Position numbers and translations under genes: made by a program. Of a stretch of 32,814 bases of DNA, positions 1-32,814 are shown piece by piece. The notes under the pieces were generated by a model. The model saw nothing but the letters and a program-made list of their open reading frames with translations, was not told the origin of the DNA and searched no databases. The stretch comes from Deltaproteobacteria bacterium (GTDB lineage: Bacteria > Desulfobacterota > Desulfobaccia > Desulfobaccales > 0-14-0-80-60-11), in contig QZIZ01000051.1 in the NCBI GenBank assembly GCA_003599195.1, forward strand, positions 1 through 32,814. The letters are read 5' to 3'. Position 1 is the stretch's first letter; every line of letters starts with the position of its first letter.

Positions 1-289
1 GCGGAGGAGGCGGCGGCGCCGCCTCCGGCTCTTCCGGAGCCTCGGCGGGAAGGGCTGTGGCCACCGGCGCCACCCGGCGGCGGCGCTTGATCAGGTCTCC
101 GACCCGTTTTTCCTCCACCTGGGGCTCCGCCTGGCTCATGACCTGGCGCACCTTGACGGCCACGGTATCATCCACGGAACTGAGGTAATTATCCACCTGC
201 AATCCCATCTCATCTTTGAGGCGCTGCATGAGCACCTTGACATCCACCTTCAGTTCTTTGGCCAGATTTAAGATCCTGGTTTTCGCCAT
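1..289 (-). CDS. infB: Translation initiation factor IF-2, N-terminal part (cut by window edge)
   Basis: The first 96 codons of IF-2, the GTPase that brings initiator tRNA to the 30S subunit. The start MAKTRILNLAKELKVDVK is the typical IF2_N helical domain, followed by a Pro/Ala/Glu-rich linker (PAEAPEEPEAAPPPP) usual for long bacterial IF-2. The GTPase domain lies beyond the left window edge. It follows nusA by about 50 bases on the same strand, the standard rimP-nusA-infB operon order, so it is probably co-transcribed. The start ATG at 289 was read by hand. Identification is firm because both sequence and neighbours agree. Confidence 0.93.
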   Translation of the reverse strand, partial: MAKTRILNLAKELKVDVKVLMQRLKDEMGLQVDNYLSSVDDTVAVKVRQVMSQAEPQVEEKRVGDLIKRRRRVAPVATALPAEAPEEPEAAPPPPP

Positions 290-340
290 ATATTGATCTA
301 ACCCCCGCAACTTATTTCCCTGGTGATGGTGATCCATCAC

Positions 341-1633
341 TTATTCTTGCGCTTCCAATCCGGTTTTCGCCTGGGTCCCGGCGCCTTCTTCTCCGCCCTG
401 GCCGCTTACCATTTCCTGGGCCGCGGCAATGAGCGCAGCCGCCTTCTTCTCGGTGAGGCCGGTAGTCTGGATCAGTTCCTCCAGGTTGGTCTCCGCCACT
501 TCCCTGGCCGCGGTAAAACCGGCCTCGTGCAGGAGATTAGCGGTGATTTCCCCCACTCCCGGGATGCTGAGCAGGGAGAGGTAGCCTTCCTTCAGGGACT
601 TGGAGTACTTGGACTCGCTCTTGACGTCGATCTTCCAGCCCACCAGCCGGGAAGCCAGACGCACGTTCTGGCCCCGCTTGCCGATGGCCAGGGACAACTG
701 GTCGTCCGGCACGATGACTTCCATGGCCTGGCCGGTCTTATTGAGGATGATGCGGCTCACCTGGGCCGGGGCCAGGGCATTGGTGGCAAATTTGGCCGGG
801 TCCGGATTCCAGGGGATGATGTCGATCTTCTCCCCCCGGAGTTCCTGGACGATGTTCTGCACCCGGGAGCCCTTGAGGCCCACGCACGCGCCCACAGGGT
901 CCACGTCCGAGTCCCGGGAAGTCACCGCGATCTTGGAGCGGCTCCCCGGTTCCCGGGCGCACCCCAGGACCTGGACGATACTCTCGGAAATCTCCGGCAC
1001 CTCCGTCTCGAACAGGGCCACCAGGAATTGGGGATGGGTGCGGGAAAGGATGATCTGGGGCCCCCGGGTCTGCCTCTTAACCTCCAGGACGTAGGCCCGG
1101 ATGCGTTCGCCCTTGTGGTAGATCTCCCGGGGGGCCTGCTCCGAGGGAGGCAGCAGGGCCTCGGTGCGGCCCAGGTTGACGACGATGCCTTCCGGGTCCA
1201 GGCGCTGCACGATGCCGTTGATGATCTCGCCTTTGCGGTCCTTGTAGTCGTCGTAGACCAGATCACGCTCCGCGTCCTTCATGCGCTGCATGATCACCTG
1301 CTTGGCGCTCTGCGCGGCAATGCGCCCGAACGCGGCCGCGTCCATCTTGAAGCCCAGACTGTCGCCGATTTCCGTTTCCGGGTCCTCTTTCCGGGCTTCT
1401 TCCAAAGTGATCTCCCGATGAGGATCGGTCACTACCGGGACCACTTCCTTGAACTGGAAGACCTCGATTTCTCCAGTCTCATCTTTATAACTCACTTCGA
1501 TATCCAGCCGGGGCCCGTATTTCTTCTTGGCAGCAGAACGGATGGCATCCTTGATGGCCCCGATGAGCAGATCTTTATCAATACCTTTGTCCCGGCTTAC
1601 CTGTTCGATAATGCGCCGTAATTCCAAATTCAT
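341..1633 (-). CDS. nusA: Transcription termination/antitermination protein NusA
   Basis: NusA binds RNA polymerase and nascent RNA and controls pausing, intrinsic termination and antitermination. The 430 residues show the family order: NusA N-terminal RNAP-binding domain (about 1-125, starting MNLELRRIIEQVSRDKGI), S1 domain (about 130-200), two KH domains with GLKGSRV and GKRGQNV loops, and a C-terminal helix-hairpin-helix part (SIPGVGEITANLL) rich in Ala/Glu. It lacks a full second acidic repeat as in the 495-residue E. coli protein, which is normal outside gamma-proteobacteria. Its ATG overlaps the rimP stop by 4 bases (ATGA), so translation is likely coupled. Confidence 0.97.
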   Translation of the reverse strand: MNLELRRIIEQVSRDKGIDKDLLIGAIKDAIRSAAKKKYGPRLDIEVSYKDETGEIEVFQFKEVVPVVTDPHREITLEEARKEDPETEIGDSLGFKMDAAAFGRIAAQSAKQVIMQRMKDAERDLVYDDYKDRKGEIINGIVQRLDPEGIVVNLGRTEALLPPSEQAPREIYHKGERIRAYVLEVKRQTRGPQIILSRTHPQFLVALFETEVPEISESIVQVLGCAREPGSRSKIAVTSRDSDVDPVGACVGLKGSRVQNIVQELRGEKIDIIPWNPDPAKFATNALAPAQVSRIILNKTGQAMEVIVPDDQLSLAIGKRGQNVRLASRLVGWKIDVKSESKYSKSLKEGYLSLLSIPGVGEITANLLHEAGFTAAREVAETNLEELIQTTGLTEKKAAALIAAAQEMVSGQGGEEGAGTQAKTGLEAQE

Positions 1634-2130
1634 GAGAGATCCTTGTCCCCCTTGAGATTAGTTTTCATGTCAATGTCCAGCCGGGCCCGGGCGATCTCCG
1701 CCAAAGGGAGGCGATAAACGGTCTCGCCATCCCGGAGACAGACTTCATCATCCTCCACCCCCTGGAGAATGCCCCGGAACACCTGCTTGCCGTCCCGGAC
1801 GACGCGGGTGGTGATACGGGCCAGCCTGCCGGTGTACCGCTGGTAATCCCCGGGGTTCTTCAATTTCCGGGTCAGTCCCGGGGAAGAGACCTCCAGGTGG
1901 AAGGACTCGGGAATCAGGTCGTAGACGTCCAGCAACCCGCTCACCAAACGGCTGACCCGGGCGATTTCCTCCAGGGTGATGCCGCCTTCCCGGTCCAGAA
2001 AGAGGCGCAGGATGCTCTTGCCCCGGCGGGGCCGATGCAGCTCCAATTCCACCAATTCCAGGCCCTGGCTCACGGCCAGGGGCTGCACTAGTTCTTCCAA
2101 CTTCTGCTTGATTTCTTCCGTAGTTGCCAT
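1630..2130 (-). CDS. rimP: Ribosome maturation factor RimP
   Basis: RimP assists 30S subunit maturation. The 166 residues have the RimP pattern: an N-terminal alpha/beta domain (LVQPLAVSQGLELVELEL, then RLFLDREGGITLEEIARVSR) carrying the conserved SSPGLTRKLKNPGDYQRYTGR segment at the domain junction, and a C-terminal SH3-like barrel. It is the first gene of the rimP-nusA-infB operon, overlaps nusA by 4 bases, and lies 42 bases downstream of an intrinsic terminator placed between it and tRNA-Gly. The C-terminal tail (IDMKTNLKGDKDLS) is slightly extended. Confidence 0.96.
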   Translation of the reverse strand: MATTEEIKQKLEELVQPLAVSQGLELVELELHRPRRGKSILRLFLDREGGITLEEIARVSRLVSGLLDVYDLIPESFHLEVSSPGLTRKLKNPGDYQRYTGRLARITTRVVRDGKQVFRGILQGVEDDEVCLRDGETVYRLPLAEIARARLDIDMKTNLKGDKDLS

Positions 2131-2171
2131 CTAAAAAACCGTTTTGCGTTTTCCGTTTCTCGTTTAAACAC

Positions 2172-2195
2172 AAAAAAAAGCGGGCCAAGGCCCAC
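2172..2195 (-). terminator. Intrinsic terminator between tRNA-Gly and rimP
   Basis: On the minus strand a GC-rich stem (GTGGGC/GCCCGC, loop CTTG) is followed at once by eight T residues. It sits after tRNA-Gly and just before rimP, so it should end the tRNA transcript or act as an attenuator for the operon. Confidence 0.8.
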
Positions 2196-2398
2196 TTCCG
2201 GGAAAATCCAAGACTAAGTTTAATCTCGGGGCACCCCAGAGAGTCTACTACTTAACTCCGCCCGTCAAAGCAAGCCGGATTCTCGCCCCTTACTCAAGTC
2301 CGGCCCCCTCGATGGGGGAAGCGGGTCGCGGGCGGCTCGGCTCGAAAGGGATGCGGCCTCTTCTTCCGGCCCCCTGTCTCGCCTCTTGCCCCCCGGGC

Positions 2399-2474
2399 TG
2401 GAGCGGGCAACGGGATTCGAACCCGCGACACCAAGCTTGGGAAGCTTGTACTCTACCAGCTGAGCTATGCCCGC
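2399..2474 (-). tRNA. tRNA-Gly(CCC)
   Basis: A complete 76-base cloverleaf on the minus strand with an encoded CCA end (2399-2401). The acceptor stem is GCGGGCA/TGCCCGC, the D-arm contains AGCTCAGCTGGTAGAGT, and the T-arm contains GGTTCGAATCC. The anticodon stem CAAGC/GCTTG closes a 7-base loop TTCCCAA, giving anticodon CCC (glycine, GGG). It lies co-directionally upstream of rimP, a position that E. coli fills with metY. Confidence 0.95.
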
Positions 2475-2621
2475 TCAACAATTATTTATATGAAAATTGC
2501 CGCCTTATGTCAAGGGGGCGTTTTGCTTATCTGAACCGCACTTGGATAAATCAAAGTCTCTTTGGGGAAACCACTTCGCCTCGATAATTTGCCGCTGGAA
2601 CCCCGGGAGGCATATTTTCCC

Positions 2622-2649
2622 TTGACTTTCTACATATAAATCATACCAT
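2622..2649 (+). promoter_or_regulatory. Predicted sigma70-type promoter for the exported-protein gene
   Basis: TTGACT (2622-2627) and TACCAT (2644-2649) are separated by 16 bases, about 60 bases upstream of the start codon at 2710. The fit is moderate. The overlap with two dyads (see the operator entry) supports a regulated promoter. Confidence 0.5.
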
Positions 2650-2667
2650 GTAGAAAAATTATGGTAT
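2627..2667. promoter_or_regulatory. Two overlapping dyads, putative operator
   Basis: TTTCTACAT (2627-2635) pairs perfectly with ATGTAGAAA (2648-2656), and ATACCAT (2643-2649) pairs with ATGGTAT (2661-2667). The two inverted repeats interlock and cover the spacer and -10 of the predicted promoter. They could be operator sites for a dimeric repressor or mutually exclusive RNA hairpins. No regulator gene is adjacent. Confidence 0.5.
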
Positions 2668-2709
2668 ATATCCCGCAACTTCAATAATTCAGATTAGGGG
2701 ATGCCACAA

Positions 2710-3141
2710 ATGAAAAGATGTTTCATTACCGCCATTTCCCTTTCTTTGCTTCTTTTGCTGGCTGGCTTTGGCGGCGCCGCGTCCCTGACCACCAACATCC
2801 TCGGCAAATATGAGGGAAACGTGCAGATGGTGCGCGGTCAGAGTTATATGACCACGCCCATGGTAATCAGGATCCTCAACCAAAACGGGGCTCTTTTTTA
2901 TGCCACCGTAGCCTTTCCTAATATTCCGGATCAGGGCACCAGCAATATCAACGGGGTTCTTTATGAAGGGCAGGTTCATTTCACCGGAGAATATGTGACG
3001 GGAGCCGGCAGGTGTACTCCCAGCAGCCCCCCGTATATTTCCGGTTACTTCCACAGCATTGCCGTTTATGGCAGCAGCGAACCGGCGGAAACCGGGGTGT
3101 TTTATCTAAAAAGGACTTCCACCAATCCCACTGCTCCATAA
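2710..3141 (+). CDS. Small exported protein of unknown function
   Basis: I do not recognise the family. The protein starts MKRCFITAISLSLLLLLAGFGGAAS, a clear Sec signal peptide (two basic residues, a Leu-rich core, cleavage likely after GGAAS). The mature part of about 115 residues is rich in Gly, Tyr, Thr and Ser with alternating hydrophobics, suggesting a beta-sandwich or beta-barrel-like periplasmic domain; one Cys remains (GRCTPSS). I chose the ATG at 2710 rather than 2701 because AGGGG (2696-2700) is correctly spaced for 2710 and abuts 2701. The gene stands alone, with its own promoter and a strong terminator, between core genes. Confidence 0.75.
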   Translation: MKRCFITAISLSLLLLLAGFGGAASLTTNILGKYEGNVQMVRGQSYMTTPMVIRILNQNGALFYATVAFPNIPDQGTSNINGVLYEGQVHFTGEYVTGAGRCTPSSPPYISGYFHSIAVYGSSEPAETGVFYLKRTSTNPTAP

Positions 3142-3160
3142 ATTTCGCGAGTAGGCTCAG

Positions 3161-3190
3161 AAGCCCCCCATCTTTCGGGGGGCTTTTTTT
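3161..3190 (+). terminator. Strong intrinsic terminator
   Basis: A perfect 9-bp stem AAGCCCCCC/GGGGGGCTT with loop ATCTTTC is followed by a T-run. It ends the exported-protein transcript. Confidence 0.9.
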
Positions 3191-3209
3191 GTATCTAGAG
3201 AACCGTTCA

Positions 3210-3479
3210 TCAGATACACCCTCCGCAAAGACCGTCAATATCGCCTTGATGGAAGGCGCAGAAATCCCGGCTGCATTTGGTGCAACTATCAATAAACGCC
3301 TCCAGGCAATAATCGCACTGCCGCTGCTCCCGCAATTCGTAAGCAGCCGCGGCCTGCTCCGGGTCCAGCCCATGGTCCTGATGCAGATGATGAAGAATCT
3401 CGTCCCGGCAAATCTCCCTATTCCCCTGCCAGAGAGTGGCCTGTCCGCAATGCCGGCAGACCGCCTGGTAGCGTTGCAT
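3210..3479 (-). CDS. Cys-rich zinc-ribbon-like small protein
   Basis: An 89-residue hypothetical protein with five CxxC-type or C/H pairs: CRHC near the N-terminus, HHLHQDH in the middle, then CDYC, CTKC, CAFH and CGGC toward the C-terminus. The spacing suggests two or three zinc-binding modules, the last resembling a zinc-ribbon or B-box-like cross-brace. The start ATG at 3479 has GAGGA eight bases upstream. Nothing in the sequence points to a specific partner; nucleic-acid or protein binding is inference. It is convergent with the exported-protein gene. Confidence 0.7.
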   Translation of the reverse strand: MQRYQAVCRHCGQATLWQGNREICRDEILHHLHQDHGLDPEQAAAAYELREQRQCDYCLEAFIDSCTKCSRDFCAFHQGDIDGLCGGCI

Positions 3480-3548
3480 ATTGAATTCCTCGGGTGAAAT
3501 TTGCAGAAAGATTCAAGGTAGGCAGAGCCGCTTCCCAGTTATAAAACC

Positions 3549-3583
3549 ACTGATCACTGATCACTGATCACTGATTACCGATC
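3549..3583. repeat. Heptamer tandem repeat (ACTGATC)
   Basis: Five back-to-back 7-base units: three exact ACTGATC, then ACTGATT and ACCGATC. They lie in the short intergenic stretch between ribF and the Cys-rich gene. Each unit boundary contains the palindrome TGATCA. This may be slipped-strand variable DNA; no function is evident. Confidence 0.8.
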
Positions 3584-3617
3584 ACTACCCCCGGCCCTGC
3601 CCCCCGGCCCCTGGCTC

Positions 3618-4544
3618 CTAATCCGCCAGCGCCTTCCGGGCCGCAGCAATATCCGCGTGAATCTGCGCGGCCAGGCTCTCGATGGAGGAAAAGCGCTTCT
3701 CTTCCCGGAGGCGGGCCACGAATTCTACGGCCAGTTCTTCTCCATAAATGTCGCCGGTGAAATCCAGGAGGTGGATTTCCAGGGTAAACTCGCCGTCTTC
3801 AAAAGTGGGGGCGGTGCCGATATTGGCCGCGCCCATGAGGGTCTCCGTCCCCCGGCGCACCCGGACTGCATAGATGCCGGTGGCTGGCAGCAGTTCGTTC
3901 TCCGGGCGGATATTGGCGGTGGGGATGCCCAGAAGTTTTGCCCCCCGGCCCTTGCCGGCCACCACCCGGCCTGCCACGCCGTAGGGCCGGCCCAGCAGAC
4001 GCCCGGCTTCCTCCACTTTGCCCAGGCGCAGCATGGCCCGGATCAGGGAACTGCTCACCACTGCGCCCTCCACTTCCACGGCCCAGACCACCTGCACGGT
4101 GAAGCCGTGATTGCGGCCCATTTCTTTGAGCAGATCGATGTTTCCCTCCCGGCCCCGGCCGAAGCAATAGTCGTGGCCCACCACCACCTCCCGGACCTTG
4201 AGCCCCTCCAGGAAGTAGCGCCGCACGAATTCCCGGGCCGGGAGCGCGGCAAATTCCCGGGTAAAGGGGAGCACCAGCACCGCGTCCAGGCCGGACGCGG
4301 CCATCAGACTGGTCTTTTGTTCCGGGGTGGTGAGCAGCGGCAGGGCCGCCTCCGGCCGCAGCACCTTCATGGGGTGGGGGTCGAAGGTGACGGCCACGGA
4401 TTGGGCTTCCAGTTCCCGGGCCCTTTTTACCACCCGGGCCAGGATGGAGCGGTGTCCCAGGTGGACGCCGTCGAAATTGCCGATGGTAACCACGGTCCGG
4501 GAAAAAGTAGACTGGTCCGGAGGGAGATCATGAAAGACCATCAT
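3618..4544 (-). CDS. ribF: Bifunctional riboflavin kinase / FAD synthetase
   Basis: RibF phosphorylates riboflavin to FMN and adenylates FMN to FAD. The N-terminal nucleotidyltransferase domain shows TIGNFDGVHLGHRSIL (nucleotide-binding HxGH-type motif) and VVGHDYCFGRGREG. The C-terminal riboflavin kinase domain shows GIPTANI, the ATP-binding PTxN motif, and HLLDFTGDIYG. I start at 4544 (MMVFHDLPP, 308 residues, the usual length). The longer 4592 start adds 16 residues unlike the family and has no ribosome binding site. The gene is monocistronic here and sits beside tRNA-Leu. Confidence 0.95.
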   Translation of the reverse strand: MMVFHDLPPDQSTFSRTVVTIGNFDGVHLGHRSILARVVKRARELEAQSVAVTFDPHPMKVLRPEAALPLLTTPEQKTSLMAASGLDAVLVLPFTREFAALPAREFVRRYFLEGLKVREVVVGHDYCFGRGREGNIDLLKEMGRNHGFTVQVVWAVEVEGAVVSSSLIRAMLRLGKVEEAGRLLGRPYGVAGRVVAGKGRGAKLLGIPTANIRPENELLPATGIYAVRVRRGTETLMGAANIGTAPTFEDGEFTLEIHLLDFTGDIYGEELAVEFVARLREEKRFSSIESLAAQIHADIAAARKALAD

Positions 4545-4644
4545 GCCGGGCCGCCTCTGCCAGTTAAGTCTTGACAATCCATAAGGCCACATTATATATT
4601 TTTAAGTTGAAAATTGCCAGGCGGGATTGCCCGTCCGGCGATTC

Positions 4645-4731
4645 GCCGAAGTGGCGGAATCGGGAGACGCGCTAGGTTCAGGGTCTAGTGGGGGTATCCC
4701 CGTCGGGGTTCAAGTCCCCGCTTCGGCACCA
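4645..4731 (+). tRNA. tRNA-Leu(CAG), integration target
   Basis: A class II tRNA of 87 bases with encoded CCA (4729-4731). The acceptor stem GCCGAAG pairs with CTTCGGC; the anticodon loop TTCAGGG in stem CTAGG/TCTAG gives anticodon CAG; the long variable arm (GTGGGGGTATCCCC) is typical of Leu. The T-arm and acceptor 3' half overlap the last codons of the integrase on the opposite strand, so this tRNA is the attachment locus of the neighbouring element and stays intact. Confidence 0.95.
4710..4731. other. Predicted attachment core (att) in tRNA-Leu 3' end
   Basis: The integrase stop codon falls in the T-loop, so the last 22 bases of the tRNA lie inside the integrase gene. tRNA-targeting integrases usually recombine at this 3' segment and regenerate the tRNA. 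I found no second copy of this segment in the window, so the other end of the element is either outside it or lost. Confidence 0.6.
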
Positions 4732-5897
4732 ATGAAATTCAAGGGGTTAGGGCGCAAGCTCTGACCCCTTTCTTTTTGGCTGGAGTAATTTGGTAGCATT
4801 TTGGTAGCAGAGATTTTTGAGGAAGCCCCGAGATCGTTCAGACAATTGACACCTGCCTCTAGGTAGCCCGGGGCCAGATGCGCATAACGCATGGTGGTTT
4901 TGATGTCCTTATGGCCCAGCAGCACCTGCACAACCTTCAAGGGGACGCCCTTCATCACTAGGTGCGAGGCAAAAGTGTGGCGCAGGTCGTGGAAGTGAAA
5001 ATCATCAATTCCAGCCCGGCGGCAGGCACCTTGAAAGGCCGTCCGGATATCCCCTACTTTCTGGCCATTTTCCTGGCAGAGGACATATTTTGATTTTAAC
5101 TGATGGCGCTGGCGCAAAGCGGCAAAAACCGGCAGCAGTCGCTCGTTTATTGGGATGGTACGAGGTTCGCCATTTTTGGTGAGCCAGCCGGGAAGTCTTA
5201 TCTTGCCGTGCCGCACCATATCCCAGGTAAGGCCGAAAAGCTCTCCCCGGCGCAATCCGGTAAACAGGGCGGTTTCCACTAGAGGCCGCAAGTGATCGCT
5301 GCAGGCCTCCAGGAACAAAGGTACTTCCTCTTCCGTTAAAAACCGCAGCCTAGCGTTATTATGTTTCTCTTTTAGAGATTCGGCTTCCTCCTCTTTGAAG
5401 GGATTCGCGGGAATCAGCTTAGCCTTCTTAGCGTATTTGAACATGGAGCTAATGACAGCAAGTTCATTGTTCCAGGTGGCCAGGGCCCGGGGTTTGCCGC
5501 TACGTGTTGCCGGAGTGTTTAGCCGCTCGGTTTTAAAATGCACCAGGTCGGTATAAGTGATGCCGGCGGCGGTCCGGGCTCCGTTTAAAGCGGTTGTTTT
5601 CAGCAGGGCGCGCAGAACCAAAGCTTTAACGGCATATCCCTTCTCCCGGGTACAGGTCCGGAGATATTCTTCCGCCAAGGCTGCCAGGCTGAGTTCGGCC
5701 AGCGCCGGCGCCGGGGCGGGCGGTTCAATTAGTTCCCAATATTTCCCGGTATCCAGGGCGTACTCCACTTTGCGTTTCCACTCCTGGGCCGGGGTTTTCT
5801 TTTTGAAATGCTGAATCCGTTCCTTGCCGGTCGGATCCCGCCAACCGACTCGAAACGTAATCCTGTTCTTGCCCACGATCTTTTTGATATAAGCCAT
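4710..5897 (-). CDS. Phage/ICE-type tyrosine integrase (tRNA-Leu specific)
   Basis: A 395-residue site-specific recombinase with the standard three parts: N-terminal arm-binding region (about 1-60), SAM-like core-binding domain (about 70-180), and catalytic domain with all key residues (Arg in TGLRRGELFGL, Lys in TKNGEPRTIP, HDLRHTFASH, LLGHKDIKTTMRY with the nucleophilic Tyr). Its 3' end runs into tRNA-Leu, so it defines one border of an integrated element extending to the right. An excisionase-like gene lies 48 bases upstream on the same strand, the usual xis-int pair. The catalytic motifs look intact, so it may be active. Confidence 0.95.
   Translation of the reverse strand: MAYIKKIVGKNRITFRVGWRDPTGKERIQHFKKKTPAQEWKRKVEYALDTGKYWELIEPPAPAPALAELSLAALAEEYLRTCTREKGYAVKALVLRALLKTTALNGARTAAGITYTDLVHFKTERLNTPATRSGKPRALATWNNELAVISSMFKYAKKAKLIPANPFKEEEAESLKEKHNNARLRFLTEEEVPLFLEACSDHLRPLVETALFTGLRRGELFGLTWDMVRHGKIRLPGWLTKNGEPRTIPINERLLPVFAALRQRHQLKSKYVLCQENGQKVGDIRTAFQGACRRAGIDDFHFHDLRHTFASHLVMKGVPLKVVQVLLGHKDIKTTMRYAHLAPGYLEAGVNCLNDLGASSKISATKMLPNYSSQKERGQSLRPNPLNFIGAEAGT
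4741..4777 (+). terminator. Intrinsic terminator after tRNA-Leu
   Basis: A stem AAGGGGTTAGGGC/GCTCTGACCCCTT (with G-T pairs) is followed by TTTCTTTTT. It should end the tRNA transcript, although it lies inside the antisense integrase coding region and so came with the element. Confidence 0.65.
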
Positions 5898-5945
5898 AGA
5901 AAATATCCTCCTTTCCCTCCAATTACATCGCTAAGGGAGCGGCTG

Positions 5946-6125
5946 TCAAGCTGCCGGGATGACTTTATGGCTTTGTAGCCAGGTTTCCACTTCCTCAGGG
6001 TCGAATAAGACGCGGCCGCCCAGCCGGTAATGAGGGATTTCCCGGAGCTTGGCCCAGTTATAGAGGGTCTTGGGCGAGATGGGAAGATTTTCTGCCAGCT
6101 TTTCAGCGCTGATGAGCTTAGTCAT
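5946..6125 (-). CDS. Excisionase-like helix-turn-helix protein
   Basis: A 59-residue protein read by hand (start MTKLISAEKLAENL). It is a single MerR/excisionase-type winged HTH: the recognition segment ISPKTLYNWAKLREIPHYRLGGR, then LFDPEEVETWLQSHK, is characteristic of the helix-turn-helix domain family used by phage Xis/AlpA proteins. It lies directly upstream of the integrase on the same strand, so the likely role is directing excision of the tRNA-Leu element or regulating int. Short proteins of this family can also be plain regulators. Confidence 0.85.
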   Translation of the reverse strand: MTKLISAEKLAENLPISPKTLYNWAKLREIPHYRLGGRVLFDPEEVETWLQSHKVIPAA

Positions 6126-6139
6126 TTTTATTCTGGGTA

Positions 6140-6436
6140 TTACCTTGGCCTTACAGAATTCTCGCCAAAATTAATGGTAATCTTGAAAAGTTCGTGGGCA
6201 ACCAACCCCTTAACCGGTTGGCCGAATAGGGCCTGCAAATCATACCGGTTTATCGACCCCTCAGTATTAACGAACTCTTTCACTATGTCTTCTACACGGT
6301 CTCCCAAAATTTCCGGGTTGCCATTTTTCGGTGTTTTACCAGTTACATTTGGTCTATCGAGCGTTGTCTTAAGCAAGCCAGAATGGGTCTCCAGCCTTTC
6401 ATCCAGGAATCGCCGGTGGGGAAGTAAAGACATCAA
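6140..6436 (-). CDS. Hypothetical element-encoded protein
   Basis: A 98-residue soluble protein that I do not recognise (MMSLLPHRRFLDERLETHSG; middle part ILGDRVEDIVKEFVNTEGSINRYDLQALFG). It is polar and has no signal peptide or membrane segment. It ends 14 bases before the excisionase gene on the same strand, so all three genes (this, xis, int) look like one transcript. An overlapping plus-strand frame exists, but its protein is less plausible and clashes with the xis-int direction. Confidence 0.5.
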   Translation of the reverse strand: MMSLLPHRRFLDERLETHSGLLKTTLDRPNVTGKTPKNGNPEILGDRVEDIVKEFVNTEGSINRYDLQALFGQPVKGLVAHELFKITINFGENSVRPR

Positions 6437-6525
6437 GCTCGATCATGTATTCTGCACATACTTTTTGTTGTCGTGATCGCGTATTATCATTAGATACCCA
6501 CCAATGAAGTAGTTTCATAGTTTTC

Positions 6526-7026
6526 TTAAAGTTGGCTCCCCCCGAACAGCTTAAATAGCGTCTGGTGACTAACTTTTTGCCGGTTGAAACGCTGTAAATA
6601 TTGCGCTATTCGCCGCCATCCCATTCCTTTAGCTCGAAGTTGCATCACCAACTCTCGATATTGCAGAACTAGCTTAGTACTTTTCGGACTTGACTTAGCT
6701 TGCTTATTTGCTTTTATCCGTTTGATGCGAATATCACTAATCTTCTGTAACTCCTTATAATCTGAACTATCTGATTTTTCTCTTATGGCCCGAGCTGTTT
6801 CTATGTAGTGCATTTTGCTCAATGCTTTAAGAAAACTTGAATAGAAGACCTCGGGCAGCTTGTTCTTGTTATCTATTCCACTTTGCTTTAATAAATCTAA
6901 CCCAAACTTAATGGCCTCGATTTGCACCTGCTCCGCCTGACGGCCCCAGTATCTAGCCATCTTTGCTCGTATTTCTTCAGGCATGTTGGTAAGAGACTTA
7001 ACTAGCTCAATGTCAAAGTCGTACAT
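6526..7026 (-). CDS. Putative DNA-binding protein paired with recombinase
   Basis: A 166-residue basic protein of unknown family. The C-terminal 45 residues (LRAKGMGWRRIAQYLQRF, then VSHQTLFKLFG) read as a helix-turn-helix of the resolvase/transposase type, preceded by a Lys/Ser-rich linker (RIKANKQAKSSPKSTK). The N-terminal half is helical. It begins 15 bases after the stop of the second tyrosine recombinase on the same strand, so the two are probably co-expressed and this could be its accessory DNA-binding partner (inference). Base composition is AT-richer than the core genes. Confidence 0.65.
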   Translation of the reverse strand: MYDFDIELVKSLTNMPEEIRAKMARYWGRQAEQVQIEAIKFGLDLLKQSGIDNKNKLPEVFYSSFLKALSKMHYIETARAIREKSDSSDYKELQKISDIRIKRIKANKQAKSSPKSTKLVLQYRELVMQLRAKGMGWRRIAQYLQRFNRQKVSHQTLFKLFGGSQL

Positions 7027-7041
7027 TGTTTACTCCTGGTT

Positions 7042-8019
7042 TTATCTGAGATATCTCTCGGTTATATCACCCCTATTATGTCCAAGTTCACTGGACACCT
7101 GCACCAAGGCTTGCTCCCTGCCACTTCCATTTTGTTGGACCTCCTGGAACCGTTCCTGGGCATAGTTCCAGCGTAAGCCATGACTACCGGTATACTGTTG
7201 TCCGGAGTTGCCAGCCGCCGCTTTTAGCTGTAACCGGTACTGGTTGCGCAAAAATGTAAATTTACTATAGTAAGGATTTATATTATTGATTACCAATTCC
7301 CTAAAGTTTTCATAAGCATCTAAATGACGAAACTTTATAATGCGATCTTTTCCGCCCTTTCCATTAATTATATGGAATTGCCTGTTTCCAAGAAATTGTT
7401 CTGGATTTACATGATCCAATTCAGATATTCTTGCTCCAATGCTGTATTGGGCTGCCGCGATAATCTGACATACAGGATTGGAAATTGCTTTTATTAAGCC
7501 AACCGGATCTTGATAAGCTCTAGTTGCGACAGAGCGATCCAGTACATCTCTGGCTTCAATCTTTGCTGCCTGAATTTCAGCGGCCCAATCGTAATTAGCT
7601 TCTCCTCCATGATCCTTTTTCCACTTATTGAGGCCTACTGCCAGCTTTTCAAGGGCTGAACAGTAAGCATTAAATGATCCGTATTGGAGGCCATCGGAGA
7701 TTTTTGCTTCTAAAAAGCTACTCACAATATTAGGTGACAATTTTATAATGTCCTTAACAGAAAAATTATCTTTCCCATAACGTTGTGTTTCTATCCAAAC
7801 ACTCCGATACAAATTTGCTGTACCGAAGCTATGTATTCCCAGATTCAGGCCTAACTCGTGCGAGGTCTTGGCACCAGCGGACCTGGCCTTCTGTTTGGTT
7901 TTATGCTTCGACTGGCCAAAAACAGTCATATTTTCCAGTACTTGTGTGGCTTGGTATATGGGTGATCCGCGCATGACAAACCTCTCCCTATGATTAAAAC
8001 TAGGTTTAACATTCCGCAC
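7042..8019 (-). CDS. Second tyrosine recombinase (integrase-domain protein)
   Basis: A 325-residue tyrosine recombinase unlike the tRNA-Leu integrase. Catalytic residues are visible: Arg in GARISELDHV, Lys in NGKGGKDRIIKF, the HGLRWNYAQ box in place of HxLRHT, GHNRGDITERY with the terminal Tyr. This HGLR/GHNR pattern resembles integrases of integrative conjugative elements. Residues 1-120 form a core-binding domain starting with a basic stretch. It leads a two-gene unit with the HTH protein at 6526. Both catalytic and core-binding parts look complete, so a second, nested mobile module is likely. Confidence 0.88.
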   Translation of the reverse strand: MRNVKPSFNHRERFVMRGSPIYQATQVLENMTVFGQSKHKTKQKARSAGAKTSHELGLNLGIHSFGTANLYRSVWIETQRYGKDNFSVKDIIKLSPNIVSSFLEAKISDGLQYGSFNAYCSALEKLAVGLNKWKKDHGGEANYDWAAEIQAAKIEARDVLDRSVATRAYQDPVGLIKAISNPVCQIIAAAQYSIGARISELDHVNPEQFLGNRQFHIINGKGGKDRIIKFRHLDAYENFRELVINNINPYYSKFTFLRNQYRLQLKAAAGNSGQQYTGSHGLRWNYAQERFQEVQQNGSGREQALVQVSSELGHNRGDITERYLR

Positions 8020-8219
8020 TTTTTTTCAGGTGGTTTGCGTCCCACCCCGCTGGTTTTCTAGGTGGCAGCGGCACCTCGCAACGGTGTTTATTGTTTCCAG
8101 GCATCACCTCCGCTCAATTTTTCATGCTGTAAGGTGCATTTTCACTTCTTTTGGCACCCTATTTTTATTGCGCCCAGCACAAAAGCGCGTAATTTTTTAC
8201 GGTCTATTCATTTGGTCTT

Positions 8220-8233
8220 AACTGTTAAATAAT
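8220..8233. repeat. Copy of the recombinase-upstream motif
   Basis: AACTGTTAAATAAT here matches AACTGTTAAATTAT in the right arm of the inverted repeat near 9571-9585, with one difference. It lies upstream of the 7042-8019 recombinase, as the other copies lie upstream of the 9735 recombinase. It may be chance in AT-rich DNA. Confidence 0.3.
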
Positions 8234-8329
8234 TTTATATAGATAACATATTATTATATTATTATAGGTAGTTAGCTACCATCTCAGATTTTTATCACTT
8301 GTTTTCTTTACGGGAAATTTTTACGCCTA

Positions 8330-9232
8330 TTGTGCCTTCGAAGTCCATCCTCCAGGGTCCCCTCTCTTAGGCCCTTGATGAGGGATGTCATTTCTCTTGG
8401 CTTTCAGTGAGAATCGAAGGTGATTCTTTACCACGCTCCGTGCACTGCTCACCAATTTCTCTGGGATCTCGTTCCATCACACCTGAATTCTAAACCGGCG
8501 TGTACTGGGAGCCTGTTAGATTACAAAGGCTGGAAAGCCTGCGCCACCTTTTGAAACTTCCCAGCATCCGGACCACTGGACTTTTTCGCCGGTCCCCCGC
8601 GTGTCACATAAATACGCGCTTGCACAGGTGGCAGGTATGGAGAATTCCCAGGATAGGGGCCTGTTAATTTTTCATTCTGCGGAATTATACTTGGGCGGAC
8701 CTCTAGAATAGCTGTAGAGGCCTTTTGGGGAAAGGTGGTCGCAGTGCGGCCAACTCTGGACTTAGGACATATCTCCGACTATAAACCTCGTCGTAGATAC
8801 CCCTAACGTCTTGGTAGGCTTTAAATTAACTGTTTTCCCAAGGGTTTCAACCCTCGAGAATTTCTTTTGGGTAGATTTGGCGGGCCTTCGCTGTCTCCGC
8901 CTCCTTTTGGGTTTCTCTGGGGGGCAAAGATACACTTATCCCTTCTCTCAAGTCTCAGGAGTAAAACCTTCTCCTGCCCCTCTGATTGGGGTTTTCAACT
9001 CGCTCTTTGGCAGCTCAGAAGATCTCTTTGCCGCCTTAATCAATTTAAAGAATTTGCTTAAGCATGAACATCTCCCACACGTTGAGCGTGGAGGAGGAAA
9101 TCATGCGCCCCGGGCCTGGCAATATTTTTCACCAGCGGGGTCTTCTCTTTTCTTTATGGCAGCCGCCATCTAAGGGCAGCCGCTCTCTCTTTTTTCGGCC
9201 TCCTGATTAAAGGCGGCCTTTCTTTTTTTTCC
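8330..9232 (+). ncRNA. Candidate large structured non-coding RNA
   Basis: About 0.9 kb without a credible coding frame but dense in local hairpins: AGAATC/GATTCT (8409-8426), AGGCT/AGCCT with a GGAA tetraloop (near 8527), GGACC/GGTCC (8570-8597), CCTCTA/TAGAGG (8700-8719), AGGGTT/AACCCT (8841-8854), GGCGG/CCGCC (8880-8903), and a long CCCCGGGCCTGG/CCAGCGGGG arm (9107-9142). It ends at an intrinsic terminator on the plus strand. Position beside recombinases recalls large mobile-element RNAs such as GOLLD and ROOL, but I cannot match it to one. The 5' end is a guess. Confidence 0.35.
9209..9230 (+). terminator. Intrinsic terminator
   Basis: AAAGG/CCTTT stem with a CGG loop, then a run of eight T after one C. 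It lies at the end of the hairpin-rich gene-free region and supports a plus-strand transcript there. Confidence 0.6.
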
Positions 9233-9460
9233 AGCTTGCCTCTCGGCATGCCGCTGTGCGGCGGGATGGCTGGTCCATCCATCAATGATCCGATTCTAAT
9301 TGTTTGTCGCCAACGATGTCAATTGGCTTATTGCGCTAAACTCCAATTTTTAGCAACCTTTATCAATCTTATTGCGCCAGTGGCAAATTGATATTTTCAA
9401 AGAAATGGGAAGATGTCCAAAGGGATATGGACAAAAGTACCGGGGTTGGCCAGCTTCCTT

Positions 9461-9491
9461 AATTTAACAAAAGTATCTATTTGGTTAAATT
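9461..9491. repeat. Inverted-repeat site A upstream of recombinase
   Basis: AATTTAACAAAAG, then nine bases, then GTTAAATT: 8-bp inverted arms AATTTAAC/GTTAAATT, followed by a run of C. It shares its first 13 bases and right arm with site B 95 bases downstream. It is a possible binding or crossover site of the adjacent recombinase. Confidence 0.6.
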
Positions 9492-9553
9492 TACCCCCCG
9501 CCCAGGCACTTTTATCCCCTCTTTTAATTTGACTGCCGCCTTGATTCTGCCCT

Positions 9554-9586
9554 ATAATTTAACAAAAGATTAAACTGTTAAATTAT
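9554..9586. repeat. Inverted-repeat site B upstream of recombinase
   Basis: Perfect 11-bp inverted arms ATAATTTAACA/TGTTAAATTAT around an 11-base spacer, followed by a run of C as in site A. The arm length is that of Xer/dif half-sites, though the spacer is longer than the 6-8 bases of dif. Confidence 0.65.
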
Positions 9587-9734
9587 CCCCCCTTCCCCTC
9601 ACTGCTCACTGGAAAGGAGGGGGGAGGATAAGAAAACTGGTTGGCAATGGTCAGAAAGAATATATCTGTTTTTGCCCGGCGCCTCGCTGGCCCGTCTCTT
9701 TTCTCTCTAACCAGTTACCCAGTTTAGGAGCCCT

Positions 9735-10346
9735 ATGACCCCAACCCCCCAAAACCTGCCCGCCCGCTGGCAGCAAGCGCAGCTCAAGAAAGCGAGCGGC
9801 ATTATCCCTTTCTATCTTACGCCGGCGGAAGTGAGCCGCATGGCCGCAGCCGCAGCCGGTCGGCACCAGCTCCGGGACAAGCTCTTGATCCTCACTCTCT
9901 TTTGGACGGCGCTTAGGGTGAGCGAGGCCGTGAGCCTGACGCCGGCCATGATCTCCTACCACCAGGGGCAGCCCTTTCTCACCGTCCAGGGCAAAGGCAA
10001 AAAGAACCGCCTGGTGTCTTGTCCGGAGCCGCTGATCCACCAGCTACAAAGCTTCGCTTATAGTGAGGGCCTAAAGAGAGATGATCGGTTTTTCAAAATC
10101 ACCCGAGTCCGAGCCTGGCAGATCATCAAGGAGCTGGGGGAGCGGGCAGGGATCGCCAAGGAGGTGTGGCCGCACTTATTTAGGCACAGCGGGGCCATAG
10201 AGAGGCTGCGGCAGACCCGGAACCCCAAATCCCTGCAAATCCACCTGGGCCACAGCTCCATGAGCATGTCCATGCGCTACCTTACCACCCTTTCCGCCCA
10301 GGATGCCCTGGAGATCGAAAGCCAGGTGCAGTATCGAGAGGAGTAA
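9735..10346 (+). CDS. Catalytic-core-only tyrosine recombinase
   Basis: A 203-residue tyrosine recombinase consisting almost only of the catalytic domain; the SAM-like core-binding domain is absent. Active-site residues are all present: Arg in TALRVSEAVSL, Lys in VQGKGKKNRLV, HLFRHSGAI (HxxR), LGHSSMSMSMRY with the Tyr. The size is that of FimB/FimE inversion recombinases, and Xer-type relatives share the motifs. Two long inverted repeats precede it (9461-9491, 9554-9586). The start at 9735 follows weak AGGAGCCCT. Whether it inverts, excises or integrates DNA cannot be told. Confidence 0.88.
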   Translation: MTPTPQNLPARWQQAQLKKASGIIPFYLTPAEVSRMAAAAAGRHQLRDKLLILTLFWTALRVSEAVSLTPAMISYHQGQPFLTVQGKGKKNRLVSCPEPLIHQLQSFAYSEGLKRDDRFFKITRVRAWQIIKELGERAGIAKEVWPHLFRHSGAIERLRQTRNPKSLQIHLGHSSMSMSMRYLTTLSAQDALEIESQVQYREE

Positions 10347-10371
10347 GGCAATTTTAATCCTGTAGTTAGCA

Positions 10372-10602
10372 GTGGAGAAAATCAAAATGCAAGTATCGAT
10401 TGATGACCTGATAGACAAGGTGAAGGTCATTGCCCAGGGTCCGAACAGCAATGCTCTGGAGAAGTTCATTGATTATCTGTATGAGCAGGAGGGAGAGGTC
10501 TTCTCTCCTGAAGACCTGTCCGATATCGAAGAGGGGTTTGCCCAGATAAAACGAGGAGAGTCTGTCACCCTGGAGGAGATGGAAAAGGGCCTCGGCCTGT
10601 GA
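10372..10602 (+). CDS. Antitoxin-like small protein (partner of broken RelE/ParE toxin)
   Basis: A 76-residue acidic protein (VSIDDLIDKVKVIAQG, then FIDYLYEQEGEVFSPEDLSDIEEGFAQIKRGESVTLEE). The C-terminal acidic helix and the phrase IKRGESVTLEEMEKGLGL are typical of antitoxins paired with RelE/ParE-type toxins, where this tail wraps the toxin. Its TGA overlaps the GTG start of the toxin reading frame by 4 bases, the usual coupled antitoxin-toxin order. The first Met may be at 10387 (MQVSIDD), which fits the family better; GTGGAG at 10372 gives a weak start. The partner is frameshifted, so the antitoxin may be orphaned. Confidence 0.7.
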   Translation: MEKIKMQVSIDDLIDKVKVIAQGPNSNALEKFIDYLYEQEGEVFSPEDLSDIEEGFAQIKRGESVTLEEMEKGLGL

Positions 10603-10866
10603 GCTATCAAGTGATCTTGAGCCATAAGGCAAAAAAGCAGTGGAAAAACTGGACAAAACTACCGCCCGGAGGATAAGAGACCGCTTGCGAGAACTGGCGG
10701 CCGATCCTTACGATCATCGCTTATCCAAAGAGATGGAAACGGAGCCAGAAAAGCGTTATTCAAGGATCGGGGATTGGCGGATCGTCTACAGAAGTGGGTG
10801 AAGCTGAAAAAATTATTGACGCCGGTACGATTCAACACCGCAGCAAGGTTTATAAGGAAATAAAAA
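10599..10866 (+). pseudogene. RelE/ParE-family toxin, two frameshifts
   Basis: Joined over two frame changes the product reads VSYQVILSHKAKK, then AVEKLDKTTARRIRDRLREL, AADPYDHRLSKEM, RYSRIGDWRIVYR, then EAEKIIDAGTIQHRSKVYKE: a complete RelE-type mRNA interferase fold with the conserved basic residues and the GDWRIVYR strand. The first change lies at an A-run (A AAA AAG, 10630-10636) and needs -1; the second lies near AGAAGTGGG (about 10789) and needs one base removed. Only a 25-residue peptide is made in the GTG frame. It starts overlapping the antitoxin stop. I call it a decayed toxin, although the first site is a classical slippery heptamer. Confidence 0.75.
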
Positions 10867-10873
10867 GATTATC

Positions 10874-10901
10874 TGGCGGAGGTAGAGAGATTCGAACTCC
10901 C
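10874..10901 (-). other. tRNA-Ser-like 3' end fragment (possible att scar)
   Basis: On the minus strand a perfect 5-bp T-stem GGGAG/CTCTC (one G-T pair) with loop TTCGAAT, then TACCTCC, discriminator G and CCA, exactly the 3' 28 bases of a Ser-type tRNA. The matching 5' acceptor strand (GGAGGTA) is not found within 120 bases, so this is a fragment, as integrative elements leave at their attachment site. Confidence 0.6.
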
Positions 10902-10955
10902 GGTGAAGAGCTAAATTACGCCTGATAACCGTAAGGGTTTGAGCGGGGACGTGAG

Positions 10956-11108
10956 TACTCTGCGGAAATAACCAAGGAAGAGGTTCAAAGGATATTTGGG
11001 GAGGTGCTTCTTCCAGGAGCCGTATTAACCACCAAGCTCAGGATCATGCAAGTGGCCGATTATCAGTACCTCACCCTCGTCAGAAAATTGGAGCCTTCCT
11101 GGAGGTAA
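10956..11108 (+). pseudogene. Unidentified gene remnant
   Basis: An open frame without an early start codon ending at 11108: YSAEITKEEVQRIFGEVL, then TKLRIMQVADYQYLTLVRKLEPSWR. It reads like genuine protein (helical, polar), but there is no ATG/GTG near its beginning, only an internal ATG, and a stop just upstream of the frame. It is probably the C-terminal remains of a gene interrupted near the tRNA-like fragment. I do not recognise it. Confidence 0.3.
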
Positions 11109-11119
11109 AGATAAGCCAC

Positions 11120-11323
11120 ATGAAAAGTAACGATTGCATGAAAGTTATTCAAGGGAGTTACCGGAAAGGCTTTTGGTTCCATGACCGGGACGCCCACACG
11201 CAGGAAGAAATAGACTTCGCTAACGCGGCCTTCCGGGAAGCAGGCAAATATGATCCCCGATGGCTCAAGCTGATCTGGGACATAAAGGTAGATTCCAAAC
11301 CTGAGCTTCGGCGAGTTAAATGA
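11120..11323 (+). CDS. Tandem small-protein family, copy 1
   Basis: A 67-residue protein, first of four adjacent paralogues. The shared pattern is M-x-V-I-Q-G-G/S-[FY]-x-K-G-x-W, then xDRxA[YH]SxEEI, an amphipathic helix, and a tail [IL]WD[IV]K…KPELRRVK. Here it reads VIQGSYRKGFWFHDRDAH and LIWDIKVDSKPELRRVK. The start may be 11138 (MKVIQG), which aligns with the other copies; GGAGG at 11101-11105 is far from either. The stop overlaps copy 2 by 4 bases (ATGA). No signal peptide. Family and function unknown. Confidence 0.75.
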   Translation: MKSNDCMKVIQGSYRKGFWFHDRDAHTQEEIDFANAAFREAGKYDPRWLKLIWDIKVDSKPELRRVK

Positions 11324-11508
11324 TGAAAATGATAAAAGGCGGTTTTAATGAACGGATGTGGCAGCATGACCGCGGTGCTTACTCCGACGAGGAGATCGAA
11401 ATCTGGAACGCCAGATTAAAGCAGCTTAGCCAAAAGCACCCATGGTTACAGGATTTTATCTGGAAAATTAATCCCAAACAAAAACCCCATCTGGTTCATT
11501 TCACTTAA
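11320..11508 (+). CDS. Tandem small-protein family, copy 2
   Basis: A 62-residue paralogue of copies 1, 3 and 4: MIKGGFNERMWQHDRGAYS, DEEIEIWNARLKQLSQ, then FIWKINPKQKPHL. The Trp and the DR-x-A-Y-S-D-E-E-I core are kept; the tail differs (HLVHFT in place of ELRRVK), so this is the most diverged C-terminus. Translation is likely coupled to copy 1 through the ATGA overlap. The first Met could be 11320 or 11323. Small, charged, soluble; no recognised domain. Confidence 0.75.
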   Translation: MMKMIKGGFNERMWQHDRGAYSDEEIEIWNARLKQLSQKHPWLQDFIWKINPKQKPHLVHFT

Positions 11509-11522
11509 TAAAGGGATGGCTT

Positions 11523-11711
11523 ATGGAAGTCATTCAAGGCGGGTTTGTAAAAGGTCATTGGCAGTCCGACCGCGATGCTTACTCCGATGAGGACATCGAG
11601 GCCTGGAACGCTATCTTCCACAAAATAGCCGAAAAACATGGACCCGGATGGAAGATATTGATCTGGGATGTCAAAGCGGATCGCAAACCTGAACTTCGAC
11701 GGGTCAAATGA
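11523..11711 (+). CDS. Tandem small-protein family, copy 3
   Basis: A 62-residue paralogue, the cleanest example of the family: MEVIQGGFVKGHWQSDRDAY, SDEDIEAWNAIFHKIAEKHG, ILIWDVKADRKPELRRVK. Its tail is nearly identical to that of copy 1 (KPELRRVK). AGGGATGG lies upstream of the ATG, and a 14-base gap separates it from copy 2. The stop overlaps copy 4 by 4 bases. The alternation of coupled (1-2, 3-4) and spaced (2-3) joints suggests that a two-gene unit was duplicated (inference). Confidence 0.78.
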   Translation: MEVIQGGFVKGHWQSDRDAYSDEDIEAWNAIFHKIAEKHGPGWKILIWDVKADRKPELRRVK

Positions 11712-11968
11712 TGAAAGTCTTTCAGGGTGGCTTTAAGAAAGGTTCTTGGCTCCACGACCGGAAGGCCTACTCAGACGAGGAAATTGCCGAAACCAACCAA
11801 CGATTCAGACAGCTAATAAACCGCTATCCTGAATATCGCTCCTTTTTTGAATTTTTTCTCTGGGATATTAAGCCCGAACAAAAGCCCCGACCGGTTATTA
11901 CTCAGAGCGAAAAAAAGATTAACTTTTCGCCAGCATCAAATAGAATAAGGCAGAGCTTGGGTTCCTAA
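11708..11968 (+). CDS. Tandem small-protein family, copy 4 (C-terminally extended)
   Basis: An 86-residue paralogue: MKVFQGGFKKGSWLHDRKAY, SDEEIAETNQRFRQLINRYP, then FFLWDIKPEQKPRPV plus 22 extra residues (ITQSEKKINFSPASN…). It has a short insertion before the LWDIK motif. It ends the tandem array; about 175 bases with a palindromic operator then separate it from the AbiE-like pair. The extension may be read-through into formerly non-coding DNA. Function unknown. Confidence 0.72.
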   Translation: MMKVFQGGFKKGSWLHDRKAYSDEEIAETNQRFRQLINRYPEYRSFFEFFLWDIKPEQKPRPVITQSEKKINFSPASNRIRQSLGS

Positions 11969-12065
11969 AAATTAATCCATTAAATGCTCCCAGTAATAAA
12001 TCTGTTGATTCCCCAAAGTGATAGCATTAGCTATCGTTTTCATGCGCGCCGATCTCTTGCTGAGA

Positions 12066-12109
12066 ATATTGTTCATTAAAATAATTTGTTCATTTTTAAT
12101 GAACAATAT
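12066..12109. promoter_or_regulatory. Palindromic operator of the AbiE-like operon
   Basis: A perfect 16-bp inverted repeat: arm ATATTGTTCATTAAAA (12066-12081) and its complement (12094-12109), with a third GTTCAT half-site in the spacer and a fourth, ATGAAC, at 12116-12121. It lies 35 bases before the antitoxin gene. AbiEi-type antitoxins are known to repress their own promoter by binding inverted repeats, so this is the likely target. Confidence 0.75.
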
Positions 12110-12144
12110 GAGAGAATGAACAAAAATTTTTTTAGGGACAGATC

Positions 12145-13230
12145 ATGCCTCGTAATTTAGAAAATACCAGAGAATTGGTGGAAGGTTGTCTTGAGAATCT
12201 AAGAAAGCTGGATTGCTGCAAAGAAGATTACATCGCCGCGAAATGGGAGCAGTTTGGTGATGGCCTTCTGCGCCTATCGCGCGGTGGAGAGCAATTTACA
12301 TATCAAGTGGAAGCAAAACGTCATTTGACAACGGCCAAGGCAGCGGTTCTGCTTAATAAACTTAAGGCATTTGGCTTCGAGAATCGCCCCGTTTTGCTGA
12401 TGACGGATTTTGTGAATGAAAAACTCGCTGATTTTCTAAAGGAAAATAAAGTTGAATTCATCGACTTGGCGGGCAACACATATATAGACCGTCCCTCCCT
12501 TTTCATTTTTATAACCGGCCAGAGACGAGCGCGAGAATTGGAAAAAGCCACCCGAGCTTTTCAAGCTACCGGGTTAAAGATAATCTTTCTCTTTCTCAAG
12601 CGGCCGGAGGCCGTAAGCTGGAACTATCGCGAAATAGAAGAGGCCACAGGTACTGCTCTTGGAGGTATTGCCTGGATCTTGCGGGACTTGCGGGAATTAG
12701 GATTTGTGCGCCTCAAGGGCCGACAATTGCGCCAGCCCCAGAGGGAGTTGATTAATCGAAGGGAATTGCTAAACCGCTGGGAGTTTGGTTATGCAGAGAG
12801 ATTAAGGCCTAAACTTTTCCGGGATCGTTATCGAATCTCTGGAAGAATGACATTGAGTGATCTGCTAGAGAATATCCCAAATATTGAAGAGACTGACCGC
12901 ATTATGGTGGGCGGCGAACTTGGAGCTTCACTCTTGGTGGGTAATCTCCGTGCCCAATCGATAACCTTGCACACCGAGGAGCCTTTAAAAACCGCCACCA
13001 AGCTAAAGCTCCTTCCAGATCCCCAAGGGAATGTGGATATACTGGAGACTTTTGGAACTCTAAGTTCCTGGGAAGTAAAGAAGAAAAAAGGTTGTACATT
13101 GGCTGACCCCTTGCTTATCCGGGCGGAACTTTTCCTTCGCCCTTCGGAGCGCTTGAGAGAAATCGCTGAGGAAATTTACCAACAATTGATCCTGCCAAGG
13201 CTGGAAGATGAGCATGATCAGCCCCACTGA
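12145..13230 (+). CDS. AbiEi-family antitoxin-like regulator (type IV TA)
   Basis: A 361-residue protein of the AbiEi antitoxin type. Residues 1-140 form the nuclease-fold-like N-terminal part of such proteins (VEAKRHLTTAKAAVLLNKLK, KVEFIDLAGNTYID). Residues about 155-190 are a winged helix (YREIEEATGTALGGIAWILRDLRELGFV), and the C-terminal region (IMVGGELGASLLVGNLRAQSITLHT) matches the AbiEi C-terminal domain. AbiEi represses its operon and counters AbiEii. The gene starts just behind a 16-bp palindrome and overlaps the nucleotidyltransferase gene by 23 bases. Abortive-infection defence is the known role of AbiE; here it is inferred. Confidence 0.82.
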   Translation: MPRNLENTRELVEGCLENLRKLDCCKEDYIAAKWEQFGDGLLRLSRGGEQFTYQVEAKRHLTTAKAAVLLNKLKAFGFENRPVLLMTDFVNEKLADFLKENKVEFIDLAGNTYIDRPSLFIFITGQRRARELEKATRAFQATGLKIIFLFLKRPEAVSWNYREIEEATGTALGGIAWILRDLRELGFVRLKGRQLRQPQRELINRRELLNRWEFGYAERLRPKLFRDRYRISGRMTLSDLLENIPNIEETDRIMVGGELGASLLVGNLRAQSITLHTEEPLKTATKLKLLPDPQGNVDILETFGTLSSWEVKKKKGCTLADPLLIRAELFLRPSERLREIAEEIYQQLILPRLEDEHDQPH

Positions 13231-14047
13231 AAAAGAAGTCCTCAGAGACTTTGTTAGGGTTGCTCTGGAACATGACATACCGTTTGTGTTAGTAGGAGCA
13301 AGTGCCAAAATACTTGTTTTCGACAGTAGATATGACATCAGCCCATCCCATACCACCGAAGATTGGGATATCGCAGTCCAGGTTGATTGGCAGGCATTTG
13401 CAAAGTTAAAACAGGCTCTAACAAGTGGGGAAGAGCCTTTATTCACAGGTACTAATCAAAACGAACAACGCGTCAGACACAAACAAGGAATAGCCATTGA
13501 CATAATTCCCTTTGGAGGAGTAGAGGACGCCAATGGGGTTATTGTTTGGCCGCAAAGCGAGCTTCACCTTAGCGTAACGGGATTTCAGGCGGTGTATAAG
13601 AATGCTGAACTTCTCGAAATAGAGGAAGGGCTTAGTGTCCCTGTTGCTACTCCCCCGGGCCTGGCGCTATTAAAGATGTTTGCCTATGCAGAGCGGCATA
13701 AGGACAATGATCTGAGGGATTTCTATTCCATCCTTGATAATTATGACAAGGCTGGCAATGAAACGCGGCTTTTTGAGGAATTGGGGGAGTTCCTGGCCAG
13801 TGGGAAATTGGAATATGAGGATGCCAAAGCCTTTTTATTGGGGCTCGATGTACAGCGTATCATTAGTGTGCCGACTCGGAACAAGTTGCTCCAGATATTT
13901 GACCAGCTTCAGCTCGCCGATCCCTACGCCTTGTCTCTGGATCACCTGATTGGTCTTGGTGGCTCAGAGAAGGCAGAGGAACGCGCACGTCTCCGCATCT
14001 CTCGCCTATTTCAGGCCTTTCGGGATGGACTGACCCAAGAGGCTTAA
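13208..14047 (+). CDS. AbiEii-like nucleotidyltransferase toxin
   Basis: A 279-residue protein with nucleotidyltransferase motifs in order: FVLVGASAKILVFD (hG[GS] motif), TTEDWDIAVQVD (the DxD-type metal-binding acids) and GIAIDIIPFGG (third Asp). The rest is helical, with LALLKMFAYAERHKDNDLRDF typical of AbiEii/MNT-like relatives. In AbiE systems the toxin transfers nucleotides to tRNA or other RNA and is held in check by AbiEi; the substrate here is unknown. The gene overlaps the antitoxin gene, a clear two-gene unit. The start could be 13208 or 13214. Confidence 0.82.
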   Translation: MSMISPTEKEVLRDFVRVALEHDIPFVLVGASAKILVFDSRYDISPSHTTEDWDIAVQVDWQAFAKLKQALTSGEEPLFTGTNQNEQRVRHKQGIAIDIIPFGGVEDANGVIVWPQSELHLSVTGFQAVYKNAELLEIEEGLSVPVATPPGLALLKMFAYAERHKDNDLRDFYSILDNYDKAGNETRLFEELGEFLASGKLEYEDAKAFLLGLDVQRIISVPTRNKLLQIFDQLQLADPYALSLDHLIGLGGSEKAEERARLRISRLFQAFRDGLTQEA

Positions 14048-14073
14048 CCCCGGTAGAGGAGGGCAACCCAGGC

Positions 14074-14340
14074 CTATCTTGCCGGAACCCTGGACTTCGA
14101 TCTCTTCGATTTTTTTCTTGCTCGCCTGATTTTCGCTTGATAGGGTTCTGTCTCGTTTAATCCGTTCGAGGAGCGCCGCGGCGGGTTCGTATTCACGGCC
14201 TTCCCGGCGGGCCGACTCGGCTTCGATGGGACCAGCTCCCCCCGGAAGGCCTTGGCCAAGACGGCCTGGGTGAGTTTCTCGGCCCGGGCCGTGGCCGCGG
14301 CCACCCGGGCCTCAAGGTTGATCTTGATTTCTACTGGTGT
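14074..14340 (-). pseudogene. Type I restriction specificity subunit (HsdS) C-terminal fragment
   Basis: On the minus strand: VEIKINLEARVAAATARAEK, LTQAVLAKAFRGELV, then after a one-base frame change EAESARREGREYEPAAALLE, RIKRDRTLSSENQASKKK. The LTQAVLAKAFRGELV…AALLERI pattern is the hallmark of the HsdS C-terminal conserved helix. Target-recognition domains, hsdM and hsdR are absent, and the frame shifts after ELVP. It is therefore a remnant of a restriction locus, next to the AbiE pair, which fits a former defence island. Confidence 0.75.
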
Positions 14341-14598
14341 TTCCGACCGAGAGGAGGTCGGGTTAAAACAGAAGGATAAAAGGGCTCAAAATTTATGTTA
14401 TGATCTCCATATCGAATACGAATTAGTTGGATTTGAGCGGCGGATATAGAGCAGTTATACGCCAGACATGAAGAGTGATTTCTTGCGGGCGCTGCCGGAG
14501 AAACTCAGAGAATGGATATTATTTCTGCCCTACTTCTTATTTCCCCAGGCTCTTGCACAATTATTCAATCCCTTTTTGAGAAAAGATGCCGATTTTAT
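14341..14598. other. Gap with no supported gene
   Basis: I see only a doubtful 44-codon plus-strand frame (14468-14602) without a ribosome binding site. No convincing repeat or RNA. Confidence 0.5.
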
Positions 14599-14940
14599 CT
14601 AATATTGCACCAACCGGGCTTCGGGGTGCCAATGGTTTTTGACACTCAACCGTCTGGCCTCTCGCCAGTACTCCTTGATTTCCTCCAGGCTAAGAGGCTG
14701 GGCGCCATAGCCAACCTGCCTTATTTCTTCCAAAATCTCTGCCGGCACCTGCAATTCGCCGGGAGGCAGGTCACCGGTCTCCCGAGCCTCCCCCATGATC
14801 ACCACCACGGGCCGGCCGTAATGCTGCCCGGTCATGGACCAGGTGATGGTGGCGGGATAGCTGATACAGCCGTTTCTATCCAGTGCCTCGCAATAGGCGT
14901 CAAATTCCGAAAAGATCGCTTTAACGTCTTTTTGTTTCAT
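14599..14940 (-). CDS. Hypothetical cytoplasmic protein
   Basis: A 113-residue protein that I do not recognise: MKQKDVKAIFSEFDAYCEAL, SYPATITWSMTGQHYGRPVV, then LQVPAEILEEIRQVGYGAQPLSLEEI. It looks like a small alpha/beta protein with a helical C-terminal half, without signal peptide or membrane segment. GGAGG lies seven to eleven bases before the ATG, a strong ribosome binding site. A 53-residue gene precedes it on the same strand by 38 bases, suggesting a two-gene transcript. Confidence 0.7.
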   Translation of the reverse strand: MKQKDVKAIFSEFDAYCEALDRNGCISYPATITWSMTGQHYGRPVVVIMGEARETGDLPPGELQVPAEILEEIRQVGYGAQPLSLEEIKEYWREARRLSVKNHWHPEARLVQY

Positions 14941-14978
14941 TCTGGCCTCCTCAGTGACCCTTTACAGCCTTCGCTAAT

Positions 14979-15140
14979 TTAAGAGTTAAAAACCCTGATA
15001 GTCACATCAAAATCTTCAGGGGTCTCCATTATGTGGCGGTGCCAGGCTTCGTAATTAGTTTCATCAGCTTTTACCTGTATTATGGCCAAGTTACAATAAA
15101 AATATTCCATTAATTCGAACTGCGGCATAAATCTTACCAT
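14979..15140 (-). CDS. Small hypothetical protein (53 residues)
   Basis: Read by hand: MVRFMPQFELMEYFYCNLAI, IQVKADETNYEAWHRHIMET, PEDFDVTIRVFNS. AAAGGAGAT stands nine bases before the ATG, an excellent ribosome binding site, and the codon pattern looks coding. It is upstream of and co-directional with the 113-residue gene. The family is unknown; there are no membrane segments. Confidence 0.65.
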   Translation of the reverse strand: MVRFMPQFELMEYFYCNLAIIQVKADETNYEAWHRHIMETPEDFDVTIRVFNS

Positions 15141-15328
15141 AGTAGTATATCTCCTTTTACATCAACTATTAAATACCACTTTGCAAATTGGTGGGGTTTG
15201 TCTTCCAATTTATTATCTATCCCTTAGGCGTTAACATCATCTCAACGTCGATCCTCTAGCCTCCATCATGACGGTCAAATATTGACGAGCCGGTTTACCT
15301 TAAGATGTGGCACCTGCGACATTTGCTA

Positions 15329-15613
15329 TCACCCTTTCTTGCGCCGGCGGCCAAAGAGGCAGTTGGACCGCGCTCCGTCCGCCTTGACTACCAGGAGGCG
15401 TCCGGCCACCTGCCGACCGTTGAGTATGGAGATGGCATTCCGGCCCTCCGCCATGGTCTTCATCTCCACGAAACCGAAACCACAAGTCTCCCCGTTGTGC
15501 AGGTAAGAGATGATTTGGGTTGAGGCCACCATTCCGGCCTCAGAAAAAAGGTTCTGTAACTCTTCTCCGGTCATTTGCTGGGATAGGTTGCCCACTGCTA
15601 ATCTTTTACTCAT
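15329..15613 (-). CDS. RRM RNA-binding protein 1
   Basis: A single RNA recognition motif of 94 residues, the small bacterial RRM type related to cyanobacterial Rbp proteins. RNP2 is LAVGNL (residues 5-10) and RNP1 is CGFGFVEM. The RNP2 aromatic residue expected at the second position (Y in the paralogue at 17364) is Ala here, which may weaken RNA stacking. The C-terminus is a short basic tail (FGRRRKKG) rather than Gly-rich. It presumably acts as an RNA chaperone. It lies next to the frameshifted radical SAM gene. Confidence 0.9.
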   Translation of the reverse strand: MSKRLAVGNLSQQMTGEELQNLFSEAGMVASTQIISYLHNGETCGFGFVEMKTMAEGRNAISILNGRQVAGRLLVVKADGARSNCLFGRRRKKG

Positions 15614-15691
15614 TGCCTGCTCCTATCGGTCTTATGGGGAGGCATTGGTCTGCGCCTTTTTTTGAACCGCCTCAACGCAGAGCAGTTCAGT

Positions 15692-17201
15692 TTATGTGAT
15701 GGAGACCGCGCCTCTTTCGGGCTCTTCGAGTCCCAGGTCCATCATCCTTGCCGGGAGATCGGGCTTACGGCTCAAAGTCCGCCGTTGGAAAGGGCTCCAA
15801 AGCAATTTTAAGAGATCGGCTTTCTTCATATGCCGACCAAACATGCGCAGGAGCTTATAGGTGCGAAGGGGACGCCTGAAGAGGCGGTGGGCAAAGAGCA
15901 TAGCGTAGCCTTTCATGCGCAGGCGATTCACCCTGGCACTCGGAAGAACAGTGGGGTCAATGTCCGAGCACTTGAACCATTTGTGCCAATCGCGCGTGTC
16001 GTCAATGATCCCCCGGTCGATATACTCCTGCCATAAAGGGGTACCCCGGTAAACACATAAGCGTCCGAAACCGAAGGTGTCCAGCTTCAGCCGCCCGGCA
16101 AAACGGAAGCTTGCCAGGATATCCTCCTCGGTTTCGTCGGGCGAGCTAATGACAAAAAATCCATGCACCCTGGCGATGCCATGCCGCTTCGCTTCACTGA
16201 CCGCATGCTCCACCTGCTTCAGGGTCTGTCTCTTGTGTAGCCGGTCAAGTACCTTTTGCGTGCCCGCCTCCACCCCAAACGCCAGGAAATTACAGTTGGC
16301 TTTGCTCATGAGAGGCAATTGATCGACCGCCACGGCATCCACCCTGCCTTCGCAGCCCCACCGGAACTGCAGCCGACGGTCAATGATACCGCGGCAAACT
16401 TCGTTGATACGCTTGCGGTTCAGGAGAAAATGATCATCGGTCAAGTAAATGGAGCGATAGCCCAGATCGTTCAGTTGCTGCATTTCTCCCAGGACATGCG
16501 CCGCGGAGCGATGGCGCCATTTGCCCCGGGCCAGGGAAGGAATATCGCAATATACGCAGGAAAAAGGGCAACCTCGAGAGGTCTGCATGGTGCAGAATTT
16601 ATCCAGGGAGAGTACCGCAGGGACGTCCAGGGGCAATGACTCGATGTAGTCGATGGGCAGGCTGGTCCGGTCGGGGTAGGGAAACTGATTCAGATCCTGG
16701 AGGAGCGGACGTAAGACGTTTTCCACGATCTTCCCGGCGTGACGCCAGACCAGGCCCGCCACCGATCCTGGATCGGCGAGGTTGCACAAATAGTCCGGGA
16801 GCAGCTCTTCGCCCTCCCCCACCCCCACGCAGTCGATGTCAGGGCAGTCTCCCAGGATGCGGTCCGCATTCATGGAGGCAAAAGCCCCCCCCACGATGAT
16901 GGGGAGTTAGGTCTTTGACCGCCTGGTAGGTGGTCGTAGAGCGGCAGGAGAGGGCAATGACGTCGGGCTGTTCTTCTTCCACCGCCTGGGCGATATGCTC
17001 CGCCTGCATCAGTGGGTGGCATGTATCAAACAGCCGCACCAGGTGACCATGCCGGCGCAGGACCGGAGCGAGGGTCTGAATACCCAGGGGCGGAAACCCC
17101 ATTACTTTAATGCGGCCATTGTCAGAGCGTGATCTATCCAGCTCCTTGGGGAGTAATCGGCAAAAATTATCGTCTCTAACAAAAACCAGGAAGACCTTCA
17201 T
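15692..17201 (-). pseudogene. B12-binding radical SAM protein, frameshifted
   Basis: Two minus-strand frames make one enzyme. The first (from MKVFLVFVRDDNFCR at 17201, after AAGGA) carries the cobalamin-binding Rossmann domain: MGFPPLGIQTLAPVLRR, QPDVIALSC. The second continues with IIVGGAFASMNADRIL, VGVGEGEELLPDYL and the radical SAM core with CPFSCVYCD (Cx3Cx2C cluster ligands), then GVEAGTQKVLDRLHK. The break is at a run of four C near 16905-16908; removing one C restores TPIIVGG. This may be a real mutation or an assembly error. Substrate unknown; relatives methylate or rearrange unactivated carbon. Without the shift the protein would be about 500 residues. Confidence 0.85.
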
Positions 17202-17269
17202 GGAAAAATCCTTCACATCGATGATGCCTAAGGAATTGCGAGAATATGACATCCGGTTCGATTTCTGAC

Positions 17270-17297
17270 AAAAAAGGCAGCCAAAAGGCCGCCTTTT
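17270..17297 (-). terminator. Intrinsic terminator after RRM protein 2
   Basis: On the minus strand, stem AAAGGCGGCC/GGCTGCCTTT (one mismatch) with a TTTT loop, then T-rich sequence. It ends the small basic protein-RRM transcript. Confidence 0.75.
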
Positions 17298-17363
17298 GAT
17301 TACCCGGAAGTCCAAGGACCGGCAGTGGGGAGCGCCCGCTTTCGGCCCGCCTGAACCCCGTCT

Positions 17364-17654
17364 CTAGCGGTAACCGCCGCGGCGGCCGCCTCCAAATCCG
17401 CCTTTTTGTTGCGGTTTGGCTTCATTGACTGCCAGGGGGCGCCCATCTAGATTCCGCCTGTTGAACATGGAAATGGCCTTTTGGCCGTCCATTTTGGTCT
17501 CCATTTCTACAAAGCCGAAGCCACGGGGTTGGCCCGTGTGCCGGTCGGTGATGATCTTGGCCGAGGCCACGGCGCCGGCCTCGGAAAAAAGAGTGTTCAA
17601 CTGTTCTTCAGTCGTTTCGTGGGACAAATTGCCCACATACAATTTGATACTCAT
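17364..17654 (-). CDS. RRM RNA-binding protein 2 with Gly/Arg tail
   Basis: A 96-residue protein with one canonical RRM: RNP2 LYVGNL (residues 5-10), RNP1 RGFGFVEM, both with the aromatic residues that stack on RNA. It has a Gly/Arg-rich tail (GGFGGGRRGGYR), the classical bacterial Rbp layout. Such proteins are often cold-induced RNA chaperones. It is preceded 43 bases upstream by a 48-residue basic protein gene on the same strand and followed by an intrinsic terminator, so the two form a short operon. Confidence 0.95.
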   Translation of the reverse strand: MSIKLYVGNLSHETTEEQLNTLFSEAGAVASAKIITDRHTGQPRGFGFVEMETKMDGQKAISMFNRRNLDGRPLAVNEAKPQQKGGFGGGRRGGYR

Positions 17655-17697
17655 ATCATCTCCTTGTCGGTCTTACCCGGCCCGGCCGTCAGGACCT

Positions 17698-17844
17698 TTA
17701 ATTTCCATCTTCAACCACCCCCGGTATTTCCTCCTGAGGCTGTATGGTGGTTTTGCCTTGGCGACGTTTCATTTTTTCGTCGTTCTTTTCTTTGCGGGCT
17801 ATCTCTTTGGCGCGCTTTTGCCAGCCGTAACGATTTCGTGCCAA
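17698..17844 (-). CDS. Small basic protein with TTG start
   Basis: A 48-residue highly basic protein read by hand: MARNRYGWQKRAKEIARKEK, NDEKMKRRQGKTTIQPQEEI, PGVVEDGN. The NRY-x-[WF]-x-KR-x-KE-[IL]-ARK-x-K pattern is a recurring small protein in proteobacteria, often near cold-shock or RNA-binding genes. The start must be TTG at 17844: an in-frame TAG lies two codons upstream, and AGAGAGGT is correctly spaced before TTG. It is the first gene of a two-gene operon with the RRM protein. A nucleic-acid-binding helix is likely (inference). Confidence 0.8.
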   Translation of the reverse strand: MARNRYGWQKRAKEIARKEKNDEKMKRRQGKTTIQPQEEIPGVVEDGN

Positions 17845-17924
17845 GTTCTACCTCTCTAAGGGCAAGGTACCGGAACTCCGAAGGTCATGAGACCACCGGA
17901 GCTCCGCTCTTCAGGCTGTGGGGC

Positions 17925-18128
17925 CTATAGTTTTACGACGTTTTGGGCCTGAGGACCTTTGGGACCTTGAGTTACTTCAAACTCCACCGCTTGCTCTTCC
18001 GACAGGGAGCGGAAGCCTTCGCCCTGAATAGCGGTGTGATGCACGAACACATCCGGACTGTTATCGCGAGTAATAAAGCCAAATCCCTTCGAGTCATTAA
18101 ACCATTTAACCGTACCAGTTTCCTTCAT
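17925..18128 (-). CDS. cspA: Cold-shock protein (CspA family)
   Basis: A 67-residue OB-fold cold-shock domain: [20 protein letters not shown] (RNP1 KGFGFI), DVFVHHTAI (RNP2 VFVHH), [18 protein letters not shown] use the ATG at 18128 with GAAAGAGG upstream; a longer frame to 18194 adds 22 residues foreign to the family. A strong promoter at 18286-18313 leaves a leader of about 150 bases, as is known for cold-inducible csp mRNAs. It acts as a single-stranded nucleic-acid chaperone. Confidence 0.96.
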
Positions 18129-18285
18129 TGAAACCTCTTTCTGATGCCACAAGATATTCCCGCCAAAAAAGCAGGGCGCACAGCAGTCAGGCAAAAAAAA
18201 ACCGGCCGGGAATTAGCACCCCCATCCGATTTCATGTCCAGGACTTGTGGCCCTGATTTCAGTCTGACATGCTAAACTTAATTGT

Positions 18286-18313
18286 ATTGTACAGGAGATA
18301 TATTAATTGTCAA
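18286..18313 (-). promoter_or_regulatory. Sigma70 promoter of cspA
   Basis: On the minus strand, TTGACA (18313-18308), 16-base spacer, TACAAT (18291-18286): a near-consensus promoter. It gives a leader of about 150 bases before the csp start. Confidence 0.75.
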
Positions 18314-18497
18314 GCTAATTAAAATAATTGTCTGCAGGTTCTCTGGAGATACCATTAACCCAATATAAATATTCCGATAAATAATATGAATTTATTTTAT
18401 CATCCACCCATTCAGGTGACTTATGCGAAATAAATAGAATCCATTAACTATATAAGTTAAACTTGAGTTGAATTGAGTTGAATAGGAGGGATACTCT

Positions 18498-18971
18498 ATG
18501 CGTAAGCGTATTATCGGTAATAGCACTCGTGAGATCGCAGCAGCGGAGCCCGGCTGGCTGGACCTTGACCGCTTGGCCCAGGTCGAAATCACCTCCGAAG
18601 AGGCCGATTACCCCATTGAATCGGCGCTGATTCCGGGTACGGGCCTGGGTTGGCGGGCCGCCCAGCCGGGGGAGCAAATGATTCGCCTCCTGTTTGATGA
18701 ACCCCTGAATCTCAAGCGGATTCACCTGATGTTCCATGAAGGCGAGCAGGAACGCACCCAAGAGTTCGTTTTACGGTGGTCACCGGACCGCGGTCAGTCA
18801 TACCGGGAGATGGTACGCCAGCAATATAACTTCAGTCCGCCGGGGGCGACCCGGGAGGTCGAAGACTACGAGATCAATCTCGACGGGGTAACCGTGCTCG
18901 AACTGAAGATCGTGCCGGACATCAGCGGCGGTCGCGCCCAGGCCTCGCTGGCGCAACTACGCCTTGCTTAA
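18498..18971 (+). CDS. Conserved hypothetical beta-sandwich (discoidin-like) protein
   Basis: A 157-residue soluble protein without a signal peptide. After a basic start (MRKRIIGNSTREIAAAEPGW) the body has alternating strands: YPIESALIPGTGLGWRAAQP, GEQMIRLLFDEPLNLKRIHL, FVLRWSPDRGQSYREMVRQQ, YNFSPPGATREVEDYEINLD. The arrangement resembles the F5/8-type-C/discoidin jelly roll (inference, no catalytic residues). AGGAGGG stands nine bases before the ATG, an optimal ribosome binding site. It is divergent from cspA and stands alone. Confidence 0.8.
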   Translation: MRKRIIGNSTREIAAAEPGWLDLDRLAQVEITSEEADYPIESALIPGTGLGWRAAQPGEQMIRLLFDEPLNLKRIHLMFHEGEQERTQEFVLRWSPDRGQSYREMVRQQYNFSPPGATREVEDYEINLDGVTVLELKIVPDISGGRAQASLAQLRLA

Positions 18972-19226
18972 GCAGCAGAGTGACTTTGGGGCGAAAATTT
19001 AATTGCTCTGAGGACCAAAGTTGCAGATAGGATAACCTCATAAAATAGTAATCATATTTACTTGAGGCGTGAAGATTCTAGCAGATACCACCCCTCTGAG
19101 CCAACAGGGAGTCCAGAGTTTTGTCGGCCTCTTCGCCCCTAAAGCCGCTCCCACTTTTACGAAACCCTGCCCGAGCCCGCCAGGGACAATCGCAGGTGTG
19201 TTGCCCCTGGCTGCCGGGATTAATCT

Positions 19227-20474
19227 TCATCTGGGTCCAAAAGCCTGTGGACCTTCACGATACGCTTTGAATGGTTTGGTTTTCTTCTGTTCCGGGCGGC
19301 GCTGGGGTTTGCGGGGCGGACGTGCGAACTCGGTATCGCCTGGCGCCGCCGCTTTTTTATAATCAAAACCGTTCAGGGTGCAACGCTTTACCTTGGTGCG
19401 CAGGATCCGCTCGAGGCTGCGAACCATATCCTCATCCTCAGAGGTGATAAAAGTGAAGGCGTCACCGGTCTTGGCATTGCGGCCGGTTCGGCCGATCCTG
19501 TGCGTGTAGGCATCAACAGTATCCGGCATGTCGTAATTGATCACGTGGGAAATGTGGGTCACGTCGATCCCCCGGGCGGCCACGTCGGTCGCCACCAGGA
19601 TCTGGAAGGTGCCGTTCCGGAACCCGTTCATTACCGCCTGCCGCCGCGCCTGCGAGAGATTTCCTTGGAGCGACGCGGCCGGATAGGCAGCCTTCTCCAG
19701 TTGTTCCCCCAGACGCTTGGCCCGGTGCTTGGTGCGGGTAAAGATCAGAACCGACTCGGTGGCGGTGTGGCGCAGGAGTTCGAAGAGCAGGGCGGTCTTG
19801 CGGTGCTGCGCCACCGGATAGAGCCTATGGGAGACCGTACTAGCCGGGCCGGTGGCATTCACCTTTACCGTCACCGGGGCTTTCAGTACTTCTTGGGATA
19901 AATGCAGAATATCATCGGGCATGGTGGCCGAGAATAACAGGGTCTGGCGTTTTGCCGGTACCTGTTTGATGATCCGTCTGATATCCGGCAGAAATCCCAT
20001 GTCGAACATCCGGTCTGACTCGTCCAGGACGAGCACCTCCAGATGCGACAGGTTGATGGTGCCACGGTTGATGTGGTCCAGCAGGCGGCCGGGGCAGGCA
20101 ACGACGATCTCGGCGCCCCGTCTCAGCCTATTCGCCTGCGGATTGAAACCGACTCCGCCATAAATAGTGACGCTCCTGAGTCCGGTCCGGCGTCCCAAAG
20201 TGCCGGTGGCTTCGTGGATCTGCTCGGCCAGTTCCCGGGTGGGGGCAAGAATCAGAGCCCTGACTTGCCGGCGCGCACCTGGCGTCAGGCGGTGGAGGAT
20301 GGGCAGCACAAAGGCCGCGGTCTTGCCGGTGCCGGTTTGGGCCAGGCCCACGACGTCGTGCCCTTGCATGACCAGGGGGATAGCCTGTGCCTGTATCGGC
20401 GTTGGGGTGGTATAGCGGGCCGCGTTAACGCCGGCCGCGACCTGGGGGTGAAAATCGAAGGTGTTAAATTCCAT
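19227..20474 (-). CDS. rhlE: DEAD-box ATP-dependent RNA helicase (RhlE type)
   Basis: A 415-residue helicase with all motifs: Q motif TPIQAQAIP (about 25-33), I AQTGTGKT (45-52), Ia PTRELAEQ (78-85), Ib and GG, II DESD (151-154, in place of DEAD), III SAT (182-184), IV VLIFTRTKH, V RGIDV, VI HRIGRTGR (325-332). The basic tail (PRKPQRRPEQKKTKPF) is usual for RhlE/CsdA-like RNA remodelling enzymes active at low temperature. AAGGAAA precedes the ATG. A promoter at 20805-20833 implies a leader of about 330 bases. It belongs to the RRM/Csp neighbourhood. Confidence 0.93.
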   Translation of the reverse strand: MEFNTFDFHPQVAAGVNAARYTTPTPIQAQAIPLVMQGHDVVGLAQTGTGKTAAFVLPILHRLTPGARRQVRALILAPTRELAEQIHEATGTLGRRTGLRSVTIYGGVGFNPQANRLRRGAEIVVACPGRLLDHINRGTINLSHLEVLVLDESDRMFDMGFLPDIRRIIKQVPAKRQTLLFSATMPDDILHLSQEVLKAPVTVKVNATGPASTVSHRLYPVAQHRKTALLFELLRHTATESVLIFTRTKHRAKRLGEQLEKAAYPAASLQGNLSQARRQAVMNGFRNGTFQILVATDVAARGIDVTHISHVINYDMPDTVDAYTHRIGRTGRNAKTGDAFTFITSEDEDMVRSLERILRTKVKRCTLNGFDYKKAAAPGDTEFARPPRKPQRRPEQKKTKPFKAYREGPQAFGPR

Positions 20475-20664
20475 AATTTCCTTTTTTTAGTTCTGGTAAA
20501 AAACCCTGTCGATCCAGAGGGATCCAGTAATGGGTATTTCCTCCTGATGCGGTCAGGGAATGCAGACGGACGAACCCTGGACGCCACCCGTAGCCACAGC
20601 GCTGGGGCTTGATAGATGCATCCCAGGAATATTCGGGGTCAGCATAGCCGTAGTTCTCATTCAC
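20464..20664 (-). CDS. Possible small leader ORF upstream of the helicase
   Basis: A 66-codon frame starting at GTG (20664): MNENYGYADPEYSWDASIKP, then WRPGFVRLHSLTASGGNTHY. It overlaps the helicase start by 11 bases and lies inside the helicase leader. It is Tyr/Gly/Trp-rich and could be a real small protein or a leader peptide, but the ribosome binding site is poor. Low confidence. Confidence 0.3.
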   Translation of the reverse strand: MNENYGYADPEYSWDASIKPQRCGYGWRPGFVRLHSLTASGGNTHYWIPLDRQGFLPELKKGNYGI

Positions 20665-20804
20665 CTGAATGAGGACAATCCCGCTTAACCCTCATTTCCT
20701 GCCTTATGACGGACTTTGGTTGGCCAGCGACAAGGTCTTGGTAAGCTGTTTCTGAGGTAACGGTTGGGTTAGCTTGGAATCCCACATGGGGAATTAACTT
20801 CATT

Positions 20805-20833
20805 AAGATACCAATAATTGGCTGTAATGTCAA
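20805..20833 (-). promoter_or_regulatory. Sigma70 promoter of the helicase gene
   Basis: On the minus strand, TTGACA (20833-20828), 17-base spacer, TATCTT (20810-20805). It is the only good promoter between the radical SAM gene and the helicase, and predicts a leader of about 330 bases. Confidence 0.65.
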
Positions 20834-20920
20834 GCAATACGCGGCCTGAAAACGCGGTTAAGCACGTCCTCCCAGGGTTTCATCTTGGCCGGAAGGTAAC
20901 CAAGTCGTGCCAAGCTGCCG

Positions 20921-22486
20921 CTACCTAGCCTTAGTGCGCGGCGTTGCCACGGGAACCTCAGCTTGCCGGTCCTTGATGATGGCCGCGGCTTTTTCCCGCA
21001 CCACCACCCGCAGGTTAAAGAGGTCCTCGCCCATGGCGCAGGTGATGATATACTCCACAAACCTGGTGGGATTGCGCCGCAACATCCCCAGCATCTGGGT
21101 CCAGAACTGGCGCCGGTAGGACGTATGAAACCCCTGCCACCAAAGGATCTTGAGAAAAGCCTTGGTTTCGACTAATATCTGGCGCCACGTCATTCCCCGG
21201 GCCTGGCGAGCCGGACGCATGGCCAGATGATAACGATAGGCCCTCGCCAGATAACGGGAAGGTTCATACAGATAGTCCCAGGCATCTATGTATTCCCACA
21301 TGATCTCGACTTCCGGCCGGTCCGGTTCGAGGTTCATGGCGGAGAAAGTCCCCGCGTCATCTCCCTCGTCCGGGCGCAGCCGGCCTTCTTTCTCCAATCG
21401 CTGCCATAGCCTGGTATGTGGTGCAGCCTGCAGGATCCCAAGCATGGCCACCGGGATGGCAGTCTCATCCAAGAAGGCGCAGATGCGCGCGCCAGCCCCT
21501 TTCGTTTCCCCATCCAGACCGATGATGAAACTGCCGATGACCCCTATGCCCTTCTCCTTGATATTGCGTAGCGATTCGACTAAGGGATTCTTGATGTTGT
21601 GAAATTTGTGGCTGATTTGCAGCACCTTCTCATCCGGGGACTCGATGCCGATAAAGACCTTGTCCAGGTTGGCCGCAGTCATGAGGTCGATCATCTCCAG
21701 GTCCTGCCCCAGATTCACCGAGGCCTGAGTCATGAAGCTGAAGGGTCTCCCCCGGCTCCGCAACCAGGGGGTCAGCTCTTGCAGGAAGGCCCGGGCGTGC
21801 TTCTTGCTGCCGATGAAGTTGTCATCGCAGATGAATACGGAACCTCTGGCCCCGAGCTGCTGGAGCGTCTCCAATTCGGCGATGACCTGCTTCGGGGTCT
21901 TGTACCGGGGGATGCGTCCGAAAAGGTTCACCACATCACAAAATTCACAGTCAAACGGGCAGCCCCGGGAAGTCTGAATCGTCACGGTGGCGTAATCCTG
22001 CAGCCGCAACAGATCAAATCTTGGGACCGGAGAGATTGCCAGGTCCGGCTTTGCCTCGTTTTCGATGATCCCAGTCTTTCCCCGACGCATCGCCTCCAGC
22101 AGTAAGGGAATGGTATTTTCCCCCTCGCCTCGCACCACAAAATCACAACCGGCCTCCAGGACGGCCTTCGGGAGGGAAGTGGGGTGGGGTCCCCCGGCGA
22201 CCACGGTTTTCCCCCGGCGCTTGGCCTCCCGCACCAGGGCCAACAGGCCCGCCCTTTGAATATACATGGCCGAAATCAAAACCAGATCGGCCCACTGCCA
22301 ATCTTCCTCTATCAGATTGCTGGTGTTGAGATCCACCAGACGCATCTCCCATTCCTGGGGCAGTAAGGCTGCCACCGTAATCAAACCTAAAGGGGGATTG
22401 ACCGTTTTATTACCCCGGAGCCGGCAAGATTTTTGGAAACTCCAAAAGGACAGGGGGAATTCGGGACATACCAACAAGGCCCGCAT
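20921..22486 (-). CDS. B12-binding radical SAM enzyme, DUF4070-type
   Basis: A 521-residue intact enzyme. Residues 1-150 are a cobalamin-binding domain (PPLGLITVAALLP, VVAGGPHPTSLP, VVRGEGE). The radical SAM barrel follows with CPFDCEFCD (Cys 176, 180, 183 for the 4Fe-4S cluster) and FICDDNFIGSKKHARAFLQE. The C-terminal region (AAPHTRLWQRLEKEGRLRPD, PSRYLARAYRYHL) matches the DUF4070 tail found in HpnP/HpnR-like enzymes. The family includes C-methylases of hopanoids and other unactivated carbons; the substrate here cannot be told. No hopanoid genes are nearby. Confidence 0.9.
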   Translation of the reverse strand: MRALLVCPEFPLSFWSFQKSCRLRGNKTVNPPLGLITVAALLPQEWEMRLVDLNTSNLIEEDWQWADLVLISAMYIQRAGLLALVREAKRRGKTVVAGGPHPTSLPKAVLEAGCDFVVRGEGENTIPLLLEAMRRGKTGIIENEAKPDLAISPVPRFDLLRLQDYATVTIQTSRGCPFDCEFCDVVNLFGRIPRYKTPKQVIAELETLQQLGARGSVFICDDNFIGSKKHARAFLQELTPWLRSRGRPFSFMTQASVNLGQDLEMIDLMTAANLDKVFIGIESPDEKVLQISHKFHNIKNPLVESLRNIKEKGIGVIGSFIIGLDGETKGAGARICAFLDETAIPVAMLGILQAAPHTRLWQRLEKEGRLRPDEGDDAGTFSAMNLEPDRPEVEIMWEYIDAWDYLYEPSRYLARAYRYHLAMRPARQARGMTWRQILVETKAFLKILWWQGFHTSYRRQFWTQMLGMLRRNPTRFVEYIITCAMGEDLFNLRVVVREKAAAIIKDRQAEVPVATPRTKAR

Positions 22487-22990
22487 TTATCTAATACTCC
22501 TCACTGACCGCTAGTGGGCGGCAATCGAGCTATGGCTGTCTTAACTCAGGTGATAGGAAATATTTTTCCGAACTTGGCGATATAACCTTTGCGCAGGCAA
22601 GGTACTCCTGAGGAGCAGGATAACATAAATATTTTCCGAAACCTCTATCTATCATTTTTAAACCCAAGCAGATGTCAGTCCATATCCTGATCCTGATTTC
22701 CAGCCTAAACGCCCATAAGCAGTACTGAACGATAATGATAAAAAAATTAAGGGCGATGAAGAATGAATCCTTACGTAACCTAAAGGCATCGACTAGGCTA
22801 TCAACCTTATTACCTCGTGAAGCAGGTATTTTGCTAGAGTAAGAGATGGCTATTATAGCGGATTTCTTGCCAAAACAGAATCTTCTCAAAAATTACAGAT
22901 AATTGAATGTTTGATCCGCTTATAAAAAGTGGCACCTGTCTGGCGCTCTTACCGGTAAAAGGGCCCTCTGAGAAGCCAGAATGGGGGAAG
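22487..22990. other. Intergenic stretch without supported gene
   Basis: About 0.5 kb, AT-rich. A 119-codon minus-strand frame (22530-22889) has a hydrophobic patch but no ribosome binding site and odd composition, so I leave it out. AAATATTTTTCCGAA-like sequence occurs twice (22557 and 22627), otherwise nothing. Confidence 0.5.
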
Positions 22991-23263
22991 TTAATCTGAG
23001 GGGAAGGGTTGAACTGCGCGTGCTTGTGCCTTGGCAGCCTTTTCTGTACGGTTCCTCGGTGGCGCTTTTGTCTCAAGCGAGTTCAAAAGGTTTCTGGAAA
23101 CTGCCGCTATCTCATCAACAGCCGCCAGGAATGCAGTTTCGTTTACCTTCGATGGTTTGTGGAAGCCGCTCACTTTTCTCACGAATTGTAGCGAGGCGGT
23201 GCGAATCTCTTCGTCCGTCACAGGCGGTTCTAAGTTAAAGAGTGTCTTAATGTTCCTGCACAT
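22991..23263 (-). CDS. DUF2277 family protein
   Basis: A 90-residue protein beginning MCRNIKTLFNLEPPVTDEEI, the hallmark of DUF2277, followed by ASLQFVRKVSGFHKPSKVNE and AVDEIAAVSRNLLNSLETKA. Length and sequence match the family throughout. The function is unknown; members are small helical proteins with an invariant N-terminal Cys-Arg-Asn. The start overlaps the end of a short antitoxin-like remnant on the same strand. Confidence 0.9.
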   Translation of the reverse strand: MCRNIKTLFNLEPPVTDEEIRTASLQFVRKVSGFHKPSKVNETAFLAAVDEIAAVSRNLLNSLETKAPPRNRTEKAAKAQARAVQPFPSD

Positions 23264-23372
23264 AGCTATCTTCCCCGGTTAGCTGTCCGAGTTCGCCCTT
23301 ATCCTTAACACCAAGAAGACGTACGGTGATTTTTCCGCAAGCCTCATCGGTCAGAATCCCCGCTTGCTGCAT
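23247..23372 (-). pseudogene. Fragment, possibly an antitoxin C-terminus
   Basis: The open stretch ERLLETAKDMQQAGILTDEACGKITVRLLG resembles the C-terminal part of HTH antitoxins (helix, then LLETA…LH.AG pattern), ending 15 bases inside the DUF2277 gene. No N-terminal HTH is found upstream in frame. Probably a remnant; the identification is weak. Confidence 0.3.
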
Positions 23373-23504
23373 GTCTTTGGCGGTTTCAAGCAGCCGCTCG
23401 CCAGTGAGCCAATATTATGTCTTCCAGATAGTCAAGAAATCTCTCGATATGATTCCTGGACCTGGTTCTTAGATGCTCGCTAAAGGCCTGATGAGAATTT
23501 TCTT

Positions 23505-25898
23505 TTAGGAGGGAGCGTTGGCTCTCTGGGGCAACGACTGGACCGCGGCGGTGACGATTTCCGGCAACAGTTGTTTCTGCATCCGGGAGGCATCCAGATC
23601 TACCGTCACCCGCAGGGCCTTCAAGCCCTGGGCCCCTTGCAAGTCCTCCAACTCCACATCAACCGTGCCGGCTTTTAGGTAGCCGGCAGCCTGGAGGTAA
23701 TCGATATATTCCAGGTATTCCGCGACTTCCTGCCTCTGCGAGTAGACAATAGCAATTTTGCCCGGCTGGGTCAGGCGTTCTGACTTGCCTTTGATTACCG
23801 CCTTGTCGATGCGTTTCTTGATGATCTCGTGGCGGATATCATAAGCTCCCTCCACTTCGAAGTGCCGCTCATCCGGACTGAAGAAGATGGAGAGCGGCGA
23901 ATCCTGGGCCAGAATCAAGTGGGTCGTTTCCAGGGGCACTTTCAGATTGTCTTTAATTTCCACAGTGCGCCGCACTACTTCACAGGTAACCATAAGCTGC
24001 CACAGACGCAGGTTTTTCAGATACATGGGATTGAAATTGCCATTCTCCACCATGCTCGCACCGATATAGATGGTGTGTTCCACCCCGTCGGTCTTGAGCT
24101 TTTCAAAATAGTGGGGAAAATATTCCTGGGCTTTGGCCTCCTCCTCTTCCAGGTAAGTGGCAACAGTTTCATTAATGCGCTTGAGGCTTTCTTCAAAGTC
24201 CCGCCGGCTCCGGTAAATCGTCCGCATCTCCGGATCCAAAGCTGCCCGGTAAGCGGCGATCTTCTCGGCCACCGGCCTCCCGAAGTCGGCCAATTGGTCA
24301 AAAAGGGGTTCGATCTCCCGCTGGATGAACAGGGGTTTGGTGGCTTCGTCCCCCGCATTCAGGCCGCGCTTCAGGCCTTTGATGTGCTTATTGAGGCGAT
24401 GGCTGAAGGCCGCCAGGATCGGCAGGGGCCGGTGTTTATGGGCGAGCTGCAGGATGTCCTGGGCTTGGCGGAAGTGTTCGATGAGATCGGCCTGGATGGC
24501 AGCATTACGATGATCGCTGGACTCCCTGATATCCGAAACGCCGAACAGAGGATAGACTTGGTGGAAGACGATGGGTTCCAGGGAAACTCCTTCGTCCTTA
24601 CGCTGGATATAGTTTAGAGCCGCCTGTTGAAAACGCCATTCCACCGCAGGGTGGATGGCGGTGAACTCCTCTTTGATGACCGCCTGGATTTTTTGGTTCA
24701 GCTGCTCCAGGCTTCGGTTTAAGGCCACGGCAAACAGCGGCAGCACCGGCTGGAGATTGGCCGTGTTCAGGGCGTTCAAAGCTCCCGGGCGGGTTGACTT
24801 GAGCGCTAAAGTTCCCAGGAGCCTATCTTGGTAGCGGAGGGGGGCGACATACACACTCCGGTATCCGTGATCAAGCATGCGCTCTTCCAGAATCGTGTTC
24901 TTAGGATAGTTCTGCAGATCTTCCACGACCAGCGGCTCATCCCGCTCCATCGCCTGGGAAAAAATTGATCCCCGGTATTCGCTTCTTTGGTAGTGCGTCG
25001 CATTCTCCAGTATGCAGCTCGTTTCCGACTTCCTGTGGGCGTGTGGTAAAATGAGAACCTGCTCACCCCGGATCGCAGCAAGGCCCAGGGTAATATCTCT
25101 CTCGTCCAGATAGATTTGCAATTTTTCTTGGAGGCCCGCAAACCCATCCTGCTGAAAAATCGCCTCCTTTTCGAACAAATCCGCCTGGAGGGCAGCCAGC
25201 ATCTCCCGAGCTGTAACATCCGCCGCCTTGAATACGCCGAACCCTTGAAATTCAAAGTTTGCTGCGGGGATCAATTCCATCCACAATTTTAGGTCGGTGA
25301 CGTTGGAAAGCAGCCGGTTCCGGTCTGCTTCTGTCAAAGTCCTGGGCTCACCCAGCACTTTGATTTCCAGAAACTTCGGGTCCAAGACAATGTTAAAAAA
25401 CCTGTCAATGCCGGTTTTAGGACACTTGGCTTGGGCAATCAGAGGATAGCTCCAGGCCAGGTCGATGCCATAGAATTTCCTCAGGATAAGAATATACGCC
25501 TTGAGAGTCATCCCCCACTGCCACTGCTGGGGGTCGATGTTCAATTGCGGCGTAAAACCCTGTCCTTCCATGCGGAACATGGTCTTAAAGGCTGGCGTGG
25601 CATAAAAGCTGGTGAATTGGAAAGGTACGAAGGCCGCGGCGCAATCGCTCTCCCAAAACGCCGGTGGGAAGACGGCACTCATCAACAGCTCAATGAGTTC
25701 CTGGTGCTTCTCCAGGATAGCCAGATCATCAATGGGTTCTCGGAGTTCCGGGGCGTTCGCCATTTTTTGGCGGATGACCGGCTCCCAAGAATTCATGCCG
25801 CCTTTGCCTTCAGCCAACAATCGTTCCCAGAAATCCAACAGCAGCTTCAGGCTCAGTCTGCTTTTAAAAGGAAATTCAATCTTGCGGAGTTTCATCAT
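23505..25898 (-). CDS. Large GAF-domain protein of unknown output
   Basis: A 797-residue cytoplasmic protein. Residues about 265-395 form a GAF sensory domain (GLAAIRGEQVLILPHAH, DEPLVVEDLQNYPKNTILEE, RSVYVAPLRYQDRLLGTLAL). The N-terminal 260 residues (LKLLLDFWERLLAEGKGG…) and C-terminal 400 residues are helical and lack histidine kinase, GGDEF, HD or other output motifs that I can see; DESLKRINETVATYLEEEEAKA-like segments suggest coiled coil. The paralogous type may bind a small molecule and signal through protein contacts (inference). Monocistronic. Confidence 0.75.
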   Translation of the reverse strand: MMKLRKIEFPFKSRLSLKLLLDFWERLLAEGKGGMNSWEPVIRQKMANAPELREPIDDLAILEKHQELIELLMSAVFPPAFWESDCAAAFVPFQFTSFYATPAFKTMFRMEGQGFTPQLNIDPQQWQWGMTLKAYILILRKFYGIDLAWSYPLIAQAKCPKTGIDRFFNIVLDPKFLEIKVLGEPRTLTEADRNRLLSNVTDLKLWMELIPAANFEFQGFGVFKAADVTAREMLAALQADLFEKEAIFQQDGFAGLQEKLQIYLDERDITLGLAAIRGEQVLILPHAHRKSETSCILENATHYQRSEYRGSIFSQAMERDEPLVVEDLQNYPKNTILEERMLDHGYRSVYVAPLRYQDRLLGTLALKSTRPGALNALNTANLQPVLPLFAVALNRSLEQLNQKIQAVIKEEFTAIHPAVEWRFQQAALNYIQRKDEGVSLEPIVFHQVYPLFGVSDIRESSDHRNAAIQADLIEHFRQAQDILQLAHKHRPLPILAAFSHRLNKHIKGLKRGLNAGDEATKPLFIQREIEPLFDQLADFGRPVAEKIAAYRAALDPEMRTIYRSRRDFEESLKRINETVATYLEEEEAKAQEYFPHYFEKLKTDGVEHTIYIGASMVENGNFNPMYLKNLRLWQLMVTCEVVRRTVEIKDNLKVPLETTHLILAQDSPLSIFFSPDERHFEVEGAYDIRHEIIKKRIDKAVIKGKSERLTQPGKIAIVYSQRQEVAEYLEYIDYLQAAGYLKAGTVDVELEDLQGAQGLKALRVTVDLDASRMQKQLLPEIVTAAVQSLPQRANAPS

Positions 25899-25945
25899 GT
25901 CCCCTTCATCAAACCGGTAATACCTGAGTATTGGTTGTCAATAGC

Positions 25946-26890
25946 CTAGACCCTCTCACCTGGAGATAGTTGACGCAGGCTGTTGATGTCGCGCAGCGGC
26001 GGCGCGCCGAACAGGCGGCAGTACTCCCGGCTGAATTGGGAGGGGCTTTCATAGCCGACCTGAAACGCCGCGTTGGTGGCATCCAGGCGTTCGGTGAGCA
26101 TCAACCGCCGGGCTTCGTTCAAACGCAACCATTTTTGGTATTGCAAGGGACTCATGGCCGTCAGCGTTCGGAAATGGTGGTGGAAGGTCGAGGTGCTCAT
26201 ATTGACTTGCCTTGCCAGGTCATCGATACGCAACGGGCTCGTGTAGTTAACCTTCAGCCAGTCAATGGCCCGCGCTATCTGATGGCTCTGAGTTCCCGCC
26301 GACGCCATCTGGCGCAGCCGCGCCCCCTGATCGCCCACCAGTAAACGGTAGGATATTTCCCGCTGGACGAGCGGCGCCAGGATCGGGATATCCTTCGGTT
26401 CATCCAGCAAGTCGATCAAGCGTTGCAAGGCGGTGAGCAGCGGCAAGGTGACCTCGCCCGTCGCCATGCCTCGGCTTGACTGCTGTACCCGCGGTGGCGG
26501 AAGATGGCTGTCCACCATCAACTGAGAAATCTCGTGCAGATCAAGTTTCAACAGGAGCCCCAGGCAAGGCTTCTCCCGGCTCGCTTCGATCACCTGCCAA
26601 ACCGTGGGGAGATCCACGGACGTGAGCAAAAAATGGCGGGCGTCATACACATAGGTGTCGTCTCCCAGCACCACGCGTTTGGCCCCTTGGGCGGTCATAC
26701 AAATGCCCGGCTCGTACATGCCGCTCGTAGGCCCGGTCGGTTCGTCCCGCCGCCAAAGTGACAAGCCCGGGATGGCGGTCCCGAGCTGGTCGCCCTGTTC
26801 GGTCCATCTGGCAATGGTTTCGCCCAATTTCTCCAAGGCGAGTTCAATGCTATTATTCTCACCCACCTGATTGATGGCCTGCTTGCTCAT
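25946..26890 (-). CDS. AraC-family transcriptional regulator
   Basis: A 314-residue regulator. The N-terminal part (SGMYEPGICMTAQGAKRVVL, YDARHFLLTSVDLPTVWQVI) is the AraC_N cupin type that senses small molecules such as aldehydes. The C-terminal double HTH is clear: IDDLARQVNMSTSTFHHHF, LTAMSPLQYQKWLRLNEAR, then YESPSQFSREYCRLFG. It is divergent from the aldo/keto reductase gene, a common regulator-target pair (as in YqhC-YqhD), so it probably controls that gene. Confidence 0.92.
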   Translation of the reverse strand: MSKQAINQVGENNSIELALEKLGETIARWTEQGDQLGTAIPGLSLWRRDEPTGPTSGMYEPGICMTAQGAKRVVLGDDTYVYDARHFLLTSVDLPTVWQVIEASREKPCLGLLLKLDLHEISQLMVDSHLPPPRVQQSSRGMATGEVTLPLLTALQRLIDLLDEPKDIPILAPLVQREISYRLLVGDQGARLRQMASAGTQSHQIARAIDWLKVNYTSPLRIDDLARQVNMSTSTFHHHFRTLTAMSPLQYQKWLRLNEARRLMLTERLDATNAAFQVGYESPSQFSREYCRLFGAPPLRDINSLRQLSPGERV

Positions 26891-26894
26891 TTAA

Positions 26895-27764
<870 letters not shown>

Positions 27765-27770
27765 TTTGTC

Positions 27771-28352
27771 ATGAAACGCTCACACAACAAAGACGAAATC
27801 GTCCAGGCTGGACTCGATATGATTATTACCAGGGGATTCAATGGTACCGGTATCGAGGCGATCCTCAAGCAGGCAAATGTGCCGAAAGGGTCTTTCTACA
27901 ACTTCTTCTCCAGCAAGGAGGAGTTTGGCCTCGCTGTCATTGACCTCTTCCTTTCCGAGATGGCAGCTTTGCTGCGGCCGTTCATGGAAGATGTCTCGTT
28001 GCCTCCCCTTATGCGGATGAGGAAATCCTTCGAAGTCCTCATCACCCGATTTGAAGGTAATAACTGCTCCAAAGGCTGTCTGATCGCGAATCTGGCGCTC
28101 GAAATGTCCGATCAATGTGAGGTGTTCAGGAAGCGTCTGGATGGTGCTCTCCAGGGGTGGATCGGCTCCCTAGCTGCGGTCCTCGAAGAAGCCCGGGAGG
28201 ACGGGGCTGTCCACATCGATATCGAACCCGTGGTACTCGCCGAGAATATCGTCGCGTCCTTCGAGGGTGCTTTGTTGTGCGCGAAGGTGAAGAAGTCGGT
28301 CGAACCTCTTAAAAACTTTATCCATCTCTATTTCGAGATATTTCTGGCCTAG
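27771..28352 (+). CDS. TetR/AcrR-family repressor
   Basis: A 193-residue TetR repressor. The N-terminal HTH reads IVQAGLDMIITRGFNGTGIE, AILKQANVPKGSFYNFFSSK; the C-terminal ligand domain has a CSKGCLIANLALEMSD segment with two Cys near the middle, as in the NemR/AcuR branch where such Cys residues sense electrophiles or quinones (inference). Two matching operators (27745-27760 and 28414-28425) flank the gene, so it represses itself and the unit downstream. The downstream targets are now fragments. Confidence 0.93.
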   Translation: MKRSHNKDEIVQAGLDMIITRGFNGTGIEAILKQANVPKGSFYNFFSSKEEFGLAVIDLFLSEMAALLRPFMEDVSLPPLMRMRKSFEVLITRFEGNNCSKGCLIANLALEMSDQCEVFRKRLDGALQGWIGSLAAVLEEAREDGAVHIDIEPVVLAENIVASFEGALLCAKVKKSVEPLKNFIHLYFEIFLA

Positions 28353-28413
28353 TTGGTGGCTGGAGGCTTTTGGAAGGCTTTTCAGCTCTCTTAATTTTCA
28401 CAATCAAAACAAG

Positions 28414-28425
28414 TAGACCGGTCTA
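28414..28425. promoter_or_regulatory. TetR operator 2
   Basis: A perfect 12-bp palindrome TAGACCGGTCTA in the gap after the TetR gene, matching the half-sites of operator 1. It would control the genes starting at 28473. Confidence 0.8.
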
Positions 28426-28472
28426 AATAAGGCGAAAGACCAGGTCTCAATGAAAACTCAGAGGAGAAATTT

Positions 28473-28577
28473 ATGGGACACGGCGCAAATGCTAAGGAAA
28501 TTGCTTACATGTTACTTGCCGAGCGGTTGAATAAGAATCCGGTTGGGACACCAATTAACGAGGAGCTAATGCACTGA
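28473..28577 (+). CDS. Short ORF behind TetR operator 2
   Basis: A 34-residue frame MGHGANAKEIAYMLLAERLN, KNPVGTPINEELMH with a strong GAGGAGA ribosome binding site. It could be the N-terminal piece of a larger lost gene; I do not recognise it. It lies right behind the second TetR operator. Confidence 0.4.
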   Translation: MGHGANAKEIAYMLLAERLNKNPVGTPINEELMH

Positions 28578-28581
28578 ATGT

Positions 28582-28719
28582 ATCCGCCTGTTGGTATCGA
28601 TTGTCTACGACAGCAAATACGGTCATACCGCCAAGCAAGCCGAGGCGGTTGCGAAAGGCGCGCGTAGCGTGCCTGGCACAGAAGTTGAACTCATCGCCGT
28701 GGGAGATGGCGAAATTTAA
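28582..28719 (+). pseudogene. Flavodoxin/WrbA-type N-terminal fragment
   Basis: LLVSIVYDSKYGHTAKQAEA, VAKGARSVPGTEVELIAVGD matches the first 45 residues of flavodoxin-fold NAD(P)H:quinone oxidoreductases (WrbA-like): an SKYGHT phosphate-binding loop, then GARSVPGTEV. There is no proper start codon and a stop follows after 46 codons; the FMN-binding remainder is absent. A remnant. Confidence 0.7.
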
Positions 28720-28769
28720 TCCGCCTACCCTCCCCTCAACCCAACAGATAACGAAGAGGAGGATAAACA

Positions 28770-29141
28770 ATGAGCACCGAAGAGAAAAACAAGAATTTCG
28801 TGCTGGAAGCGTTTGATACGCTGTTCAACAAGCGCGACTATGCCGCGGCCGAACGCTTCTGGTCGCCCGACTATATCCAGCACAGTGCAAACATAGCACC
28901 TGGCCGCGAAGGCCTGTTTGATCTCGTCAAGGCAGCGCCCGCCGAGTTTCGCTACGAAAATGGGCTGGCCGTGGCCTCGGGGGATTATGTCGTACTTCAT
29001 GGTCGCTTTTCAGGATTCGGCGCCCCGGTAAACTGGATCGTGGCCGACATAGTTCGCATCGAAAACGGCCAGCTTGCCGAACATTGGGACGTGATTAGTA
29101 GCGCTGCTCGCGCGTCCTTGTGGCCCTTCGAGGATGCGTAG
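28770..29141 (+). CDS. NTF2/SnoaL-like protein A, C-terminus replaced by inversion
   Basis: A 123-residue SnoaL/NTF2-like fold (FVLEAFDTLFNKRDYAAAER, FWSPDYIQHSANIAPGREGL, VVLHGRFSGF, IVRIENGQLAEHWDVI). After HWDVI the frame enters foreign antisense hydrolase sequence (SSAARASLWPFEDA). Its true C-terminal continuation, IQDEATRDGSKSGLPMFGDSF, lies on the minus strand near 30389-30430. The remaining fold is nearly full length, so it may still be stable. AGGAGGA precedes the ATG. Confidence 0.8.
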   Translation: MSTEEKNKNFVLEAFDTLFNKRDYAAAERFWSPDYIQHSANIAPGREGLFDLVKAAPAEFRYENGLAVASGDYVVLHGRFSGFGAPVNWIVADIVRIENGQLAEHWDVISSAARASLWPFEDA

Positions 29142-29605
29142 GCAAGAACGTTGAGAACCATGCCACCGCCACTGGAGTCTCCTGTCACGGCGAACGGCTT
29201 GCCAAGCGCACGCACTGCTTCGTAGCCGCGGATGGACTCGTCGTAGGACGCCGGAAATGGGTGCTCGGGTGCCTTGGAGTGGTCCAGAACGATGACCTGG
29301 GACTTTGCCGCTCGAGACAGCTCTCCGAGCATGCCCAAATGCGAGGCAGGAGAGCCAGCCACCCAGCCACCACCGTGGAAATGGTAGATGACTCGGTCTT
29401 TGGACGCGCCGGGAGCCGTAATCGCCACCGCGGCTACGCCACCGAGCTCGGTCGGCTCGACGGTTAGGTCAGCCGCCGGCGGGTTTGCTTGTGAAATTGC
29501 CTCCATGCCGACGCGGAGCGTCTCGATGGTGCGTACGGGATGCGCAAAGTCGAAGGCGAACATCGCATCACGGAGCTTGCGGATGGAAGATGAATCGTAG
29601 GTCAT
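29113..29605 (-). pseudogene. Alpha/beta hydrolase, N-terminal half (displaced)
   Basis: Minus strand, MTYDSSSIRKLRDAMFAFDF, then the hormone-sensitive-lipase-type oxyanion motif HFHGGGW (76-81), PEHPFPASYDESIRGYEAVR and nucleophile elbow GDSSGGG (142-148). After GHKDARAALL the frame runs into the inverted NTF2 gene and ends. Catalytic Asp and His are missing; they lie in the plus-strand half at 30433-30818. The start is the ATG at 29605. Confidence 0.85.
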
Positions 29606-29608
29606 GGT

Positions 29609-29722
29609 TCAGCTCACTCCAGGTCGAGGAAAGTCGCCGGTACCCAGTCGTAGCCAACGCTCCAACGCCTCCGGCTCGGTGCGCGTCCACAGCACCAGGG
29701 CAGGAGTGGTGGCTGTATTCAT
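29609..29722 (-). CDS. Short ORF directly before the hydrolase start
   Basis: A 37-residue frame MNTATTPALVLWTRTEPEAL, ERWLRLGTGDFPRPGVS ending three bases before the hydrolase ATG on the same strand. The frame continues open further upstream into the 80-base repeat, so this may be the tail of a lost gene. The composition is protein-like; not recognised. Confidence 0.35.
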   Translation of the reverse strand: MNTATTPALVLWTRTEPEALERWLRLGTGDFPRPGVS

Positions 29723-29761
29723 CCCGATACCCGTCCAGAGAATGGTGTCGGATCGGAGCCA

Positions 29762-29841
29762 CATGAGCCCCACGCCTGAGAAACGAACGAGACATCCGTT
29801 TCAAGTCAATTTCGCTGCCCCGTTTCCAAGAACAGGGCAGC
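29762..29841 (-). repeat. 80-base repeat, copy 1
   Basis: On the minus strand, about 90% identical (8 mismatches in 80) to the plus-strand copy at 31765-31844. The first 28 bases form a hairpin (GCTGCCC…GGGGCAGC). It lies in the inverted block, so it was originally in direct orientation to copy 2. Confidence 0.85.
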
Positions 29842-29888
29842 GATGAAGTGCGTTTCGATGTGTGCGCGGCCGCGGCGGCCTCGGCACC

Positions 29889-30356
29889 CTAGCTTTTATA
29901 TCCCGAAGGAACCGAGAAAACCTCCGCCTCAGGCGGAGTCAGGTCGGCAACGCCGTTCGGGTTGAGTGCCTGTGCCGCGGCCACCGTGTTGAGGGACTCG
30001 CGAAGCAGCTTGATTTTGCCGCCCTCGGCGACGAGGCGTCCTGCGAACAAGTGATGGATGAGACGCCCGGTCGCCGCCGCGCGTGTGTGCGTCAGATATT
30101 CGGCGAACACCTGATCCTTCGTGTCGATCAGCACCGTGACGTTCTCGGGGCTGAAGCCGAAGCCGGGATAAAGGGTGCCGCCGACAAAATCGAAGAATTT
30201 CGCGATGGCTTCACGCCCCTGATGGCGGGTCGGGATACCGAGAGAATGGAGGAATGGGAGTTCCAGCACACCGTCCTCGGCGAACAACGCGGCACATTTC
30301 TTGCCGTCGGGGATCACGGCAAGAAGGTCTAACAGCAGAGTCTTTGCATCGGTCAT
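29889..30356 (-). CDS. NTF2/SnoaL-like protein B (in the inverted block)
   Basis: A 155-residue NTF2-like protein: MTDAKTLLLDLLAVIPDGKK, CAALFAEDGVLELPFLHSLG, GREAIAKFFDFVGGTLYPGF, ENVTVLIDTKDQVFAEYLTH. The fold is that of SnoaL-like hydroxylase/isomerase proteins; the function is unknown. The frame is open upstream through MFGDSFPKTIA into the original C-terminus of NTF2-like protein A without a stop, so before the inversion A and B may have been one double-domain protein. I start at 30356 by family length. Confidence 0.78.
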   Translation of the reverse strand: MTDAKTLLLDLLAVIPDGKKCAALFAEDGVLELPFLHSLGIPTRHQGREAIAKFFDFVGGTLYPGFGFSPENVTVLIDTKDQVFAEYLTHTRAAATGRLIHHLFAGRLVAEGGKIKLLRESLNTVAAAQALNPNGVADLTPPEAEVFSVPSGYKS

Positions 30357-30432
30357 GGCAATTGTCTTCGGAAAGCTGTCGCCAAACATCGGGAGCCCGC
30401 TCTTCGACCCGTCGCGCGTGGCCTCGTCCTGG

Positions 30433-30818
30433 ATCTTAGCCCATGGGCAGACTTAACGCTGACGCTGCCCTCGTTAACGCAGTTGGCCGACCGCGACCCA
30501 ATGGTCAAAGCGAGCGCGATGCGGGAGATGGTCGAGGCTTACGCTGGCAACCACGACTTGAAGGATCCGCGCATCTCACCCATGTTCGCCGACATGCACG
30601 GTTTTCCTCCACTGCTCATCCATGTCGGAAGCGACGAAGTACTTCTCGACGACGCGCTTGAAATTGACCGAAAGGTGCGCGCGGCCGGCGGCGAGTCGCA
30701 CCTTGAGGTCTGGCCGGAGATGCTGCACGTCTGGCACCTTCAGACAGGCTCTTTGCCTCAGGCCCACGACGCGCTGCAGAGAGCCGGCGAGTTTCTCATC
30801 GGGCACCTCGAGAAATAG
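30433..30818 (+). pseudogene. Alpha/beta hydrolase, C-terminal half (displaced)
   Basis: Plus strand, beginning mid-protein: SPWADLTLTLPSLTQLADRD, PMVKASAMREMVEAYAG, then HGFPPLLIHVGSDEVLLDDA (catalytic Asp in GSDEVLLDD) and EMLHVWHL (catalytic His). It lacks a start codon for this frame at its true beginning. It fits after GHKDARAALL of the minus-strand half, apart from one missing base. A short internal start at 30510 could express a nonfunctional piece. Confidence 0.85.
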
Positions 30819-30866
30819 CACGCGCGCGCACTTTGCGAAGACGCAGACACTCGATAGGAGATTGTA

Positions 30867-31277
30867 ATGACTACTGACACCAACCCGCCGGGAACGGCAT
30901 GGATGCAAATCGTCAAGAAGAACGGAACGAGCGACTTCGCGGCGTCGTTCACCGCTGACGCTAGGCTTCAGACCTCAGCCCTCAGCAAGGCCGTGGTCGG
31001 CCCGACACTCATCGGAGCGTTCTTTGCCGCGACGAGCAAGATGTACGAACACATCGAGTTCACTGCGGAGACGGTCGACGGTGCGAAGACTTACCTTGAG
31101 TGGGATGGCATCTACGCTGGCAAGTCGGTCGCCGGCGCCACCCTACTCACTCGGAATGAGTCTGGCCTCATCAACAACATCAAGCTCTTCCAAAGCCCGT
31201 TTCCCGTCGTTCGTGAATTCTCATCTGGCCTCAAGGAGCGACTCGAAGGAACACTCGGTCAGGACTTCTTTAGCTAA
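30867..31277 (+). CDS. NTF2/SnoaL-like protein C
   Basis: A 136-residue intact NTF2-like protein: MTTDTNPPGTAWMQIVKKNG, FTADARLQTSALSKAVVGPT, LIGAFFAATSKMYEHIEFTA, VDGAKTYLEWDGIYAGKSVA. This is the SnoaL-like layout. GATAGGAGA lies eight bases before the ATG. It follows the hydrolase half and precedes the tautomerase on the same strand, one presumed transcript. The ligand is unknown; it differs clearly from proteins A and B. Confidence 0.82.
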   Translation: MTTDTNPPGTAWMQIVKKNGTSDFAASFTADARLQTSALSKAVVGPTLIGAFFAATSKMYEHIEFTAETVDGAKTYLEWDGIYAGKSVAGATLLTRNESGLINNIKLFQSPFPVVREFSSGLKERLEGTLGQDFFS

Positions 31278-31340
31278 GCCGGGACAACAGCCAACTTCAT
31301 CGCCTCATTTAACCTGAACAACACAACCGAGGAAACACTC

Positions 31341-31754
31341 ATGCCAATATTTCACGCCCACATTCCGGCTCAAAAGTTCTCTAGCGAAGAGAAGCGGGCT
31401 CTGGCGGATGCCTTAAATCTCGCTCTTCATGAAGCCATGGATACGCCTATGGATGACCGTTTCGTCATCATCAGTGAGCACAAGGACGATGAATTCTTCA
31501 TCCATCCGACTTTTCCTGACCTGAAGAGATCCGACAAGCGCATGATCGTAACGGTGACGTCCGGTACGAGCAGGACGGTGGAGCAGAAACGCAAGCTCGC
31601 GGAGTTGGTCACCCGATACGCAGTAGAAAAGGTTGGCGTCAGCCAGGACGATGTCACCCTGATGATGTATGCCATTCCCTTGGAGAACATGAGCTTCGGC
31701 GGTGGAAAGCTGGTCTCTGACATCGACCTCTCTATGCCTTGGGTAAACAAGTAA
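31341..31754 (+). CDS. Tautomerase-superfamily protein
   Basis: A 137-residue 4-oxalocrotonate-tautomerase-type enzyme with the catalytic Pro2 (MPIFHAHIPAQKFSSEEKRA). It has a tandem-repeat length (two beta-alpha-beta units), with RMIVTVTSGTSRTVEQKRKL and GVSQDDVTLMMYAIPLENMS. The reaction is probably keto-enol tautomerisation or isomerisation of an unsaturated acid; the substrate is unknown. GAGGAAA precedes the start. It lies between protein C and repeat copy 2. Confidence 0.88.
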   Translation: MPIFHAHIPAQKFSSEEKRALADALNLALHEAMDTPMDDRFVIISEHKDDEFFIHPTFPDLKRSDKRMIVTVTSGTSRTVEQKRKLAELVTRYAVEKVGVSQDDVTLMMYAIPLENMSFGGGKLVSDIDLSMPWVNK

Positions 31755-31764
31755 GAAGGACGAA

Positions 31765-31844
31765 GCTGCCCTGTTCTTTGGATCGGGGCAGCGAAAATGA
31801 CTTGAAACGGACGTCCCGATCGTTTCTCAGGTGTGGGGCTCATG
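31765..31844 (+). repeat. 80-base repeat, copy 2
   Basis: About 90% identical to copy 1 (29762-29841, minus). It begins just after the tautomerase stop and runs directly into the truncated alcohol dehydrogenase. Confidence 0.85.
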
Positions 31845-31862
31845 AGCGGAAAAGGATCAAAC

Positions 31863-32548
31863 ACCTCGGGGGCGTCACCTACGGCGGCTACTCCGATAGC
31901 ATCGTCGTCGACGAACGCTTTGTTTTACACGTTCCTTCCAACCTCAATCTTGCCGGGGTCGCGCCTCTGCTCTGCGCCGGGATCACGACGTACTCGCCCA
32001 TGCGCCACTGGGGCGTCACCAGGGGCAAGAAGGTCGGTGTGGTCGGCCTCGGCGGGCTGGGTCACATGGGGGTCAAGTTCGCCCGGGCGTTCTGAGCCCA
32101 CGTCGTTGTCTTCACCACCTCACCCAACAAGAAGGAGGACGCGCTCCGCCTCGGTGCCGACGAAGTCGTCGTCTCCCGCTATGCCGACGAAATGCGGAAA
32201 CACGCCGGCAGCTTCGACTTCATCCTCGACGCGGTCTCCGCCGATCACGACCTCAACGCCTACATCAACTTGCTCGGCCGCGACGGCAACCTCACCCTCG
32301 TCGGCGCACCAGAGAAGCCTCTTGCCGTCTCTGCCTTCAGTCTGCTGCTCGGACGCCGCAGCCTCTCCGGCTCGCCCATCGGCGGTATCGCTGAGACCCA
32401 GGAAATGCTCGATTTCTGTGGCGAGCACGGCATCACTGCAGATATCGAAGTGATTAAGATTCAGGATATCAATGAAGCGTATGAACGCCTGCTGAAAAGC
32501 GAGGTGAAATACCGCTTTGTGATTGATATAGCGTCTGTGCGGGCCTGA
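31863..32548 (+). pseudogene. Zinc-type alcohol dehydrogenase (YahK-like), N-terminus lost and internal stop
   Basis: The sequence from LGGVTYGGYSDSIVVDERFV, PLLCAGITTYSPMRHWGVTR, GLGGLGHMGVKFARAF, stop, AHVVVFTTSPNKKEDALRLG, AETQEMLDFCGEHGI to LKSEVKYRFVID follows YahK/ADH6-like NADP-dependent dehydrogenases. The first ~140 residues with the zinc ligands are missing at the repeat junction, and TGA (32093-32095) replaces Gly after ARAF. The Rossmann fold remainder cannot be functional alone. Confidence 0.9.
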
Positions 32549-32576
32549 TAGCGAAACCTGCTGCTTCTTGCACGAA

Positions 32577-32605
32577 AGCCCGCTATTTAAGTTAAGTAGC
32601 GGGCT
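32577..32605 (+). terminator. Hairpin after the dehydrogenase pseudogene
   Basis: AGCCCGCTA/TAGCGGGCT, 9-bp perfect stem with an 11-base loop and weak T-content after it. It likely ends the former operon. Confidence 0.55.
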
Positions 32606-32721
32606 ACAATTCTTCCGCGGTTAACTCATAACTACCTTAAATCTACTATTCGACATATATCTTGCCATTTGGGAAAATTATCGGTGGGCGAGGCAAAATT
32701 GCAGGTATCGTCTGGCTAGCA

Positions 32722-32814
32722 GGGTGTTGAAAAACTAGCAATCGCGATTGGTTATCAATGGTGCTATACTGCCGGACATCAAGCCGGAGGTCGATGTCCA
32801 TGCGCGGAACCGAT
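32722..32814 (+). mobile_element. Insertion sequence, left end (partial)
   Basis: GGGTGTTGAAAAAC is a typical IS terminal inverted repeat (IS1182/IS5-like ends start G-x-x-TGTTGAAAAA). A transposase start follows 72 bases in. The rest lies beyond the window. Confidence 0.65.
32794..32814 (+). CDS. Transposase, first 7 codons
   Basis: ATGTCCATGCGCGGAACCGAT gives MSMRGTD, the usual beginning (MRGxD) of IS1182/IS5-related DDE transposases. GGAGG lies five bases upstream. Cut by the window edge, so the family is only suggested. Confidence 0.6.

Follow-up and report, generated by a model that had tools for sequence, protein, structure and literature searches.

Gene content of the locus

The window, by which we mean the whole 32,814-nucleotide stretch of DNA that was analysed, carries four paralogous genes on the forward strand between positions 11120 and 11968. 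They stand in the order A-C-B-D and are named here by lineage (Table 1). As the initial annotation had it, the genes are adjacent and partly overlapping: the A-C and B-D joints are 4-base ATGA overlaps, and C and B are spaced by a gap of 14 bases. A search of the genome with gene B as the query recovered A, C and D at E = 9.5e-17, 4.5e-12 and 4.1e-10, respectively, and by this measure the relatedness of the four copies is far beyond chance and they are real paralogues. The identity of the copies to gene A ranges from 37 to 54%.

Table 1. Features of the array, its flanks and the second small-gene family. Positions are those of the window unless a contig is named.
Feature	Position	Strand	Remarks
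Second integrase type	7042..8019	-	325 aa; also near A/B in G001 and G025 (37% identity)
Short tyrosine recombinase	9735..10346	+	203 aa; 58% to one on G025:C67; 56% to one directly 3' of A-B in G001:C143
orf0 remnant (upstream ~85-aa gene)	10933..11113	+	5' end lost, frame shifted; conserved with C128 857-1056 and G001:C95
Gene A (copy 1)	11120..11323	+	67 aa; 61 aa if the start is Met7; core from 11138
Gene C (copy 2)	11320..11508	+	62 aa; ATGA overlap with A
Gene B (copy 3)	11523..11711	+	62 aa; A-like tail, against the B tail found elsewhere (such as PPELKIV)
Gene D (copy 4)	11708..11968	+	86 aa as read; family part to about 11896
AbiEi-like antitoxin gene	12145..13230	+	PF09952, E 2.3e-14; neighbour, outside the family
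AbiEii-like nucleotidyltransferase gene	13208..14047	+	PF08843, E 0.009, below its cut-off; neighbour
Type I restriction specificity subunit fragment (HsdS C-terminal part)	14074-14304	-	Behind the AbiE pair
60-bp stretch	14399..14458	+	80% to C128 1866-1925; 79% to G005 L031 3583-3527
Second-family examples	G025:C67:1680-1862; C59:5714-5911

Six residues (G, W, D, N, P and W) are invariant over 14 members of the family. The longer motifs first proposed as common to all four copies (GGFxKGxW, DRxAYSDEEI and WDIKxxxKP) hold strictly only in part, as copy 1 reads GSYRKGFW and DRDAHTQEEI and copy 2 reads GGFNERMW and WKINPKQKP.

The locus had been described as part of a mobile region, and this is borne out by the presence of tyrosine recombinases, a broken ParE-type toxin gene and AbiE genes; transfer genes are absent from the window. 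The ParE/RelE-type toxin gene (10640-10900) has a frameshift near 10795, with frame 1 ending in ...GDWRIVYRSG and a stop, and the typical end (EKIIDAGTIQHRSKVYKEI) lying in another frame. Towards its right-hand end, the window contains an 80-bp inverted repeat with 90% identity (29762-29841 and 31765-31844), its arms about 2 kb apart.

A second array and exchange between the arrays

Another array of four genes, again in the order A-C-B-D, lies on contig C128 of this genome (about 1049-1823). There, gene C is frameshifted while A, B and D remain open, and D is 64 aa long. The upstream gene orf0 is broken in both arrays and is an 88-aa open reading frame in G001:C95. Positions 10933-11896 of the window match C128 unevenly, at 58-80% across A and into the beginning of C and at 87-98% from about 11.4 kb on, and dS between the window and C128 is 1.73 for A, 0.15 for B and 0.08 for D. 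Given this jump in identity inside C and the matching contrast in dS, DNA has evidently passed between the arrays (or between lineages of arrays), and the breakpoint falls within C. The tail of gene B is A-like (KPELRRVK) in both arrays, whereas its orthologues elsewhere finish in PPELKIV or a similar sequence, and this appears to be another sign of shuffling between the paralogues.

The DNA match between the arrays stops at about 11896, where the sister gene D terminates at 64 aa. The 86-aa length of D in the window is probably not native for this reason, its final ~22 residues having the look of read-through into inserted DNA. Beyond this point, a 60-bp stretch that lies within about 45 bases after D in C128 is displaced by 2.5 kb in the window by a block that holds the AbiE genes. 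Since the arrays part at about 11896 and this shared 3' flank is displaced to 14399-14458, the block from about 11897 to 14398 (AbiEi/AbiEii-like genes and the HsdS fragment) is most simply read as an insertion beside D that replaced its last codons, which would make the 86-aa length an artefact. A third copy of the 60-bp stretch lies near an array fragment in G005, where the corresponding gap contains a 110-aa gene instead. We abandoned the idea that the 60-bp stretch at 14399 serves as a recombination site repeated widely: the genome has only one other strong copy, and the stretch is readable as the terminal part of a coding sequence.

AbiE, a type IV toxin-antitoxin system, lies about 180 bases downstream of the array in the window, but it appears to have been inserted later, is absent beside the sister array, and has no homology or domain in common with the family. 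A functional tie of the array to the AbiE pair or to the broken toxin-antitoxin locus is not supported, because the sister array has neither adjacent to it and the AbiE block reads as an insertion into the 3' flank. Since the array would itself be a derivative undergoing decay and recombination, and not an independent defence system, its AbiE neighbour is no guide to its function. Nested inverted repeats on TTGTTCATT / AATGAACAA, at 12066-12131, lie directly before the AbiEi-like gene and are operator-like; such inverted repeats are expected of an operator for autoregulation.

Searches against known families and distribution

None of the four proteins had a match of note at the profile cut-offs in Pfam, NCBIfam, PHROGs or PADLOC, the last being a library of defence rather than anti-defence models, and a profile of the 14 members found nothing below E 0.06 among PDB sequences. 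The initial impression that the proteins fit no named family was thus upheld by every profile search. On the sequence evidence, the array genes are a real, undescribed family of small proteins.

Viral contigs gave no relatives in three scans with three alignments, and a phage collection gave none by tblastn; on these results, a phage origin of the family was set aside. A tblastn search of the PLSDB plasmids returned DinG fragments only, at E 0.4, and no relatives of the family. Within the order (probably Desulfobaccales), matches were obtained in five of 29 genomes, one of them a fragment only; these are the same 29 genomes as those of the class. Across the phylum, 395 genomes yielded one further match, in G098 from another order, and the 291 genomes of that order added nothing convincing. 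The one named record with a relative is JAKAKP010000130.1, a 'Deltaproteobacteria bacterium' MAG.

Evolution and selection

Gene A has orthologues in G001 (87% amino acid identity), in G025 (69-70%) and in the sister array of C128 (70%). In the tree, A, B and D form clades (100/98, 91/91 and 97/94, respectively), and the placement of C is uncertain. The joints A-C and B-D are homologous, with 11271-11396 matching 11659-11784 at 72% (E 1e-10). The proposal that a two-gene unit was duplicated fits only these joints and the C/D part of the array. The split between A and B is older than the array, since other species carry distinct orthologues of A and of B, unaccompanied by C or D, and a simple doubling of such a unit therefore fails to account for the array.

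Orthologue pairs with usable dS gave a dN/dS of 0.05-0.13 for A and 0.06-0.30 for B, although many dS values are near saturation and the ratios should be read as 'well below 1' rather than as exact. B compared between the two arrays gave 0.28, the two B copies of G025 gave 0.46, and the D pair gave 0.73, a value based on very few changes. Purifying selection acts on A and B, in agreement with the earlier proposal of selection on these proteins.

Genomic context in other species

The most informative context is a 35.8-kb contig, G025:C67, which is a MOBF conjugative element with TrwC (4.6e-87), TrwB (1.5e-109), TraU, TraH and TraG_N with SLT. It further encodes a Prim-Pol primase, a ParA-like gene, a short tyrosine recombinase and a type IIG restriction enzyme. 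The B-type gene (35058-35255) stands at the head of the TrwB-TrwC transfer operon, followed on the same strand by an HTH_17 gene, a coiled gene, TrwB and TrwC. G025:C67 is the locus at which the family was found as an accessory gene on an element with both a MOBF relaxase and a T4SS; the other family loci have integrases, ParA or Rep genes only.

The contig ends of G025:C67 hold a truncated second B copy and, close to the B-type gene, four genes of a second small-gene family. At these ends (L071 1-2000; L072 16700-17922) stand two diverged copies, 84-94% identical, of a module made up of the second family, B and HTH_17, and the end modules look as if they had been tandemly duplicated on a circular element.

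On G025:C59, the surroundings of A and B include ParA, a wHTH gene and an integrase, and four genes separate A from B in G025. In G001:C143, A and B overlap by 4 bases and abut a short recombinase, 3' parts of which are repeated three times (84-89%) on one side of A-B (L026:190-415, 808-914 and 3377-3602). Single members of the family stand alone in G023 and G098; the copy in G098 is directly upstream of a Rep3-like initiator (a match just below the cut-off), with toxin-antitoxin genes nearby.

The proteins of the second family have 61-65 aa and follow the pattern MQLKVIQGG...RPELKVVK. Its genes are tandem on G025:C67 and also occur in G025:C59 and G023 (Table 1), and nothing was found for them in PLSDB. 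Like the first family, the second has tandem copies, overlapping neighbours and the same end motifs, but it is without the W-x-x-D-R and I-W-D-I-K centre, is likewise undescribed, and is linked to the first by profile comparison only (94% probability, E 1.4e-7, against 0.1% for a control small tandem family). Common descent of both families is likely, with the common part mainly the two ends. The same elements carry another undescribed tandem pair of 69-76 aa with the pattern DRRCPGxKSD...AGxxPExAR (L027:5290-5717 and L071:1859-2295); its kinship to the family was tested by profile as the control in this comparison and is absent.

Predicted structure and charge

The AlphaFold2 model of gene A has a strand, a long loop, helices at 28-42 and 46-51, and a final strand (pLDDT 74, with low confidence at residues 14-20), and that of gene B has helices only (pLDDT 67). 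Both models are weak owing to shallow alignments, and the helices are their sole confident parts. Searches of these weak models with Foldseek against PDB and BFVD, together with VIA-align 2, gave no fold match. The ribbon-helix-helix regulators TrwA and TraY have a strand-helix-helix fold, whereas the low-confidence model of A has a different predicted order of elements (strand, loop, two helices, strand), and the family has no Pfam match. Net charge across the members varies from -5 to +5, with most neutral or basic, and a shared DNA-binding role is therefore not implied.

Interpretation

Tentatively, the array in the window can be read as an accessory module, from MOBF-type conjugative or integrative elements of this order, that survives on the chromosome in a partly decaying state; we consider this the best of the readings, though possible rather than probable. 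The array most likely arrived with an element like those that bear the short recombinase, a step that we infer from the 56-58% identity of the recombinases and from their occurrence in four of the 29 genomes searched, three of which carry the family (present in five). The likeliest function of the proteins, though again less than probable, is as small subunits with an accessory or regulatory task in the region of such an element that governs transfer and maintenance, a function that we infer from context. Each protein, at about 60 residues, would consist of a helical core with strand-like ends (MKVIxGG and KPELxxVK), and any pairing of these strands is a guess based on the models. Co-translated pairs (A with C, B with D and A with B) may associate as heteromers, which is likewise a guess, and the subunits would act during the transfer or establishment of the element. 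The leading-region or establishment genes of conjugative plasmids (PMC11541004) are comparable as a class in being small and clustered near transfer genes, and a leading-region role is plausible in the light of that paper; the family differs in having no sequence relation to any family searched.

In the main functional rival, the proteins would be expressed early by a conjugative element and act in counter-defence (as anti-restriction, anti-CRISPR or similar factors), with the tandem divergence reflecting an arms race with the defences of the host. The genes are indeed small, tandem, patchy and mosaic, restriction and Abi genes lie nearby, and anti-defence genes are known to concentrate in the leading region of plasmids (PMC11541004). 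Nevertheless, we hold this to be unlikely, because selection on A and B is strongly purifying rather than diversifying and because the B gene is on the relaxase side of G025:C67, relaxosome genes being assigned to the lagging side (PMC11541004). Most members are neutral or basic and not acidic, on which ground DNA-mimic anti-restriction was set aside, and the absence of a PADLOC match also points away from counter-defence, albeit in a library that holds defence and not anti-defence models. The small overlapping genes are paired and adjoin toxin-antitoxin genes both in the window and in G098, which could suggest that each pair is the toxin and antitoxin of a novel system. This is very improbable given that the two members of a pair belong to one family as paralogues, which is not usual for toxin-antitoxin pairs, that single members stand alone in G023 and G098, that four genes come between A and B in G025, and that gene C is frameshifted in C128 while A, B and D stay open.

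It is also conceivable, if somewhat unlikely, that the array in the window is a relic without present function whose conservation stems from past selection on the element. The breakage of orf0 in both arrays and of C in C128, the replaced end of D in the window, the D pair ratio on its few changes and the frameshifted toxin gene all fit such decay. Against this, the window's copies of A, C and B are intact and retain the invariant residues, and the ratio for B between the arrays is low. A far more ambitious proposal envisages an unrecognised superfamily of ~60-residue proteins, in which several tandem families sharing their ends, forming combinatorial heteromers and diversified by recombination between paralogous arrays, would serve as an early control or counter-defence kit for the conjugative elements of this order; we regard this as highly speculative and improbable.

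Mobile elements commonly carry small accessory genes that are undescribed, and the family is ordinary in this respect, its expansion and shuffling being modestly interesting. Its significance lies in tying the family, and a probable sister family, to the conjugative elements of a little-studied order, among which G025:C67 is an element on which a role in transfer could be tested.
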